Below, piece after piece: positions 1 to 64,000 of a stretch of DNA of 64,000 nt. The notes beneath the pieces were generated by a model. It did no database searches, was not told the DNA's origin, and saw only the letters and a list, made by a program, of their open reading frames with translations. The first letter of the stretch is position 1. The number at the start of each line of letters is the position of its first letter. A program made the translations under genes and the position numbers. Source of the stretch: Polyangium mundeleinium (lineage in GTDB: Bacteria; Myxococcota_A; Polyangia; Polyangiales; Polyangiaceae); assembly GCF_028369105.1 (NCBI RefSeq), contig NZ_JAQNDO010000001.1, positions 7,968,501-8,032,500 of the forward strand, read 5' to 3'.

Positions 1-330
1 GGGACCTGGGCGTTGCCCGGCGGCACGGTCGAGTGGGGCGAGACCCTGCGAACGACGGTCGTGCGGGAGCTCGACGAAGAGGCCGGGGTCGACGAGGTGA
101 CGATCGGCCCGATCGTGGGCGTGTTCTCGCGGCCGGATCGCGACGTGCGGTTTCACGCGGTCACGATCGTGGTGTCCGCGCGCGTGGCCGAGCCGAGCCG
201 ACCGCCGAAGAACCCGCTGGAGATCCGCGAGGCGCGGCTCTTCCGCGACGAGGAGCTGCCCGCGCCGCTGGCGATGGGGATGGACGACATGCTCGCCGCC
301 GCGCGGCGCGGCGAGGTGGTGTTCGAGTGA
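1..330 (+). CDS. Nudix hydrolase, 5' end cut by window edge
   Basis: The reading frame is open from base 1 and ends in TGA at 328-330, so the N-terminus lies outside the window. The visible 109 residues carry a complete Nudix box, beginning GGTVEWGE and ending RELDEEAGV. It fits the GX5EX7REUXEEXGU pattern, including the Glu residues that bind Mg2+. Family members hydrolyse nucleoside diphosphate derivatives (NTPs, NDP-sugars, ADP-ribose and similar); the substrate cannot be read from this fragment. The TTG at 13 falls inside the fold and should not be taken as the start. The gene is followed after 31 bp by ligA on the same strand, so the two may be co-transcribed. Confidence 0.9.
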
Positions 331-361
331 CGTTCGGAGCGACTTGAGGGAGGACACGAGG

Positions 362-2326
362 ATGACGCACCTGCACCACGGCTGGGACAAGCAGCCGGAT
401 CCGGCCGTGCGAGCGCGGATCGACGAGCTCGCCGAGCGGATCGAGCGCTACCGCGCGAGCTACTACGCCGGCAAACCCGACATCTCGGACGCCGCCTACG
501 ACGCGCTCGAAGACGAGCTGCGTGATCTCGATCCGACACACCCGGCGCTGGCGCGCGTCGGCACGCCGGTGGCCGTGACCGAGTGGGAAAAAGCTCGGCA
601 CGAGATCCCTATGGGCTCGCTGAACAAGGTCGTGAACGAGGCCGAGCTCGAAGCCTGGGCCACGCGCTGCGACGAGCTCGTCGTGAAGGAAGGCGGCAAG
701 GCGATCTCGGACGATCTCTTCGTCGCGGAGAAGCTCGACGGGATCTCGATCGAGGTGATCTACCGCGACGGCAAGTACGCCGACGCGATCACGCGCGGTG
801 ACGGGATCATGGGCGAGCGCATCTCGCCGAACGTGGCCCGCATGCGCGGCGTGCCGCAGAAGCTGAAGGAAAAACTCACGCTCAGCGTGCGCGGCGAGAT
901 CATCCTCAAGCTGTCGGACATGAAGAAGTCGTTCCCGGGCGTGGCGAACCCGCGCAACGCCGCCGCCGGGACGTCGAAGCGCTTCGACGGCCAAGGCTGC
1001 GAGCACCTGACGGTGCTGTTCTACGACCTCGCCGATCACCTCGACATCACGACCGAGGAGCAGAAGATCACGTTCCTGCGCAAGCAAGGCTTCGGCACGC
1101 CCTGGACCGCGAAGGGCACGCTGAAGGACGTGCTCGGGATCTACCGGAAGTACTCGTCGGAGATCCGCGCGGGGCTCGACTACGAGATCGACGGGCTCGT
1201 GGTGCGCGCGAACTCGACGGCCGCGCAGACCTTGCTCGGCGAGGTGAACCGGAGGCCCCGCGGCGCGACCGCGTTCAAGTTCGCGTCGCAGGCGAAGGTG
1301 TCGAAGGTGGTGGAGATCCTCTGGGACACGGGCCCGAGCGGGCGCGTGACGCCGGTGGCGATCGTGGAGCCGGTGGAGCTCGCGGGCGCGACGGTGCAGC
1401 GCGCGAGCCTGCACAATGTGGGCAACGTGCGCGCGCTCGGGATCGGCGTGGGCGACGAGGTCCTGGTCTCGCGCCGGAACGACGTGATCCCGTACGTCGA
1501 AGAGGTGGTCGAGAAGGGCGGCAAGACGGAGCTGCCGCCGACGCGCTGCCGGCGCTGCGCGGCCGAGCTCGTGACGAGCGGCGAGTACCTGCTCTGCCGC
1601 AACCAGGAGTGCCCGGCGCTCGTCGAGGGCCGGATCCACAACTGGATCGACGCGATCGGCGCGCTCGAATGGGGCGACAAGCTGATCGAGCAGCTCGTCG
1701 AGGCAAAGCTCGTGAAGGAGCCGGGCGATCTCTACAAGCTGAAGCCGAAGCAGATCGCGGACCTCGAGCGGCGCGGCGACAAGATCGCGAAGAAGGTGCT
1801 CGACGAGCTGACGAGCCGGCTGCCGCTGACGCTGCCCGTGTTCCTGGCGGCGCTCGGCATCGAGGGGTTTGCGATCCAAACCGCGCGGCTGCTCGTGGCG
1901 TCGGGCTACACGACGATCGAAAAATTGCTCGCGGCGACGGAGCAGGATCTCGCGGGGATCTCGGGGCTCGGCCCGATCAAGGCCGGCATGATCGTGCGCG
2001 GGCTGCAGGGCCGCAAAGCCGAGATCGAGCGGCTGATCGCGCAAGGCATCGTGCCCGTGACGCAGGAGCAGGAAGGGCCGCTCGCGGGGATGTCGTTCTG
2101 CTTCACGGGCGCGCTGAGCCGCCCGCGCGGCGAGATGACGAACCTCGTGGAGACGAACGGCGGGCGTGTGCTCTCGGGCGTGACGAAGGAGCTCAACTAC
2201 CTCGTGAGCGCCGAGGCGGACTCGACGTCGAGCAAGGCGCAGAAGGCGAAGAAGTACGGGACCGTGCTCCTCGACGAGGCTGGCTTCTTCAAGCTCATCC
2301 AAGACAAGGGCGTGAAGGTCTCCTGA
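362..2326 (+). CDS. ligA: NAD-dependent DNA ligase LigA
   Basis: LigA seals nicks in duplex DNA during replication and repair, using NAD+ to adenylate an active-site lysine. The protein has 654 residues, close to the usual 670. In order it shows the Ia domain (YYAGKPDISDAAYD), the adenylation motif KLDG with Lys124, an OB-fold, a four-Cys zinc finger (Cys396, 399, 412, 417), helix-hairpin-helix repeats (GISGLGPIKAGM) and a C-terminal BRCT domain from about residue 578. ATG 362 is chosen because GAGGGAGG lies 8-9 nt upstream; an in-frame TTG at 344 has no such support. All expected domains are intact. Confidence 0.97.
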   Translation: MTHLHHGWDKQPDPAVRARIDELAERIERYRASYYAGKPDISDAAYDALEDELRDLDPTHPALARVGTPVAVTEWEKARHEIPMGSLNKVVNEAELEAWATRCDELVVKEGGKAISDDLFVAEKLDGISIEVIYRDGKYADAITRGDGIMGERISPNVARMRGVPQKLKEKLTLSVRGEIILKLSDMKKSFPGVANPRNAAAGTSKRFDGQGCEHLTVLFYDLADHLDITTEEQKITFLRKQGFGTPWTAKGTLKDVLGIYRKYSSEIRAGLDYEIDGLVVRANSTAAQTLLGEVNRRPRGATAFKFASQAKVSKVVEILWDTGPSGRVTPVAIVEPVELAGATVQRASLHNVGNVRALGIGVGDEVLVSRRNDVIPYVEEVVEKGGKTELPPTRCRRCAAELVTSGEYLLCRNQECPALVEGRIHNWIDAIGALEWGDKLIEQLVEAKLVKEPGDLYKLKPKQIADLERRGDKIAKKVLDELTSRLPLTLPVFLAALGIEGFAIQTARLLVASGYTTIEKLLAATEQDLAGISGLGPIKAGMIVRGLQGRKAEIERLIAQGIVPVTQEQEGPLAGMSFCFTGALSRPRGEMTNLVETNGGRVLSGVTKELNYLVSAEADSTSSKAQKAKKYGTVLLDEAGFFKLIQDKGVKVS

Positions 2327-2367
2327 CCTCGCTCACGCCCACGCCCCGCTTCAACACTTGGAGCTAC

Positions 2368-2384
2368 GCTCGGACAAGCCGAGC
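2368..2384. terminator. small hairpin between convergent genes
   Basis: GCTCGG and CCGAGC form a 6-bp stem around ACAAG in the 75-bp gap between ligA and the oppositely oriented DUF2804 gene. The position suits a bidirectional terminator, but there is no T-tract, so support is weak. Confidence 0.3.
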
Positions 2385-2401
2385 TACGCCCCAAACCCCC
2401 C

Positions 2402-3406
2402 TCACCAGTACGTATCCTGATCCTCGGTGACCCCGGCGAGCCGATCGAGGGTGATCGGCTCGCGCCCCGGCACGAGGATCCGCCCCGAGAACTCACCGGC
2501 GAGCTGAAGGAAACGCGAGCGGACGATCCCGAGGTCGTGGCGCTCGGTGTGAAGGCCGCTCGGCGTGAAGGTGAGATCGACGCGCTCGTCGGGCGCACGG
2601 ACCTGCCAGCTCGAAAGAGGTCGTTCACGGTCAAACGAAAAACGGACCGCCGAGAGGGGCACGATCTCGCCGTCGATCCACGCGACACACTCACGATCCC
2701 CGACGAACCCCTCGGTGAGGTTCAAGGCGATGGGTTTGCCCTCGGCGGTGCGGCCGAGGCCAAAACCCCATCGCCACGCGGTGTGCCGTTCGAGCAGGCC
2801 CGCCGTGAAGTCGTACCCGGCGAGCGCTCCATCGAGCGAGAACTTGCGGCCCGCCGCGACGAGCGAGCCGTCCACCGAGAGGAGCGCGCGTTTCTCCGTC
2901 GTCGAGAAGAGGCCCTCCCGGAGCGCTGCGACCACCCCCAGCGCAGGCGGCGCCTTCGTGGTGCCGAGCCGCGCCTGAAGCTCGAGCCCCTGCATGCGTA
3001 CGTCAATGGCGTAATCGCTCTGTCCGGCCGGTCTCGAAACAGAGAGGTGATTGGCACCGAGGTGGTAGGAGGCGAGGCAGCCTTCACCGCCGCTGTCGCC
3101 GATGAAGGCGCTGAAAGGCGGGCCCTTGGTGGTCTCGTCGACGAGGGCGCGGCCCTCGCGTCGATCCACGACGAAGGCGAAGGCGTTGGCGGCGTAGCCG
3201 AGGCGGATGATCGCGACGGCGCAGATGAGCTCGTCGGAGGCGATCGCCACGTAAAACCAGCGCTTTTCACGGCGCACGCGGGTGAGCGGGTTCTTCGCCG
3301 CGGCCCCGAAGGCGATGGGCGGCAGACCCCCGGCGTACGTGCCGAACCGAGGCCGCTGGGTGGTCGGGTCGAGGATCGCTTCGGGCGGAGTCCGGTGGAT
3401 CTGCAT
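2402..3406 (-). CDS. DUF2804 family protein
   Basis: A 334-residue protein of unknown biochemical function. The beta-rich sequence and the C-terminal pattern (VDLTFTPSG, then GEFSG, then a closing LAGVTEDQDTYW) resemble DUF2804 proteins, which are about this length and are widespread but uncharacterised. No signal peptide or membrane segment is apparent, so a cytoplasmic location is inferred. ATG 3406 is preceded by no Shine-Dalgarno sequence but by TATTCT 7 nt upstream, suggesting a leaderless message. It is divergent from the P5C dehydrogenase gene and convergent with ligA. The family assignment is from memory of the pattern, not from a search. Confidence 0.75.
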   Translation of the reverse strand: MQIHRTPPEAILDPTTQRPRFGTYAGGLPPIAFGAAAKNPLTRVRREKRWFYVAIASDELICAVAIIRLGYAANAFAFVVDRREGRALVDETTKGPPFSAFIGDSGGEGCLASYHLGANHLSVSRPAGQSDYAIDVRMQGLELQARLGTTKAPPALGVVAALREGLFSTTEKRALLSVDGSLVAAGRKFSLDGALAGYDFTAGLLERHTAWRWGFGLGRTAEGKPIALNLTEGFVGDRECVAWIDGEIVPLSAVRFSFDRERPLSSWQVRAPDERVDLTFTPSGLHTERHDLGIVRSRFLQLAGEFSGRILVPGREPITLDRLAGVTEDQDTYW

Positions 3407-3413
3407 CCACGGG

Positions 3414-3419
3414 AGAATA
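3414..3419 (-). promoter_or_regulatory. -10 element next to the DUF2804 start codon
   Basis: TATTCT on the minus strand lies 7 nt before ATG 3406. No good -35 hexamer is visible. There is no Shine-Dalgarno sequence, so transcription probably begins at or next to the start codon. Confidence 0.5.
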
Positions 3420-3484
3420 GCGAGCCCTGGGAAGACGGCACGGCCCTGTGCACGGCGCGAGAGCGCCCCCGCGGATCGCAGTGG

Positions 3485-3490
3485 TAGACT
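3485..3490 (+). promoter_or_regulatory. -10 element next to the P5C dehydrogenase start codon
   Basis: TAGACT lies 8 nt before ATG 3499, in the 92-bp divergent gap shared with the DUF2804 gene. No convincing -35 or ribosome binding site is seen. Confidence 0.45.
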
Positions 3491-3498
3491 CGCGCGCC

Positions 3499-5130
3499 AT
3501 GCAGGCCGCGATCGCGAACACGCCCCATCCCGTCAACGAACCGGTGCGTTCCTACGCGCCCGGGACGACCGAACGCGCGGAGCTCAAGGCCGCACTCGCG
3601 CGCATGTCCGGCGAGACGATCGAGATCCCGATGGTGATCGGCAAGAACCACGTGTTCTCGGGCCGCCTCACCGAGGTGCGCGCGCCGCACAAGCGGAGCC
3701 TGCTCCTCGCGCGTGCGCACGACGGAAATCGCACCGACGTGGCCGAGGCGATCGACACCGCGCTCGGCGCGTCGAAGATGTGGGGCGAGATGCCGTGGAC
3801 GGCGCGCGCAGCGGTGTTCCTGCGCGCGGCGGAGCTGCTCGCGACGCGGTACCGGCCGCTGCTCAACGCGGCGACGATGCTCGGGCAGAGCAAGACAGCG
3901 CATCAAGCCGAGATCGACGCGGCCTGCGAGCTCATCGATTTTCTGCGCTTCAACGTGGCCTACGCGCGGCAGATCGCGACGGAGCAGCCGCAGAGCTCGC
4001 CGGGGACGTGGAACGTGATGGAGCCGCGTCCGCTCGAAGGGTTTGTCTTCGCGGCGACGCCGTTCAACTTCACGGCCATCGCGGCGAACCTGCCCGCAGC
4101 GCCGGCGATCATGGGCAACACGGTCGTGTGGAAGCCGTCGGCGAACGCGCTGCTCTCGGCGCACTGGATCATGGCGCTCTTCCGCGAAGCAGGGCTGCCC
4201 GACGGCGTGATCAACCTCGTGATGGGCGATCCGGCGGAGTTGACGACGGCGGCCCTGGAGCACCCGAGCCTCGCGGGCGTGCACTTCACAGGCTCGACGC
4301 CGGTGTTCCGGTGGATGTGGCGCAAGGTCGGCGAGAACATCGATCGGTACCGGACGTACCCGCGGCTCGTGGGCGAGACGGGCGGGAAGGATTTCGTGTT
4401 CGCCCACGCGAGCGCGGATCCGACGGCGCTTGCGGTCGCGCTCGTGCGCGGTGCGTTCGAGTACCAGGGACAAAAGTGCTCAGCGGCGTCCCGCGCGTAC
4501 GTGCCGAAGTCGATGTGGCCTGCGCTGAAGGAGCGGATCGTGGAGCTCACGCGGATGATCCGCGTCGGCGACGTGGCGGACTTCCGCAACTTCATGGGCG
4601 CAGTGATCGACGGTCGCGCCTACGCGCGGATCACGAGCGCGGTGGAGGAGGCGCGTCGCGGCGGACGCGCGCGGCTCATCTGCGGCGGCGAGTGGAGCGA
4701 CACGGAAGGCTTCTTCATCGAGCCGACGGTGATGGAGACCGAGGATCCGAAGCACACGTTGATGGAGACGGAGCTCTTCGGCCCTGTTCTGACGGTGTGG
4801 CCCTACGACGACGGCAAGGAAGACGAGGCGCTCGCGCTCTGCGACGAGACGAGCCCGTACGCGCTGACGGGCGCAGTCTTCGCCCGCGATCGGGCGTTCA
4901 TCGAGAAGGCCAGCACCGCGCTGCGCCGCGCGGCGGGGAACTTCTACGTGAACGACAAACCCACGGGCGCGGTGGTCGGGCAGCAGCCGTTCGGCGGCGG
5001 GCGCGCCTCGGGGACCAACGACAAGGCGGGCAGCGTCCTGAATCTCTTGCGCTGGACGTCGCCGCGCTTGATCAAAGAGAACTTCGAGCCGCCGCGCGCC
5101 GTCCCCTACCCGTTCCAGTCCGAGCCGTAA
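3499..5130 (+). CDS. L-glutamate gamma-semialdehyde (P5C) dehydrogenase
   Basis: This enzyme oxidises L-glutamate 5-semialdehyde (from delta-1-pyrroline-5-carboxylate) to glutamate with NAD+, the second step of proline catabolism. The 543-residue sequence matches the ALDH4-type single-domain enzyme rather than bifunctional PutA. Visible signatures are the Rossmann-fold region TPFNFTAIAANLPAAP, the Glu of GETGGK (Glu293) and the catalytic Cys327 in QGQKCSAASR, plus the C-terminal PFGGGRASGTNDKAG. ATG 3499 is preferred over an upstream in-frame GTG at 3448 because family homology begins just after it and TAGACT sits 8 nt before it. No proline dehydrogenase gene is adjacent, so the partner enzyme must be encoded elsewhere. 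Confidence 0.94.
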   Translation: MQAAIANTPHPVNEPVRSYAPGTTERAELKAALARMSGETIEIPMVIGKNHVFSGRLTEVRAPHKRSLLLARAHDGNRTDVAEAIDTALGASKMWGEMPWTARAAVFLRAAELLATRYRPLLNAATMLGQSKTAHQAEIDAACELIDFLRFNVAYARQIATEQPQSSPGTWNVMEPRPLEGFVFAATPFNFTAIAANLPAAPAIMGNTVVWKPSANALLSAHWIMALFREAGLPDGVINLVMGDPAELTTAALEHPSLAGVHFTGSTPVFRWMWRKVGENIDRYRTYPRLVGETGGKDFVFAHASADPTALAVALVRGAFEYQGQKCSAASRAYVPKSMWPALKERIVELTRMIRVGDVADFRNFMGAVIDGRAYARITSAVEEARRGGRARLICGGEWSDTEGFFIEPTVMETEDPKHTLMETELFGPVLTVWPYDDGKEDEALALCDETSPYALTGAVFARDRAFIEKASTALRRAAGNFYVNDKPTGAVVGQQPFGGGRASGTNDKAGSVLNLLRWTSPRLIKENFEPPRAVPYPFQSEP

Positions 5131-5146
5131 CGCGGGCGCTTCTGCG

Positions 5147-5443
5147 TCACTCCGGCATGGCCGGGCAAGCGCCGCCCTCGAGGGCGACGCACACGCCCTT
5201 CTCCTCCTCGTAGTACTCGGCTTGCTCCTCGTAGCAGTCGGCCTGGTCGGAGAGGGATGCGGCGTAGGCGGCGTCATCGGCCGCGAGCTCGAGGCACGTC
5301 GACGTGCAGAGCGTCTCACTCGCGCCGGGCTGGCAGAGCGCGTTCTTCTGGCAAATCGCGGCGCAACTGTCCTCGGGAGGACGATCGCCGCAAGCGCAGA
5401 TCACGAAGGTCAGGAGAAGGGCGAAGAGCGTCGAAAGGCGCAT
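5147..5443 (-). CDS. small Cys-rich lipoprotein, function unknown
   Basis: A 98-residue protein starting MRLSTLFALLLTFVICACG, a classical signal peptide with lipobox ICAC. The mature part holds many cysteines (CAAICQKNALC, then CTSTC) and an acidic, Tyr/Glu-rich stretch near the end (ADCYEEQAEYYEEEKG). The pattern fits a small disulfide-bonded envelope lipoprotein. I do not recognise a family. A longer in-frame reading upstream exists but would bury the signal peptide, so ATG 5443 is chosen; TATCCT lies 6 nt before it. It is divergent from the M3 peptidase lipoprotein with only 61 bp between start codons, so the two may share regulation. Confidence 0.8.
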   Translation of the reverse strand: MRLSTLFALLLTFVICACGDRPPEDSCAAICQKNALCQPGASETLCTSTCLELAADDAAYAASLSDQADCYEEQAEYYEEEKGVCVALEGGACPAMPE

Positions 5444-5449
5444 GCGTCG

Positions 5450-5455
5450 AGGATA
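5450..5455 (-). promoter_or_regulatory. -10 element next to the small lipoprotein start codon
   Basis: TATCCT on the minus strand lies 6 nt before ATG 5443. On the other strand TATACG at 5490-5495 sits 9 nt before ATG 5505 with a TTGGCA at 5469-5474. Both divergent promoters therefore fit inside the 61-bp gap. Confidence 0.45.
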
Positions 5456-5504
5456 ACGCAGGCGGGTTTTGGCAGAGCGCACCGAATGGTATACGGGCGC
5501 TCCG

Positions 5505-7640
5505 ATGCGTACCCCGAGCCTCACCCTGGTCTCGCTCGCTCTCGCCCTCCTCGCCTGTGGTGGCTCGACGCCCGAGCCTGTGACGCCCCCGAACACGGAC
5601 GCGGACACGGCGAAAACGAGCGTCGCTACGACAACGGAAAAGCCTGCGGATCCGCCGCCCGCGCCCGCGGCCAAGCCCGCGTTCGATCCGGTGGCGATGG
5701 GCATGACGCCGGACGGCGCGCGCAAGCTCTGTGATGAGCACCTCGCGAAGGCGAAGGGCCTCGCCGAGGACATCAAGGCGCTGAAGGGCGCGCCCGCGGA
5801 CAAGCTCACGTTCGCGGCGACGGTGGGCCGCTTCGACGACGTTGTCCTCGAGGTCGCGAGCGCCGGAGAGTTCCCGTACCTGATGGGCGTCGCGCACCCG
5901 GACGCGGCGGTGCGCGAGGCGGCGAAGGCCTGTGAGCCGAAGACGGATGCCTTCCAGACGTCGCTCTGGCTCGACGCGGACGTGGCCGCGGTGATCCAGG
6001 CCTACGCGAAGAAGGGCGAGAAGCTCGAAGGCGAGCGGGCGCGGCTGCTCGCGGACGTGCTGCGCGATTTCCGGCGCAACGGGCTCGAGCTGCCCGCGGA
6101 CAAGCAGGCGCGGCTGCGCGAGCTCAACGCGGAGATCACGAAGAAGGGCCAGGAGTTCATGTCGAACATCGGCGCTTCGACGGAGTGGATCGAGGTCGAC
6201 GAGAAGGAGCTCGAAGGCCTGCCGAAAGAGTACGTCGCGAGCCACAAGCCGAACGACAAGAAGAAGGTCCGCATCTCGACGGACTACCCGGACTACTTCC
6301 CGTTCATCACGTACGCGAAGAACCGCAAGCTCGCGCTCGAGCTCTACGCGAAGTTCACGAACCGCGGCGGCAAGCAGAACGTGCGGCTCCTGGAGGAGCT
6401 GCTCACGCTCCGCACCGAGAAGGCGAAGCTGCTCGGCTACGAGACCTGGGCGGACTACGCGATCGAGCCGCGCATGGCGAAGAGCCGGAAAAACGTGCGC
6501 GAGTTCCTCGACAACCTCTCGGCTGCGCTGAAGGACCCGGTGAAGGTCGAGCTCGAGGAGTTGCGCAAGGAGCACGTGCGGCTCGGCGGGAAGAAGACGG
6601 ACGTGCTCTATCCGGCGGATCGGTACTACCTCGAGGACAAGGTCCGGAAGGCCAAGTACAACTTCGACTCGCAGGCGCTCGCCGAGTACTTCGAGATCGG
6701 CGCGGTGAAGAAGGGCCTGATGGACACCACCGCGAAGATGTACGGGCTCGAGTACCGCGAGGTGCCGGCCGCGGCGTGGCATCCGGACGTGACGGCGTAC
6801 GAGGTGTGGTCGAAGGGCGAGAAGATCGGGAAGTTCTATCTCGACCTCTACGCGCGCGCCGACAAGTACAAGCACGCGGCGATGTTCGGCGTGCGCACGG
6901 CGAAGCGCCTGTCCGACGGAACGTGGCAGCAGCCGATGGCGGCGCTCGTGTGCAACTTCCCGAAGACGGAAGGCAGCCAGCCGGGCCTGATGTCGCACGA
7001 GGAAGTGACGACGTTCTTCCACGAGTTCGGCCACGTGCTGCATCAGCTCCTCACGCGCTCGGAGCTCGCGACGTACTCGGGCTCGAACGCGGTGCGCGAC
7101 TTCGTGGAGGCGCCGTCGCAGATGTTCGAGGAGTGGGCGTGGTCGCGCGAGGTGCTCGACACGTTCGCGCGGCACTACAAGACGGGCGAGAAGATCCCGG
7201 ACGCGCTCTTCACGTCGATGACGAAGGCGCGCACGTTCGGGCTCGCGCTCGGGACGCAGCGGCAGCTCTTCCTCGCGTCGCTGGATCAGGAGCTCCACGC
7301 CCGCAAGGCGCCCTTCGACACGACGAAGGTGGTGGAAGAGGTGCAAGGCAAGGTGGACGTGTTCCCGTACGTGAAGGGGACACACTTCCAGTCGAGCTTC
7401 GGGCACCTGATCGGCTACGACGCCGGCTACTACGGCTACCAGTGGGCGCTGAGCCTGTCGCGCGACGTGCTGACGCGCTTCCGCAAGGAGGGTCTGCTCA
7501 ACACGACGACGGCCGAAGCCTGGCGGACCGAGGTGCTGGCGAAGGGCGGCGGCGAGGACGAGCGGACGATGATCTCGCGCTTCCTCGGCCGCGCTCCGAG
7601 CCACGACGCGTACTTCACGTACCTCAAGGGCAAGGAGTGA
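5505..7640 (+). CDS. M3 family zinc metallopeptidase, lipoprotein
   Basis: An oligopeptidase of the thimet oligopeptidase/Dcp family (711 residues, family-typical length), which degrades short peptides. The zinc motif HEFGH is at residues 506-510. The third ligand Glu lies about 25 residues downstream in the conserved DFVEAPSQMFEEW segment. The N-terminus MRTPSLTLVSLALALLACGG is a signal peptide with lipobox LLAC, followed by a Pro/Ala-rich linker, so the enzyme is exported and lipid-anchored, unlike the cytoplasmic enterobacterial members. ATG 5505 is chosen for that signal peptide; an in-frame upstream ATG would add 12 residues before it. It converges on the TPR protein gene. Confidence 0.93.
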   Translation: MRTPSLTLVSLALALLACGGSTPEPVTPPNTDADTAKTSVATTTEKPADPPPAPAAKPAFDPVAMGMTPDGARKLCDEHLAKAKGLAEDIKALKGAPADKLTFAATVGRFDDVVLEVASAGEFPYLMGVAHPDAAVREAAKACEPKTDAFQTSLWLDADVAAVIQAYAKKGEKLEGERARLLADVLRDFRRNGLELPADKQARLRELNAEITKKGQEFMSNIGASTEWIEVDEKELEGLPKEYVASHKPNDKKKVRISTDYPDYFPFITYAKNRKLALELYAKFTNRGGKQNVRLLEELLTLRTEKAKLLGYETWADYAIEPRMAKSRKNVREFLDNLSAALKDPVKVELEELRKEHVRLGGKKTDVLYPADRYYLEDKVRKAKYNFDSQALAEYFEIGAVKKGLMDTTAKMYGLEYREVPAAAWHPDVTAYEVWSKGEKIGKFYLDLYARADKYKHAAMFGVRTAKRLSDGTWQQPMAALVCNFPKTEGSQPGLMSHEEVTTFFHEFGHVLHQLLTRSELATYSGSNAVRDFVEAPSQMFEEWAWSREVLDTFARHYKTGEKIPDALFTSMTKARTFGLALGTQRQLFLASLDQELHARKAPFDTTKVVEEVQGKVDVFPYVKGTHFQSSFGHLIGYDAGYYGYQWALSLSRDVLTRFRKEGLLNTTTAEAWRTEVLAKGGGEDERTMISRFLGRAPSHDAYFTYLKGKE

Positions 7641-7648
7641 CGCGAGCA

Positions 7649-7669
7649 GGGGGCGCACCACGCGCCCCC
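7649..7669. terminator. GC-rich hairpin between convergent genes
   Basis: GGGGGCGC and GCGCCCCC form a perfect 8-bp stem with loop ACCAC, in the 36-bp gap between the M3 peptidase stop (7640) and the TPR protein stop (7677). It is a likely bidirectional terminator, though no T-tract follows. Confidence 0.55.
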
Positions 7670-7676
7670 GCGTCCC

Positions 7677-10600
7677 TCAAGGCTGTACCGAGACCCCCAT
7701 CGCCTCGCGCAACGTGCTGTGCGCCTCGGAGACCGTGAATCCGAGCAGATCGGCGATCTTCGTCTCCGCGTCGAGCGCACCACGCGGCTCGGCGCGGAGG
7801 AGCGTCGCGACCACGTCGAGGCTGCCGCAGAGCAGGTAGCCCGCGCGCGTCGCGCATCGCTCCACGGCCGCGGCCCAGCGGGGTAGGTCCGGACGAACGT
7901 TTGCCGCGGCGAACGCGGAGACGGCTTCTTCCAGCGCCTTGCGTTGCGCGTCGTCGAGGTGCGCCTCGAAGAGCGGCTTGAACGCGAGCACCACGTCGCG
8001 GACCTTGGCGGGGATCGGCTCGTCCGGCAGGGCGATCGCGATGGCGCTGACGAAACACGCGCTGAGCTCTTCGAGCGAGGGATAGAAGAGCAGGAGCCGG
8101 TGATGGCCCACGTGGTACGTGAGGTGCCGGCCCACGAGGAACGCGAGTTCCGCGAGCGTGCGACCGCGCAGCGCGTGCTGGCCCGCGAGGACCGTGGCGT
8201 CGGTCGCGGGGATGGCCACGAGGCTCACGCCGGCGTCCTCGCGCACGTACACGTCGGGCGGCGTCACGCCGAGGAAATGGCTGCCCCAGGCGAACGAGCG
8301 CACGATCGAGATCGTGCTGCGCTGGAGGTCCTGCTTCTGCGACGCATCCAGCGCCGGGAGCCGCCCATCGCTTTCGAGTTGTTCGAGCCGCGCGGCGATC
8401 GCGGCGCCCGCGATCGCTTCGAGCACGCCTTCGGTGAGCGTGTCCCTCCGCTCGTCCCGCAGGAGATCCCAGCCCTCGGCGGGCATCGCGCTCAAGAAAC
8501 GCGGCACGCCGTTCGGCTTGTGCTCGTCGTAGAGGAATCGCTCGCGCGACTCGACGACGCCGAGGTGCGCGGTGACCACGGAGGCGGTGTACGCCACGTC
8601 CGGCTGGCGGAGCTTCTGCGCGACGTCGAAGATGTCGTGGTACGACTGCGCGCGCTGCGGATCGAGCTTCGCCGCGTCGCGCAGGTGCACGAGCGCGCGC
8701 TCGTGCCGGCCGATCGTGCGCGCCAGATCCGCGACGACGAGGTGACCGCCGAGATCCTCGGGGCGCTCGTCGACCGAGCGCTCGAAGTAAGCGAGCGCCA
8801 CGAGCGGATCCTCCAGGTGATCACGGAAGAGGAGACCGAGGCGCCGCCCGATCTCCCACGCCGCGCGGCGACGCGGCTCGCCTTGCGGGAGCCGATCGAG
8901 GCGGGCGAGCGCGCGGCGGTAGATCGCTTCGAGCTGGCTCCACTCCTGCCGCTCCGAGAGGATGCGCGCGAGGGTGTCGAGCGGTTCGAGCATGCTGGAG
9001 TCGCTGTCGATCGCGAGCTCCAGCATCTCGATCGCGAGCTCCTCGCGTTCGATCTCCTGGCAGTAGGTCGCGAGCTCCAGGTAGCTCGCGGCGCGGTCGC
9101 GCGGGACCGGCGTGAGCTCCGCGATGCGGCGGCGGATCTCGATCCCCTTGTCGATCTCGCTCGCGTGCTCGTAGAGGCGGCGCAGCTTGCCGAGGACCAG
9201 AAGATCCTCGGGGCGAATGTCGCGGGCGCGCTCGAACGAGGCGCGCGCGCGGCCCGGATCGGAGCCGATGCTTTCCCAGCGCTCGCCGAACTCCATGAGG
9301 TGCTCGAAGCGCTCGGTGTCGCTCGTGAAGGTCGCGAGCAGACGCTCCTCGGCAGCGTGGACGGCGCGGAAATCACGCTCCGTCACGTTGAGCACGATGA
9401 GGGCTTCGAGCGCGGGGCGGTACTCGGGGCGGAGCGTGAGCGCCTTGTCGAGGTTCGAGATCGCCTCCTTGCGTTTCTCCTGCCCCCACTTCGCGGTCGC
9501 GAGGCGAACGTAGAGCTCGGCGCGCTCCTCCGTATCGCCGGGCGCGAGGTGGCCGAGCGCCTTGCGATACTCGCCGAGCGCGCCCTCGTGATCCTTGGCG
9601 GCGAGCATCGCGTCGCCAGCGTCGCGATGGAACACCGCGGGCGACGTCTCCACCGCGGGCGACGTCTCGGGCGCAGGCGACGCGTTCGGCGCAGGCGGCG
9701 GCGAGGACGTACCCGGCGACGCGACCGTGGTCGCCGCGGGCTCGGGGATCTCCGGCACGACGGTGATGCGCGGCGCAGGCGCAGGCGAGACCTCTTCGGC
9801 CTGCGGGCTCGGCGTCGTCGCCGGCGCGACCGACGGAGGCACCGGCTCCTGGATGATGACGCGAGGGACCGACGCTTCGGGGCGCGTGAACGATCGATCC
9901 TCGGGCAACGTCGTCGCCACGTAGGCCGCAGAAGGCTCCCTCGCCTGCAGGATCGGCGCAGGCTCGGGCGCGATCTCCGGCGCGGGCTCGGGTGTGATCT
10001 CCGGCGAGATCTCAGGCGCAGGCTCGGGCGCTGGGGCCTCGGGCGCCGTCGAGCTCGGCAGGATGCGCGAGCGCAACGTCGTCACCGGACCGCGCTCACC
10101 GAACGCAGCGTCGTCGACCACGACGTCCACGCTCAGCGGCATGTTCTCCGTCGAGCCCTCCCGCAGCGGCGGCGGCTCGACGGCCTCCACGCGCACGGAA
10201 CGCGCGTGCGGCTTGCCGAGGGATCCGAGCAGCACCTCGGCTGCCTCCGATTCGAGCGTCACCTCTTCGAGCCGCTCGCCGCGCGCCAGCGCCTCCGCGT
10301 CGAGCGTCGAGGGCGCGTCTGCCAGCGCAGGCACGCCCGCGTCCTTCCAGATCGTCGAGCCGACGGGCACCGGGATCAACGCGAACGGCGTCCAGCCGCG
10401 CGCGTGCGCGAAACACGGCACCACGCCGACGAGTCCTTCCTTGATGCGCTCGTAGAGCATCCGCGCGAGCAGGCCCGTCTCCGCGTCCGCATCGTCGAAC
10501 GCGTTGATGAGCGCGCGCGTGAACGGCGACGGTCGATCCTCGACGCCGGGCGCCGAGGGCCGCGCAGCGATGAGCAGTTCGATCCCGCTGCGCTGCGGGT

Positions 10601-11030
10601 TCACAGCCTCTTTCGCGGCGGCGACGACGGTCGCGCTGCGGAACGGATCGGCGGGCGCCGGCGCGTGGCGGCACTCGAGCACGAAGAGCACGGGACCCGA
10701 CACGTGATCGTGAAAAACAGCGACCACGTCCGTGAGCGCGTCGCCAGTTTGCGGGTTCTCGGGATCGAGGCAGAGGAAGAACTCGCCGTCGACCGAGACC
10801 GCGACGGGGCTCGACACATAGAAGAGGAGCTCGTCCTCCGGCCCCGGCTTGCGCTGCTCGAAGAGCGTGTCGAGCTGCTCGGCGAGATCCACGTGGGGAT
10901 CGATGTCCACCACCTCGAACGCCGTGTCGTCCAAGGGGAGACGCGAGCGCAGGATGTCGCCGTCGAGCGCGCCCGGAGGGGCGCGCATGTCGGAGAGGAG
11001 GGAGGGCGTCGCGACGATCGCCAAGCGCAT
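7677..11030 (-). CDS. TPR protein with degenerate caspase-like N-terminal domain
   Basis: A 1117-residue protein. Residues 1 to about 235 look like a caspase/metacaspase (C14) p20 fold: a strand LLFYVSS (69-74), then FLCLDPEN, then LFVLECRHAP with Cys120, then a FT-rALI helix. The catalytic His-Gly expected after LFYVS is replaced by Ser-Pro, and the DxCHSG motif reads LECRHAP, so it is probably catalytically dead. A long Pro/Ala/Glu linker follows (about 290-460), then several TPR repeats (about 460-830) and a C-terminal alpha-helical region containing GRHLTYHVGHHR. A GGGAG sequence lies about 8 nt before ATG 11030. It lies 133 bp downstream of the kinase gene and probably belongs to the same FHA-kinase signalling cluster. 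Confidence 0.8.
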   Translation of the reverse strand: MRLAIVATPSLLSDMRAPPGALDGDILRSRLPLDDTAFEVVDIDPHVDLAEQLDTLFEQRKPGPEDELLFYVSSPVAVSVDGEFFLCLDPENPQTGDALTDVVAVFHDHVSGPVLFVLECRHAPAPADPFRSATVVAAAKEAVNPQRSGIELLIAARPSAPGVEDRPSPFTRALINAFDDADAETGLLARMLYERIKEGLVGVVPCFAHARGWTPFALIPVPVGSTIWKDAGVPALADAPSTLDAEALARGERLEEVTLESEAAEVLLGSLGKPHARSVRVEAVEPPPLREGSTENMPLSVDVVVDDAAFGERGPVTTLRSRILPSSTAPEAPAPEPAPEISPEITPEPAPEIAPEPAPILQAREPSAAYVATTLPEDRSFTRPEASVPRVIIQEPVPPSVAPATTPSPQAEEVSPAPAPRITVVPEIPEPAATTVASPGTSSPPPAPNASPAPETSPAVETSPAVFHRDAGDAMLAAKDHEGALGEYRKALGHLAPGDTEERAELYVRLATAKWGQEKRKEAISNLDKALTLRPEYRPALEALIVLNVTERDFRAVHAAEERLLATFTSDTERFEHLMEFGERWESIGSDPGRARASFERARDIRPEDLLVLGKLRRLYEHASEIDKGIEIRRRIAELTPVPRDRAASYLELATYCQEIEREELAIEMLELAIDSDSSMLEPLDTLARILSERQEWSQLEAIYRRALARLDRLPQGEPRRRAAWEIGRRLGLLFRDHLEDPLVALAYFERSVDERPEDLGGHLVVADLARTIGRHERALVHLRDAAKLDPQRAQSYHDIFDVAQKLRQPDVAYTASVVTAHLGVVESRERFLYDEHKPNGVPRFLSAMPAEGWDLLRDERRDTLTEGVLEAIAGAAIAARLEQLESDGRLPALDASQKQDLQRSTISIVRSFAWGSHFLGVTPPDVYVREDAGVSLVAIPATDATVLAGQHALRGRTLAELAFLVGRHLTYHVGHHRLLLFYPSLEELSACFVSAIAIALPDEPIPAKVRDVVLAFKPLFEAHLDDAQRKALEEAVSAFAAANVRPDLPRWAAAVERCATRAGYLLCGSLDVVATLLRAEPRGALDAETKIADLLGFTVSEAHSTLREAMGVSVQP

Positions 11031-11163
11031 CAGGCTGCTCCCGGGCCGCGGGCCTTCATCGAAGCAGGGAATCTACCAGGCCTCGGGGGCGGAGAGCGCA
11101 GCGAACGACAGGCCCCGGTGGTCCGCCGCTTCGTGTGTCCTGGGCCGCAAGGGCGCGGGAGGC

Positions 11164-12465
11164 TCACGGGACCTTCGCCCGCGCCGTGGGCAGACGCCCG
11201 ACCAGCTCGGCGCCGTTCGCCGGGCGCCGATCGTCCGGGCCGATGCACACGTCGGCGACCGCGCGCCACCGCGCGGCCTCGTCCATGGCGATCCCCCGCT
11301 CCCCGAGCCTGTGGAGCACGTCTTCGAGCACGCGGCCGTAGCCGTACACGTCGTCGCGCGGGTCGCTCGACCGGCCGGCGATGCGTTCTGGCGAGACGTA
11401 GCCGGCGCTGCCCCCTTCCCCGCGGGCGCCGAGCGGCCGCGCGATGCCGAAGTCGCCGAGCAAGGGTTCGCCGGTGTCCCGGAGGAGCACGTTCGCCGGC
11501 TTGACATCCGCGTGGACGAACCCCCCTGCGTGGAGCCGCGCAAGCGCCCGAGCGAGCGGGGGCGCCCAGCGCTCGATGGGGACGAGCGCCGCGAGATCGC
11601 CCCGGGCGAGCACGTCGCGCACCGAGCCCCGTGGGATCCACTCGAGCGCGAGCCATCCTTCCTCTGGATCCGCGTCGAGCACGCGGAGCACGCCGGGCCC
11701 GCGCATCCGATCGGCGAGCCGCGCTTCCCGTTCGAGGTGCTCTCGATCGCGACCACGCCGATGGTAGACCTTGAACGCGAGGCGCCGGCCGAGCAGCTCG
11801 TCCTCGGCCTCGTAGACGGTCCCGGCGCCGCCACGCGCGACCTCGCGCAAGAGCCGGAACGGCGCGCGCGCCCCAGCGTCCGTCACCACCGTGGCCTCGT
11901 CGAGCCGCCGCGCGGGTCCGGGTGCTGCGCCGAGCGCCGCGCGCCATCGCTTGTGCCGCTCCCGCGCGCCCGGCGTGTCGATGTTCCGCGCGAGCACCCG
12001 CTCGATCGTCCCGAGCGCGCGCGGGAGCTGGCCGAGCGAGGCGTGCAGATCCGCCGCGAGCAAGAGCGCCGGTGTGCTCGACGCGTTTGCCAGCGCTTCG
12101 AGCGCGCCCTTCTCGTCTCCGCGCGCCGCGAGGATGTCCGCGCACGCGAGCCGCACGGCCTCCGGCACCGCGTAATCCTCTGCGGCTTCGAGCACACGTG
12201 CGGCGGCTTCGGCCTCGCGCACCGTCCCGCGCGCCTTACGCAGGAGCAGGATCGCTTGTTCTTCGCTCGGGCCATCCGGCGCGCCCACACGCGCGAGCTG
12301 CGCGAGCTCGGCAGAGGCTTCGTCTACGTCGGCGCGCGCAGGCTCGCGGCGCGGCTCTGCACGCGTCGACGTCGCACGCTCGTCCACGCCGCGCGGGGCC
12401 TCCTCGCTCGCGGCCTCGTCGCTCTCGCCGAAGAGCCGTCCCCTGATCTTCCGCCACAAACTCAC
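11164..12465 (-). CDS. Ser/Thr protein kinase with N-terminal helical repeats
   Basis: A 433-residue Hanks-type kinase with the catalytic domain at the C-terminus (about 203-430). Visible motifs: Gly loop RGGAGTVYEAED, ATP lysine Lys232, catalytic loop HADVKPANVLL (Asp320, Lys322), DFG at 338-340 and a PE motif SPERI. All key catalytic residues are present; Arg of HRD is Ala, making it a non-RD kinase. Residues 50-180 are Ala/Leu-rich helical repeats, probably TPR-like. There is no transmembrane segment. The GTG start overlaps the stop of the upstream FHA gene (GTGA, 4 bp), indicating translational coupling; a longer ATG start upstream would lie deep within the FHA gene. Partners are probably the FHA and TPR neighbours. 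Confidence 0.9.
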   Translation of the reverse strand: MSLWRKIRGRLFGESDEAASEEAPRGVDERATSTRAEPRREPARADVDEASAELAQLARVGAPDGPSEEQAILLLRKARGTVREAEAAARVLEAAEDYAVPEAVRLACADILAARGDEKGALEALANASSTPALLLAADLHASLGQLPRALGTIERVLARNIDTPGARERHKRWRAALGAAPGPARRLDEATVVTDAGARAPFRLLREVARGGAGTVYEAEDELLGRRLAFKVYHRRGRDREHLEREARLADRMRGPGVLRVLDADPEEGWLALEWIPRGSVRDVLARGDLAALVPIERWAPPLARALARLHAGGFVHADVKPANVLLRDTGEPLLGDFGIARPLGARGEGGSAGYVSPERIAGRSSDPRDDVYGYGRVLEDVLHRLGERGIAMDEAARWRAVADVCIGPDDRRPANGAELVGRLPTARAKVP

Positions 12466-13685
12466 GCGCCGCTCCCGCTCCCTTCGCGGCTCCCCGTGGC
12501 CACGCGCAGCACCACGGGCCCGCCGCGGCTCGCGCGGATCTCGTCGCCGACGCAAAGCTCCACCTCGGCGGCGAGTTCGAACTCTCCAAGGATCGGCCGC
12601 GGCGCCCCGCTCGGCGTCCGCAGCACCACGAACCCGCTGTCGCCGTGCACCACCCGATCGACGTGCAGCGCGCCCACCACGAGCGGGCCGAGCGGCGCGA
12701 GGAAACGTGTCCCCGCGATCGTCACGACCACGCCGTCCGGCACGAGCTCCCGCTCGGGAGACGCCGTCGGCCGCTCGATGCCGCACGGCACCTCGCCGCC
12801 GAGCTCCAGACGAATCCCCTCGCCCACCGGGATCGCGCCCTGGATCCGCGCGCCCGCGAGCATCGTCCCGTTTCGCGTGTCGAGATCCTCCACGAAGATC
12901 TCGCTCCCCTCGCAGTGGATACGCAGGTGCGTGCGGCTCACGGCCCGCGCGCCCACGAGGATCGTCGCTTCCCCGCGGCCGATCGTCACGTCCTCACCGA
13001 GCGCTGCGTGGAAGCGCTTCCCGCCGATCTCCAGATCGACGAGCGGCCCGGTCGCGAGGCGCGCTCGGATCGCGCGGGCGGCGTCGGCCACGACGTCGTC
13101 GTCTCGCTCGGCGAGCGCGACCCGCGCGACGTCCAGCGCGGCGCGGCGCTCGGCGGTCCGGTCGAGATCGGCCACGCGCCTGCGCACGTCCGTCACCTCG
13201 CGGACCTTACGCGACTCGGCGTGCGAGGCCTTGAGGCGCTCTTCGAGCTTCTCGATCGCGCCCATCTCCGTGAGCACTCGGATCTCCGCCTCGGCGTCGC
13301 CGAGCTCCGCGTAGATCTCGGCCGCGCGTTCGAGCTGCCCTGCGCCTTCGAGCTCGCGGGCGACGCGCGCGAGCTCGCTCTTCAGCGAGACCCCGCCGCG
13401 GACGCGGATCACGTCGAGCGTGAGCAGCGCCTTGCGACCGAGCGCGCGTTTCTGGATCTCCTCGCTCTTCGCGGTGCGCGCGGCGACGTCGCAGAACGCG
13501 ATTCTTTGCTCGGCCGAGCCTTCGGCGTCGGCACGGAGCAAGAGCACGCGCGCCGCCTCGTCCGGCATCTCGGCCTCGACGTACAGCGTGGCCGCGGAAG
13601 CAAGATCACCGGCGAGCTCCCGGGCGCGCGCGTCTTTTGCTCGTCGGCCCTCGCCCCAGCGCAGGAAGCGATCGAAGAGACCCAC
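12462..13685 (-). CDS. FHA domain protein
   Basis: A 407-residue cytoplasmic protein. Residues 1-210 are helical with TPR-like repeats (ARELAGDLASAATLYVEAEM). Residues about 218-300 form an FHA phosphothreonine-binding domain with the canonical GR (236-237), SxxH (250-253) and NGT (272-274) residues. Residues 310-407 resemble a second, degenerate FHA-like beta domain (LGPLVVGALHVDRVVHGDSGFVVLR is the core, shortened here in description). The start is GTG 13685 (MGLFDRFLRW), with TACCAT 8 nt upstream and no ribosome site. It is the first gene of the cluster, overlapping the kinase gene by 4 bp, so the kinase and its phosphopeptide reader are made together. Confidence 0.88.
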   Translation of the reverse strand: MGLFDRFLRWGEGRRAKDARARELAGDLASAATLYVEAEMPDEAARVLLLRADAEGSAEQRIAFCDVAARTAKSEEIQKRALGRKALLTLDVIRVRGGVSLKSELARVARELEGAGQLERAAEIYAELGDAEAEIRVLTEMGAIEKLEERLKASHAESRKVREVTDVRRRVADLDRTAERRAALDVARVALAERDDDVVADAARAIRARLATGPLVDLEIGGKRFHAALGEDVTIGRGEATILVGARAVSRTHLRIHCEGSEIFVEDLDTRNGTMLAGARIQGAIPVGEGIRLELGGEVPCGIERPTASPERELVPDGVVVTIAGTRFLAPLGPLVVGALHVDRVVHGDSGFVVLRTPSGAPRPILGEFELAAEVELCVGDEIRASRGGPVVLRVATGSREGSGSGA

Positions 13686-13693
13686 TGCGCGGC

Positions 13694-13699
13694 ATGGTA
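13694..13699 (-). promoter_or_regulatory. -10 element next to the FHA gene start codon
   Basis: TACCAT on the minus strand lies 8 nt before GTG 13685. No -35 is obvious. It supports both the chosen GTG start and a leaderless message for the FHA-kinase unit. Confidence 0.4.
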
Positions 13700-13793
13700 G
13701 CGCGGCTCCGAAGGCTTGCGCGAGGGCTCTCGCGAGGCCCGCCGTGCCCGGCTGTTGACTCTCCCTTTCCCTCCGCGGACCATCGGAGGCTCG

Positions 13794-15506
<1,713 letters not shown>

Positions 15507-15508
15507 CG

Positions 15509-16627
15509 ATGAGCGCGGAGACGCCGGGGCGCGAGCCCCTTCGTTACACGATCCAGCAGCTCCTCAAGGTCATGGTCGACAAGGGGGCGAGCGACATGCA
15601 CATCACGCGGAACTCGCCTCCGCTCCTGCGCATCGACGGCTCGGTCGTCCCGCTCAAGCTCCCGCCGCTGAACGACGAAGACACGAAGGAGCTCTGCTAC
15701 TCGGTCCTCAGCGAGGATCAGAAGCTCGTCTTCGAGAAGAAGAACGAGCTCGACCTCTCGTTCGGCCTGTCGAGCATCTCCCGCTTCCGCGCGAACATCT
15801 TCATGCAGCGCGGCGCCGTCGCGGGCGCGTTCCGCCAGATCCCCTTCAAGATCCTGAGCTTCGACGATCTTGGCTTGCCGCCCGTGGCCTCCGAGATCGC
15901 CAACAAGCCACGCGGCCTCGTGCTGGTCACGGGACCGACCGGCTCCGGCAAGAGCACCACGCTCGCGAGCATCATCGACAAGGTGAACTCGGAGCAGCGC
16001 CTGCACATCATCACGGTCGAGGACCCGATCGAGTACATCCACAACCACAAGCTCTCGGTCGTGAACCAGCGCGAGGTCGGGGCCGACACGGCGTCGTTCA
16101 AGGACGCGCTCAAGTACATCCTCCGCCAGGATCCGGACGTCGTGCTCGTCGGCGAGATGCGTGATCTCGAGACCATCGAGGCCGCGCTGACGATCGCCGA
16201 GACGGGCCACCTCGTCTTCGCCACGCTGCACACGAACAGCGCGGTCTCCTCGATCAACCGCATCATCGACGTCTTCCCCGCGCATCAGCAGTCGCAGGTC
16301 CGCGCGCAGCTCAGCTTCACGCTCGCGGCCGTCATGACGCAGCAGCTCGTCCCCAAGATCGGCGGAGGCCGCACGCTCGCGCTCGAGGTCATGGTGCCGA
16401 ACGCGGCCATCCGGAACCTCATCCGCGAGGACAAGCTCCACCAGATCTACTCGCAGATGCAGGTCGGCCAGGCAGGCAGCGGCATGCAGACGATGAACCA
16501 GTGCCTTCACGGGCTCTACCAGCGCCGTCTGATCTCGCTCGAAGACGCGCTCGCCCACGCCGGTGACATGGAGGAGCTGCGCGCCATGATCGAAGGGCGC
16601 GCCGTCCGCCGTGGCCCCGCGACCTGA
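15509..16627 (+). CDS. pilT: twitching motility retraction ATPase PilT
   Basis: PilT drives pilus depolymerisation and retraction. The 372-residue length is typical. Walker A GPTGSGKS is at 142-149, with ILRQDPDVVLVGEMRD (Walker B), the AETGHLVFATLHTNSA His box and the AIRNLIREDKLHQIYS helix characteristic of PilT. It starts 2 bp after the pilB stop and is certainly in the same operon. No other pil genes lie beside the pair here, so the core pilus cluster is elsewhere or outside the window. Confidence 0.96.
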   Translation: MSAETPGREPLRYTIQQLLKVMVDKGASDMHITRNSPPLLRIDGSVVPLKLPPLNDEDTKELCYSVLSEDQKLVFEKKNELDLSFGLSSISRFRANIFMQRGAVAGAFRQIPFKILSFDDLGLPPVASEIANKPRGLVLVTGPTGSGKSTTLASIIDKVNSEQRLHIITVEDPIEYIHNHKLSVVNQREVGADTASFKDALKYILRQDPDVVLVGEMRDLETIEAALTIAETGHLVFATLHTNSAVSSINRIIDVFPAHQQSQVRAQLSFTLAAVMTQQLVPKIGGGRTLALEVMVPNAAIRNLIREDKLHQIYSQMQVGQAGSGMQTMNQCLHGLYQRRLISLEDALAHAGDMEELRAMIEGRAVRRGPAT

Positions 16628-16644
16628 CGAGCCCGACGGATCCA

Positions 16645-16660
16645 GCCTCGCGCGCGAGGC
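16645..16660. terminator. 16-bp palindrome after pilT
   Basis: GCCTCGCG/CGCGAGGC is a perfect palindrome 18 bp after the pilT stop. It may terminate pilBT transcription, but there is no T-tract and it could equally be a protein site. Confidence 0.35.
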
Positions 16661-16695
16661 GCCGAATCTCTCCCGTAAGAAACAAAGCAGGAATT

Positions 16696-16724
16696 TTGAC
16701 ACCCCACCGCCCGTTCAGTAGGGT
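16696..16724 (+). promoter_or_regulatory. lexA promoter with embedded GTTCAG half-site
   Basis: TTGACA (16696-16701), 17 bp, TAGGGT (16719-16724) is the best sigma-70-type promoter in the window. GTTCAG at 16713-16718 abuts the -10 element and matches the conserved half of the LexA box I recall for Myxococcus xanthus, so LexA could block its own promoter. The left half matches poorly. The -10 ends 10 nt before ATG 16735, leaving almost no leader. Confidence 0.7.
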
Positions 16725-16734
16725 AGGCGCCGCG

Positions 16735-17397
16735 ATGCAAGGGCTCACCGAGCGCCAACAGCAGGTTCTGCATTACATCCGCCAATCCATCAACGAGCGG
16801 GGGTACCCGCCCACGCTGCGGGAGATCGGCGCGCACATGGGGATTCGCTCCACGAACGGGGTGAACGACCATCTGCGCGCGCTCGAGCGGAAGGGGTACT
16901 TGACGCGGGAGGACATGAAGAGCCGCGCCTTGCGGCCGAAGGACATGTCCGCCGCGAACGTTCGGGCAGACGAGCCGCTCGCGATGTCCGAGGCGCCCGA
17001 GGACGACATGCTCGAGGTCCCGGTCGTCGGCCGGATCGCCGCGGGCCTGCCGCTCCTCGCCGAGGAGCACGTCATCGACACGGTCCGCATCGATCGGATG
17101 CTCGTCCGTGGTGGCCGCGAGATCTTCGGCTTGAAGGTCACGGGCGACTCGATGATCGAGGCCGGCATCCTGAACGGCGACTACATCTTCGTGCGTCGCC
17201 AGCCCACGGCGCAGCGCGGTGAGATCGTGGTGGCGCTCATCGGGGACGAGGCGACGGTCAAGTACTACTTCCCCGAGAAGGACTACGTCCGGTTCCAGCC
17301 GGCGAACGCGAAGATGGCCCCCATCCTCGTGCGGGCCTCGGACTTCAAGCCGACGATGCTGCTCGGCGTCGTGGTCTCCGTCTTCCGCCGACTTTGA
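16735..17397 (+). CDS. lexA: SOS repressor LexA
   Basis: LexA represses DNA-damage genes and cleaves itself when stimulated by RecA filaments. The 220-residue protein has an N-terminal winged helix (LTERQQQVLHYIRQSINERG; PPTLREIGAHMGI) and a C-terminal S24 peptidase domain. The cleavage bond is Ala103-Gly104, the nucleophile Ser139 in GDSMIEAG and the general base Lys176 in ATVKYYF. All are intact. ATG 16735 is preferred over a GTG/ATG further upstream because homology starts there and because the -10 element precedes it by 10 nt. It is monocistronic here. Confidence 0.97.
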   Translation: MQGLTERQQQVLHYIRQSINERGYPPTLREIGAHMGIRSTNGVNDHLRALERKGYLTREDMKSRALRPKDMSAANVRADEPLAMSEAPEDDMLEVPVVGRIAAGLPLLAEEHVIDTVRIDRMLVRGGREIFGLKVTGDSMIEAGILNGDYIFVRRQPTAQRGEIVVALIGDEATVKYYFPEKDYVRFQPANAKMAPILVRASDFKPTMLLGVVVSVFRRL

Positions 17398-17425
17398 CCG
17401 CGTCCCGCGCGCTCGCACACTGGCA

Positions 17426-17455
17426 TTGACGCGCGGCGCGCACGCTTGGTAGCGT
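17426..17455 (+). promoter_or_regulatory. promoter of the DUF4398-OmpA envelope operon
   Basis: TTGACG (17426-17431), 18 bp, TAGCGT (17450-17455). The -10 lies 11 nt before an in-frame ATG at 17467 and 131 nt before the preferred ATG at 17587. Confidence 0.6.
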
Positions 17456-17586
17456 CCGGGGCACGGATGGGAGCGACGGATCGGTTCCGTCGTCGCTCCA
17501 GAAAGAACGCGATCGTGAAGGCGCACGTGCGGCGGTTCCGAATCGGGGTTTGGGGCGGAGGGCGCCAAGAGGCGACCCGGAGCCCC

Positions 17587-17895
17587 ATGCGTGGAGCGTG
17601 GGTGCTGGCAGCGATGGGGGTTTTCTCCCTCGTCGGCGCGACCGGCTGTGGTGGCTCGATCTACGCGATCACCTCGAGCAGCGCTTCCTCGAAGCTCGAG
17701 ACGGCGGAGGCGCTCGGCGCCGAGCGCTACGCGCCCTACGAGTTCTGGACCGCGAAGGAGCACCTTCACAAGGCCATGGAAGAGGCTTCGACGGCCGACT
17801 ACGGCGACGCGATCAAGTTCGCGAACACGGCCGAAGAGTACGCCGAGAAGGCCATCGTTCTCGCGAAGCAGGCGCACGAGGGATCGGGCCGATGA
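17587..17895 (+). CDS. DUF4398 lipoprotein
   Basis: A 102-residue envelope protein. MRGAWVLAAMGVFSLVGATGCGG is a signal peptide with a lipobox-like VGATGC. The mature part is helical and matches the DUF4398 pattern (LETAEALGAERYAPYEFWTAKEHL, described here as two helices with repeated Ala/Glu/Lys). ATG 17587 gives a normal signal peptide. An in-frame ATG at 17467, close behind the promoter, would add a 40-residue Arg-rich extension and cannot be excluded. The stop overlaps the start of the OmpA-family gene (ATGA), so the two are coupled. DUF4398 proteins commonly accompany OmpA-like peptidoglycan-binding proteins. Confidence 0.8.
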   Translation: MRGAWVLAAMGVFSLVGATGCGGSIYAITSSSASSKLETAEALGAERYAPYEFWTAKEHLHKAMEEASTADYGDAIKFANTAEEYAEKAIVLAKQAHEGSGR

Positions 17896-19103
17896 AGAGC
17901 ACGCGCGGCGCTACCAAGATGCAGAAGCCGGCGCGTCGTCCGGCGGATCGTTCGTACGGGCGCTGGGCGCTCCCGGCGCTCGTCGTCATGGCGATCGGTC
18001 AGGCCTCGTGCTCGCAGGTCTCCGTCATGCGCGGCGACATCGAGGGCCTCACGAAGGTCGCGGGGCAGGCTGAGCGCAACGGCGCGATCCGCTGCGCGCC
18101 GCGCGAGCTCGCGACGGCGAAGAGCCACCTCACGTTCGCGGAGACGGAGCTCGATCAGGGCTTCCTCTTCAAGGCGAAGGCGCACCTCGACATCGCGCGT
18201 GCAAACGCGCACGCGGCTTATGATCTCTCGCCGCCGCAGAAGTGCGCCGAGCGTGGCTTCGTCGAGGACGAGGCGCCGCCGCCGCCGCCCCCGCCGCCGC
18301 CGCCTCCCGGCGACTGCGACGGCGACGGGTACCTCGATCCGCAGGACACGAAGTGCCCGTGCGAGGCCGAGACGTGGAACGGCTTCCAGGACGAGGACGG
18401 CTGCCCCGACGATCCGGACACGGATGGCGACGGCATTCCGAACGCGAAGGACAGCTGCGTCCTCGTGCCGGAGGACAAGGACGGCTACCTGGACGACGAT
18501 GGTTGTCCGGAGCTCGACAACGACCTCGACGGGATCCTCGACGACGCGGACAAGGATCCCTCGACGGGCAAGAGCTGCGCGAACGAGCCCGAGGATCCGG
18601 ACGGGTACGAGGACGTCGACGGCTGCCCCGAGCCGGACAACGACAAGGACACGGTCCCGGATCTCGAGGACCAGTGCCCGAACGAGCCTGGCGTGGTGGG
18701 CGGCGACAAGCCTGGGTGCCCGAAGAAGCCTTCTCTCGTCATCGTGACGGAGAAGGAGATCAAGATCACCCAGCAGATCCACTTCGAGTTCGACAAGGAC
18801 AAGATCAAGCCCGACAGCTACGCGATCCTCGACGCGGTGGCGCAAGTTCTTCAGGACAACCCGAAGATCAAGATCGAGATCCAGGGTCACACGGACAACA
18901 AGGGCGCAGCCGCGTACAACAAGAAACTTTCGGATCGCCGCGCCGCGGCCGTCTTGAAGTACCTCGTCGCGAAGGGTATCGACCCGAGCCGGCTCACGTC
19001 GCACGGCTACGGTATGGAGATCCCCATCGTTCCGAACACGACCGATCAAAATCGCGCGCTCAATCGACGCGTGCAATTTGTCCGGACCGAAGGTCAGAAG
19101 TAG
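17892..19103 (+). CDS. OmpA family protein with thrombospondin type-3 repeats
   Basis: A 403-residue envelope protein that probably links the outer membrane to peptidoglycan. In order: a hydrophobic export segment ending IGQASC (Cys40, a loose lipobox), a DUF4398-like helical region (about 45-110), a run of 11 prolines, Asp-rich calcium-binding thrombospondin type-3 repeats (DGDGYLDPQD, DTDGDGIPNAKD, DNDLDGILDDAD) and a C-terminal OmpA domain (IHFEFDKDKI; IEIQGHTDNKG; DRRAAAVLKYL). It overlaps the preceding lipoprotein gene by 4 bp and is followed after 54 bp by the barrel protein. Start ATG 17892 is set by this coupling. Confidence 0.92.
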   Translation: MKSTRGATKMQKPARRPADRSYGRWALPALVVMAIGQASCSQVSVMRGDIEGLTKVAGQAERNGAIRCAPRELATAKSHLTFAETELDQGFLFKAKAHLDIARANAHAAYDLSPPQKCAERGFVEDEAPPPPPPPPPPPGDCDGDGYLDPQDTKCPCEAETWNGFQDEDGCPDDPDTDGDGIPNAKDSCVLVPEDKDGYLDDDGCPELDNDLDGILDDADKDPSTGKSCANEPEDPDGYEDVDGCPEPDNDKDTVPDLEDQCPNEPGVVGGDKPGCPKKPSLVIVTEKEIKITQQIHFEFDKDKIKPDSYAILDAVAQVLQDNPKIKIEIQGHTDNKGAAAYNKKLSDRRAAAVLKYLVAKGIDPSRLTSHGYGMEIPIVPNTTDQNRALNRRVQFVRTEGQK

Positions 19104-19157
19104 AACCTCGGTACCGACCAGCCCTCCCCCATCGCTCCTCCCGGAGGACAGACCGCC

Positions 19158-20915
19158 GTGTATCTTCGTCCGTTTGGGTCGTTCGCTGCCTTTGCGCTTT
19201 CCGCCGTCATCATGGGTGGCCTCTGTAGCTACTCGGATACGGCCTTCGCGGCAGGCGAGAAGGACAAAGAGGCCCTCAAGCTCCACGACCAGGCGATGGA
19301 CGAGGATTACCTCGCCGTCGAGTTCGACAAGGCCGAGAAAAAGCTCAAGGACGCGCTGAAGAAGTGCGGCGACGATGGTTGCAGCCCAAAGGTTCTGGGC
19401 AAGCTCCACGTCGCGCTCGGCACGGTCTATGGCGGCTCGAGCAAGCTCGACAAGGCCAAGGAAGAGTTCATCGAAGCCCTCAAGGCCGATCCTTCCGCCA
19501 CGCTGATCGAGTCGCTCACCACGCCCGAGCTGACGAAGGCCTTCGAGGAGGCCAAGAAGCAGGCGAAGCCGAGCAAGCCCCCGTCGAAGCCCCCGCCGAG
19601 CAGCGAGGACGGCGGCGAGGACGGCGGCGACAAGCCCGGCGGCGACCTCGAGCACACGCCGATCGCGGAGCAGGCGGTCAACACGCCGGTGCCCGTGTTC
19701 ATCGAGGTCGGCGAGGACGTCACGGTCGCGAAGGCGACGCTCCGGTACAAGCCGTTCGGCGCCTCGAAGTGGATCTCGCTGGAGATGCAGCGCGTCGGCA
19801 AGGGCTGGGGCGCGGAGATCCCGTGCGCGGACGTCACCACGACGGGCGACATCAAGTACTACATCGTGGTCACGGACGACGGCGGCGAGCAGCTCAAGGC
19901 GGGCTCGCAGAAGGATCCGTACCGCGTCCCGATCAAGCGTGATCTCGAAGGCGACGAGCCCTCGCTCCCGGGCAAGAAGCCCCCGAAGCAGTGCAAGGCG
20001 AAGGAAGACTGCCCGCCGGGCCTGCCGGGCTGCGAGAAAAAAGACGACCAAGAGAAGCGCGGCGAGAAGGGCTGGGGCGCGACCTGCGAGGCCGATCAAG
20101 AGTGCCAGGCCGGGCTCATCTGCCAGAACGGCCAGTGCGAAGAGGGCAAGCGCGAGGGCGGTGACAACGGCCCCGAGCCTGCCGGCAAGGGCAAGAAGAA
20201 CATCATCGGGATCGGCGGCCAGCTCGACCTGATGCTGATCAACAGCGCCGAGAACGTCTGCTCCGGCGACAACGACACGTACTACTGCTTCTACCCCGGC
20301 GGCACCGATCGCTTCTTCGGCGATCCCATCTCGGCGCAGGGCACGAACGGCATCCAGGGCGGCTTCGCGCCGGCCGGCGGCCGCGTCTTCGCCTCGTACG
20401 ATCGCGAGCTCGCCAAGATCGGCTCGGGCACGTTCGGCGCGGGCCTGCGCTTCGGCATCGCGTTCGGCGGGCATCCCTCGTCGGATCAGGCGCCGCCGAA
20501 CGCGCTGCACCCCGAGATGGTCAACTTCCCGCCCATCCACGGCGAGCTGCGCGCCTGGTACTCGTTCATGGGCAGCCAGTTCGAGCAGGGTCAGATCCGT
20601 CCGTTCGGCTTCCTCGGCGTAGGCCTCGCGAAGGTCTCGGCGGCCGTGCCCGTCACCGTTTGCGACAAGCTGCTGAAGAACGGCGAGGACCCGATCGATC
20701 CGTCCGACGACTCCTGCCCCGGCAGCACGCCGGCGGTCAGCCGCGACCTCGACGCCTACCAGATCGCGGGCCTCAACTTCGTCTCGCTCGGCGCCGGCGC
20801 GACCTACGCCTTCACGCCGAACTTCGGCGTGACCGCCGAGATCAAGGCGATGTTCATGCTGACCACGTTCGCCGTGGTCATCGCGCCGTCCGTCGGCCCC
20901 GTCTTCGCGTTCTAG
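19158..20915 (+). CDS. outer-membrane barrel protein with periplasmic TPR region
   Basis: A 585-residue exported protein with signal peptide cleaved near AFA-AGEK. Residues 35-125 are TPR-like helices, followed by a Pro/Ser/Asp-Gly linker, a beta-sandwich-like domain (VPVFIEVGEDVTVAKATLRY region, shortened here), a Cys-rich segment (CEADQECQAGLICQNGQCEEG) and a C-terminal beta-barrel-like region from about residue 355 ending in VGPVFAF, with the terminal Phe typical of outer-membrane proteins. No specific family is recognised. The start is GTG 19158 with GGAGG about 12 nt upstream. It is the last gene of the operon, just before a strong hairpin. Confidence 0.75.
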   Translation: MYLRPFGSFAAFALSAVIMGGLCSYSDTAFAAGEKDKEALKLHDQAMDEDYLAVEFDKAEKKLKDALKKCGDDGCSPKVLGKLHVALGTVYGGSSKLDKAKEEFIEALKADPSATLIESLTTPELTKAFEEAKKQAKPSKPPSKPPPSSEDGGEDGGDKPGGDLEHTPIAEQAVNTPVPVFIEVGEDVTVAKATLRYKPFGASKWISLEMQRVGKGWGAEIPCADVTTTGDIKYYIVVTDDGGEQLKAGSQKDPYRVPIKRDLEGDEPSLPGKKPPKQCKAKEDCPPGLPGCEKKDDQEKRGEKGWGATCEADQECQAGLICQNGQCEEGKREGGDNGPEPAGKGKKNIIGIGGQLDLMLINSAENVCSGDNDTYYCFYPGGTDRFFGDPISAQGTNGIQGGFAPAGGRVFASYDRELAKIGSGTFGAGLRFGIAFGGHPSSDQAPPNALHPEMVNFPPIHGELRAWYSFMGSQFEQGQIRPFGFLGVGLAKVSAAVPVTVCDKLLKNGEDPIDPSDDSCPGSTPAVSRDLDAYQIAGLNFVSLGAGATYAFTPNFGVTAEIKAMFMLTTFAVVIAPSVGPVFAF

Positions 20916-20925
20916 TCGTTCGTGC

Positions 20926-20964
20926 TTGGGGGCGTCGCTGCGCTCGCGCAGCTCTCGCCCCCAA
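20926..20964 (+). terminator. long two-part hairpin ending the envelope operon
   Basis: TTGGGGGCG pairs with CGCCCCCAA (9 bp), enclosing GCTGCG/CGCAGC around CTCG. It starts 11 bp after the barrel gene stop. No T-tract is present, but the strength and position fit a terminator. Confidence 0.6.
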
Positions 20965-21060
20965 CCTACGCGCGACCGACCTCCTCCACAAAAATTCGTC
21001 CGTACACCAACGAACTTCGGTGCGCTGCGCCCTCCGCCAGCGAGCGCTAGAAGATCGTAG

Positions 21061-21618
21061 GTGAGCTACGAGAATTTCCAGATCGAGGTGATCGAGCTCG
21101 GCAGCCGCGGCGTTCGGCTCACGGTGGCCAACGTGGTCGCGCACTTGCGGACGCCGCCCGCGCACGTGCAGCGAGGACTCGACAGGATGGCTCGCGAGGG
21201 GCTGCTCGATCTCGAGGTCGACGAGAACGAAGGTTTTGTCGTCTACCGCGTCGTCGGGCTCTCCACGTCGGCGCCGCTCGCGCGCCGACGCGCCGCGAAG
21301 CCGAAGCCGAAGCCGATCGATAGCATCACGCCCGTGACGTACATGCGGCCGAGCCTGCAGGTGACCCCGCAGAAGAGCGTGACGCTCGCGGTCGTGCTCG
21401 GCGCGCTCATCCCGGGGATCGGGCTCGCCTACGCCGCGCCGCTGCGCGTGGTGCTCCCCGCGTCGCTGCTCGTGATCGTGTTCGGGAAGTTGCTCGCCCC
21501 GCTCTTGATCTTCGCGCCTCTGTTCTGGGTGTTCGCGATCGGCGTGTCCGCGCTCTTCGGCGGCCTCTACGCCATCCGCTACAACCAGGAAGGGCACCGC
21601 GCGCCGCTGCTCTCCTGA
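21061..21618 (+). CDS. winged-helix-like protein with C-terminal membrane segments
   Basis: A 185-residue protein of unknown function. Residues 1-65 look like a winged helix (VANVVAHLRTPPAHVQRGL; ARR-free wing DENEGFVVYRVVG). A basic Pro/Lys linker follows (KPKPKPID), then two or three hydrophobic segments from about 100 to 165 (VTLAVVLGALIPGIGLAYAA; VVLPASLLVIVFGKLLAPLL). It could be a membrane-anchored transcriptional or adaptor protein. The GTG start at 21061 has no clear ribosome site. I know of similar architecture in myxobacteria but cannot name a family. Confidence 0.65.
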   Translation: MSYENFQIEVIELGSRGVRLTVANVVAHLRTPPAHVQRGLDRMAREGLLDLEVDENEGFVVYRVVGLSTSAPLARRRAAKPKPKPIDSITPVTYMRPSLQVTPQKSVTLAVVLGALIPGIGLAYAAPLRVVLPASLLVIVFGKLLAPLLIFAPLFWVFAIGVSALFGGLYAIRYNQEGHRAPLLS

Positions 21619-21697
21619 GATCAAAACGATCGCGCGACGCGCCACATCGAGGCTCGTGTCGTCCGCGCGCCGCGCCTTGTGAAGCCTGCGCGCGTAG

Positions 21698-22054
21698 CTA
21701 CGAGAGGATCTGGAACAACGCCAGCAGCGTGCCTGCGTCGTGGTGCTCGAAGCGAATGCCGACGCGGGTGCGACGTCCGCCCGGCGTGCCGCGGCGGATC
21801 CAGGCGACGGTGCCGTTCAAGCGGAGCGGGTCCCATAACGACGGCGTCGTCACTTCCAGCGTGACGGACGTATCGGGGGTCAGCTCGTTTCCTGCGTTTG
21901 CAGAGATGTCACGTTCGAGGACCTCGATCCCGGCGCCGCCGAGGCCGAGGTCGCGGATGGTGACGCCGCGGGCGCGGCCCTCCTGGTCGAGGAGGGTCGC
22001 CTCGAGCTCCATGCGCTTTCGTCCGTGCGCGCGGAAGTGGTCCCGAACGGACAT
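21698..22054 (-). CDS. PilZ domain protein
   Basis: A 118-residue single-domain protein resembling PilZ c-di-GMP receptors: an N-terminal RKRMELEAT strand, the second motif DLGLGGAGIEV in place of the canonical D/NxSxxG, and the strand VAWIRRG followed by RVGIRFEHHD. The Ser of the second motif is Gly here and the RxxxR motif is imperfect, so nucleotide binding is uncertain. ATG 22054 has TATCAT 6 nt upstream and no ribosome site. It is divergent from a second PilZ gene 243 bp away. Confidence 0.8.
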   Translation of the reverse strand: MSVRDHFRAHGRKRMELEATLLDQEGRARGVTIRDLGLGGAGIEVLERDISANAGNELTPDTSVTLEVTTPSLWDPLRLNGTVAWIRRGTPGGRRTRVGIRFEHHDAGTLLALFQILS

Positions 22055-22060
22055 GCGGAA

Positions 22061-22066
22061 ATGATA
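22061..22066 (-). promoter_or_regulatory. -10 element next to the PilZ start codon
   Basis: TATCAT on the minus strand lies 6 nt before ATG 22054, again with no ribosome binding site. Confidence 0.45.
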
Positions 22067-22140
22067 TCTCTATCGTAGAGGCGACACATACGCGGGCCGC
22101 TCGATCCGCGGGATCGGCGAGCGAGCCCGAGCGTGCGGAC

Positions 22141-22176
22141 GCCTCGGTGCAATCGAGGCACGGAAAACTTTTTCCG
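22141..22176 (+). other. two adjoining hairpins with a T-run in a divergent gap
   Basis: GCCTCG/CGAGGC (loop GTGCAAT) is followed immediately by CGGAAAA/TTTTCCG (loop CT), with five T in a row at 69-73 of this line (22169-22173). On the plus strand this resembles an intrinsic terminator, yet no plus-strand gene lies upstream. It could end a small RNA or belong to the leader of the downstream PilZ gene. A weak promoter-like pair TTGGGT-18-TAACAT lies further on (22199-22228). Confidence 0.3.
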
Positions 22177-22297
22177 GCCGGAGGCCGTTACAACGTAGTT
22201 GGGTTTGTGTGCGACCTCAAGGTAACATCCGCGCCGCTGCTCGCGCCGGGGCAACCCGGAGCGACCCTTCGTTGATCGAGATGGGAGCTCTACCCTG

Positions 22298-23905
22298 ATG
22301 GCTGAGGACACTCGTAAGGACCCGCGGGCGAAGGTGCTCTCGATGACCGTGCGCTACAAGAGCGCCACCGTCGACGAGTTCATCGAGAACCATTCACATG
22401 ACGTGAGCAAGGGCGGCATCTTCATCAAGACGCCGTCGCCCTTCCCCCCGGGGACGCTGCTCAAGTTCGAGATCCGCATCCAGGAGGAGAAGTCCGTGCT
22501 GAGCGGCGTGGGCCGCGTCGTCTGGAAGCGCGATTCGGATCAGTCGACCGATGGGTCGCCCGGCGGCATGGGCGTGAAGTTCATCAAGATCGACGACGAC
22601 TCGAAGGCGATGATCCAGCGCCTCGTCGACAACCAGAAGGGTGGCCCGAACGCCTACGACGCGGGCAAACCCGAAGGCACGAGCGACGACGGGGATGGAG
22701 CCGCGACGCCTGCGCCCGCTGCGGCCGCGTCGAAGACCGGTCCGCGCGCGTCGACGATGCTCGGGCTCGGCGCGGTCGGCGCCGCGGCGAAGGCCGCAGG
22801 CAAGCCGACGACGGGCGACGAGAAGAAGAGCGAGTCGAGCGGCGGCGGGGGATTCTTCCCGTCCACCACGCCCGAGCAGGACATGCCGCCGCCGGAGGAG
22901 CGCACCGTGATGCGCCAGGCCGCGGAGCTCCTGAAGCAAGCGCTCGCAGGCACGGGCAGCTCGCTCGACGACGTGAGCGGCGGCAAGATCGAGCTCGCCA
23001 AGGAAGCGCCGAAGGCCGAGGAGAAGAAGGCCGAGCCCAAGGCTGAGGAGAAGAAGGCCGAGGAGCCCAAGGCCGAAGCAAAGGCCGAAGAGCCCAAGGC
23101 CGAAGCAAAGGCCGAGGAGCCCAAGGCCGAAGAGCCCAAGGCCGAAGAGCCCAAGGCCGAAGAGCCCAAGGCCGAGGAGAAGGCCGAGGAGCCCAAGGCC
23201 GAAGCCAAGGCCGAGGAGCCCGAGGCCGAGGCCGAGGAGAAGAAGGCCGACTCCGAGAAGCCGGTCTCGAAGAAGTCCGAGACGAAGGCCGCGTCGACCA
23301 CGAAGAAGAGCGAGGGCGACGATCGCCGCGAGGCGAAGACGGTCGACGTCCGCGGCACGAAGGCGAAGGCAGGGGAAGGCAAGAGCGGCGGCGCCAAGCC
23401 CAAGGCGGCCGCGGCGAAGGCAGCGCCTCCGCCCCCCGAGCCCGTCGAGGAGAGCAGCGGCGGCGGCGGCCGGATCCTCACGATCCTGCTCATCGCGGCG
23501 GCGATCGGCGGTGGCCTCTTCCTCGCGCTCGGCCAGAGCAAGAACGAGACGCCGCCCCCGCCCACCCCGCAGGTCCAGCCGACGGTCAAGCCCGAGGTCA
23601 AGGCCACGCCGACGACCGCGCCGACCCCGGAGGTCGTGCCCGCGGCCTCGGCGTCAGCGGCGCCGGAGCCTTCGTCCTCGGCGAACGCAGCGCCCTCCAC
23701 GACGGCGAGCGCAGCAGCGCCTCCCGCGTCGGCGGCGCCCGCCGCGGAGCCTCCGAAGACGGAGACGAAGACGGAGCCCAAGGCAGAGCCGAAAGCCGAG
23801 CCCAAGGCAGAGCCGAAGCCCACGGCGGCGCCTGCCGAGACCGAGAAGCCGAAGCCGCCGCCCCCGGCGCCCAAGCCCCCCTCGGGCGGCGACGACTACG
23901 AGTGA
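22298..23905 (+). CDS. PilZ (TIGR02266-like) protein with low-complexity region and membrane segment
   Basis: A 535-residue protein. Residues 1-112 are a PilZ-like domain of the myxobacterial TIGR02266 type (HDVSKGGIFIKT; GVGRVVWKRD; GMGVKFIKID). An Ala/Gly-rich region and an acidic Lys/Ala/Glu/Pro stretch of 5-6-residue repeats (about 235-330) follow, then a Gly-rich hydrophobic segment (about 388-410, ILTILLIAAAIGGGLFLALG) and a Pro/Ala/Lys-rich tail. It is probably a single-pass membrane protein with a cytoplasmic PilZ head and a periplasmic or wall-spanning tail. ATG 22298 has GGGAG about 10 nt upstream. Its exact partner is unknown. Confidence 0.82.
   Translation: MAEDTRKDPRAKVLSMTVRYKSATVDEFIENHSHDVSKGGIFIKTPSPFPPGTLLKFEIRIQEEKSVLSGVGRVVWKRDSDQSTDGSPGGMGVKFIKIDDDSKAMIQRLVDNQKGGPNAYDAGKPEGTSDDGDGAATPAPAAAASKTGPRASTMLGLGAVGAAAKAAGKPTTGDEKKSESSGGGGFFPSTTPEQDMPPPEERTVMRQAAELLKQALAGTGSSLDDVSGGKIELAKEAPKAEEKKAEPKAEEKKAEEPKAEAKAEEPKAEAKAEEPKAEEPKAEEPKAEEPKAEEKAEEPKAEAKAEEPEAEAEEKKADSEKPVSKKSETKAASTTKKSEGDDRREAKTVDVRGTKAKAGEGKSGGAKPKAAAAKAAPPPPEPVEESSGGGGRILTILLIAAAIGGGLFLALGQSKNETPPPPTPQVQPTVKPEVKATPTTAPTPEVVPAASASAAPEPSSSANAAPSTTASAAAPPASAAPAAEPPKTETKTEPKAEPKAEPKAEPKPTAAPAETEKPKPPPPAPKPPSGGDDYE
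23008..23250 (+). repeat. in-gene tandem repeats coding Lys-Ala-Glu-Glu-Pro units
   Basis: Imperfect repeats of GAGCCCAAGGCCGAA and related 6-15-bp units encode (E)EPKAE/AKAEE stretches within the PilZ protein. Copy number of such repeats is prone to change by slippage. Confidence 0.85.
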
Positions 23906-24056
23906 TCCCCGTGAGGCGGCTGTGAGCCGGCCGCCCGCGGTTCACGCAATCCCCTCACCCTCCCCTTCCGATTCCTCCTCGCGACCCCGTGCCCGCTCGC
24001 GCTTCGCAGCGCGGGCGGACGCATCGTGTCCATCCGTTAGCGCGACGTCGAGCTGC

Positions 24057-24086
24057 TTGGTGCGCGCCGCGTCTCGCCCGTATCAT
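24057..24086 (+). promoter_or_regulatory. promoter next to the anchored-protein start codon
   Basis: TTGGTG (24057-24062), 18 bp, TATCAT (24081-24086), then 10 nt to ATG 24097. No ribosome binding site is present, so the message is probably leaderless. Confidence 0.55.
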
Positions 24087-24096
24087 GCGGACCTGA

Positions 24097-25098
24097 ATGA
24101 GCGGCGCTGGGTCGTCGGGTTCCAGGCAGGGCGCAGAGCGCGGCGTGATCGCCGAGGCAGCCACGTTGTACGCGCCGGCATTGCCCGGACAGGCGCCGCG
24201 CGCGCGGCCTGCGCCGCCAACGCGCCGAGGCGTACAAGCGGTCATCCTCGCAGGCGTGGGGCTCGTGTGCGTCGTGGGGATCGTCGTGCTCGCGGTCATG
24301 TTGCGCGGCACGGGGCCGATCGACGCGCTCGAGCAGAGTTCGTCCGTGGCGGAGATGAGTGACGCAGGTTCGGCGCAGGATGCAGCGCCGGTGATCGCGG
24401 CGTCGACGCCGGTCGTGACGAAGGAGCCGACGCCAGCGGCAAACGATCACGCATCGGCGGAGGAGCTCAGCGCAGCGCGGGAGAAGGGCCCGGCTGCGCT
24501 CGCGACGCTCGCGGAGCGGTATCCCGAGGATCCCGCGGTGCTCAAGGCGCTCGTCAGTGCGTACACGCGCGACAAGGCGAACTACGCCAAGTCGATGACG
24601 ACCGTGCGCAAGCTCCTCGCAGTCGCGCCGGACATGGCGCGAGATCCGGACGTCAAGCAGGCGCTCTTGCTCGTGGCGAACGGGCCGGTGGACGTCGCGG
24701 CGACGGCACTCGACATCATGGGGAAGGAGATGGGCGCGCGTGGCCCCGAGCTGCTCTACGAGCTCCTCAGCGCGTCAGGGCTCGGCAAGTTTCCGAAGGA
24801 GCGCGCGACGAGGTTGTTCACGGATCCCCAGGTCAAGGAGATCGCCGGGCCTGGGCTCCTCATCGCAAACGATCTTCGCGCGGCGACGGGTTGTGATCGC
24901 AAGAAGCTCTTCGCGCGCGCGGCCAAGGAAGGCGACGACCGCGCCCTCGCGCACCTGAAGCCGCTCCTGGCGACGAAAGGCTGTAGCTGGCACCGCCAGA
25001 CCGACTGCTTCGCGTGCCTCGGCGATCGCAAGGACCTTCGCGCGACGATCGATGCGATCACGAAGCGCGTGGAGCAGGCGAGCGCTTCGGGTAACTGA
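24097..25098 (+). CDS. single-pass membrane protein with periplasmic helical domain, unknown
   Basis: A 333-residue protein. A short cytoplasmic Pro/Arg-rich head (1-45) precedes one transmembrane helix (about 47-70, VILAGVGLVCVVGIVVLAVM). An Ala/Ser/Thr linker follows, then an alpha-helical domain with repeated hydrophobic helices and a C-terminal Cys cluster (GCSWHRQTDCFACLGDRKDL). The head-TM-tail layout resembles the extracytoplasmic half of myxobacterial Ser/Thr kinases, but no kinase domain is present in or upstream of it. Function unknown. ATG 24097 is supported by the promoter 10 nt before it. Confidence 0.7.
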   Translation: MSGAGSSGSRQGAERGVIAEAATLYAPALPGQAPRARPAPPTRRGVQAVILAGVGLVCVVGIVVLAVMLRGTGPIDALEQSSSVAEMSDAGSAQDAAPVIAASTPVVTKEPTPAANDHASAEELSAAREKGPAALATLAERYPEDPAVLKALVSAYTRDKANYAKSMTTVRKLLAVAPDMARDPDVKQALLLVANGPVDVAATALDIMGKEMGARGPELLYELLSASGLGKFPKERATRLFTDPQVKEIAGPGLLIANDLRAATGCDRKKLFARAAKEGDDRALAHLKPLLATKGCSWHRQTDCFACLGDRKDLRATIDAITKRVEQASASGN

Positions 25099-25125
25099 GC
25101 GGGGGCTCGCTTCGCAGCGGCAGCG

Positions 25126-25227
25126 CCGGGGTTTCACCCCGGACCCGACGAGGGGTTGTCCACCCCTCGACCCGGACCAGGGCCAGCCCTGGACCTTTGA
25201 TGCATCAACCGCGATGCGGTTGATGCA
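25126..25227 (+). repeat. structured intergenic repeat, solo copy 1
   Basis: About 102 bp that folds into four successive hairpins: CCGGGG/CCCCGG; CGAGGGGT-TGTCC-ACCCCTCG; CCAGGGC/GCCCTGG within GACCCGGACCAG; and TGCATCAACCGC-GAT-GCGGTTGATGCA (12 bp). It lies between the convergent ends of the anchored-protein gene and tRNA-Val. It is about 90 percent identical by eye to the copy at 46526-46627 and related to four copies in 51215-52176. Confidence 0.9.
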
Positions 25228-25294
25228 GAAGAGTATTGCTTGGTGCCTCGCGAGGGCTCCCGGAGGAGCAAGATCAACGAGGCTGGGTGCGGGG

Positions 25295-25366
25295 TGGGCG
25301 CAACAGGATTTGAACCTGTGACTTCATCCGTGTGAAGGATGCACTCTACCGCTGAGTTATGCGCCC
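25295..25366 (-). tRNA. tRNA-Val (anticodon CAC)
   Basis: On the minus strand a full 72-nt cloverleaf is visible. The acceptor is GGGCGCA/TGCGCCC. The D-arm is CTC..GAG with AGCGGTAGAG. The anticodon stem CATCC/GGATG holds the loop TTCACAC, giving anticodon CAC (codon GTG). The T-arm has the GGTTCAAATCC core, and the discriminator is A. The 3' CCA is not encoded. Confidence 0.95.
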
Positions 25367-25484
25367 ATTCGAGAGTTTGGCGGGGCGTGGGTCACGCCTT
25401 GCGCCGCGGCTCGACGACGGCGACATGACTAGCTCAAGCCATGTCGTTCGACAAGTGTTTTGATGATGGGGACGCTCGGAAGTT

Positions 25485-26693
25485 TCAGCCGCCGCCGCGG
25501 GCCGCGGTGACGGCCGCGCGGATCGCCTCGATCCCGCCGTCGATGTCGCTCTCCGAGCAAGCGTACGAGAACCGCACGTAGCCCGGCGCGCCAAAGGGCG
25601 TGCCCGCCACGCTCGCGACGTGCGCCTCTTCGAGCAGCCACATCGCGACGTCGAGGTCGGTCTGGATCGTGCCGCTCTTGTACGGAATGCCGTAGAGGCC
25701 CCGGACATCGGCGAACGCGTAGAAAGCCCCTTCGGGCATCCTACAGCGCACGCCGGGGATGCTGCGCAGGCCCTCGACCATCCGATCGCGGCGCTTCGCA
25801 AAGGCGTCGCGCATGTCGCGCACCGCGTCCTGCGGGCCCGAGAGCGCGGCGGCGGCCGCGACCTGCGCGACGGCGGCCGCGTTCGTCGTGCTCTGGCTCT
25901 GCACGATGTCGAGCACCTTCGAAAGCTCCGGCGGCGTGATGCTCCAGCCGATACGCCATCCCGTCATCGCGTACGTCTTGCTCACGCCCGAGATCACGAT
26001 CGTACGGCTCCGTAGATCCTCGGCGATCGCGGGCACCGACACGTGGCGGAAGCCGTCGTAGGTGAGGTCAGCGTAGATCTCGTCGACGACGAGCCAGAGG
26101 TCGTGGCGGCGCACGACGTCGAGCAGGGCGCGCAGATCCGACTCCGCGTAGGCCGAGCCCGTGGGGTTCGAGGGCGTGCAGAGGATGATGGCCTTCGTGC
26201 GCTCGGTGATCGCGCGCTCGAGCGACGCGGCATCCATGCGGAAGCCCTGGTCCTCGCGCGTTTCGACGATCACGGGCGTGGCGCCGACGATGCGGACCTG
26301 TTCGGGGTAGCTCACCCAGTACGGCGCGGGGATCACGACCTCGTCGCCGGGCTCGTAGAGGCCGAGGGCCACGTTGAAGAGCGCGTGCTTCGCGCCGCAC
26401 GACACCGTGATCTCGTTCGGCGCGGGGCGGTAGCCGCGGTCGCGCTCGGTGGCCGCGCAGATGGCGGCCTTGAGCTCGGGCGTACCCGTGACGGCCGTGT
26501 AGTGCGAGACGCCCTTGTCGATGGCGGCCTGCGCGGCGTCGAGCACGTGGCGCGGCGGTTCGAAGTCGGGCTCCCCGACGCTGAAGGGGTAGACCTTGTA
26601 GCCCTGGCTGCGCAGGCGAGCGGCCTGAGCGGCCATCGCGAGCGTCGCGCTCGGGGCCACGGCGGAGAGACGATCAGCGAGCTTTCGAGGCAT
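25485..26693 (-). CDS. class I/II pyridoxal-phosphate aminotransferase (aspartate aminotransferase type)
   Basis: A 402-residue fold-type I aminotransferase of the aspartate/aromatic subgroup (I-gamma, Thermus-like AspAT). It starts LADRLSAVAPSATLAMAAQA and shows the pocket motifs SVGEPDF, TPSNPTGSAY and the PLP lysine Lys239 in SGVSKTYAMTGWRIGW. The C-terminal Arg that binds the substrate alpha-carboxylate is in YVRFSYACSE. Substrate preference (Asp, or also prephenate or aromatic acids) is not decided by sequence alone. ATG 26693 is chosen; the upstream in-frame extension lacks homology. It is followed by tRNA-Val on the same strand and preceded after 25 bp by the PNPOx-GNAT gene. Confidence 0.92.
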   Translation of the reverse strand: MPRKLADRLSAVAPSATLAMAAQAARLRSQGYKVYPFSVGEPDFEPPRHVLDAAQAAIDKGVSHYTAVTGTPELKAAICAATERDRGYRPAPNEITVSCGAKHALFNVALGLYEPGDEVVIPAPYWVSYPEQVRIVGATPVIVETREDQGFRMDAASLERAITERTKAIILCTPSNPTGSAYAESDLRALLDVVRRHDLWLVVDEIYADLTYDGFRHVSVPAIAEDLRSRTIVISGVSKTYAMTGWRIGWSITPPELSKVLDIVQSQSTTNAAAVAQVAAAAALSGPQDAVRDMRDAFAKRRDRMVEGLRSIPGVRCRMPEGAFYAFADVRGLYGIPYKSGTIQTDLDVAMWLLEEAHVASVAGTPFGAPGYVRFSYACSESDIDGGIEAIRAAVTAARGGG

Positions 26694-26718
26694 CTCTAGG
26701 GGACCCTTCTCACCTGAA

Positions 26719-27804
26719 CTACGTGCCTTTCCTTGCCGACGCAAGCGGACAGACGGGCTCTCGATTCGCTCCCGTTCGCGCGAGGATCATCTCGTGGATC
26801 TCCGGCCCCTCCGTCCGGTGCACGTGCCGCGTCCGGAAGCCAAACGGCTCGTAGAACCCCATGGCATCCCGCGTGCGCAGGAGCACCGTCTCCGCGCTGC
26901 GCACCGCCGGGTGATCCAGGAGCAGCCGCATCAGCGCGCGGCCGAGCCCGCGGCCCCGCCACGCGTCGTGGACGATCACGTCGTAAATCCAGGCACGCCG
27001 TGCGCCGTCCGCGATCGCCCGCGCCGTTCCCACGAGCGTGCCCGAACGATCCCGCGCGCCGACCCAGGCGGACGAACCAAGCAAGCTTTTCCGGATGCGC
27101 TCGGCCGTCGTGTCCACGCACCAGTACGTACCGATCAGGAGGGCCGTCGCCGCGTCGGCATCCCCTTCCCCCATCGCACACACGAGCGTCGCGTCCGCGG
27201 GCGCTTCGAGGAACGACGGCACCGCGACGGCGGGGTTTGACGCGCGCACGAGATCAACCGCCGCGACGTCGCCCGGCGCGCCCCGCGCCCACAGCAGATC
27301 GAGGAGACGACCGACCTCCACGGGCGTGCGGTTCTGCCCGAGCTTCGCTTTTCCATCGAGTCGTTCGAGCGAGACGCCGAGCACGAGCACGCCCGCGATG
27401 GCCTTCTTGTAGAGCGGATGCTCGGCGTCGATCGGCACGTAGCCGCCCTCGGGCTGGTACTTCTTCATGAGCGCCGCGAGCATCTCGGCCTTCCGGTGCG
27501 GCGCCTCGATGCGCTCGATCGTGCCGTGCACCTGCACGCTGCGGTAGAGTGTGGTGGCCGGACAGGCGCGCTCTGGATCGACGAAATAACTCGGGATCGA
27601 GGCGACGATCTCCTCGGCCGAGATCACCGCGCGCCTGCCGAGGACGTCCATCTTCTCGCCGGCGGGCGCGCCGTGAAAGAGCAGGTGATCGCCCACGACG
27701 ACGCCGTGCACCACGCGCAGCACGGGCTCGCCCTCAGGCGTCGTCGAGGCGAGGTGCACCACGGGCGCGCGCACGAGCAGCGCTGCCGCGCTCGTGCGAT
27801 CCAT
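26719..27804 (-). CDS. fusion of PNPOx-like flavin split-barrel and GNAT acetyltransferase
   Basis: A two-domain protein of 361 residues. The N-terminal 220 residues resemble the pyridoxamine-5'-phosphate-oxidase-like FMN-binding split barrel (PVVHLASTTPEGEPVLRVVH; LLFHGAPAGEKMDVLG; IPSYFVDPERACPATTLYRSV, in parts). The C-terminal 140 residues are a GNAT acetyltransferase with VHDAWRGRGLGRALMRLLL, the acetyl-CoA loop, and GFYEPFGFR. ATG 27804 is preferred because AGGGAG lies 9 nt upstream; an ATG at 27825 adds seven residues but has no ribosome site. It is divergent from a MocR regulator, which probably controls it. Substrates are unknown. Confidence 0.85.
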   Translation of the reverse strand: MDRTSAAALLVRAPVVHLASTTPEGEPVLRVVHGVVVGDHLLFHGAPAGEKMDVLGRRAVISAEEIVASIPSYFVDPERACPATTLYRSVQVHGTIERIEAPHRKAEMLAALMKKYQPEGGYVPIDAEHPLYKKAIAGVLVLGVSLERLDGKAKLGQNRTPVEVGRLLDLLWARGAPGDVAAVDLVRASNPAVAVPSFLEAPADATLVCAMGEGDADAATALLIGTYWCVDTTAERIRKSLLGSSAWVGARDRSGTLVGTARAIADGARRAWIYDVIVHDAWRGRGLGRALMRLLLDHPAVRSAETVLLRTRDAMGFYEPFGFRTRHVHRTEGPEIHEMILARTGANREPVCPLASARKGT

Positions 27805-27845
27805 TCGTAAGATCTCCCTACGCATGGCCGGAGGGTGGGCCGGAG

Positions 27846-27891
27846 CTGGTACCCCGAGAAGGACCAGTTCCGAGAAATCGGGTAGACCAGT
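27846..27891. promoter_or_regulatory. putative MocR operator repeats
   Basis: Two direct repeats GACCAGT (27862-27868 and 27885-27891) are 23 bp apart, about two helical turns. An inverted half CTGGT lies at 27846-27850. They fill the divergent gap between the PNPOx-GNAT gene and the MocR gene. MocR/PdxR regulators commonly bind spaced direct repeats. Confidence 0.5.
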
Positions 27892-27894
27892 CGG

Positions 27895-29385
27895 GTGCGC
27901 GAGTATCCCTTCGAGCTTGCCCTGGATCCCTCCCCCGACGTCCCGCTCTTCGTGCAGATCACGCGCACCCTGATCGAGGACATCCGCCGCGGGAGGCTCC
28001 GGCCCGGCGCCGCGCTCCCGGGCAGCCGCGCGCTCGCGCGATCCCTCGGCGTCCATCGCAACACCGTGGTCGCGGCGTACCGCGAGCTCGCCGCGCAAGG
28101 CTGGGTCGAGACCCGCAGCGCGACGATGACGTACGTCTCCACCACGATGCCCGACGTCCCACGGCGCCGCGCCTCGACTGCCACGCCCGGCACGATCGCG
28201 GCGCGCGCTGGCTTTGAGCTCCCGGCGCGTGTCTCTGCCGCAGGCTGGGCGACCGAGGCCCCACCCGACGCGATCGTGTTCTCCGGGGGCATGCCGGATC
28301 TGCGGCTCCTGCCCACCGAGGTGCTCGCGCGTGCGTACCGGCGTGTGCTGCGTGGATCGGCACGACGTCTCTTCGAGTACGGCGACGCGCGCGGGGACGA
28401 ACGGCTTCGTGCGGCGCTCGCGGACATGCTCGCGTCCGTGCGAGGCCTCGGCGCGACGGCAGGGGACGTGCTCGTCACGCGTGGCAGCCAGATGGCGCTC
28501 GATCTCTGCGCACGCGCGTTGCTCGGGCCCGGCGACGTGGTCGCGGTGGAGGCGCTCGGATATCGCCCCGCGTGGGAAGCGCTCGCGCAGACGGGCGCGC
28601 GCCTCGTCCCGCTCCCCGTCGACGCAGAGGGGCTCTCGATCGACGCACTCGCCGCGCTCGTCGCCCGCGAACCCGTGCGCGCCGTCTACGTCACGCCGCA
28701 TCACCAGTACCCGTCAACGGCCCTGCTCTCGCCGGCGCGCCGCATCCGCCTCCTCGATCTCGCGCGTACGCACCGCATGGCGATCCTCGAAGACGACTAC
28801 GATCACGAGTTCCACTACGACGGCCGCCCGGTCTTGCCGCTCGCGAGCGCCGATCGCGCAGGCGTCGTCGTCTACATCGGCACACTTTCGAAAATTCTCG
28901 CGCCGGGCCTGCGCATCGGCTTCGTCGTCGCGCCCGCGCCGCTCGTGGAGCGCCTCGCCGCGATTCGCACGTTCGTCGATCGGCAAGGCGATCTCGCGCT
29001 CGAACGCGCCGTGGCCGAGCTGCTCGAAGACGGCGAGGTGCAACGCCACGCGCGCCGCATGCGCCGCATCTACCAGGCGCGGCGCGACATCCTCACGGAG
29101 GCGCTGCGGAGCAGCCTCGGCGACGCGGTCGAGCTCGCTCCGCCGCCTGGCGGCATGGCCATGTGGGTCCGTGTCGCGCCTGGGCTCGACGTCGACGCCT
29201 GGGCCGAGCGCGCCCTCGCTCGGGGCGTCGTCATCCACCCTGCACGCCGCTTCGCCTTCGACGGCCGCTCGCGCCCCTTCTTCCGGGCTGGCTTCGCCGC
29301 GCTCGACGAGCGCGAGATCCACGAGGGCGTCGCGCGCCTCCGCGCGGCCCTGCCCACGAAGCGCGCCACGCGGGCCGCTTCATGA
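27895..29385 (+). CDS. MocR-family transcription regulator (GntR HTH fused to aminotransferase domain)
   Basis: A 496-residue PLP-dependent regulator. Residues 10-80 are a GntR winged helix (PLFVQITRTLIEDIRRGRLR; SRALARSLGVHRNTVVAAY), joined by a linker to a fold-type I aminotransferase domain (about 125-490). The PLP lysine is Lys333 in GTLSKILAPGLRIGF. PdxR-type members activate vitamin B6 genes and others control GABA or taurine use. Here the divergent target contains a PNPOx-like barrel, which makes a B6- or amine-related role plausible but unproven. The GTG start at 27895 has no ribosome site; TAGACC lies 6 nt upstream. Confidence 0.92.
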   Translation: MREYPFELALDPSPDVPLFVQITRTLIEDIRRGRLRPGAALPGSRALARSLGVHRNTVVAAYRELAAQGWVETRSATMTYVSTTMPDVPRRRASTATPGTIAARAGFELPARVSAAGWATEAPPDAIVFSGGMPDLRLLPTEVLARAYRRVLRGSARRLFEYGDARGDERLRAALADMLASVRGLGATAGDVLVTRGSQMALDLCARALLGPGDVVAVEALGYRPAWEALAQTGARLVPLPVDAEGLSIDALAALVAREPVRAVYVTPHHQYPSTALLSPARRIRLLDLARTHRMAILEDDYDHEFHYDGRPVLPLASADRAGVVVYIGTLSKILAPGLRIGFVVAPAPLVERLAAIRTFVDRQGDLALERAVAELLEDGEVQRHARRMRRIYQARRDILTEALRSSLGDAVELAPPPGGMAMWVRVAPGLDVDAWAERALARGVVIHPARRFAFDGRSRPFFRAGFAALDEREIHEGVARLRAALPTKRATRAAS

Positions 29386-29394
29386 AGTGCTTAT

Positions 29395-30519
29395 CTACTT
29401 GTTCTGCGCCGCCGGCTCTTCTTTGCCCGGCGTCACGTCGACGCCCGGCTTCTTCTCGTCGTGCTTGATCGAGTAACGCACGAGCGCGCGAAGAATGTCG
29501 TTGCGGCTCACGTTGCCGACGATCGCTTTGACGTCCTCGTAAATCGAGGGATCCACGAGCAGCGCGCCCACGGTTCCCTTGCCCTTGCGCACGTCGGCGA
29601 CGATCGCCCGCAAATCCGCGGTCATCGCCGTGACGTTCGCCAGGGCCTCGGCGCCGTTGCCCTTGCCGCCGTAGAGCACGTCGTGCGCGAAGCTGTCGCT
29701 CTCGCGGATGCCCTTGAGCGTGGACGCGACCTCGCCCGCCGCCGCGCCGAACTGCGCGATCTCCTTCTGCGGGCCGTCGCCGTAGATCACGTCGTGCGCG
29801 AAGCCGGGCCCCGACTTCACGCGCGTCACCACGCCGCGCACCTCGGCCAACGTGAGCGCGAGCTCCGCGCTCGCCCGATCGAGGTTCTGCAGCGTGCGCG
29901 AGATGCGCTCGGCTTCCTCTTTGTCCGTCAGGAACTTCCTCGGGTAGCCATCCCCCTCGGCCACGTCCTTGAGCAGCTTGTTCATCGACGACACGCTGCC
30001 GCGCAGATCCTGGTGCAAGCGTTCGTCCGCGAGGCTCTCGCTCATCTTCGAGATGTTGCCGAGCGCCGCGTCGGCCTTCGACGTCATGCCCTGCGCGATG
30101 CCCATCAGATCCGTGGGCTCCTCGCTCAGGATCTCGCCGCCCGGGGGCACGGCCTCCGGCGATTTGCCCTTCGAGATCTCGATCATCTTGTCGCCGAGCA
30201 GGCCCTTCGCGGCGACACGCGCCACGCTGTCCTTGCGGATGCGCTCGGCCTCGGCCTTCACGACGTCGAGCTCGACGTACACGACGGCCTCCGCCTGGCC
30301 CGGCCGGTAGCCGACCTTCTTCACATTTCCGATGTCGATGCCGCCCATGCGAACCGGCGCGCCGGGCTTGAGGCCCTGCACGTCCGAGAACGTCGTCGTG
30401 AACTTCACCGACGAGCTGAAGAAACGCCGCTCATCGCCGATCAAGAAGATCACGAGCGCGGAGAAGAGCAGTCCCGCCAGCACGAAGAGCCCGACCTTGA
30501 CGTCGCGCGACCTGTTCAT
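29395..30519 (-). CDS. MCE/MlaD family lipid-transport protein
   Basis: A 374-residue membrane-anchored MCE protein. MNRSRDVKVGLFVLAGLLFSALVIFLIG is a single N-terminal transmembrane anchor in two parts, followed by one MCE domain (about 40-120: PVRMGGIDIGNVKKVGY; ARVAAKGLLGDKMIEI) and a long helical tail rich in Ala/Lys/Glu that could form a periplasmic needle or channel. MlaD-type proteins carry phospholipids between membranes in complex with an MlaF ATPase and MlaE permease. ATG 30519 is chosen because GGGGGAG lies just upstream. It follows mlaF by 35 bp. No mlaE is next to it. Confidence 0.88.
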   Translation of the reverse strand: MNRSRDVKVGLFVLAGLLFSALVIFLIGDERRFFSSSVKFTTTFSDVQGLKPGAPVRMGGIDIGNVKKVGYRPGQAEAVVYVELDVVKAEAERIRKDSVARVAAKGLLGDKMIEISKGKSPEAVPPGGEILSEEPTDLMGIAQGMTSKADAALGNISKMSESLADERLHQDLRGSVSSMNKLLKDVAEGDGYPRKFLTDKEEAERISRTLQNLDRASAELALTLAEVRGVVTRVKSGPGFAHDVIYGDGPQKEIAQFGAAAGEVASTLKGIRESDSFAHDVLYGGKGNGAEALANVTAMTADLRAIVADVRKGKGTVGALLVDPSIYEDVKAIVGNVSRNDILRALVRYSIKHDEKKPGVDVTPGKEEPAAQNK

Positions 30520-30554
30520 CTGCTCCCCCATATTGCGCGAAGAAGCGCCGCTCG

Positions 30555-31340
30555 TCACGCACGGAGGAGCGTCTCGACGTCCTCGTTGACCGGGGCGATG
30601 CCGTTGATGAAGTTCTTCACGCGCGGATCCGTGGATCGCTGGAAGTCCTCGACCCGCCCGGACAGGATGATCTCGCCCGCCTGCACCATGGCCATGCGGT
30701 CGGAAATCGTGAACGCGCTCTTCATGTCGTGCGTGACCACGATGCTCGTCACGTCGAGCGCCTTCTTGAGCCCACGGATCAGGTGGTTGATACGCTCGGT
30801 GTTGATCGGATCGAGCCCGGTCGTCGGTTCGTCGTAGAGCAAGACCTCGGGCTGCACCGCGATCGCCCGCGCGAGCCCGACGCGCTTCTTCATGCCGCCC
30901 GAGAGGTCCGAGGGGCGCATCGCCTCGATGCCCGGCAGCCCCACGAGCGAGAGCGCCCAGTCGACGCGCTCGGCGATCTGCGTCTCGGTCATCTCGTCGC
31001 GATAGTGCTCGTGCAGCCCATAAGCGACGTTCTCGCCCACCGAGATCGAGTCGAAGAGCGCCGCGCCCTGGAAGAGCATCGCGATCCGACGGCGAATGAG
31101 GCGTGCCTTCGCCTCCTTCATCTTCGTGATGTCCTCGCCGTGGAACGTGATCGAGCCGCCGTCGGCTTCGAGCAGGCGGATCAAGAGCTTCAGCATCACG
31201 CTCTTGCCCACGCCCGAGCCGCCGATGACGGTGAGCGTCTCACCGGGGAACACCTCGAGATTCAAGCCGCGGTAGATGACCTTCGGGCCAAACGCCTTGC
31301 GCACGTCCCGGAACCGGATGATCGGCTCGCTCACGGTCAT
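30555..31340 (-). CDS. mlaF: ABC transporter ATPase, MlaF type
   Basis: A 261-residue ATPase of the Mla phospholipid transporter. Walker A is GGSGVGKS, signature LSGGMKKR, Walker B VLLYDEP with TTGLDP, and the H-loop VVTHD. The signature SGGM is typical of MlaF. The Shine-Dalgarno AGGAAGG touches ATG 31340 directly, so the in-frame GTG at 31334, six nt downstream, is an equally good or better start. The gene begins 5 bp after the recJ stop codon and is followed by mlaD. The permease partner MlaE is absent from this neighbourhood. Confidence 0.93.
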   Translation of the reverse strand: MTVSEPIIRFRDVRKAFGPKVIYRGLNLEVFPGETLTVIGGSGVGKSVMLKLLIRLLEADGGSITFHGEDITKMKEAKARLIRRRIAMLFQGAALFDSISVGENVAYGLHEHYRDEMTETQIAERVDWALSLVGLPGIEAMRPSDLSGGMKKRVGLARAIAVQPEVLLYDEPTTGLDPINTERINHLIRGLKKALDVTSIVVTHDMKSAFTISDRMAMVQAGEIILSGRVEDFQRSTDPRVKNFINGIAPVNEDVETLLRA

Positions 31341-31345
31341 CCTTC

Positions 31346-33160
31346 CTAGCTCGTTCGCTCGACGCGATCGATGCGGATCTCGACCGCGCTGCCGCCCCGG
31401 AACGTGTCGCGCCGGAGCCGACCCACGATGTCCACGCGCCCGCCCGACAGGCCACTCGAAAGGGACCCGAGCTCGTACCCGAACGCGCCGATCACGTGCC
31501 GCTTGAGCGCGATCTCCAGCTTGAGGTGGCCCTTGATCACGCGCGAGACGCGCACCGGCGCCCCACGCACGAGCACCCGCGGCGCCCGGTTGCCCTGCCC
31601 GCAAGGCTCGAGCCGCTCGAGATCACGCGCCACCACGGCCGGCTCGTCGCGATCGTCGAGGCGCACGTCCGCTTCCCCTTCGAGCGGGCCCAGGTTCAGC
31701 GCGCCGAGCGCGATCGCCGCGTCGCACCAGAGCGCGCGCAGCGCCTCGACCCGATCCGCCCGCACCTCGACGCCCGCCGCGGCCTGATGCCCGCCGAACC
31801 CGACGAGCTCAGCGCGCGAAAGCACGAGCGCATCGTGTAGCGGAAACCCCATCGGCCCGCGCACCGATCCGCGCCCCCCAGCGCCGTCGAGCGCCACGAC
31901 GATCGTGGGCTTTCCGAACTTCGACGCCACACGGCCCGCCACGATCCCCACGATCCCCGGGTGCCACCCCTGGCGCGCGAGCACGATCGCCGGCTCCTTC
32001 GCCCAGCCGTTCGCCTCGATCTCGCGCAGGGCCTGCCCGATCATCTCCTCCTGGATCGCGCGCCGCTGCGCCGTGAGTTGCTCGATCGTCGCCGCGATCC
32101 CGGCCGCGCGCGTGCTGTCGCGTTCGAGCAGGAGCGCGAGCGAGAGATCTGGATCGTCGAGCCTGCCCGGCGCGTTGAGGCGCGGCGCGACGCGGAACGC
32201 GATGTCGTCCGCGCTCACGCCTTGGCCGAGATCCAGCCGCGCGAGCTCGGCCAAGGCCCGCAGGCCCGGCCGCATGCCCTGGCTGAGCACCGCGAGCCCC
32301 GCCCGCACGAGCGCGCGGTTGTCGCCGACGAGCGGCGCCACGTCGGCCACGGTCCCGATCGCCACGAGATCGAGCCACTGCCGCATGTCGAGGTTCGCGC
32401 CGAGCGCCCGCCGCACCGCCGCGCCGAGCGAGAGCGCGAGCCCGCACGACGCGAGCCCCTTGAACGGAAAGCCGCACTCGGGTCGATGCGGGTTCAAGAA
32501 CGCGAGCGCAGGCAAGGGCTCCGCGGGCACGAGGTGGTGATCGATCACGAGCGTCTCGATGCCGTAGCTCCTCGCCGCGGCGAGCCGCTCGTGATCACTC
32601 GATCCACAGTCGCAGGTGACGAGCAGTGTCGCGCCCGTCTTCCGCACGCGCTCGAGCGCCTTCGCGTTGAAGCCGTAGCTCCCGTCCTTGCGCGTCGCGA
32701 GCAGCGGCACGACGTCACCGCCGAGCGCGCGGAGCACCTCGGTCACGATCGCGCACGAGGTGATCCCGTCGCAGTCGTAGTCGCCGAAGACCGCGACTTT
32801 TTCGTGGGCACGAATCGCTCGCGCGAGGCGATCGGCGCTGAGCTCGCGATCCGCCATGGCATCGGGCGGCGTGAGGTGGGCGAGGCGCGGATCGAGGAAA
32901 AGACGCGTCTCGGCATCGGCGCGGCGCCCCGCGCGGAACAAGGCGTCGGCGACCGTGATCGAGAGCCCGAGCGCCCGCGAGAGCTCCAGCGCCTCGACGG
33001 ACGCCTCGCCCGGATCACGAATCGCGCCTTCGCGCGCCAAGTTCGCCGCGGCGACCGGAATGTGGAGGCCACGCGCCTCGGGATCCGTCGCCTGTGTCCA
33101 CGCGGCGTCGCTCAGCATCCGTGAGGTCCACGCGTAGCGCAGCCCCCGTCCGGAGTCCAT
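31346..33160 (-). CDS. recJ: single-stranded-DNA-specific exonuclease RecJ
   Basis: RecJ degrades single-stranded DNA 5' to 3' in recombination and mismatch/base-excision repair. The 604-residue protein shows the DHH-family motifs GDYDCDG (126-132), VTCDCG, DHH (207-209) and the DHHA1 motif GFGGHQAAAG, all with metal ligands intact, followed by the C-terminal OB-fold (LEPCGQGNRAPRVLVRG region). ATG 33160 is used; no strong ribosome site is seen. It is the first gene of a probable recJ-mlaF-mlaD unit, an unusual pairing of DNA repair with lipid transport. Confidence 0.95.
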   Translation of the reverse strand: MDSGRGLRYAWTSRMLSDAAWTQATDPEARGLHIPVAAANLAREGAIRDPGEASVEALELSRALGLSITVADALFRAGRRADAETRLFLDPRLAHLTPPDAMADRELSADRLARAIRAHEKVAVFGDYDCDGITSCAIVTEVLRALGGDVVPLLATRKDGSYGFNAKALERVRKTGATLLVTCDCGSSDHERLAAARSYGIETLVIDHHLVPAEPLPALAFLNPHRPECGFPFKGLASCGLALSLGAAVRRALGANLDMRQWLDLVAIGTVADVAPLVGDNRALVRAGLAVLSQGMRPGLRALAELARLDLGQGVSADDIAFRVAPRLNAPGRLDDPDLSLALLLERDSTRAAGIAATIEQLTAQRRAIQEEMIGQALREIEANGWAKEPAIVLARQGWHPGIVGIVAGRVASKFGKPTIVVALDGAGGRGSVRGPMGFPLHDALVLSRAELVGFGGHQAAAGVEVRADRVEALRALWCDAAIALGALNLGPLEGEADVRLDDRDEPAVVARDLERLEPCGQGNRAPRVLVRGAPVRVSRVIKGHLKLEIALKRHVIGAFGYELGSLSSGLSGGRVDIVGRLRRDTFRGGSAVEIRIDRVERTS

Positions 33161-33199
33161 GCCGGTCGGAAAACCTCATCGCTTGGCGCGCGCTGTTCC

Positions 33200-33242
33200 T
33201 GGAAAAACGAAACGCCCCGCGGTGGAGCGCACCGCGGGGCGT
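33200..33242 (-). terminator. intrinsic terminator of yajC-secD-secF
   Basis: On the minus strand ACGCCCCGCGGT and ACCGCGGGGCGT form a perfect 12-bp stem with a 7-nt loop, followed by TTTCGTTTTT. It starts 26 bp after the secF stop. This is the clearest rho-independent terminator in the window. Confidence 0.88.
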
Positions 33243-33267
33243 CGTGGATGACGGGGAAGAGCGAGGA

Positions 33268-34524
33268 CTAGACCACCGCGTCGGCGCGCTTGACGGCCTT
33301 CGTGCGGGTGATCTTCTTCTGGGCCGTCGCCTGGCCGCCGAAGAACCTGCGGTCGATCCACTCGGTGAACGGTGCGGCGACATAGATCGACGAGTACGTG
33401 CCGACCAGGATGCCGATGAGCAGGGCGAAGGCGAAATCCTTGATGACGCCGGTGCCCCACACGAGGAAGCACACCATCGAGAGCGCCGTCACGCCGGAGG
33501 TGATGATCGTCCGGCCGAGCATCTCGGAGATCGACAGGTTGATGATCGCCGAGAACGACATGTTCCGGTGCTTCGTCAGGTTCTCGCGGATACGGTCGTA
33601 GACGACGACTGTGTCCGTGATCGAGTAACCAACGATGGTGAGCATCGCGGCGACCGTGGAGAGCGTGATCTCGCGGTGCGTGACGATCATGGCCCCGAGC
33701 GCGATGCCGACGTCGTGGACGAGGGCGAGGATGCCGCCGGGCGCGAACCGGAGATCGAACCGGAACGCGATGTAGGCCATGATGAACACGATCGCGATCG
33801 CGACGCTCTTGATGGCCGCGTCGCGGAGCTGCGCGCCTGCCTTGGGGCCGATCCACTCGACGCGCAGGGCGCGCTCGGGCACGCGGTCGGCGCCGAGCTT
33901 GCCGCGCAGACCGTCGAGGAGCTGATCACCACGCGACTTGAGCTGCGCCTCGACCTTGTGGTCACGCGCGCTCACCACGACGGGGTTGTTCTCGCCCGTG
34001 CGCAGCTCCACGCCCGGGATGCCCGTGAGCTGGGCCCGGATGGCCGCGAGGTCGGGCTCGACCTCGTAGCGCATCGTGACCTTGTCGCCGCCGGGGCTGA
34101 ACTTGATCTCGCTGGCGCGCGCGTTCGCGGGGCAGCGCGCCTCGAAATCCGCGCTCGGCGCCGTGCCCTCGGGCAGGGTGCAGAGCTTCTGCCGGATCGC
34201 GTCTTTCTGCTCCTCGCCGAGGGCGCTGACCTCTTGCACGCGGATCAGGTAGCGGTGCGTGTCCTCGGCCCCGCTGTCCTTCACGCGGATGACGTCCGGC
34301 GCTTCGAAGCCGAGCGACTCGACGGCCGCGCGGACGTCGCCCGCCTCCGTCGCCTTGAGGAAGGCGACCTCGAGCTCCGTGCCGCCCTTGAAGTCCGTGC
34401 CGAGGTGGGGCCCCGGCTTGAAGAAGGTGACGATCGAGGCGAGCAGGAGCAGCGCGCTGAGGCCGATGAACAGCCAGCGCTTGCCCATGAAATCGAACTG
34501 TCGTCCAGGCTTGATGAATTCCAT
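33268..34524 (-). CDS. secF: protein translocase subunit SecF
   Basis: SecF with SecD uses the proton-motive force to aid late steps of Sec protein export. The 418-residue protein has the N-terminal segment MEFIKPGRQFDFMGKRW, a first transmembrane helix, the motif GTDFKGGTELEV, a periplasmic domain longer than the enterobacterial one, and five further helices with SITDTVVVYDRIRENLTKH (D4-type motif) and TSGVTALSMVCFLVWG. ATG 34524 is chosen at the family N-terminus. It begins 10 bp after secD and is the last gene of the operon. Confidence 0.95.
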   Translation of the reverse strand: MEFIKPGRQFDFMGKRWLFIGLSALLLLASIVTFFKPGPHLGTDFKGGTELEVAFLKATEAGDVRAAVESLGFEAPDVIRVKDSGAEDTHRYLIRVQEVSALGEEQKDAIRQKLCTLPEGTAPSADFEARCPANARASEIKFSPGGDKVTMRYEVEPDLAAIRAQLTGIPGVELRTGENNPVVVSARDHKVEAQLKSRGDQLLDGLRGKLGADRVPERALRVEWIGPKAGAQLRDAAIKSVAIAIVFIMAYIAFRFDLRFAPGGILALVHDVGIALGAMIVTHREITLSTVAAMLTIVGYSITDTVVVYDRIRENLTKHRNMSFSAIINLSISEMLGRTIITSGVTALSMVCFLVWGTGVIKDFAFALLIGILVGTYSSIYVAAPFTEWIDRRFFGGQATAQKKITRTKAVKRADAVV

Positions 34525-34534
34525 GTGCTGCGCC

Positions 34535-36682
34535 TCAGCCGAGGTAGAGCTTCTTGACCTTGCGAGCCCGCACCGCCCAGTCGAACATGAGCCGGGTGCA
34601 GACAACGCCGGTGAACAGGCTGACCGCGATGCCCACGATGAGCGTCACGGCGAAGCCCTTGATGGGACCCGAGCCGTACTGCGCCAGGATGAGGCCCGAG
34701 ATCAGCGTGGTCACGTGGCCGTCGAGGATGGCGCTGAAGGCCTTGTCGTAGCCGACGTCCACCGCCGCCCGCGGGCTCTTGCCCTGCCGCAGCTCCTCGC
34801 GGATGCGCTCGTTGATGAGCACGTTCGCGTCGACCGCGATGCCGACGGTGAGCACGAGGCCCGCGATCCCGGGCAGCGTCATCGACGCGCCGAACATCGC
34901 GAGGATCGCCACCTGGAGCACCATGTTGAAGAGCACGGCGATGTTCGCGATCGCGCCCGCGCGGCTGTAGTAGATCTGCATGAACAGGAGCACGAGGACG
35001 ACGCCGGCGAGGCCGCCCTTCGCGCCCTGCACGATCGCGTCCTGACCGAGCGAGGGACCGATGCGCTGCTCGTTCGAAGGCGAGATCGGCGCGGGCAGCG
35101 CGCCCGAGCGCAGCACGAGCTCGAGGTTGCGCGCGTCGGTCACCTGCTGGTCGACGTTCGCCGAGCCCATCGTGATCGTCGCGACGCCGCCCGGGATCTT
35201 CGTCTGGATGACCGGCGCGCTCTCGACCTTCTGGTCGAGGATGATCGCGAAGCGACGCTTCACGTTCTTCTCGGTGATGTCCTCGAAGCGATCACCGCCG
35301 ACGCTCGTCATCTTCATCTGCACGAGCCAGCCGCCGAGCCCGCGATCACTCGGATCGGGCATCGCCTGCGCGTCGCTCACCATGTCGCCGGTGATCTCGG
35401 CCTTGCTGAAGAGGTAGTAGGTCCTCCAGCCGACGTCCTCGACGAGGTCCTTCTCCTCGTTGTAGGCCTGGTACTTGCCGAAGCCGATCTCGTGATCGTC
35501 CGGCACCGAGAGCGTCGTGGCCCACTCCCGCAGGCGCTCGAGCGCCTGGCGCATGTCCTCGCCCTCCATGTGCTCGAGGACCGCGTAGTAGTTGACCTTC
35601 TGCTTGCCGGGGCCGACCGAGACCTGCTCCTGCTGGAAGCGCAGGCCCTTCACTTCCTTGTTCTTGGGATTGCGGACCTCGGCCTCGAAGTAGTTCACCT
35701 CGTCGTCGAGCAGCTTGAACTCGAGGCGGGCCGTGCGGCTGACGATGTCGCGGATCTCGGCGAACGTCTGATCGTTGTCGCCCGGGATCTCGATGATGAT
35801 GTCCTCGTCACGCGTGGTGACGCCGGCCTCCTTGAGGCCCATGCTGTCGACGCGGCGGAGCACCGTCTCCTTCGCCTGCGCCACGGCCTTGTCGCGAATC
35901 TGGCTCTCGACGTCGCCCTTGATCCGCAGCGTGACCCGCTTCCGATCCGACGAGAACTGCCGCTGCATCTCCTGGAACGGACGCATGAACTCGTCGTTCA
36001 CCTTGTCCGCGTCCGCCGCGTCCTCGAAGTTGATGAAGAGCGTGCCGACGTTGTCGCGCGATTTCTCGACGCGCGCCTTGCCGGTGAGCTTCTTCAGATC
36101 CTCGACCGACGCCTGCTGCTCCGCCCCGATGATCCCGTAGGAGCGCACGAGCGCCTGGCGCAGCTCGTCGTAGTACCGATCGCGCTTGTCCTTGATCGCC
36201 TCGTCGACGTCGACCGTGTAGACGAGCCGAAGACCGCCCTTCAGATCGAGGCCGCGCACGAGGCGGAACTCGATGTTCGAGAGCAGCCACTCGCGCACGC
36301 CGCGGTTGCCCACGCGCGCGTCCTCTTCGACCTTCGCGCGCTCCTCGGGCCCGAGGCCCGACCGATCGATGCGGCCGTACCGCTCATCCGAGTACGTCGG
36401 GTAGATGCAGAGCCACGACCCTAGCGCGAGGAACAGGACGAACCCCATCTTGACGCGCCACGAGAGGTCGATCGTGTTCAGCGCGCAGAGCAGGGCCCAC
36501 GGGACGCAGAGCCCGAAGGTCGCGGTCGCCCAAAACACGTGGTAGTGCGCGGCGATCGCGGCACAGAACGAGGCGATCGCCGACATGAGGAAGACGCCGC
36601 GCTTCGACCTCTGCCACGCGCCGAGCCCGAGGGACAGCGCGCCGAGGCCAGCGAATGCGTACTGGAGGATGTTGTAGATCAT
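34535..36682 (-). CDS. secD: protein translocase subunit SecD with extra N-terminal helices
   Basis: SecD (715 residues) carries the expected motifs: GLDLKGGLRLVYTVD after the first canonical helix, the P1 periplasmic region, and the membrane block with VDANVLINERIREELRQGKS and GSGPIKGFAVTLIVGI. The N-terminus is unusual: about three additional hydrophobic segments (residues 1-75, IYNILQYAFAGLGALSLGLG; GVFLMSAIASFCAAIAAHYH) precede the usual first helix at about 78-95 (MGFVLFLALGSWLCIYPTYS). ATG 36682 is the start; later ATGs would remove those helices, so this should be checked. It lies between yajC (55 bp upstream) and secF. Confidence 0.94.
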   Translation of the reverse strand: MIYNILQYAFAGLGALSLGLGAWQRSKRGVFLMSAIASFCAAIAAHYHVFWATATFGLCVPWALLCALNTIDLSWRVKMGFVLFLALGSWLCIYPTYSDERYGRIDRSGLGPEERAKVEEDARVGNRGVREWLLSNIEFRLVRGLDLKGGLRLVYTVDVDEAIKDKRDRYYDELRQALVRSYGIIGAEQQASVEDLKKLTGKARVEKSRDNVGTLFINFEDAADADKVNDEFMRPFQEMQRQFSSDRKRVTLRIKGDVESQIRDKAVAQAKETVLRRVDSMGLKEAGVTTRDEDIIIEIPGDNDQTFAEIRDIVSRTARLEFKLLDDEVNYFEAEVRNPKNKEVKGLRFQQEQVSVGPGKQKVNYYAVLEHMEGEDMRQALERLREWATTLSVPDDHEIGFGKYQAYNEEKDLVEDVGWRTYYLFSKAEITGDMVSDAQAMPDPSDRGLGGWLVQMKMTSVGGDRFEDITEKNVKRRFAIILDQKVESAPVIQTKIPGGVATITMGSANVDQQVTDARNLELVLRSGALPAPISPSNEQRIGPSLGQDAIVQGAKGGLAGVVLVLLFMQIYYSRAGAIANIAVLFNMVLQVAILAMFGASMTLPGIAGLVLTVGIAVDANVLINERIREELRQGKSPRAAVDVGYDKAFSAILDGHVTTLISGLILAQYGSGPIKGFAVTLIVGIAVSLFTGVVCTRLMFDWAVRARKVKKLYLG

Positions 36683-36737
36683 GGGAGGGTCGACTCGGGG
36701 GGGCGGTCGCGAGCCCTTCTTAGCCGAAGCGCGCGCG

Positions 36738-37166
36738 CTACGCTTTCTTTTCCTGCGCCTTGTCCTTCGCCTCGGCGGCGGGCTTCGGCTCGCCGTCGAC
36801 GCCCTGGATGGCCCCCTTCAGGACCTGCACGTTCACGCCGGGCGCGATCTCCAGCTTGACGGTCCTGTCGCCGACCTCGATGAGCTTCCCGATGAGCCCT
36901 GCCTGGGTGACGACCTTGTCCCCGGGCTTCAAGGCGGCTTCGAGATCCTTCTGCTTCTTCGACTGGCTCCGCGTCATCAGAAACACGAAGAGCAGCGGCA
37001 GCAGGAAGAAGAGGATCGTCATCCCACCGAAGGGCTGCCCTCCACCGCCGCCGCCCTCGGGGGCCTGCGCGGGAGCGCCTTGGGAAGGTTGGGCAGGGGC
37101 GGGCGCGGGCGGGGCGCCTTGGCCCGGGGAGACGGTGGTCGGCTGAGACAAAAACAGCGTGGTCAC
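36738..37166 (-). CDS. yajC: Sec translocase accessory protein YajC
   Basis: A 142-residue YajC with one transmembrane helix (about 50-65, MTILFFLLPLLFVFLM) followed by the conserved cytoplasmic fold (RSQSKKQKDLEAALKPGDKV; VTQAGLIGKLIEVGDRTVKL). The N-terminus carries a Gln/Pro/Gly-rich extension absent from enterobacterial YajC, and the C-terminus ends Lys/Ala/Glu-rich. The start is GTG 37166 with GGAGG about 10 nt upstream. It is the first gene of yajC-secD-secF. Confidence 0.92.
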   Translation of the reverse strand: MTTLFLSQPTTVSPGQGAPPAPAPAQPSQGAPAQAPEGGGGGGQPFGGMTILFFLLPLLFVFLMTRSQSKKQKDLEAALKPGDKVVTQAGLIGKLIEVGDRTVKLEIAPGVNVQVLKGAIQGVDGEPKPAAEAKDKAQEKKA

Positions 37167-37450
37167 GAGGCGGTAACCTCCACGGGGACGAAGCTTGGCT
37201 CCCCGAATGCGAGCCCCCGATCATTCGGAAAGCGGCCGTCCATACCCACGATCGCAGTTTCATGCAAGGAACGGCCGGAGACCCTGGAACAAATGGTCTC
37301 CTCCTACCCTTGCCTCCCGGCCCAACCGTCCCGGCACCCCTCCTCGGCACACCCGGTTTCGTTTTTTTTCTTGACCGACTCGAAAGGGCCTGGTACCGAT
37401 GCGCCTCCCTCGACGCACCGCACATCGGCGGGCGGCGGAGGAAGCGGTAC

Positions 37451-37522
<72 letters not shown>

Positions 37523-38039
37523 CAAAGTTTCGTTACGAGGACCTTTCTGCAGGTTCCCGCCTCATGGCGGATGCCGCCTGCCCGTCCTCGTGAGGACCTT
37601 TGGGGTCAGCAAGGACGTCGACGACGTCCGGATCGTCCGGATGGCTGGACACGTGATGCACGCCGGGCGAACGGCGCGCGTCGTGCACGGGGTCTCCGTC
37701 GTGCACGCGACGCCCGCGGTCCCTGCGCGTGGAGAACACGTAGTCCGCGCACGTCACGCGGAGAACGCACGCGCGTGGCGTGAGGCCCCGAACCGCCGAG
37801 CCCCTGCGTCCCCGGGCCCTCGTCCTCGTGAAGCCCGCGCGAGCGCCCTTCCGACCGGCCTTCCCCGGCGGAGAACGAGCGCCGGGCGTGACTTCGGGCG
37901 CGGAGGCAGCTTGCGCCCGTTGATAACGCGGACCATCCGGGCGAGATTGTGGAGGCCCTGCTCCCGTCATCCTGACGGGCGAACGGGGCCGACCGTGGAT
38001 TGTCAGTAGATCACAAGCAAGGAGACAGCGAGACCACAC
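37523..38039 (+). other. 517-bp gene-free region, probable infC leader
   Basis: No convincing coding frame is seen on either strand between tRNA-Val and infC. The stretch is rich in short inverted repeats. The cleanest is CCCGTCA-TCC-TGACGGG at 37964-37980, a 7-bp perfect hairpin about 60 nt before the infC start. Two near-repeats GAGGACCTTT (around 37537 and 37592) follow the tRNA. It may hold an untranslated leader or a tRNA-processing region. Confidence 0.5.
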
Positions 38040-38762
38040 ATGAGCATGCGACGCTTCGACCCTCGGCAGGCCCAGCGAGGACCTCAGATCCGAATCAACC
38101 AGCGAATCCGGGTTCCGGAGATCCGGGTCATCGGGGAAGAGGGCGAGATGCTCGGCATCATGCCGACCCACGAGGCCCTGCGGCGCGCCCAGGAGCGAGG
38201 CCTCGATCTGGTGGAGGTCAATCCCAAGGCCGACCCGCCCGTCTGCAAGATCCTCGACTTCGGCAAGTACAAGTACGACGAGAAGAAAAAAGCACGCGAG
38301 GCGAAGCGCAAGCAGAGCGTGGTCGAGATCAAGGAAATCAAGCTCCGCCCGAAGACGGACGATCACGACCTGCAGTTCAAGACGCGCGCTGCGCTGCGCT
38401 TCATCGAGGCCGGCCACAAGGTCAAGTTCACCGTGCGCTTCCGCGGTCGCGAGATCACGCACCCCGAGAAGGCGCAGGAGCAACTCGACTGGATCGTGCA
38501 GCAGTGCGAGGAGCAGGCGAACGTCGAGGTGCGTCCCGTCATGGAGCAACGCACGATGACCCTGCTCATGGCGCCGAAGCCGGCCGTCATGCAGAAGGTC
38601 GCGCAGGCCCGCGCCGCCGCCGAGAAGGCCCGGCAGAAGGCCATCCAGGAGGGCCGCACCGCGCCGGCCCTCAGCGAGCAGGACGAGGCGCTCCGCAAGC
38701 TCGAGGAGCAGCTCGACGAAGAAGAGGATGATGACGAGGATGACGACGAGGAAGGGAGCTGA
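38040..38762 (+). CDS. infC: translation initiation factor IF-3 with acidic C-terminal tail
   Basis: IF-3 binds the 30S subunit and checks start-codon and initiator-tRNA pairing. The 240-residue protein has the IF3-N domain (RINQRIRVPEIRVIGEEGEM), the linker (FGKYKYDEKKKAREAKRKQ) and the IF3-C domain (VKFTVRFRGREITHPEKA). It adds about 60 residues beyond the usual end, closing with an Asp/Glu run (DEEEDDDEDDDEEGS). The start is a plain ATG rather than the AUU/AUC common for infC; AGGAG lies about 15 nt upstream, farther than ideal. The 3' end overlaps the next gene. rpmI and rplT, its usual downstream partners, are not here. Confidence 0.95.
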   Translation: MSMRRFDPRQAQRGPQIRINQRIRVPEIRVIGEEGEMLGIMPTHEALRRAQERGLDLVEVNPKADPPVCKILDFGKYKYDEKKKAREAKRKQSVVEIKEIKLRPKTDDHDLQFKTRAALRFIEAGHKVKFTVRFRGREITHPEKAQEQLDWIVQQCEEQANVEVRPVMEQRTMTLLMAPKPAVMQKVAQARAAAEKARQKAIQEGRTAPALSEQDEALRKLEEQLDEEEDDDEDDDEEGS

Positions 38763-39510
38763 ACAGCTCTCTTCCTCGCACGTCCGCGGTGAGCGGCGAA
38801 CGAGCCTCGTTCGCTTGCTCGCCGCGCTCCTGATCGTCCTTCCGCTCGTCACCCTCCCTTTCGCCACACGCGCGCTCATCGACCGCGGCGCCTCTTCCCT
38901 CGGCGCGCGCCTCGCTGACGTGCTCGCTCGCGCGTTCGCCTGGCGACACGCGGGCGAGGACAACACGCGCGCGCACGACCCTGCCTCCCTCGATCTCGGC
39001 CTCGACCTCCCGCACGTGCCCGGGCTCGACGTGCTGCAAACACCCGCCGAGCCCCCGCGCGAGACGCTCGCTCCGGCACGGAAAGGTTCGTCCGCGCGAA
39101 CGCCTGCGCTGCGCGGCGGCATTCACGTGCGCGCCGAGATCGTTGCGCGGGCGGTGCAGAGCGGCGTCGTCCCCTCGGGTGTGCCCGTGCCCGCAAGTGG
39201 ACCGAGACCCGCGGGGATCGCGCTTCAGGGCGTCGGCGGCTTCGGCGCGGGGTTACGTGACGGGGACGTGCTCACGCGCATCGGCGGCGCGCCGGCGACC
39301 TCGGTCGGCATCGTCGTGGGCGCGGTCGCGGGCGCGCTCCGACACGACGCGAAGGTGATCACGGGTGAGGTCTGGCGCGGCGACCAGCGGATGAGCGTGG
39401 CCGTCGAGGTCCCGCCGATCCGCTGGCAGGGCGCCCAGGCTCCGGGCCGCGCGCGGCCGAAGACCCGGGGCCCGGCCAAGCGCGCTCAGGGCCCGAACAA
39501 CCCGCCGTAG
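38728..39510 (+). CDS. single-pass membrane protein with C-terminal PDZ domain (GspC-like)
   Basis: A 260-residue protein. One transmembrane helix at about 27-48 (LVRLLAALLIVLPLVTLPFA) is followed by a Pro/Ala/Arg-rich linker and a C-terminal PDZ-like domain (GVGGFGAGLRDGDVLTRIGG; PATSVGIVVGAVAGALRHDA). The layout recalls GspC of type II secretion, but the N-terminal HR domain is not evident and no gsp genes are adjacent. The gene starts inside the acidic tail of infC (35-bp overlap; ATG 38728, 38731 or 38740 are all possible) and overlaps the convergent kinase gene by 25 bp at its end. Confidence 0.75.
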   Translation: MMTRMTTRKGAEQLSSSHVRGERRTSLVRLLAALLIVLPLVTLPFATRALIDRGASSLGARLADVLARAFAWRHAGEDNTRAHDPASLDLGLDLPHVPGLDVLQTPAEPPRETLAPARKGSSARTPALRGGIHVRAEIVARAVQSGVVPSGVPVPASGPRPAGIALQGVGGFGAGLRDGDVLTRIGGAPATSVGIVVGAVAGALRHDAKVITGEVWRGDQRMSVAVEVPPIRWQGAQAPGRARPKTRGPAKRAQGPNNPP

Positions 39511-41258
39511 TACGCGCTGGCCGCGAGCAGGAGGAGCGCGGCGCCGACGTAGAGCCACATCACGTTGCTGCTGCCGGCGACCTCGGCGGGCTTCGTGATG
39601 CTCTTCTTCTTCGCGACCGCGGCGGTGCTCTCCTGGCTGAGCTTCGCATCGGCGCGCTTCTTCCCCTTCGCGCCTGCCTTCCCGGCCTTGCCGCTCTTGC
39701 CCGCGTCCTTGTCCTTCTTGGGCGACGGCGTCCTCGTCGCGACCGGCGCGCTCTCGACGTCGCCTTCCTCCGCCTTGGCTTGCGGCGTCTCCTTGACCGT
39801 CTCGGCCGGCTCGCTAACGACCGCGCCCTCGTCCGCCTTGGCTTGTGGCGTTGCCTTGACCGTCTCGGCCGGCAGGCTCTCGATCGGCGCGCTCTCGTCG
39901 GCCTTGGCTTGCGGCGTCGCCTTGACCGTCTCGGCTGGCAGGCTCTCGGTGGGCAGGCTCTCGGCAGCCTTGCTCTCGGCAGCCTTGCTCTCGGCGGCCT
40001 TGCTCTCGGCGACGGTGCCCTCGGCTGGCTTGCTCGGGACTGGCTTGCTCTCCGGACCACGCTCGCTCGTCGCCGACGCGGGACCGAGCCGCGCCGAACG
40101 CGCCTCGCTGCTCTGCGGCGCGAGCTCCATTTCCTCGGCCCATTTGCCGATGTCCTCGAAGTGCGACACCCGCCCACGCACCCGCTCCTCGGGCGGCGGC
40201 GGCTCGGCAATCTCGGGCTTCGACTTCTCCCTCGGCGCGCCGGGGCGCGGCTCGTCTTGCAGCGAGTTGAACTCGAGCAGCGCGGCCTCGATCAGCTTGT
40301 GCAGCGTCGTGTCTTTTTCCTGCGCCGTGTTTTTACGCAGCGCGACGACCCCGCTCACGAGCTCGGCGACGTCGTGCGCGCCGACGGGCTTGCCGAACTT
40401 GAACAGAAAACCGTTCAGGGCGCGGCCGAGCTCGCGCGCGCTCTGGTAGCGCTTCTCCGGATCACGGGCGAGCGCGCGGTTGATGATCGTCTCGAGCTCC
40501 GGCGGCACGTCCTTGTTGAGCGGCGCGAGCGGCGGCACGACGGCCTCGCGGACCAGCATCACCGTCTTCAGATCGTTTTCGCCGTGAAACAACCGCTTTT
40601 GCGCGAGGATCTCCCACAGGATGATCCCCACCGCGAACACGTCCGTGCGCACGTCGACCTCGAGCCCTTGGGTCACCTCGGGCGAGAGGTAGCCGAACTT
40701 TCCTTTCACGATGCCGGGCTCGCTCTTCTCGAGCTGGCTCGTCGCTTTGGCGAGCCCGAAATCGACGATCTTGATCTCTCCGTATTTCGTGAGGAGCACG
40801 TTCGCGGGCGAGACGTCGCGGTGCACGATGCGGAGTGGCTGGCCCTCGGGGTTTTTCGCCTCGTGCGCGTAGGCGAGGCCGTCGCAGATCCTCTCGGCGA
40901 TGTAGACGGCGACTTCCACCGGGAAGGGCCGCTTCATCTTGCGGATGTATTCGATGACGGCCTTCAGGTCCGAGCCGTCGACGTACTCCATCACGATGAA
41001 GTACGCGTTATCGCCGACGCCGATGTCGAATACCTGGGCGACATTCGAATGCGTGAGGTTCGCCGAGAGGCGCGCCTCGTCGAGGAACATCGCGATGAAG
41101 CGCTTCTTCTCGGACAGGTGGGGCAAGACGCGCTTGATCGCCACCCGCTTCTTGAATCCCTCGATCCCCGCGCTCTCCGCGAGGAACACCTCGGCCATGC
41201 CGCCGGACGCGAGCCGATCGAGGACGCGGTACCGCTGCTGCTGATGCCCCTGCTTCAT
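39486..41258 (-). CDS. Ser/Thr protein kinase with C-terminal transmembrane anchor
   Basis: A 590-residue PknB-type kinase. The catalytic domain is at 10-280: Gly loop ASGGMAEVFLAE, Lys42 in VAIKRV, HRDVSPANVLL (Asp148; Ser150 replaces the usual Lys, as often in myxobacterial kinases), DFG at 166-168 and GYLSPEVTQG. A long Lys/Ala/Glu/Pro linker follows (about 330-550) with two near-identical ESLPAETVKATPQAKADE units and three AESKA units. A single helix lies at the very C-terminus (about 565-586, MWLYVGAALLLLAASAYYGG) with almost no residues outside. It is therefore tail-anchored, unlike classic PknB with a sensor domain. ATG 41258. Confidence 0.94.
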   Translation of the reverse strand: MKQGHQQQRYRVLDRLASGGMAEVFLAESAGIEGFKKRVAIKRVLPHLSEKKRFIAMFLDEARLSANLTHSNVAQVFDIGVGDNAYFIVMEYVDGSDLKAVIEYIRKMKRPFPVEVAVYIAERICDGLAYAHEAKNPEGQPLRIVHRDVSPANVLLTKYGEIKIVDFGLAKATSQLEKSEPGIVKGKFGYLSPEVTQGLEVDVRTDVFAVGIILWEILAQKRLFHGENDLKTVMLVREAVVPPLAPLNKDVPPELETIINRALARDPEKRYQSARELGRALNGFLFKFGKPVGAHDVAELVSGVVALRKNTAQEKDTTLHKLIEAALLEFNSLQDEPRPGAPREKSKPEIAEPPPPEERVRGRVSHFEDIGKWAEEMELAPQSSEARSARLGPASATSERGPESKPVPSKPAEGTVAESKAAESKAAESKAAESLPTESLPAETVKATPQAKADESAPIESLPAETVKATPQAKADEGAVVSEPAETVKETPQAKAEEGDVESAPVATRTPSPKKDKDAGKSGKAGKAGAKGKKRADAKLSQESTAAVAKKKSITKPAEVAGSSNVMWLYVGAALLLLAASAYYGGLFGP

Positions 41259-41378
41259 GCCAGAACGAGGACTACCCTCTCCTCGGCCGCCGGTCGAGCC
41301 CGCGCGCCGGGATCCGGCATCCTACCACGACGGGGGCCCCAGGCGGATCCAGGAAGGACATCCCCGCGCACTTCTCCC

Positions 41379-41408
41379 TTGCCTCGGGCAAGCGCGCGTT
41401 CGTAGGCT
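41379..41408 (+). promoter_or_regulatory. promoter next to the Cys-rich lipoprotein start codon
   Basis: TTGCCT (41379-41384), 18 bp, TAGGCT (41403-41408), then 7 nt to ATG 41416. No ribosome binding site; leaderless message likely. Confidence 0.6.
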
Positions 41409-41415
41409 GGCCCGC

Positions 41416-42054
41416 ATGCTTCGACCTCGATCGAATTGGGGAATTGTTCTGGTTTCAGCCTTCCTCGTGGCCGCGCTGCCGATGGCGTGCGGGAGCCAGG
41501 TCGACGGCGGAAACGGCGGCGCGGGCGGCGGCGGGAGCGGCGGCGACGGCGGGGGCGGCGGGGGCGGCGCTCTGAATTTCGGCGCCTGCACCGGGCCCGG
41601 CCAGTGTACCGTCGTCAAGAATAGCTGTTGCGGCCCGTGCAGCGAGCCCACGCTCGCGGACGTCGAGCCGGTGCACGTCGATCGCGTCGACGAATACAAC
41701 ACCTTCGTTTGCCCCGAGCCCTCGGCCTGCCCCGCCTGCGCGGGCGCGCCGAACCCGGGCCTCTTCGCCTATTGCGAGGCCGGGAGCTGCGCGGAGGCCG
41801 ACGTCGCGACGCACGCATTCAGCGCGTGCACGACCGCCGCCGATTGCACGTTGCGGTTCGGCATGAACTGCTGCGAGCCTTGCGCCGGGGGCGTGCCCGA
41901 CCTCGTCGCGGTCGCGTCGAGCTCCCTCCAGGCGATGTACGATCTCGCCTGCGCGCCGCAGATGGGCTGCCCGGAATGTGCTCCGATTCATCCCTCGGAA
42001 TGGAAGGCCGATTGCGTGGCGGGGCATTGCGCGGTCGTCCCGGCCATGCCTTGA
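41416..42054 (+). CDS. Cys-rich lipoprotein, unknown
   Basis: A 212-residue exported protein. MLRPRSNWGIVLVSAFLVAALPMACG is a signal peptide with lipobox PMAC. A Gly-rich linker (GGNGGAGGGGSGGDGGGGGG) is followed by two related Cys-rich segments (CTGPGQCTVVKNSCCGPCSE and CTTAADCTLRFGMNCCEPCA), each with the same CCxxC core, suggesting internal duplication. This Gly-linker plus Cys-repeat style is common in myxobacterial surface lipoproteins. No function is known to me. An upstream in-frame ATG lies within the divergent kinase promoter zone and is rejected. Confidence 0.8.
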   Translation: MLRPRSNWGIVLVSAFLVAALPMACGSQVDGGNGGAGGGGSGGDGGGGGGGALNFGACTGPGQCTVVKNSCCGPCSEPTLADVEPVHVDRVDEYNTFVCPEPSACPACAGAPNPGLFAYCEAGSCAEADVATHAFSACTTAADCTLRFGMNCCEPCAGGVPDLVAVASSSLQAMYDLACAPQMGCPECAPIHPSEWKADCVAGHCAVVPAMP

Positions 42055-42087
42055 GGCCCGGGCCGGGACGCACCCATTCCCTTGCGC

Positions 42088-42183
42088 TCAGCGACGCGCG
42101 CGCTCGCCGGGCGTGAGGCCGACGAACGCCTCGGCCGACGCCTTTTCGGCGGGCGCCGCGCCTCCCTTGACGGACTTCACCAT
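42088..42183 (-). CDS. possible 31-residue small protein
   Basis: An ORF from ATG 42183 to TGA encodes a peptide beginning MVKSVKGGAAPAEKAS and ending AFVGLTPGERARR. Nearly every codon ends in G or C and the composition is protein-like (Lys/Ala/Glu), unlike the shadow frames around it. No strong ribosome site is present. It lies antisense to nothing and between two plus-strand genes. Conservation is unknown, so this is a candidate only. Confidence 0.35.
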   Translation of the reverse strand: MVKSVKGGAAPAEKASAEAFVGLTPGERARR

Positions 42184-42374
42184 CGTCAACGAGGAAGGGC
42201 TTCTTCCTTCCCCGGCCTCCACGTCGATTCATTGAGGAGCGCTCGTTCGCCGGGCGCCGAGAACTGGCACCCTGACACGAGGATCATGGTCGAGAAGCCA
42301 AGAATGAAGGATTGGTGGCCCATACAGCCGCGCTTTGGCAAAGGCTGTGCCGCGCGCGCCCTCGACCTTCACCC

Positions 42375-42404
42375 TTGCGACCTCGTTCCCCTCCCCTGTA
42401 GCAT
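42375..42404 (+). promoter_or_regulatory. promoter next to the propeller lipoprotein start codon
   Basis: TTGCGA (42375-42380), 18 bp, TAGCAT (42399-42404), then 7 nt to ATG 42412. The spacing is identical to that of the neighbouring lipoprotein gene at 41379-41416. Confidence 0.6.
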
Positions 42405-42411
42405 TGCCTTT

Positions 42412-44820
42412 ATGTTGCAACGATCTCGCCTTGGATTTGTACTCGTATCGGCCCTCGGCACGGCGGTCCTCGCGGCTGCGTGCGGGGGCGGAGGCTCCAC
42501 CGGGTTACCCGGGGGCAACACGTCGAGCGGCACGGGGGGCGCGGGAGGCTCGAACAGCGGGGGGAACGGCGGCATCGGCGGGGACGGCGGCGATATCTTC
42601 GTCAGCACCTCGTCGGGCAGCGGCGGCAGCGGCGGTACGCAGACGCAGGGCTTCGACGTCCTGCCGAGCGCGCCGCAGGAGATCACGGTCGTTGCGGGTC
42701 AAAACACCCCGACGGTCACGTACACCTCGTACCTCGACGGAAACCCCATCAGCGCGGGCTGGAGCGTCGATCGCGGCGAGATCGGCAGCGTCCCGGCGGG
42801 CCCCGCGAACACGGCGACGTTCACGCCCAAGGGCACGGCCGGCGGCGTCGTCCGCGTCCGCGCCGGCCTCAACGGGCAGGTCGTCGAGCGGAACCTCCTG
42901 GTCAAGCTCACATCGCAGCAAAATGGAGCGGACCCGAGCAACCCCGCGCAGCAGGGGCAGATCGCCACGACGATCCCGCAGCTCACGGAGGGCGGCGGCG
43001 TCGGTGGTGTCGGCGGCGAGGGCCTCGGCGTCGGCGTCGACAACCCCGTCGTGCTCGGCGCGCTCGACACGCCGAGCGGCAATGGGCAGGCCGAGGGGCT
43101 GAAATTCCTCTATCCGTATGACCGCACGGTCTGGCCGCGCGGCATGACCGCGCCGCTGCTCCAGTGGGAATCGACGCTCGGCGACGTCGACGCCATCAAG
43201 ATCGATCTCGCGACCACGAGCGGCTCGTTCTCGTGGAAAGGCACGTTCGGCAAGCCGCAGATCCTCGCGCAGACGGGGCGCCCGTTCATTCGTCACCCGA
43301 TCCCGCAGGACGTCTGGGCCATGGCCACGAATACGGCCGGCGGAAAGACGCTCGACGGCACGCCCGATCAGCTCGTCGTGCGCCTCACGGTGGCGAAGGG
43401 CGAGGTCGCGTATGGCCCGATCACGGAGACGTGGACCGTGGCGCCGGGGCGGCTCTCGGGCGCCATTTATTACATCTCGTATGGGACGAAGCTCGCGAAA
43501 AACCTGGGCGGCGCCATCGGCGGCGACGGCATGTTCGGCGGCGCGGTGCTCTCGATCAAGGTCGGCGACACGGCGCCCAAGCTCACGGCGGGCCAGAGCG
43601 GTCCGGAGTCCGCGTGCCGCGTCTGCCATTCGGTCGCGGCGGACGGCTCGCGCCTCGTGGCCACGGCGAACGGCGGCGGCACGCGGTGGGCCTACGATAT
43701 CGCGCCGAACATGGTGACGGAGAAATCGCTCCCGAATGGAAGCTCGTTCCCGGGCATCACGCCGGACGGCGCGCTGGCGCTCACGACCGGGGCGACGCTC
43801 GTCTCGCTCGCGAACGGTGCGATCGTGCCGAGCACGGGGCTCACGACAACCGCCACGGACGTCGGCACGCCCTCGTTCTCGCCGGACGGCAAGCGCGTCG
43901 TGTTCAATCCGATGGCGGGGTCCCTCGCGAATGCGAAGCAAAAGCTCGTCTTGATGGATTTCGATCCGGCGACGAACGCCTTCTCGAACCCCTTCGTCGT
44001 CGTCGACAACACGGGACAACCTGCGGAGACGCGGCCCGGCTGGGCGGCGTTTTTCCCGGACGGCAAGGCCGTCGTGTATCACCAGCAGATCACGGCGGGC
44101 GTCGACGGCAACAACCTCGGGGATCTGCGCACGCGGAAGGGCGCCAAGGCGTACATCGCGATGGTGCGCGAAGACGGCGCCGCGCCCGTGCCGCTCGACC
44201 AGCTCAATGGCAAGGACGCGGGCAACGTGTACCTGCCGAAGCTCGCGCAGCCCATGGCGATGACCTGCACGGGTGACGGCGCGCAGGTCGGCGGCATGAA
44301 TGCGGACCACGGCGACGACGTGAACCTGAACTACGAGCCGACGGTGAACCCGATCGGGTCGGGTGGGTATGCCTGGGTCGTCTTCACGAGCCGCCGCATG
44401 TACGGCAACGTCGCCGCGATCCCGCCGTTCTGCAGCGATCCGCGCGGCGTGAACCTCTTCACGAACATCACGCCGAAGAAGCTCTGGGTCGCCGCCGTGG
44501 ATCTCAACGCGCCGGCGGGCGTGGACGGGAGCCACCCGGCGTTTTACCTGCCCGCGCAGGAGCTGCTCGCCGGCAATGCGCGTGGCTTCTGGGTGCAGGA
44601 GCCCTGCCGCGCCGACGGCGCCGGCTGCGAGTCCGGGGACCAATGCTGCAACGGCTACTGCTCCCCCGATCCGATGGGCAGCGGCGCCCTCGTCTGCGGC
44701 GACACGCCCCCGAACGGCATGTGCTCGAACGAGGGCGACAAGTGCACGACGGCGGCCGATTGCTGCGACCCCGAGCTCATCTGCCTGAACGGGTTCTGCA
44801 CGCTGGACGGGCCGAAGTAA
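42412..44820 (+). CDS. large lipoprotein with propeller-like domain and Cys-knot-like C-terminus
   Basis: An 802-residue exported protein. The signal peptide ends LAAACGGGG (lipobox AAAC), followed by a Gly/Ser-rich linker. Residues 75-190 look like an Ig-like beta domain (ITVVAGQNTPTVTYTSYLDG region). The centre (about 220-700) has a CRVCHS motif near residue 400 (SACRVCHSVAADGSRLVA), a potential heme-c site CxxCH, and TolB-like repeats (SFSPDGKRVVFNPMAG; GWAAFFPDGKAVVYHQQ) of a beta-propeller. The last 65 residues hold 12 closely spaced cysteines (CCNGYCSPD; CCDPELICLNGFC) like a small disulfide domain. Probably a surface lipoprotein; substrate unknown. Confidence 0.78.
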   Translation: MLQRSRLGFVLVSALGTAVLAAACGGGGSTGLPGGNTSSGTGGAGGSNSGGNGGIGGDGGDIFVSTSSGSGGSGGTQTQGFDVLPSAPQEITVVAGQNTPTVTYTSYLDGNPISAGWSVDRGEIGSVPAGPANTATFTPKGTAGGVVRVRAGLNGQVVERNLLVKLTSQQNGADPSNPAQQGQIATTIPQLTEGGGVGGVGGEGLGVGVDNPVVLGALDTPSGNGQAEGLKFLYPYDRTVWPRGMTAPLLQWESTLGDVDAIKIDLATTSGSFSWKGTFGKPQILAQTGRPFIRHPIPQDVWAMATNTAGGKTLDGTPDQLVVRLTVAKGEVAYGPITETWTVAPGRLSGAIYYISYGTKLAKNLGGAIGGDGMFGGAVLSIKVGDTAPKLTAGQSGPESACRVCHSVAADGSRLVATANGGGTRWAYDIAPNMVTEKSLPNGSSFPGITPDGALALTTGATLVSLANGAIVPSTGLTTTATDVGTPSFSPDGKRVVFNPMAGSLANAKQKLVLMDFDPATNAFSNPFVVVDNTGQPAETRPGWAAFFPDGKAVVYHQQITAGVDGNNLGDLRTRKGAKAYIAMVREDGAAPVPLDQLNGKDAGNVYLPKLAQPMAMTCTGDGAQVGGMNADHGDDVNLNYEPTVNPIGSGGYAWVVFTSRRMYGNVAAIPPFCSDPRGVNLFTNITPKKLWVAAVDLNAPAGVDGSHPAFYLPAQELLAGNARGFWVQEPCRADGAGCESGDQCCNGYCSPDPMGSGALVCGDTPPNGMCSNEGDKCTTAADCCDPELICLNGFCTLDGPK

Positions 44821-44832
44821 CACTCGGCGCGA

Positions 44833-44864
44833 AGGCGCGGGGGTCCGGAACAACCCCCGCGCCT
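44833..44864. terminator. 12-bp hairpin between convergent genes
   Basis: AGGCGCGGGGGT and ACCCCCGCGCCT form a perfect 12-bp stem with an 8-nt loop, between the propeller lipoprotein stop (44820) and the Kunitz gene stop (44870). A likely bidirectional terminator; no clear T-tract. Confidence 0.65.
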
Positions 44865-44869
44865 CGGTA

Positions 44870-45178
44870 TTACCGCCGGAAGCCGCGGGTGCAGACGCGC
44901 TGGCAGGCGCGCAGGGACTCGAAGTTGTTCCTGTTCCCCTGGCAGCCGCCGTAGACGAACGGCACGCACCGGCCGACGGCCCGATTGAAGGCAAACCGGC
45001 GGAAGGCCGCGCGGCACGGGCCCGACACGATGGGCTGATTGCAGATCCGCCGCGCCGGTTGCGCGTTCAACTCCTCCTCCGCGAGATCAGCGTTTTCCTC
45101 CACGTCCTCCGCCGCGGACGCGGGCAGCACGAACAACAGCGAAATCGCCGCCAAGACACATGCGAGTCCACGCTTCAT
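44870..45178 (-). CDS. secreted Kunitz (BPTI-type) domain protein
   Basis: A 102-residue exported protein. [22 protein letters not shown] is a signal peptide cleaved near ASA-AED. An acidic pro-segment follows ([14 protein letters not shown]), then one Kunitz domain at 46-96. Its six cysteines (46, 55, 71, 79, 92, 96) have the spacing 8-15-7-12-3, exactly that of BPTI. Conserved [13 protein letters not shown] is present. The residue after the second Cys (P1) is Arg56, which in this family directs inhibition of trypsin-like serine proteases. GGGGGAGGT lies 5-6 nt before ATG 45178. Kunitz domains are mainly animal and rare in bacteria. Inhibitory activity is inferred. Confidence 0.9.
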
Positions 45179-45319
45179 GGCACACCTCCCCCTTCGAGCG
45201 GGAGCCACACCGGCGAGCCCGCTCGACCGAAACATAATGCGCACGTCCACGGTGTCCCCTGGCTGGGGCGTCGTCGTGCGCTTTGGTGGAGGTGGGCGTG
45301 GAGGCGGAAGCGTTTTTTT

Positions 45320-46417
45320 TCAGACGTTGAAGTGGAAATGCATCACGTCGCCGTCCTTGACGACGTACGCCTTCCCTTCCTTGCGCAACTTGCCGGCCTG
45401 CGCCGCGCCGCTCTCACCGCCGAACTTGACGAAATCTTCGTAGGCGATGGTCTCGGCGCAGATGAAGCCCTTCTCGAAATCCGTGTGGATCTCGCCCGCG
45501 GACTGCGGCGCGGTCGCGCCGATCGGGATCGTCCAGGCGCGCGCCTCCTTCGGGCCGACCGTGAAATACGTCTGGAGCCCGAGCAGCGCGTACGCCTCGC
45601 GGATGAGGCGATTCAGGCCGGGCTCCGCGAGCCCCAAGGTCTCCAGGAACTCCGCGCGCTCGGCGGCGCCGAGCTGGGCGATCTCCGCCTCGATCTGCGC
45701 CGAGATCACCACGGACTTCGCGCCGTCCTTCGCCGCGCGCTCGGCCACCTTCGACGACAGGGCGTTGCCCGCCCCCGCCGCGGCCTCTTCCACGTTGCAC
45801 ACGTACAGCGCGGGCTTCGCGGTCAGGAGCTGGAGCATGCGCCAGGCCTTCTGATCGTCGGCTTCCACCTTCGCCGTGAACGCAGGCCGGCCCGCGTGGA
45901 GCTGCTCCAGCGCGAGCTTGAGCAGGCGGAGCGTGCTCGCGCCCTCCTTGTCTCCGCCGCGGATCCGCTTCTCCAGGTTGGGGATGCGTTTCTCCAGGCT
46001 GTCGATGTCCGCCAGCATCAGCTCGGTCTCGATGATGTCGAGATCGGCGAGCGGGTCGACGCGCCCCTCGACGTGCGTGACGTCGTCGTTCTGGAAGCAC
46101 CGGGCGACGAAGGCGACGGCGTCGCAGTCGCGGATGTTGGCCAGGAACTGGTTGCCCAGGCCCTCGCCCTTGGACGCGCCGCGCACGAGGCCCGCGACGT
46201 CGACGAAGTTGATGCGGGCCGGGATGATCTCCTTCGAGCTGGCGAGCGCCGCCAGCTTGTCGAGCCGCGGCTCGGGCACGGCCACGTCGCCGACGTTCGG
46301 CTCGATGGTGCAGAACGGGTAGTTGGCAGCCTGCGCGGCCGCCGTCTGGGTCAGAGCGTTGAAGAGGGTGGACTTGCCGACGTTCGGCAGACCGACGATC
46401 GCGACTTTGAGGGCCAT
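45320..46417 (-). CDS. ychF: redox-regulated ATPase YchF (Obg family)
   Basis: YchF/OLA1 is a ribosome-associated P-loop NTPase that prefers ATP over GTP. The 365-residue length matches E. coli YchF (363). Motifs: Walker A GLPNVGKS (9-16), switch region FCTIEPNVG, DVAGLVRGASKGEGLGNQF, the divergent NxxE G4 motif CNVEE, and the C-terminal TGS domain (TYFTVGPKEARAWTIPIGAT) ending DGDVMHFHFNV. ATG 46417 is set by the family N-terminus. It stands alone between the Kunitz gene and a structured repeat. Confidence 0.96.
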   Translation of the reverse strand: MALKVAIVGLPNVGKSTLFNALTQTAAAQAANYPFCTIEPNVGDVAVPEPRLDKLAALASSKEIIPARINFVDVAGLVRGASKGEGLGNQFLANIRDCDAVAFVARCFQNDDVTHVEGRVDPLADLDIIETELMLADIDSLEKRIPNLEKRIRGGDKEGASTLRLLKLALEQLHAGRPAFTAKVEADDQKAWRMLQLLTAKPALYVCNVEEAAAGAGNALSSKVAERAAKDGAKSVVISAQIEAEIAQLGAAERAEFLETLGLAEPGLNRLIREAYALLGLQTYFTVGPKEARAWTIPIGATAPQSAGEIHTDFEKGFICAETIAYEDFVKFGGESGAAQAGKLRKEGKAYVVKDGDVMHFHFNV

Positions 46418-46502
46418 GGCGCAGTTCGGGGGAAAGAGGGCCGCGCGACCTAGCACGTCCAGGGCAGAGGCACCACCCGAGCCGGCGATCGAGGGGCTTT
46501 TC

Positions 46503-46650
46503 AGAGGGTGTTCCACAGCGTAGCGCCGGGGTTTCACCCCGGACCCGACGAGGGGCTGTCCGCCCCTCGACCCGGACCAGGGCCAGCCCTGGACCTTTGG
46601 TGCATCGACCGCGACGCGGTCGATGCGCAGGCGCATGGTGGAACACCCTC
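46503..46650 (+). repeat. structured intergenic repeat, copy 2, bounded by 14-bp inverted repeats
   Basis: The four-hairpin core at 46526-46627 matches copy 1 (25126-25227). Its stems differ by compensatory changes: CGAGGGGC/GCCCCTCG instead of T-A closing, and GCATCGACCGC-GAC-GCGGTCGATGC instead of the A/T version. The core is flanked by AGAGGGTGTTCCAC (46503-46516) and GTGGAACACCCTCT (46637-46650), a perfect 14-bp inverted repeat not seen around copy 1. It lies upstream of ychF, at the end of the Gly-rich protein gene. Confidence 0.9.
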
Positions 46651-47175
46651 TCAGGCCGCGTCGTCGCGGCGCAGCCGGTGGCTCCAGAAGCCGAAGACGG
46701 GCTTGCGCGCGATGTACCCCTGGTGGGCGAGGCAGATCCGCTCGACGTCGTCGGCCTGGGTCGTGTTCTCGACCTCGACCGTGAGGAGCACCTTGCCGGC
46801 CTTGACCTCCCGCTCGACGTCCTGGAGCACCGGATCGGGCTCGGCCGCGCCGGCGAGCCCGCCGCCGAGCGCCCCGGCCGCGCCGCCGCCGAGCATGCCG
46901 AACAGCGCCGCGGTGAGCGGCCCCGCCGCGATGAAGCCGAGCGGCCCGAGCACGAGCCCGCTGAGGAGGCCGCCCGCCGCCGAGCCGACGAGCGCGCCGG
47001 TGGTGACGCCTTCCCGCGCGCCCGTCTCGGCGAGCGGCACGTCGAGTCGGTTCACCTTGTCGTGGTGCAAAAGCACGGTGCACGCCTCGGAGAGCCCGGG
47101 CAATGCACGCACCACATGCATGCACGTCTCGGCGTCTTTTTCGTTATCGAACAAGGCGAAAAGCACGTGTCGCAT
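46651..47175 (-). CDS. Gly-rich membrane-inserting stress-type protein, unknown
   Basis: A 174-residue protein. N-terminal MRHVLFALFDNEKDAETCMH resembles the ferredoxin-like start of YflT/GSP17M-type and DUF1269-like proteins. The centre (about 70-115) is a glycine-zipper-like hydrophobic stretch (GALVGSAAGGLLSGLVLGPL; GPLTAALFGMLGGGAAGALG). The C-terminal part returns to an alpha-beta pattern (KVLLTVEVENTTQADDVERI). The centre may insert in the membrane. TGAGGAGG lies 5 nt before ATG 47175, one of the best ribosome sites in the window. Its stop codon touches the terminal inverted repeat of the structured element. Confidence 0.75.
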   Translation of the reverse strand: MRHVLFALFDNEKDAETCMHVVRALPGLSEACTVLLHHDKVNRLDVPLAETGAREGVTTGALVGSAAGGLLSGLVLGPLGFIAAGPLTAALFGMLGGGAAGALGGGLAGAAEPDPVLQDVEREVKAGKVLLTVEVENTTQADDVERICLAHQGYIARKPVFGFWSHRLRRDDAA

Positions 47176-47244
47176 CGCATCCTCCTCAAGGGAGCATAGC
47201 CCATTATGCCGTAAGGGCAAGCCGACGCCGCGCGCTTGGTTGCC

Positions 47245-48066
47245 TCAGCCGATTCGTCCGGTCGCGCGCGCCGACGCCTCGACGGCGTCCATCACGCCGC
47301 GGAAGATCTCCCGCGCGACGGCGGCGCTCTCGCTGGAGAGGCCGACGCGCGGAAATGGATTCAGCTCGATGAAATGGGGGCCATCGTGATCGATCACGTA
47401 ATCGATCCCGGCGACCGTGAGCCCGAAGAGCCGGGCCGCCCGGCGCGCGTGCGTGACGATGGCCTCGTCCGGCGCCCACGCCTCGAACGAAGCGCCGGGC
47501 GCGTTCTTGATCCACGTGCCCTCATTCTGGATTCGCACGCCGAACGCGCGATCGCCGAGGACGAGCACGCGCACCGATTCGCCCTCGAAAAACGGCTCCG
47601 CCGTCGCAATCCCGTCCCAGGGCGGGATGTCACGCGCCGACCGGATGAGATGCTTGCCCTCCCCTCGATGCTCCTCGCCGATCTTGAGCACGTAGGGGAA
47701 CGGCAGGAGCGGCTCGCGGGTGAATCGAGATTGCACGACGGGGTGCTCGACGAGCCCCGCGGCGACGCAACGGCCGAGCGCCGCGTGACGCTGGGAAGCG
47801 GCCTGCAAGGCCGCGGGATCGGGCCAGCAGGGAATGTTGTTTTCAGCGAGGACACGCAGGTTGTGCTGCTCGACGTCCTTGTCGCGGACGTCGGCGAAAT
47901 AAACGACGCCGTGGAAATCGTCGGTGGCGCTCCGCCGGCGGTGCAGGCGGCCGGCGATCACGTCGAAAGAGATCGCGGAGAGCACGGGGGCCCAGGCGGG
48001 CCGCTCTTTCAGGAGTGGCAGCGTGACGGCGGGCTCGCCGGTGAGGAAGAGGAAACGCGGCTGCAC
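47245..48066 (-). CDS. ATP-grasp domain protein (RimK-like)
   Basis: A 273-residue protein with a RimK/glutathione-synthetase-like ATP-grasp fold: LPFPYVLKIGEEHRGEGKHL (ATP-binding lysines), EPFFEGESVRVLVLGDRAFG, and the metal-binding end GPHFIELNPFPRVGLS with the Glu/Asn pair. Such enzymes ligate a carboxylate to an amine with ATP; the substrate is not predictable. Two starts are possible: GTG 48066, two bases after the stop of the upstream lipoprotein gene (TGACCGTG), or TTG 48078 overlapping it. GTG is preferred. Cytoplasmic and probably coupled to the upstream gene. Confidence 0.8.
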   Translation of the reverse strand: MQPRFLFLTGEPAVTLPLLKERPAWAPVLSAISFDVIAGRLHRRRSATDDFHGVVYFADVRDKDVEQHNLRVLAENNIPCWPDPAALQAASQRHAALGRCVAAGLVEHPVVQSRFTREPLLPFPYVLKIGEEHRGEGKHLIRSARDIPPWDGIATAEPFFEGESVRVLVLGDRAFGVRIQNEGTWIKNAPGASFEAWAPDEAIVTHARRAARLFGLTVAGIDYVIDHDGPHFIELNPFPRVGLSSESAAVAREIFRGVMDAVEASARATGRIG

Positions 48067-48068
48067 GG

Positions 48069-48986
48069 TCAGGGGCAAGATCCGATACGGGTGATCGACC
48101 GCTCGTCTTGGATCTTTTCGACCCTGCGCTGGCCGGCCACAGCGTAGGTGATCGTCGAGGCCCAGGTCGTGCGGAGCGTTTCGACGAACCCGTCCGCCCC
48201 ATAACGACCTTCATCGGTGCCAATATCGTCCCACCCTTCGAGGGTGGCCCCGGCCCACGTTTGCTTCGGCGCGCTCGACGTCCAGTCGATCTTCACCTCG
48301 ATTCCCGCAGCCTTTCGCGCCGGGGTGATGCCACGCCACCGGAGGGTCCGCGCAGGCCTCCTCTCCGCGACCAACGACGTCGGCTCTCCTTGAATGAAGA
48401 TCGGGCGTGTTTGTTTCGGCTCGTCCTTCTCCCACGCCCATCCCTCGCCGGGACGCGGGAGGCCGCCCGGGAGGGCGAGGTGCAGGAGCGCGTCCGGCGC
48501 GTCGGTTTCGAAGGCCTGCTCCAGCAAAAGCTCGGTGCGCATCGGCTCCGCGGCGAGCACCACGTCCAGAATCCCCGCGCTCTCCGATTGGCGCGCCGTG
48601 CCCCGCATCGAGACGATCTTCGCGAGCTCCGACGGGTACGACGCCGGCGACGCCGCGTGGGGCGCCGGATCCATCTCCCGGGGGAACACCTGGAACTCGA
48701 TGTCGCCGCCCGCGGCGCGGCGCACGCGAAGCTCGTAACGGATGTGGCGCGCCCCGGATTCGATGCTCGCCTTCACGTCGAACCGCGCGCATATCGGCGC
48801 GTCCTCGCGCGTGGCGCCAGGGACGCCCCCCTCGATGGCCCCCTTCGTGCGGCTCAGACGGTCGGGCAGGTTCGACAACGTCGTCGGCGCGGAAGGAGCC
48901 GGGGCGGCGTGCTGCTCGGAAGCCCCACACCCGAGCACGCACATCACGAGGGCACAGCCGCTCGATGCCATCCAGGACGATCGCAC
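48069..48986 (-). CDS. putative lipoprotein, unknown
   Basis: A 305-residue exported protein. The N-terminus (MASSGCALVMCVLGCGASEQ within it) is a signal peptide with lipobox VLGC. The rest is mixed beta-rich without recognised motifs (ICARFDVKASIESGARHIRY; TITYAVAGQRRVEKIQDERS). GTG 48986 is chosen because TTGACG-16-TATCGT ends 6 nt before it; an ATG at 48971 would also give a signal peptide. It is followed at once by the ATP-grasp gene. Confidence 0.65.
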   Translation of the reverse strand: MRSSWMASSGCALVMCVLGCGASEQHAAPAPSAPTTLSNLPDRLSRTKGAIEGGVPGATREDAPICARFDVKASIESGARHIRYELRVRRAAGGDIEFQVFPREMDPAPHAASPASYPSELAKIVSMRGTARQSESAGILDVVLAAEPMRTELLLEQAFETDAPDALLHLALPGGLPRPGEGWAWEKDEPKQTRPIFIQGEPTSLVAERRPARTLRWRGITPARKAAGIEVKIDWTSSAPKQTWAGATLEGWDDIGTDEGRYGADGFVETLRTTWASTITYAVAGQRRVEKIQDERSITRIGSCP

Positions 48987-48992
48987 GGCGCG

Positions 48993-49020
48993 ACGATACC
49001 GGTGTCCTCTGCGTCGTCAA
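48993..49020 (-). promoter_or_regulatory. promoter next to the lipoprotein GTG start
   Basis: On the minus strand TTGACG (49015-49020), 16 bp, TATCGT (48993-48998), then 6 nt to GTG 48986. No ribosome binding site. Confidence 0.6.
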
Positions 49021-49051
49021 GGTGTTAAGGACGCGAGCCAGGGAGGCAAAC

Positions 49052-49750
49052 GTGAGAAACGACCCGTTGTGGACCGGCGCGCTGCTCTTGTTTCCACGGC
49101 GCATCGCCGAAAACCTCGCACGCGTGGAAGAATCCGGCCTCGTGCCGCGCGCGCCGAACCTCGTGCAGATCTCGCTCGGCGTGATTCGCATGTGGGTGCG
49201 CCTCGCCACGCGGCCCGAGACCATCGGCACGTGCACGGACCATCACGTCCGCCCCACGCTCCGCGCGCGCCTGCTCGCATACCGCCCGCTCCGCTTCCCG
49301 TTCCTCGTGCGGGAGCGCGCGATCGCGCCGCTCGATTTCTCCGGCCTCGCGAGCTCGCGCGAGCGCGTCTTGCGCCACCTGCTCGGCGCGCACCACGACG
49401 CGAACCAGTTCGCCTACGACCTCGAGCTCCTCGGCATCCACCCCGGCGCCCTCGAAGAGCTCGGCGAGCGGGTGCGGCGCGTGGTGAACGGCGAGGATCC
49501 ACGCGCCGAATGGCTGCGGGATCTCGTGGTGTTCGAGGGCTACCACGAGAACCTGCTCGCGGCCGTGGAGCACGCGCTCGCGCACGGCGTGCGCCTCGCG
49601 CCGCACGAGGCCGACGATCCCGACACCTCGTTCACCGGCTACCTGCGCTGGTGCGCGCGAATGCCCGCCACCTGGGAGGAGGCCATTCCAGCGCTCCTGC
49701 GCGGCGAAATCGATCTCGGGGCGTACCAATACGAAGGGGGGATGGCATGA
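49052..49750 (+). CDS. unknown protein, first gene of a three-gene overlapping operon
   Basis: A 232-residue soluble protein I do not recognise. It is Arg/Leu-rich with probable helices (RIAENLARVEESGLVP; ERVLRHLLGAHHDANQFAYD; WEEAIPALLRGEIDLG). No signal peptide. The start is GTG 49052 with GGGAGG 6 nt upstream. The stop overlaps the next gene (ATGA). The small charged fold and the HHD motif could suggest a metal or nucleotide role, but this is speculative. Confidence 0.6.
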   Translation: MRNDPLWTGALLLFPRRIAENLARVEESGLVPRAPNLVQISLGVIRMWVRLATRPETIGTCTDHHVRPTLRARLLAYRPLRFPFLVRERAIAPLDFSGLASSRERVLRHLLGAHHDANQFAYDLELLGIHPGALEELGERVRRVVNGEDPRAEWLRDLVVFEGYHENLLAAVEHALAHGVRLAPHEADDPDTSFTGYLRWCARMPATWEEAIPALLRGEIDLGAYQYEGGMA

Positions 49751-50292
49751 ATACGGAAGATTTCCTCAAGCTCTCGCACACCGAGCTTCGTTCCCTGCTG
49801 GAGCGTGGCCACCCGATCGATCCGAGCGCGCTCGACGGCAGCGAATACCGCGGCGTCTCGCTCGGGCTCCCCGCGCCGATCGTCGCGATCACGTGGCTCA
49901 CCTTCCGCAAGACCTTCCACCGCGATCCGAAGACGGGCGCGCTGCGCGGCTGGAACGTCCGCATGCAGCAGGCGGGGCTCGACGGCCCCCGCGAGCCCAT
50001 GCGCGACGCGAAAGGCAAACCGCGCTGTTTCGGATTTTACGAGGTGGGCGACGGGCGCGCCTACGACATGCCCGTAGCCGCGCGGCACGGCCTGGTGATC
50101 GATTACAACCGTGCCCGCGAGAATCCTCGGTTCGATCCGATTCGCCTGGGGCGTGATCCGCTCGTGTCGCTCGACGAGGGGCGCGTGGATCGCCTGCTCG
50201 GCTGGACGTACCTCGATCTCGGCCTCGCCCGCGTGAACACGCCAAGTTATTTCCTGCTCGAACGAGAAGGGCCGCTGTCGTACGTGCCGTGA
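49747..50292 (+). CDS. unknown protein, second gene of operon
   Basis: A 181-residue protein, beta-rich with several aromatic/Gly motifs (SEYRGVSLGLPAPIVAITWL; RGWNVRMQQAGLDGPREP; TPSYFLLEREGPLSYVP). It looks like a lipocalin-like or binding fold, but no family is recognised. There is no signal peptide. ATG 49747 overlaps the previous stop by 4 bp, and its TGA overlaps the ATG of the SGNH gene (TGATG). Confidence 0.6.
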   Translation: MNTEDFLKLSHTELRSLLERGHPIDPSALDGSEYRGVSLGLPAPIVAITWLTFRKTFHRDPKTGALRGWNVRMQQAGLDGPREPMRDAKGKPRCFGFYEVGDGRAYDMPVAARHGLVIDYNRARENPRFDPIRLGRDPLVSLDEGRVDRLLGWTYLDLGLARVNTPSYFLLEREGPLSYVP

Positions 50293-51176
50293 TGGCGAAG
50301 CGGGGGCCCTCTTCAGTGCGCAGGCGCGAAAGACTCTTGCTCGGGCTCGGGTTCTTGCTCGGGCTCGCCGCAATGGCATTTTTCCTCCTCCGGCGGCCCC
50401 CGGCCCCCGCCCCCGCACCCATCCCACCCGTCCCGCCGCCACCCGCCCCGGCCCCCGTCGCAGCGCCGCCGCCGCTTTCCTACCCCACCCCCTTCTCCGT
50501 GCCAACCGCCGCACTCCCGCCCCGCGAGGCACTCCGGCCAGGCACGCTGCGTCTTCTCGTCATCGGCGACTCGGTGTCAAACTTCCTCGGCATGGCGCTC
50601 CGCTATCGGCAAGAAGAAGCGGAGACATTCGTCGCCCTTCGCGGCGTCGGCGATTGTTCCATCTTCGAAGCCAAGACGCGCATGGAGAAGGGCAAACCCG
50701 TGCGAGGCACGAGCTGCTCGGAGCACTGGGCGCAGGACGTCGCCGAGCTCCACCCCGACCTGACACTCATCGTCATGGGCGGCGCCTTCTTCAACGAAAA
50801 GGCCTGCGACCCAGCCTGGCAAGCCTCCTACGAGAAGCGCATCTTCAATCTCGCCGACGGAATGGGCACAAACGCAGGCCGCATCGTGCTGACGCGTGTC
50901 CCTTATCCCATCAAGGACTGGCGTCACGGAAACGTCCCAGCCCGCGTCGATTGCTTCAACGAGATGCTCGAACGGGCCGCCCAGAAGCGCAGATGGCCCA
51001 TGCTCGATTTGATGGGTCACGTCTGCCCAACGCCCGCATGCCGGGTCGACAGCAACGGCCACCCCATCCGCCCCGATGGTCTGCATTTCGATGGCGTAGG
51101 CGCCGAGGAGACAGCCCGATGGGTCCTCCGCGAGCTCAAGCGTTTCGCGCGCGAGGAGCACGACGCAGGGCTTTGA
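50292..51176 (+). CDS. membrane-anchored SGNH/GDSL-type hydrolase
   Basis: A 294-residue protein with a short Arg-rich head, one N-terminal transmembrane helix (about 15-32), a long Pro/Ala linker (about 35-75) and an SGNH domain. Catalytic Ser94 lies in VIGDSVSNFLG, Asp262/His265 in PDGLHFDG, and the Asn/Gly block is MGGAFFNEK. A Cys pair (GDCS, ACDPAW) may form a disulfide, fitting a periplasmic site. These enzymes hydrolyse or transfer acyl esters, often on polysaccharides. ATG 50292 is chosen; GTG 50289 is adjacent. It ends the three-gene operon. Confidence 0.85.
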   Translation: MAKRGPSSVRRRERLLLGLGFLLGLAAMAFFLLRRPPAPAPAPIPPVPPPPAPAPVAAPPPLSYPTPFSVPTAALPPREALRPGTLRLLVIGDSVSNFLGMALRYRQEEAETFVALRGVGDCSIFEAKTRMEKGKPVRGTSCSEHWAQDVAELHPDLTLIVMGGAFFNEKACDPAWQASYEKRIFNLADGMGTNAGRIVLTRVPYPIKDWRHGNVPARVDCFNEMLERAAQKRRWPMLDLMGHVCPTPACRVDSNGHPIRPDGLHFDGVGAEETARWVLRELKRFAREEHDAGL

Positions 51177-51214
51177 GGTGGTTCCGAGGGTGGTTCTCAC
51201 AGCAAGGCGCGGAG

Positions 51215-51543
51215 CTGGGGCTTTGCCCCAGGCCCCACCGGGGCTATCCGCCCCTGGACCCGGACCAGCGCAAGCGCTGGACTCGGGGTCGATGAACTGC
51301 GCTCCGCGCAGTTCATCGAACAGCCGCTGGCAAGACCGATGACGACCTTGCCAACAGAGACCGCGGCGCTGCGGGTTCACCTGGCAACGCACACGTCGCC
51401 AGGTTGAGACCCCCCTCCATGGTCTTGCCACCGGCCCGTTGGAAGAACTGCGCACCGCGCAGTTCTTCCATCCCCGGTCCAGGCCGTGCCTGGTCCGGGT
51501 CGAGGGGCGGACAGCCCCCGCGGGGTCCGGGGCAGCGCCCCGG
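51215..51543 (+). repeat. composite inverted repeat element L1 (329 bp)
   Basis: Left arm 51215-51319 (plus orientation) and right arm 51440-51543 (reverse complement) are copies of the same four-hairpin repeat. The end hairpin of the left arm is TCGATGAACTGCGC-TCC-GCGCAGTTCATCGA; that of the right arm is TGGAAGAACTGCGC-ACC-GCGCAGTTCTTCCA, a perfect 14-bp stem in each but with different sequence. About 120 bp of less-conserved sequence separates the arms. Confidence 0.9.
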
Positions 51544-51848
51544 CGCAACGGCCTGCGGCGCGCCAGAATGGGGGGCGCAGAGCGCGCTCGGGGACCTGCC
51601 GCGCCGTGGAATGGGAGACGGCCTCGCGGAGGGAGACTTGCAGCGCCGCAGGTCGACGTCTCTGCAGCAAGGTGTTCGAGCTGCGGCGCCTTCCATCGGG
51701 TGCGGGTGAGCGCGGAGGGCCGCCCGCGGCGCCGCAGGGCGGAGGACGCGCCCGAGGAGCGGCGGCTCACGACGCCCAAGGTCGCCGGGCGCGCGGACAG
51801 GGGCCGCGTTGCGGCGCCGCAGGAGGCAATCTGGTTGGGGGCGTCTCG

Positions 51849-52176
51849 CTGGGGCGTTGCCCCAGGCCCCACCCGGGGCTGTCCGCCCCGGGACCCGGAC
51901 CAGCGCAAGCGCTGGACGCGGGGTCGATGAACTGCGCTCCGCGCAGTTCATCGAACAGCCAGGGTCAAGACCCCCAACGACCCTGCCAGCCAACACGGCA
52001 GCGCTGCAGATTCAACCGGCAGCGCGCCCGTCGCCAACTTGAGACGCCCCCATGGTCTTGCCACGGGCCCGTTGGAAGAACTGCGCACCGCGCAGTTCTT
52101 CCACCTTCGGTCCAGGCCGTGCCTGGTCCGGGTCGAGGGGCGGACAGCCCCCGCGGGGTCCGGGGCAGCGCCCCGG
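51849..52176 (+). repeat. composite inverted repeat element L2 (328 bp)
   Basis: A second copy of L1 in the same orientation: left arm 51849-51954, right arm 52073-52176. Arms are nearly identical to those of L1 while the centre (51955-52072) is only about three-quarters identical by eye. CTGGGGC-GTT-GCCCCAG and CCCGGGGC-TGTCC-GCCCCGGG are its first two hairpins. Confidence 0.9.
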
Positions 52177-52199
52177 CGGCTACGCTGTGGACCACGACC

Positions 52200-53165
52200 T
52201 CACGGCGCGCTGGTTGCGCAGCGGATGCCGAGGTAGCCGCAGCGATACGTTGTCTTGAAGACGGCCGTCTTTCCTGCTTTGACCTCGTCGCCGCTGTCGC
52301 GCCAGCTCCCGCCGCGGCCGAAGCGGGCTGAGCTTACGACGTCGTTGCCTGTCGTCGTCCATTGGAAGATGTTGCCTGCGAGATCGAGCACCCCTTGTGG
52401 GTTTGCGCCGGCTGGGAAGCTTCCGATCGGACAGGGTTCGTTTCGCTTCGTCTTTCCGGACCAGCAGAGCTGCTCCGCGGGCGGCTCGTTCCCCCAGGGG
52501 TACGTCCATCCTTCTGGACCGCCGCGTGCTGCCCATTCCCATTCTTCGCCGCTGGGAAGACGCTTGTTTTGCGCTTTGCAGTAGTCGGTCGCTTGCACGA
52601 AATCGACGCAGACCATCGGCAGGTTGCCTTTCCCTTCGGCGCCGTAGGTCGAGGGATCGCAGACCTTGGCCGCTCCGTCGTTGCACTTCTTCGATTGCAC
52701 GCACGACGCATATTGGTCTGCCGTCGTCAGGTTCACGTCGAGGCAATAGTCCTTCACGGTCACCTGCGCCTTGATTGCGGCGAGCTTGAAGGAGCCTCCC
52801 TTGATGCGGACCATCCCGGTCGGGCATCCGCCGGTGTCCGGCACGCTCGCTGGCGCCGGCGTGGCCGCGACGGTTGGCTGCGGCGCTGCGCTCGCGACGG
52901 GGGCCGCCGTCGTCTCCGGTGCGGCTGCGGTCGCGGCCGCGCTCGGCGCGGGCTCGGCTGTGGCTGCGGGCGTCGCGGCGGGCGCGGCGGGTTTGGTCTC
53001 GCCTCCTGCCACGTTCGTGGGCCCCGCGGGGGGCGGCTCACTCGCGCCGCCGCATGCGCTCACGGAGGCCAAGAGACACGCGGTCACCCACGCGAACGGG
53101 GCCATCGCCACCGCCCCTGCGTGCGCCCCGTGCAATGCGTTCGTCCATCGTCTCACCGACATCAT
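52200..53165 (-). CDS. FGE-sulfatase (SUMF1-like) domain lipoprotein
   Basis: A 321-residue exported protein. A long n-region precedes the hydrophobic core and lipobox VSAC (Cys38), then an Ala/Pro/Thr-rich linker to about residue 110. The C-terminal 200 residues match the formylglycine-generating-enzyme/sulfatase-modifying domain: GMVRIKGGSF, RLPSGEEWEWAARGG, YPWGNEPP, DLAGNIFQWTTT, GRGGSWRD and YRCGYLGIRC. Many members are not true FGEs; the paired catalytic cysteines were not verified here. ATG 53165 has GGAGG 5 nt upstream. It is convergent with the repeat region and lies downstream of the cytochrome gene pair. Confidence 0.85.
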   Translation of the reverse strand: MMSVRRWTNALHGAHAGAVAMAPFAWVTACLLASVSACGGASEPPPAGPTNVAGGETKPAAPAATPAATAEPAPSAAATAAAPETTAAPVASAAPQPTVAATPAPASVPDTGGCPTGMVRIKGGSFKLAAIKAQVTVKDYCLDVNLTTADQYASCVQSKKCNDGAAKVCDPSTYGAEGKGNLPMVCVDFVQATDYCKAQNKRLPSGEEWEWAARGGPEGWTYPWGNEPPAEQLCWSGKTKRNEPCPIGSFPAGANPQGVLDLAGNIFQWTTTGNDVVSSARFGRGGSWRDSGDEVKAGKTAVFKTTYRCGYLGIRCATSAP

Positions 53166-53199
53166 TTTGCCTCCGCGTCCTTCGCCCCGAACCCCATTT

Positions 53200-53718
53200 T
53201 TACATCGCCGTCACGGTGGGTGACGCGCGATCTTCCAGCCAATGCTCTTGGAGGATCAGCGAGGGCTTGGGCTTGAAGACGCCCGCCGCGTCGACCCCGC
53301 CGGTCCAGATCTGCACCACGCGCCGATCGCCTCGCCGCATCGGGAACTGCACCTCGCCGCCTTGCCGCTCGTCGCGATCGATCCAGAACGAAACCTCGGC
53401 GGCATCCCCGCCGAGAACGACCATCGCATGTGGCTTCGTCCCGAGACAGCGCACCTTGAGCCACTCGCGCACCCGGTATGCCGTGCAAGGCGCCGCGGCC
53501 GGCCCCGTGCGCGTCAATCGGACCTTCGTCGCCTTCGACCATTCTTCGAATGTGGGCGACTTCGTCTTTTCGTTGCCCGGCGGATCCACGTCGAGCGGGA
53601 CAGGTTCCCCGGGCGCCGCCGCCGAGGCGGCTCCGCCGGGCGGAGCTTGCGCCGGGGCCGGGGAGGACGCCGTCGCCGCCGCGACGAGCGCGAGGAGGGG
53701 AAACGGGAAGGCTCTCAT
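53200..53718 (-). CDS. secreted protein coupled to the cytochrome gene, unknown
   Basis: A 172-residue exported protein: MRAFPFPLLALVAAATASSP is a signal peptide with cleavage near AQA. The mature part is beta-rich (KVRLTRTGPAAAPCTAYRVR; MVVLGGDAAEVSFWIDRDER; QIWTGGVDAAGVF). Two cysteines could pair. Function unknown. ATG 53718 overlaps the stop of the cytochrome gene (ATGA), so the two proteins are made together and probably act in the same periplasmic process. A much longer in-frame reading upstream lies within the cytochrome gene and is rejected. Confidence 0.7.
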   Translation of the reverse strand: MRAFPFPLLALVAAATASSPAPAQAPPGGAASAAAPGEPVPLDVDPPGNEKTKSPTFEEWSKATKVRLTRTGPAAAPCTAYRVREWLKVRCLGTKPHAMVVLGGDAAEVSFWIDRDERQGGEVQFPMRRGDRRVVQIWTGGVDAAGVFKPKPSLILQEHWLEDRASPTVTAM

Positions 53719-55838
53719 AACGTACGCAAGAATGCCGCGAGCGCGTCGCGATCTTCCTTCGAAAGTTGGTTCGTCTTGCCCATGCGATCGTTGTTCTTCG
53801 CGACCAGCTCGTCGAGGTTCGCCGCGCTCCCGTCGTGCAGGAACGGCGCCCGGCCTTCGAGATAAAGGAGCGACGGCACGCGCAGCTCGCCGGTCTTCAA
53901 TTCGTCGAAATCGGGCCGGCGCGCGAGCTTCGGCAGCGGATAGACCGAACGATCCGTGTACTCCGTCCCGGGGACGTGGCAACGCGCGCATTGCACGGCG
54001 TCGTTCATGAAGACTTCCTTGCCGCGCTGCTCGACCGCGTCGAGCGTGCGCTTTTCGCGCGGCGGCGGCTTCAGGCCGGCCCGCACGAAGGTGGCGATGC
54101 GCAAGGCGCGCGCGTCGAGGTTTTGTGGCTCGTGCTTAGGCACGCCGCCCCACCGGTGCAGGCCAAAACCTCCGCGCAGCCGTGACACGAGGTCGGGGCT
54201 CTCGCCCACCCAGCCATAGGGCCCGGGTGAGCTCACGCGACCCGCGAGCATCGGCGTCCGGCGCGGTATGCCGCGGGTCCGATCGGTCTCGGGCACGTTC
54301 TCGGCCGTGCCGACGAAATTCACGTTCGTCCCGTCCTCGGTATTGAACTTCGCCTCGTGCCACACGTGCCCGTCGTCGCGCCCCTCCGGATGGCAGCCCG
54401 CGCAGCCGAGTCCCCCGCTCATCAGGCGATCCGTCGCATTGTAGAAGAGCCGCCGGCCGATCGCCGCGTCGCCGCCGATCGGATCTTCGGCGACACGGAC
54501 GAACGTCGGGGCGGGCGCCTTTTCGTTGCTGAAGGCGCCACGTGGCGCGCGCGGCGCGAGCGGAATGGACACGAGGTCGTACGTCGCGCCGCAAAAGACG
54601 AATGCTGTCGCCTCGTCCTCCGAAAGCACCACCCCCGCGGGCGCCCCGCCTCGATTCGCGATCCCCAGCGCGGGATCTCGCTCGCTGCCCACGTCATAGG
54701 TGGCGACGACGGCGAGCGTCGGATCGACCGCGAGCGCGTCGACCTCCACGAGCCGATCGTCGCCTTCCCCCGCGACGAGCAGCGTATCCGAGCTACGCCG
54801 GTAGACGACGGCGCGCGGCTGCGTGAACACCGCGAGGCTCGTGCCGGGGATTTGCAGCTCGGGCGCCGGCCCCTCCCCTTCCGCCCGCACCAGCGTGGTG
54901 TGATCCCGATGCAGCGGCGCGAGGCCCTTGTCCGCGCCCGTCACGAGCACGTCCACCGTCGCCGCCCCGAACCACGCAATCTCCCCCAATGCGCCGAGCG
55001 CGTGCCGCGGCGCGAACAGCAGGCTCTCGTCCGGGGACAACGTGACCGCATACCCGAGCGCCGCGTTCAGCGCCCTTCCCACGGGCGTGCGCAGCGGCGA
55101 CGCAGGCAACTCGACGCGCCGGATCGTGGGTGTGCTGCCGCCGAGCTCGTCGATCCGGGTCAGCGGCGCGCCGGTGAGATGCGAAATGTAGGCGGATTGC
55201 CCATCCTTCCGGAGGGCGATGCCCCGCGGCTCGCGCGCGACGTCGACCGTCCACCGGACCTCGTGGCTGCGCAGATCGACGGCGCTGACCTTGTGCGGCC
55301 AGGCGCTCGTCACGATCGCGAGCGATTGATCCGCCGTCACCGCGAGCCCCCAGGCGTCGGCCGGGAGCTTTACGCGAGATACCTCGACGAGCTGGGCGCT
55401 CGGCTCGGCGCGGAACTCCACGAGCAGGCCCGGATCACGGATGGTCACGAGCACGCGCCCCGGCAACGTCACGACCTGCGCGGGCGGCCCGGGCATCTCC
55501 ACGGCCGTGCCGGCGCCCCCTTGCGAAAGGGGCAAGGGCACACGCCGGAGCACGCCGTGATCCTCGTCCGCGACGTAGAGCGCCTCCTCCCCGACGCCCC
55601 GCGAAAGCACGCTGCCCTGCCGCGGCCCGATCGACGCGGCGTTCGTGGCGGGCGCCGCCGACGTCGCGGGCGAGGCCGCGGAGGCAGAGGCCGATGGCGG
55701 CGCGGCCCCCGCGTCCACGGAGCCCTGATCCGAGCCCGTACAAGTACAGCCGACGCCGAGGCCGAAGGACACCCCGACCGCAATGCTGACCAGGCCGAGG
55801 CGTGAGCCGAAACATCCGACGTGGTGCTGTGTAGGCAC
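53715..55838 (-). CDS. di-heme cytochrome c / beta-propeller lipoprotein
   Basis: A 707-residue exported protein. The signal peptide ends GVGCTC (lipobox VGC). Residues about 70-440 form a WD/YVTN-type beta-propeller (GIALRKDGQSAYISHLTG; AVTLSPDESLLFAPRHA; GVVLSEDEATAFVFCGATYD). Two heme-c sites CxxCH lie C-terminal: Cys479-Cys482-His483 (GCAGCHPEG) and Cys617-Cys620-His621 (CARCHVPG). The layout resembles MauG/cytochrome c peroxidase-like proteins, but the high-potential heme ligands were not assigned. The start GTG 55838 is uncertain; TATGTT lies 12 nt upstream and no ribosome site is seen. Confidence 0.8.
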   Translation of the reverse strand: MPTQHHVGCFGSRLGLVSIAVGVSFGLGVGCTCTGSDQGSVDAGAAPPSASASAASPATSAAPATNAASIGPRQGSVLSRGVGEEALYVADEDHGVLRRVPLPLSQGGAGTAVEMPGPPAQVVTLPGRVLVTIRDPGLLVEFRAEPSAQLVEVSRVKLPADAWGLAVTADQSLAIVTSAWPHKVSAVDLRSHEVRWTVDVAREPRGIALRKDGQSAYISHLTGAPLTRIDELGGSTPTIRRVELPASPLRTPVGRALNAALGYAVTLSPDESLLFAPRHALGALGEIAWFGAATVDVLVTGADKGLAPLHRDHTTLVRAEGEGPAPELQIPGTSLAVFTQPRAVVYRRSSDTLLVAGEGDDRLVEVDALAVDPTLAVVATYDVGSERDPALGIANRGGAPAGVVLSEDEATAFVFCGATYDLVSIPLAPRAPRGAFSNEKAPAPTFVRVAEDPIGGDAAIGRRLFYNATDRLMSGGLGCAGCHPEGRDDGHVWHEAKFNTEDGTNVNFVGTAENVPETDRTRGIPRRTPMLAGRVSSPGPYGWVGESPDLVSRLRGGFGLHRWGGVPKHEPQNLDARALRIATFVRAGLKPPPREKRTLDAVEQRGKEVFMNDAVQCARCHVPGTEYTDRSVYPLPKLARRPDFDELKTGELRVPSLLYLEGRAPFLHDGSAANLDELVAKNNDRMGKTNQLSKEDRDALAAFLRTL

Positions 55839-56129
55839 GGAGGTAGGACCAACATACGCCGGCCCGAGGGACGATCTCTATGATTTTCGCACCCCGGGGG
55901 CGTGCATCACGAACAACCGGGGTATGCACTTCCCGGGCATTCGACGCGTCGTCGCGCAATGTGGTGCGTTGGTGGCCGCAATACAATACTCGTCCAAGCG
56001 CAATTTCCCGCTGCGATCAAGCGATCCAGCCGACGCTGCGCATGGAATCTCGGTGCATCCGGGAAACATCCCGCTTGAACCACCGGCCGTGACCTGTGAA
56101 CATCGCCGGCCAGGAAGGGGGAACCGCGC

Positions 56130-58586
56130 GTGCCCAATGATGATTTTTCCTTCGCATGCGAGACCCTCCCCGGCGAGGGGCCTTTTGGCGCCTGGGGGGC
56201 CCTCCGGGTCGCGCGTTTCCGCGGCCGCGAAGCCCTCTCCGAGCCGTACCGCTACGAGATCACGCTGCTCGCGAAGGGCGGCGCCGCCGAGGTCGATCCG
56301 CGGGACCTCCTCGGCAAACGCGCGACGTTGCGCATCGCCACGTTGTCGAATCCCCCCTTCAAGGTCGTCCACGGCATCGTCCGCGAGGCCTCGGAGCTCT
56401 CCGATCTGCCCGAGGGCACGCTCCTCCGGGTGATCCTGGAGCCGCCCTGGGCCCGGGCGCAGCACCGCACGCGGTGCCGGATCTTCCTCGACAAAAGCCT
56501 CCGACGTATCGTCGAGGCCGTCCTCACGGGCGACCCGCTCGTGGAGCACCGGAGCGGCGCCGAGGTCGAGGACGACGACAACCCGCCCACCTTCACGCCC
56601 GCCCGCGAGCTCTTCACCTGGCGCGTGACGGACACCTCACGCCTCGACGACCCGCGCGCGCGCCCGTTCGTCGTGCAGTACGAGGAGAGCGACTTCGCGT
56701 TCGTGTCGCGCCTGCTCGAAGAAGAGGGCATCAGCTACCACTTCGAGAACGGCCGCGAGACCTGCCTGCTCGTCCTGACCGATGACGACGCCGGCCGGCC
56801 GCGCCTCGAACCGGCGCAGCTCGGCGCGTCGATCCCCGGCCGGAGCGTGAGCCACCTCGGGCTCGGCGGCCGGCTGCGCCCGACCCGCGTCGTGCTCGAC
56901 GACCACGACTGGCGAAAACCGACGCTCGACATCACGGCCAAGGCGGGCAACGGGGATCTCGCCGAGTACCATTATCCCGGCGCCTACGGCGACGCCGCCG
57001 ACAAGGGCAAGCCCCTCGCGGCCGCGCGGCTCGATCGGTATCACGTGGAGGCGAGCTACGCGGGCGGCGCGGGCGTGGTCCGGGTGCTCTCGGGCGGCTC
57101 GATCTTCGAGCTCACGACGGACGAGCCGGACCACGAGGGTGAATACCTCGTCACGCGCCTCGACGTGCGCGGGGCACAACAAGGCGTGCTCGCCCAGCCC
57201 GCGGCGGAGGACGCCCTGCCCTGGGAGGCGCGCTTCGACCTCGCGCGGCGCGGCGTGGGCAGCGCCGCCACGGCGTCGCGGTTCCGCCCTGCGCGACGGA
57301 CGCCGAAGCCTCGCATCCGCGGCGTGCAGACCGCCGTCGTGACGGCCGATCCCGGCGCCTCCGGGGCCGAGGTGAACGTCGGCGGGCCGGACGGGCTCAG
57401 CGTGGGCTGCGTCCGCCTGCGTTTTGGCTGGGACACGGACGCGGCGCGCCTCGCGAAGGAGCCTTCGAGCCTCTGGGTGCGCGTCAGCCAGATCTTCGCC
57501 GGCGCGGGCGAGGGCGCCGTGTTCCATCCGCGTGTCGGCGACGAGGTGATCGTCGACTTCGACGAGGGCGACCCCGACCGGCCCGTCGTCGTCGGCCGCG
57601 TCTACAACGGCGCGAACCTGCCCGCGCGCGGCGGCGGGCACGAGAGCTCGATGAAGTCGCTCTCCACCCCCGGCGGCGGCACGTACAACGAGATCATGTT
57701 CGGCGACGCGGCTGGCGGCGAGCTCTTGCACTCCTTCGCCGGCAAGGATCAGACGACCGACGTCGCGAATTTCCGCCGCGAGAGCGTGGTCTCGAACGCG
57801 AAGATGACCGTCGGCGGGAACAACACCGAGACGATCGCCGCGAACCGGACCGAGAACGTCGGCGCGAACGACACGCTCACGATCGGCGGCAACCAGACGA
57901 TCACGATCGGCGGCAACGCCGTCACGATCATCGGCGGCAACCATGACCACACCGTCGGCGCGAACGAGCTGAACATGGTCGGCGGCTCGCAGACGATCGG
58001 CGTCGGCGGGAGCATCACGGAAAACGTCGGCGCGGACGTGAGCGAGTCGTACGGCGCCTCGCGCGCGACGACCGTGGGCGGCGCGGTGACCGAGAGCTTC
58101 GGCGCGATGATGAAGGTCTCGGTGGGCGGAAACGTGGACGAGAGCGCGGCCTCGCACACGCTCGACGTGAGCGCCGCGCGGCTCATGATGATCGGCGGCA
58201 ACTACACGACCGTCGTCACGGGCAACGTCACGACGCAGATCGGCGCGGTCGAGATCGAGGCGAGCGGGGGCCCGCAGACGCTCGAGGTCGGCGGCTCGAT
58301 CACGCGATCGGGCCCGCTACACCTCACGCTCTCGGCGTTCGAGGACGACATCAAGAGCGCGAAGCTCGACGCGCAGGGCTCCTCCTCCTCGTACAACGTG
58401 ATCACGCTGGAGGCGATCGGGATGACCCGCGACGTCACCGGGGTCGCCAAGTCGAAGGCCGGCGCGAGCCCGAGCGCGTACGGCTTCGAGAAGAGGATGT
58501 GCGGCGGGATCCTCAAGATCGCCGCCGTCGGCCTCGTCGCGTCGGGCGTCGACAACCAGGGCGGCGGGCCAAACGTCGAGGCCTGA
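56130..58586 (+). CDS. vgrG: type VI secretion spike protein VgrG (first of three)
   Basis: VgrG trimers cap the Hcp tube and deliver effectors. The 818-residue protein has the gp27-like N-terminal domain (VARFRGREALSEPYRYEITL; QYEESDFAFVSRLLEEEGIS), a gp5-like OB-fold (about 390-500: GVQTAVVTADPGASG; RVGDEVIVDFDEGDPDRPVV) and a Gly/Asn-rich repeat region from about 550 (GGNQTITIGGNAVTIIGGNH) that would form the triple beta-helix needle. The tail after residue 710 differs from the other two copies and ends hydrophobic (CGGILKIAAVGLVASGVDN). The GTG start 56130 has GGAAGGGGG upstream. Confidence 0.94.
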   Translation: MPNDDFSFACETLPGEGPFGAWGALRVARFRGREALSEPYRYEITLLAKGGAAEVDPRDLLGKRATLRIATLSNPPFKVVHGIVREASELSDLPEGTLLRVILEPPWARAQHRTRCRIFLDKSLRRIVEAVLTGDPLVEHRSGAEVEDDDNPPTFTPARELFTWRVTDTSRLDDPRARPFVVQYEESDFAFVSRLLEEEGISYHFENGRETCLLVLTDDDAGRPRLEPAQLGASIPGRSVSHLGLGGRLRPTRVVLDDHDWRKPTLDITAKAGNGDLAEYHYPGAYGDAADKGKPLAAARLDRYHVEASYAGGAGVVRVLSGGSIFELTTDEPDHEGEYLVTRLDVRGAQQGVLAQPAAEDALPWEARFDLARRGVGSAATASRFRPARRTPKPRIRGVQTAVVTADPGASGAEVNVGGPDGLSVGCVRLRFGWDTDAARLAKEPSSLWVRVSQIFAGAGEGAVFHPRVGDEVIVDFDEGDPDRPVVVGRVYNGANLPARGGGHESSMKSLSTPGGGTYNEIMFGDAAGGELLHSFAGKDQTTDVANFRRESVVSNAKMTVGGNNTETIAANRTENVGANDTLTIGGNQTITIGGNAVTIIGGNHDHTVGANELNMVGGSQTIGVGGSITENVGADVSESYGASRATTVGGAVTESFGAMMKVSVGGNVDESAASHTLDVSAARLMMIGGNYTTVVTGNVTTQIGAVEIEASGGPQTLEVGGSITRSGPLHLTLSAFEDDIKSAKLDAQGSSSSYNVITLEAIGMTRDVTGVAKSKAGASPSAYGFEKRMCGGILKIAAVGLVASGVDNQGGGPNVEA

Positions 58587-58600
58587 GACCAAGAGGACGT

Positions 58601-61051
58601 ATGCCGAGCTTCGACTACACGTTCGCTTGCGAGGGGGTCGCCGGGGCCGATCCTTGGTCCTCCCTGCGGGTCGCGCGCTTCACGGGGACCGAGGCGCTCT
58701 CGTCGCTCTACCGCTACGAGATCCTCCTGCTCGATCCGGCCGGCGTCACGTCGGCCCCGTCGCTCGTGGGAAAACGCGCGACGCTCCGGATCACCACGCT
58801 CTCGGCCCCGGCCTTCAAGACCGTGCATGGCCTCGTCGTGGAGGCCGAGGAGATCTCGCGGCTGCCGGAGGGGCGCACCCTGCGCGTCGTCCTCGCCCCG
58901 CCCTTCGCGCGCGGCGCGCATCGCAGGCAATGCCGCGTCTTCCTCGACAAGACCTTGCGCGAGATCGTTCGGTCGGTCCTCCTCGGGGATCCGCGTGTCC
59001 ACGAGGCGAGCGCCGAGGCGCCCGCGCCCGATCTCGGCGGCGCCGATTTCGCGCCGGCCGACGAGGCGTTCACGTGGCGCGTCGAGGACACCTCGCGCCT
59101 CGACAACCGGCGCGTCCGGCCTTTCGTCGTGCAGTACAACGAGAGCGACTTCGCGTTCGTCTCGCGCCTGCTCGAAGAAGAAGGCATCACCTACCACGTC
59201 GAGAACGGCGCGGAGACGAGCCTGCTCGTGTTCACCGACAGCGACGCCGGCCGCCCGCGCCTTCAGCCCGACCTCGTCGGCATCGGCATCGACGGGCGCG
59301 AGGTCCGCGGGTTCTTCACGGGCGGCCGGCTGCGGCCCGAGGCGGTCTCGCTCGGCGACTACAACTGGAAGCAGCCCGGCCTCCCGATGGACGCGCGTGC
59401 TGGCGGCAAGGACGCGGACCTCTTCGAGGTGGTCTACCCGGGCGGCTACCCGGACGAGGCGAACCAGGGCCGCCCGCTCGCGAAGGCGCGGCTCGAACGA
59501 CACAGGACGGAGGCCCGCTTCGCGCGGGGTGAAGGTCACCTCCGGGTCCTCGGCGCCGGGACGATCTTCGAGCTCGACCACAAGAAGCCACGCCTCGAAG
59601 GCGAGTACCTCGTCACCTCGCTGGAGGTCGTGGCCGAGCAAGCCGGCGTCCTCCCGAGCGGCGCGGGCGGCGGCACGATCGAGCCCTTCCTGGCGCGGTT
59701 CGTCTGCGCGCGCCGCGGGCAGGGCACCCAGGTCGAGGACAGCGCGTTCCGCCCGCCGCGCGTCACGCCACGACCGCGCATCGTTGGGACCCAAACGGCC
59801 CTCGTCACCGCCGATCCCTCCGCGCCGAGCGCGGAGATCCACCTCGGCGGCCCGCCGGGCGTCCAGATCGGCTGCGTGCGCCTGCGCTTCCACTGGGACA
59901 CGGACGAGGCGCGGCTCGCGAAGGAGCCTTCGAGCGCGTGGGTCCGCGTGAGCGAGCCCTTCGCGGGCAGCGGCATGGGCGGCGTCTGGCATCCGCGCGT
60001 GGGCACGGAGGTGATCGTCGACTTCGAGGAGGGAGATCCCGATCGCCCGCTCGTCGTCGGCCGCGTCTACAACGGCAAGAACCGCCCCTACCACGGCGGC
60101 GCGCCCACGATCAGCACGCTGAAGTCGAACGCGAGCCCGGGTGGGGCCGTGCACAACGAGATCACCTTCGACGACACGTCGGGCGCCGAGCGCATCTACA
60201 TGAACGCCGGCAAGGACATGGAGACCGACGTCGGGAACGAGCGCACCGAGACCGTGGGCGCGAACAGCGCGATGAAGGTCGGCGCGAACGACACCGAGAC
60301 CATCGGCGCGAACTGCGCCGTGACGATCGGCGGCGACGAGACGGTCACGGTGGGCGGCAACGACACGGCCCTCATCGGCGGCAACGTCTCGACGACGATC
60401 GGCGCGAACGCGACCACGATCATCGGCGCCAACGAGGCTCATTTCGTCGGCGCGGATCAAGCGATCACGATCGCCGCGGCCCACAGCGAGCTCGTGGGGG
60501 GCAGCGTCACCGAGGAGATCGGCGGCACGCTCACGACGAGCGTCGCCGCGTCGGAGACGCAGAGCATCGGCGGCAACCGCTCCACGACGATCACCGGCGC
60601 GCACACGCAGTCGTTCGGGGCCGCGCACCTCAAGATGGTCGGGGGCAACCGGGATCTCTCGTGCGCGAGCCTCGACACGACGGTCTCGGCCGCCTCGATC
60701 CGCATCGTGGCCGGCTCGGTCACGACGAAGATCACGGGCGACCACACGCTCTCGACAGGCGGCGGCGCGGTGTACATCGCGCCCAAGTACAGCGCGCAGG
60801 ACGCGAACCGGAGCGACGTCGACGTCGCGAAGTACACGCTCACGGGCCTCGACGTGACGATCGGCGGGATCGCGCTCGGCGCCACGGGATACTCGTCGTC
60901 GACGATGGGCGTGAGCGCCGCGGCGGCCGGGCTCAATGTGGAGTTCGTCGGCGCGGACGTGGACTTCTTCGGCCTGCTCACGCGGGTCGACGGGGGCCAC
61001 ATGCAGAACAACGGGGTCAAGACGCGGGTCGGGCTCATCATCAAGCTTTGA
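58601..61051 (+). CDS. vgrG: type VI secretion spike protein VgrG (second of three)
   Basis: An 816-residue paralogue with the same three-part build: gp27-like region (VARFTGTEALSSLYRYEILL; QYNESDFAFVSRLLEEEGIT), OB-fold (about 393-490: TQTALVTADPSAPSAEIHLG; RVGTEVIVDFEEGDPDRPLV) and needle repeats (about 550-720: GANDTETIGANCAVTIGGDE). The end (GLDVTIGGIALGATGYSS; FVGADVDFFGLLTRVDGG) is unlike the other copies. ATG 58601 has AGAGG just upstream. It starts 14 bp after the first vgrG. Confidence 0.94.
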   Translation: MPSFDYTFACEGVAGADPWSSLRVARFTGTEALSSLYRYEILLLDPAGVTSAPSLVGKRATLRITTLSAPAFKTVHGLVVEAEEISRLPEGRTLRVVLAPPFARGAHRRQCRVFLDKTLREIVRSVLLGDPRVHEASAEAPAPDLGGADFAPADEAFTWRVEDTSRLDNRRVRPFVVQYNESDFAFVSRLLEEEGITYHVENGAETSLLVFTDSDAGRPRLQPDLVGIGIDGREVRGFFTGGRLRPEAVSLGDYNWKQPGLPMDARAGGKDADLFEVVYPGGYPDEANQGRPLAKARLERHRTEARFARGEGHLRVLGAGTIFELDHKKPRLEGEYLVTSLEVVAEQAGVLPSGAGGGTIEPFLARFVCARRGQGTQVEDSAFRPPRVTPRPRIVGTQTALVTADPSAPSAEIHLGGPPGVQIGCVRLRFHWDTDEARLAKEPSSAWVRVSEPFAGSGMGGVWHPRVGTEVIVDFEEGDPDRPLVVGRVYNGKNRPYHGGAPTISTLKSNASPGGAVHNEITFDDTSGAERIYMNAGKDMETDVGNERTETVGANSAMKVGANDTETIGANCAVTIGGDETVTVGGNDTALIGGNVSTTIGANATTIIGANEAHFVGADQAITIAAAHSELVGGSVTEEIGGTLTTSVAASETQSIGGNRSTTITGAHTQSFGAAHLKMVGGNRDLSCASLDTTVSAASIRIVAGSVTTKITGDHTLSTGGGAVYIAPKYSAQDANRSDVDVAKYTLTGLDVTIGGIALGATGYSSSTMGVSAAAAGLNVEFVGADVDFFGLLTRVDGGHMQNNGVKTRVGLIIKL

Positions 61052-61079
61052 AGGCGCACGCGGCGGCACGAGGACACCG

Positions 61080-63521
61080 ATGAACACCGACGATTTCGTC
61101 TTCGCGTGGGAGGAAGAAGGCCAGACGCCCGAGCCCCTGCGCGTCGCGCGCTTCGAGGGCGAAGAGGGCCTGAGCCGCCTCTTCCGCTACGAGCTGCTCC
61201 TCCTCGCGAAGGACACCGACCTCGACCCCGAAGCCCTGATCGGCAAGCGCGCGAGCCTCTGGATCACGACGCTCTCGGCGCCCGCGTGGAAGCTCGTGCA
61301 CGGCCTCATCACCGAGGCCGAGGACGCGACCACCCTCCCCGAGGGCTCGGTCTACCGCGTGGTCGTCGAGCCGCCGCTCGCGCGCGCGCGGTACCGCACG
61401 CGGAGCCGCGTCTTCCTCGACAAGACGTTGCGCCAGATCCTCGAGAGCGTGCTCCGCAACGACGCGGGCATGACGCTCACCTCGGGCGCCTCGCTCGATC
61501 CCCCGGTCGGCCCGCCCTCGTTCACGGCCGCGGCCGAACGCTTCACGTGGCGCACCAAGACGAGCCGCCTCGACGATCCGAAGGCGCGCCCGTACGTCGT
61601 TCAGTACAACGAGAGCGACCTCGATTTCGTGGCGCGGCTGCTCGAAGAGGAAGGCATCAGCTACCACTTCGAGCACACGGACGACGCGAGCCTGCTCGTC
61701 CTCTCGGACAAGGATTTCGGCCGCTCCCGCGTCCCGGGGGACGACGTGTTTGGTCCGGGCAAGCCCGGCCGCGGCATCGGCACCTTCCGCCTCGGCGCGC
61801 GGATGCACGAGACCTCGGTCCACCTCGGCGCGTACAACTGGGAGAAACCCGCGCTCGACGTCGACGCGAAGGCCACGGGCGAGCCGGGGGATCTGTCCGT
61901 GTACACCTTCCACGGCGGCTCCTTCGACAGCGCCGAGCTCGGACAACCCCTCGCGGAGGCGCGGCTCGACGAGCTCCACACCGAGGCCTCGTTCGCCGTC
62001 GGCGAGGGCGCCACGCGTGTGCTCTCGGCCGGATCAATCTTCACGCTGGAGCACCCCAAGGCCCGGTACGAGGGCGAGTACCTCGTCACGCGCCTCCACG
62101 CCGTCGGCCATCAGCAAGGCGTGCTCTCCGTCGACGCGGGCGGCGGCGCCGCCGAGCCGTTCCACATGGAGATCGAGTGCGCCTGCCGGGGCCGCGGGAG
62201 CGACGTCCAGGAGAGCCGCTACCGCCCCGCGCGAAGGACACGCAAGCCGCGGATCCTCGGCGCGCAGACCGCGTTCGTGACGGCCGAGCCGAGCGCGCGT
62301 GGCGCCGAGGTGAACCTCGGCGGATCGAGCTCGATCGGGTGCGTGCGCCTCCGCTTTCATTGGGACACCGAAGAACAACGGATCGCCAAGGAGCCTTCGA
62401 GCAAGTGGGTCCGCGTGAGCGAACCCTTCGCGCGCGGCGGCCAGGGTGGCATCTGGCACCCGCGTGTCGGGAGCGAGGTCATCGTCGAGTTCGAGGACGG
62501 TGATCCCGACAGGCCCTTCGTCACGGGCCGCGTCTACAACGGCAAGAACCGCCCCGCGCAGACGACGCCGACGCACAGCACGATGTGGTCGCTCTCCACG
62601 CCCGGCGGCGGCGTGCGCAACGAGATCTCCTTCGAGGACACGGCCGGCAGCGAGCGCATCTACATGAACGCCGGCAAGGACATGCTCGCGAACGTGGGCA
62701 ACCAGCGCGTCGAGAACGTCGGCGCGGACGCGCTCATGACCGTCGGGGCGAACAACACCGAGGAGATCGGCGGCAACCAGACGATCCAGATCGGCGCGAA
62801 CGACACGCTCTCCGTCGGCGCGAACCAGACCGAGGACATCGGGGCGAACCAAATCCGCATCATCGGCGGCAGCCGGCTCATGATCATCGGCGGCAACGAG
62901 GCGCGGCAGACCGGCGCGAGCCACGCGAACATCGTCGGCGGCGCCCTCAAGGAGAACGTCGCCGGCGACGTCGGCGAGACGTACGGCGCGACGCGGACCA
63001 CGGGCCTCGCGGCCGACTGGACCGAGAGCTACGGCGCGACACGTGATCAGACCGTCGGTGCGCTCACCCTCCAGGACTACGGCGGCAACCAGACGACGGA
63101 CATCGCCGGCGCGCGCACGATCCACGCGGGCGCCGTGCTCGGCGCGCTCGTCGGCGGCAACTTCGACACGGAGATCGGCGGCTCGGAGACCGTGGACGTC
63201 GGCGCGGCGACCATCCACGTCGCGGCGGGCCCGATTACGCACCAGGCGTCGAGCCTCGACATCAACATGTTCCTCAAGCTGCACCTCGTCGGGGTGAAGC
63301 TGAACATGTTCGTGTTCAAAGCAGCGGCGACGGGCAAATCATCGAGCTACGGCGCGCTCACGGCCTCCGCGAAGGGGACGGCCATCTCGTTCACGGGCCT
63401 GAACCTCCGCACGACGGGCCTCAAGTCCACGGCCGCGGGCGCGAAGCTCGACGAGGACGGCGTGAAGCTCGTGGCCATCGGCGTCCTCATCCACCCCTCG
63501 GGCGTGCATACGTTCACGTGA
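61080..63521 (+). CDS. vgrG: type VI secretion spike protein VgrG (third of three)
   Basis: An 813-residue paralogue: gp27-like domain (VARFEGEEGLSRLFRYELLL; QYNESDLDFVARLLEEEGIS), OB-fold (about 390-480: GAQTAFVTAEPSARGAEVNL; RVGSEVIVEFEDGDPDRPFV), repeats (about 537-706: GANNTEEIGGNQTIQIGAND) and a distinct tail (VFKAAATGKSSSYGALTASA; VLIHPSGVHTFT). It is 28 bp from the second vgrG and 7 bp before the DUF2169 gene. Divergence concentrated in the tail suggests that each spike carries a different cargo. Confidence 0.94.
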   Translation: MNTDDFVFAWEEEGQTPEPLRVARFEGEEGLSRLFRYELLLLAKDTDLDPEALIGKRASLWITTLSAPAWKLVHGLITEAEDATTLPEGSVYRVVVEPPLARARYRTRSRVFLDKTLRQILESVLRNDAGMTLTSGASLDPPVGPPSFTAAAERFTWRTKTSRLDDPKARPYVVQYNESDLDFVARLLEEEGISYHFEHTDDASLLVLSDKDFGRSRVPGDDVFGPGKPGRGIGTFRLGARMHETSVHLGAYNWEKPALDVDAKATGEPGDLSVYTFHGGSFDSAELGQPLAEARLDELHTEASFAVGEGATRVLSAGSIFTLEHPKARYEGEYLVTRLHAVGHQQGVLSVDAGGGAAEPFHMEIECACRGRGSDVQESRYRPARRTRKPRILGAQTAFVTAEPSARGAEVNLGGSSSIGCVRLRFHWDTEEQRIAKEPSSKWVRVSEPFARGGQGGIWHPRVGSEVIVEFEDGDPDRPFVTGRVYNGKNRPAQTTPTHSTMWSLSTPGGGVRNEISFEDTAGSERIYMNAGKDMLANVGNQRVENVGADALMTVGANNTEEIGGNQTIQIGANDTLSVGANQTEDIGANQIRIIGGSRLMIIGGNEARQTGASHANIVGGALKENVAGDVGETYGATRTTGLAADWTESYGATRDQTVGALTLQDYGGNQTTDIAGARTIHAGAVLGALVGGNFDTEIGGSETVDVGAATIHVAAGPITHQASSLDINMFLKLHLVGVKLNMFVFKAAATGKSSSYGALTASAKGTAISFTGLNLRTTGLKSTAAGAKLDEDGVKLVAIGVLIHPSGVHTFT

Positions 63522-63528
63522 CGACACC

Positions 63529-64000
63529 GTGAAGACGATCAAGCCCATGAAGCTCGGCGTCCTCACGCGGACGTTCGAGCTCGATCACAAGCACTACTTC
63601 GTCCCGACGGTCTTCGTCTTCTGCGACCTCGGGCCCGCGCGGAGCTTGCTCTCCGAGGTCGAGCTCTGGCGCCTCGCGGCCGCGGAGCTCGGCAAGGACG
63701 CGGTGCTCGACGAGTGCATGCCCAAGCAACGCGGCGAGCTGCTCGTCCACGGCCGCTGCTTCACGGCGAACCGCGTCCCGCGCCCCGCCGCGTCGGTGCG
63801 CGTGAAGCTCGGGCCGATCGACAAGACGCTCTACGTCATCGGCGATCGTGCCTTCCGCCGCGACGGCACGCCCAGCGACCCGGAGCTCTTCACGGAGATG
63901 CCGATCCACTACGCGCGCGCGTTCGGCGGCGAGGGCTTCCAGCAAAACCCGATCGGCGTGGGCTTCGCGCCGACGAAGGAAGACGGACGCGCCGTGCACC
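63529..64000 (+). CDS. DUF2169 protein, type VI-associated, 3' end cut by window edge
   Basis: The frame is open from GTG 63529 to the end of the window (157 residues visible). MKLGVLTRTFELDHKHYF, then VELWRLAAAELGKDAVLDE, VRVKLGPIDKTLYVIGDRAF and IHYARAFGGEGFQQNPIGVG match the DUF2169 pattern found beside vgrG and PAAR genes, where such proteins are thought to act as adaptors or chaperones for spike loading. An ATG at 63547 is an alternative start. It lies 7 bp after the third vgrG, so it is part of the same operon. Confidence 0.85.
   Translation, partial: MKTIKPMKLGVLTRTFELDHKHYFVPTVFVFCDLGPARSLLSEVELWRLAAAELGKDAVLDECMPKQRGELLVHGRCFTANRVPRPAASVRVKLGPIDKTLYVIGDRAFRRDGTPSDPELFTEMPIHYARAFGGEGFQQNPIGVGFAPTKEDGRAVH

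Follow-up and report, generated by a model that had tools for sequence, protein, structure and literature searches.

Palindromic hairpin-string repeats near gene ends in the genus Polyangium

Hairpin strings in the window and their paired form

The window analysed here is a 64,000-nt stretch of the genome of Polyangium mundeleinium (G000 below; G001 to G005 denote five congeners). It contains six copies of a repeat unit that is a string of four DNA hairpins joined by conserved linkers and that occurs alone or as a convergent pair (AB). An earlier note, made from the letters of the window, had claimed these six copies, and all are present, with covariance model scores of 95.9 to 124.6 bits; every one of the four hairpins, the GACCCGGACCAG core, the TGTCC/TATCC loop and the stem variants that it described is seen in the sequence. 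The note omitted the strand: two copies (51440 and 52073) lie on the minus one, and the four clustered copies (51208-52183) form two convergent pairs of ~340 bp each.

25119-25227, plus strand: C-type copy, four hairpins, terminal stem TGCATCAACCGC (covariance model)
46519-46627, plus strand: C-type hairpin string (sequence and covariance model)
51204-51556, both strands: AB1, two convergent halves with a conserved interior (repeats as a unit in genomes of the genus; long-hairpin fold)
51208-51319, plus strand: A half of AB1 (covariance model)
51215-51231, plus strand: hairpin 1 of the A half of AB1 (sequence; pairs in both alignments)
51240-51254, plus strand: hairpin 2 of the A half of AB1, inner stem GGGGC/GCCCC, loop TATCC (sequence)
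51257-51268, plus strand: conserved core GACCCGGACCAG of the A half of AB1, overlapping the start of hairpin 3 (sequence, pattern count)
51265-51280, plus strand: hairpin 3 of the A half of AB1, CCAGCGC/GCGCTGG (sequence)
51289-51319, plus strand: hairpin 4 of the A half of AB1, terminal stem TCGATGAACTGCGC (sequence)
51440-51550, minus strand: B half of AB1, terminal stem TGGAAGAACTGCGC (covariance model)
51557-51834, no strand: spacer between AB1 and AB2 (recurs beside other AB copies of the genome)
51840-52183, both strands: AB2, ~635 bp from AB1 (sequence comparison, covariance model)
51842-51954, plus strand: A half of AB2 (covariance model)
52073-52183, minus strand: B half of AB2 (covariance model)

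The C-type copy at 25119-25227 is flanked by a plus-strand gene and by a tRNA gene on the minus strand. A scan of the window with the covariance model gave no copy beyond the six. Positions 62941-63061, matched by the loose core, are a chance match and were not detected by the model. At the gathering score, Rfam returned two tRNAs and nothing else in the window, and over 51150-52250 it gave two matches, both far below that score.

AB1 and AB2 are 81% alike over 199 nt and 96% alike over 132 nt. Our folding analysis showed that AB1 forms one long hairpin (z scores of -13.8 as RNA and -11.4 as DNA), and none of 100 shuffled sequences was as stable. The spacer between AB1 and AB2 recurs elsewhere in the genome, for example at G000:C1:5967418-5968441, 6248035-6248711 and 6692217-6692860; by eye, it contains several GCGGCGCCGCAGG-like palindromes. 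In the genome stretches fetched, we counted 59 convergent pairs; the number of single groups, 82, is somewhat too high because loose core matching doubles some copies (4056722/4056750; 46568/46574), which also makes the rows of the site comparison and of the C-type flanks slightly high. The spacing between cores was 232-233 nt in 37 of the 59 pairs and 201-202 nt in 5, and the ~310-bp pair type (spacing 202) was the only one among those listed for G001.

Outside hairpin 1, the conserved AB ends read approximately GGnGGCGccGCGC. A target duplication was sought in 183 pairs with k of 3 to 9, and no consistent offset was found. The best candidate (identical 4-mers in 8 of 183 pairs where 1.3 were expected; offsets from hairpin 1, 69 and 59) was the best of ~34,000 offset combinations and was taken as chance. 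We also rejected CTGAGCATGGGTCTC as the terminus of all AB copies, since, even with up to three mismatches, it adjoins too few (14 of 189 A ends, 14 of 189 B ends).

Copy number, taxonomic range, placement and site occupancy

The exact GACCCGGACCAG core occurs at 156 places (66 + 90) in the 13.25-Mb genome, compared with 4 (3 + 1) for the reversed pattern, so the six copies in the window are not the only ones, and the many copies that the earlier note named as support are there. The A half of AB1 had at least 40 full-length matches in the genome at 93-100% identity, and the covariance model gave at least 150 matches at 103 bits or more. Applied to 100 stretches (635,399 bases), the same model gave 247 matches at E <= 0.001, the weak tail of which includes antisense reads of palindromes.

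We searched 59 genomes for the core. The six Polyangium genomes contained 156, 36, 224 (G002), 167, 153 (G004) and 398 cores, with 4, 2, 3, 5, 2 and 4 reversed-pattern controls in the same order, and the 53 genomes outside the genus had 0-13 cores each, about their own control level. A 22-base core pattern run against one genome per species (84,980 species) hit at least 120 stretches, and among the matches listed 80 of 80 were from Polyangium. The exact 22-base pattern had no match in viral contigs, and AB1, compared in distant mode with plasmid and phage collections, had none there. Among the genomes searched, the repeat family is restricted to Polyangium. The note had said that no such family was known in this group, and a limited search of the open-licence literature likewise found no paper on a Polyangium repeat.

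The elements lie mostly just 3' of gene ends. With genes called by a home-made score (G+C by codon position) at loci chosen for holding elements, 139 element clusters were distributed over convergent gaps (64), tandem gaps (58), divergent gaps (7), gene overlaps (8, including at least one chance match, that at 62941-63061 of the window) and edges (2), compared with 13 convergent, 121 tandem and 62 divergent among 196 element-free gaps of the same loci. Convergent gaps were thus enriched (Fisher p 3.6e-19) and divergent gaps depleted (p 2.3e-9), and the median distance from clusters in convergent gaps to the neighbouring genes was 26 and 22 nt. The GACCCGGACCAGG half occurs at 72 chromosomal places, listed in full, all between 1.85 and 9.28 Mb. 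They number 0, 6, 17, 19 and 30 by fifths from origin to antipode (KS p 1e-9) if the origin is assumed at dnaA (11.65 Mb), which the GC skew of the patchy DNA did not settle; these places avoid the fifth nearest dnaA and rise towards the antipode.

The presence/absence differences that the note had suggested looking for were found between species: orthologous sites may be empty, hold one or two copies, or hold another type or orientation. The site at 51177-52217 is empty in G002 and G004, occupied by one AB in G003, and occupied by another AB-like element in G005. The site at 46505-46646 is empty in G003, G004 and G001, whereas in G005 it holds a C-type copy of opposite orientation; in G002, its flanks are on two contigs, each beside element-like sequence. 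Conversely, an AB of G005 (L115:3261) is missing from all four orthologs, in the genome of the window, G004, G002 and G001. Across six own sites, 10 of 19 syntenic comparisons were occupied and 9 lacked a core, some with other sequence instead. Many further sites are shared, but these loci (L131-L250) were picked via the core and so give no fair sample of occupancy.

Stem pairing, hairpin exchange and the ends of the C type

The covariation of the stems, on which the earlier note had relied, held up in that two-sided changes exceed those in shuffled alignments, but part of it is due to the exchange of whole hairpins between copies. In 14 diverse copies, 96.5% of cells pair across the four hairpins, compared with 88.8% after shuffling, and sliding the partners by one column lowers pairing to 40-48%. 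Changes on both sides were seen in 10 of 35 pairs and 39 cells (shuffled cells, 11.9; 0 of 500 as high), and in 150 genomic copies (145 distinct) in 15 of 34 pairs and 336 cells (shuffled, 105.6; 0 of 500 as high); the covariance model was used to fit alignment A4 to the structure. The number of pair types was not in excess, shuffles being at least as high in 406 of 500 cases for the 14 rows and in 103 of 500 for the 150 copies, because many copies have the same few hairpin haplotypes. Hairpin 2 is the weak spot (87.5% and 90.0% of cells paired in the 14 rows and the 150 copies, respectively), and hairpins 1, 3 and 4 are fully Watson-Crick in 124 of the 145 distinct copies. One-sided changes in these three hairpins, on the strand as written, comprised 2 G-U and 19 A-C cells, a count that decides nothing on RNA selection because 12 of the 19 fall in one pair and A-C is G-U on the opposite strand.

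Copies trade whole hairpins as modules, and new combinations are formed. Among 463 half elements of the genus, those with hairpin 1 of type TTTCA carry terminal hairpin A in 44 cases, B in 7, F in 5 and C in 28, with 15 unclassed; for hairpin 3 of type GGCCAGCC, the terminal hairpin is A in 2, B in 16, C in 14 and unclassed in 15. Since the modules recombine, fewer independent events lie behind the covariation than the cell counts suggest. The stems may be kept by selection or by correction of DNA palindromes.

Some copies (L025, L032, L062 and L109; e.g. G000:C1:4720883, 5090726, 6670229 and 7147443) have a GGGGCGTAGCTCGGC-type first hairpin. Three truncated copies (G000:C1:5449375, 6314017 and 8042300) share the junction GGCC|CTGAGCAYTGG inside hairpin 3, and a motif resembling this junction was found outside some AB ends.

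The C-type copy at 46519-46627 is enclosed in a longer element with the following parts.

46501-46503, no strand: left TCA of the 3-bp target duplication (sequence; empty site in G003)
46504-46650, plus strand: 147-bp MITE-like element around the C-type copy (15-bp pair of terminal inverted repeats, TIRs; identical flanking triplets)
46504-46518, plus strand: left TIR GAGGGTGTTCCACAG (pattern search, TIR-pair analysis)
46636-46650, minus strand: right TIR, GAGGGTGTTCCACCA on the minus strand (TIR-pair analysis)
46651-46653, no strand: right TCA copy, which serves the minus-strand gene on that side as its stop codon (read from the sequence)

The empty site in G003 reads TTTTCAGGCC, and the genome of the window has TTT-TCA-element-TCA-GGCC; the element therefore shows the marks of a MITE, namely TIRs, a target duplication and an empty site in congeners. 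All DNA fetched contained 17 distinct TIR pairs (GAGGGTGTTCCACAG ends, up to three mismatches). Identical triplets flank 10 of the 17, compared with 0-1 of 17 at twelve other offsets; they are TGA (4), TCA (4), TAG (1) and GCG (1). A core lies inside four pairs, one of which (L115, TGC/TCA) is spurious and out of register, leaving three family members: the triplets match in the window copy (TCA) and L069 (TAG) and differ in L284 (TGA/TGG). In most C-type flanks, recognisable ends are missing or decayed.

The same ends are found on a separate element. Allowing one mismatch, GGGTGTTCCACAG occurs at 40 places in the genome (control, 12), and at nine loci inverted pairs of it lie exactly 104 bp apart, marking a palindromic, highly conserved 121-bp element with GAGGGTGTTCCACAG ends (e.g. 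L275:1371-1491, L276:1172-1292 and L282:1236-1356). Of ten distinct full-length copies, seven are flanked on either side by TGA or TCA and three by differing triplets. The longer right ends of the C type at L205, L247, L235 and L115 resemble the 121-bp end CGCGACGCCTGTGGAACACC, and the C type can therefore be read as a hybrid in which MITE ends enclose a REP-like string of hairpins. In L276, a GGGGCGTAGCTCGGC-type hairpin also adjoins a 121-bp element and possibly belongs to another repeat family.

Routes of spread and comparison with known repeats

The usual explanation for REP-like repeats is a RAYT enzyme. The Y1/RAYT partner that the earlier note proposed found no support: PF01797 has no match in the genome of the window, G002 and G004, that is, in three of the six Polyangium genomes. 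G003 has one match, G001 one and a broken one, and G005 a partial one, and the covariance model detected no element around these four Y1 matches (13,101 bases). The single Y1 genes at G003:C165:65272-65628 (L251) and G001:C42:2448-2804 (L252) are 152-aa frames, IS200-like in size.

TIRs together with a short target duplication are the trace of double-stranded transposition, and 3-bp TNA duplications occur in IS5-family subgroups. The note's idea of movement or maintenance through a single-stranded or RNA form is not borne out here, as the C type, the sole subtype with mapped ends, shows TIRs and a 3-bp duplication, which argues that at least this type moved as double-stranded DNA and not by RAYT. 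We infer that it was moved in trans by a DDE-type transposase encoded elsewhere, the enzyme being a candidate. No inverted GGGTGTTCCACAG pair at a gene-fitting distance was found in the genome (up to one mismatch), and a scan of local DNA gave no convincing transposase with these ends. Two loci with unusually spaced element halves were rejected as an autonomous version. L120 (G000:C1:7262886-7263574) is an AB with an interior enlarged by a short, degenerate GTGGACCTGGCCGGGGAGCGC-type repeat, and no transposase was recognised in it; 7870166-7871442 has a reading frame between two B halves, again with no transposase recognised, and by eye this frame resembles a HAD hydrolase.

We consider it probable that the copies belong to one family of mosaic interspersed repeats that is palindromic, non-autonomous and specific to the genus. 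Its C type would be carried by the DDE-type enzyme above; copies landing in promoters or genes would be lost and those directly after stop codons would survive, and recombination or gene conversion between copies would shuffle the hairpins. The surviving copies may act as putative two-sided mRNA 3'-end structures, as their position and fold suggest. For the AB copies, whose occupancy differs between species, no particular route of spread is proposed.

The structured interior of AB, its form as an inverted pair, its lack of a target duplication and the Y1 genes in G003 and G001 are what would be expected of true REPINs, in which AB moved as single-stranded DNA by a RAYT that has since been lost or was active in earlier ancestors. 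We regard this as unlikely, given that the genomes without a PF01797 match hold 156, 224 and 153 cores, that the surroundings of the Y1 matches are empty of elements, and that the C type bears TIRs and a duplication. Empty orthologous sites, or sites with other types and orientations, likewise argue against a fixed functional structure, a bidirectional terminator or 3'-end stabiliser under RNA selection with little or no mobility, as does the limitation to one genus and, more weakly, the fact that G-U does not exceed A-C in one-sided changes (2 vs 19). Such a structure would account for covarying stems, convergent placement, low free energy and the occupancy of 10 of 19 comparisons, yet we think it quite unlikely.

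Local tandem duplication of one hairpin region without any dispersed family would fit the similarity of AB1 and AB2 at ~635 bp and the single AB of G003 at this site. Copies are, however, dispersed over 1.85-10.0 Mb of the chromosome (among the matches listed) and over six genomes, which refutes it for the family and makes it scarcely credible as an explanation of the whole; for AB1 and AB2 alone, tandem duplication is possible. More tentatively, the interspersed family that we favour might be made of hairpin cassettes, exchanged among hundreds of copies, with near-perfect stems kept by palindrome correction at the DNA level; such REP-like strings would have been caught between the termini of an unrelated DDE MITE whose insertion sites are TGA/TCA, in many cases a stop codon. 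If so, two classes of mobile repeats treated as separate would be united in one hybrid, which would also be a natural REP-like family without RAYT.

A large, elaborate REP-like family thus exists in a genome without a detectable Y1 gene, and one of its subtypes bears a quite different transposition footprint; together these make the spread of RAYT-less palindromic repeats a testable question. In this myxobacterium, mobile hairpins fill the DNA at gene ends, and in convergent gaps they could define where mRNAs end.

The form that the note had called REP/REPIN-like or MITE-like is borne out by many palindromic, paired, intergenic copies whose occupancy differs between species. The family has the high-copy palindromic intergenic units and inverted pairs of REPINs (59 convergent pairs), but it is not filed as a REPIN because the genome of the window has no RAYT match. 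It stands in kind between REPINs or BIMEs and MITEs. PMC3116915 and PMC3733652 describe REPINs and REP dimers (GTAG and CGTC families) in similar terms: the units are palindromic and intergenic, number in the hundreds and often come as inverted dimers around conserved spacers, and the former already reports compensatory changes in them. According to PMC3733652, REP families occupy mostly convergent or unidirectional gaps, in convergent gaps often under 20 bp from 3' ends, a placement in convergent gaps that the Polyangium elements share; the CGTC families described there have no dedicated transposase, just as the Polyangium family has no Y1 gene in the genome of the window. Compared with the REP of these papers, one palindrome of 20-40 bp, the Polyangium half unit is ~105 nt with four hairpins, and one subtype has TIRs and a 3-bp duplication. 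Mosaic palindromic motifs in alternating orientations recall BIMEs as outlined in PMC2817692, whereas the Polyangium modules are hairpins of one string with a genus-specific sequence. The RUP, Correia/NEMIS and ERIC MITEs, in the account of PMC2229807, are under 200 bp, with TIRs, a target duplication, strong structure and no gene, a description that fits the 147-bp element of the window as well as the 121-bp one. The Polyangium elements differ from them in being GC-rich and in a 3-bp TGA/TCA duplication instead of the terminal TA given there for most, and the C-type interior differs from MITEs in being a REP-like hairpin string that is also found in elements without these ends.
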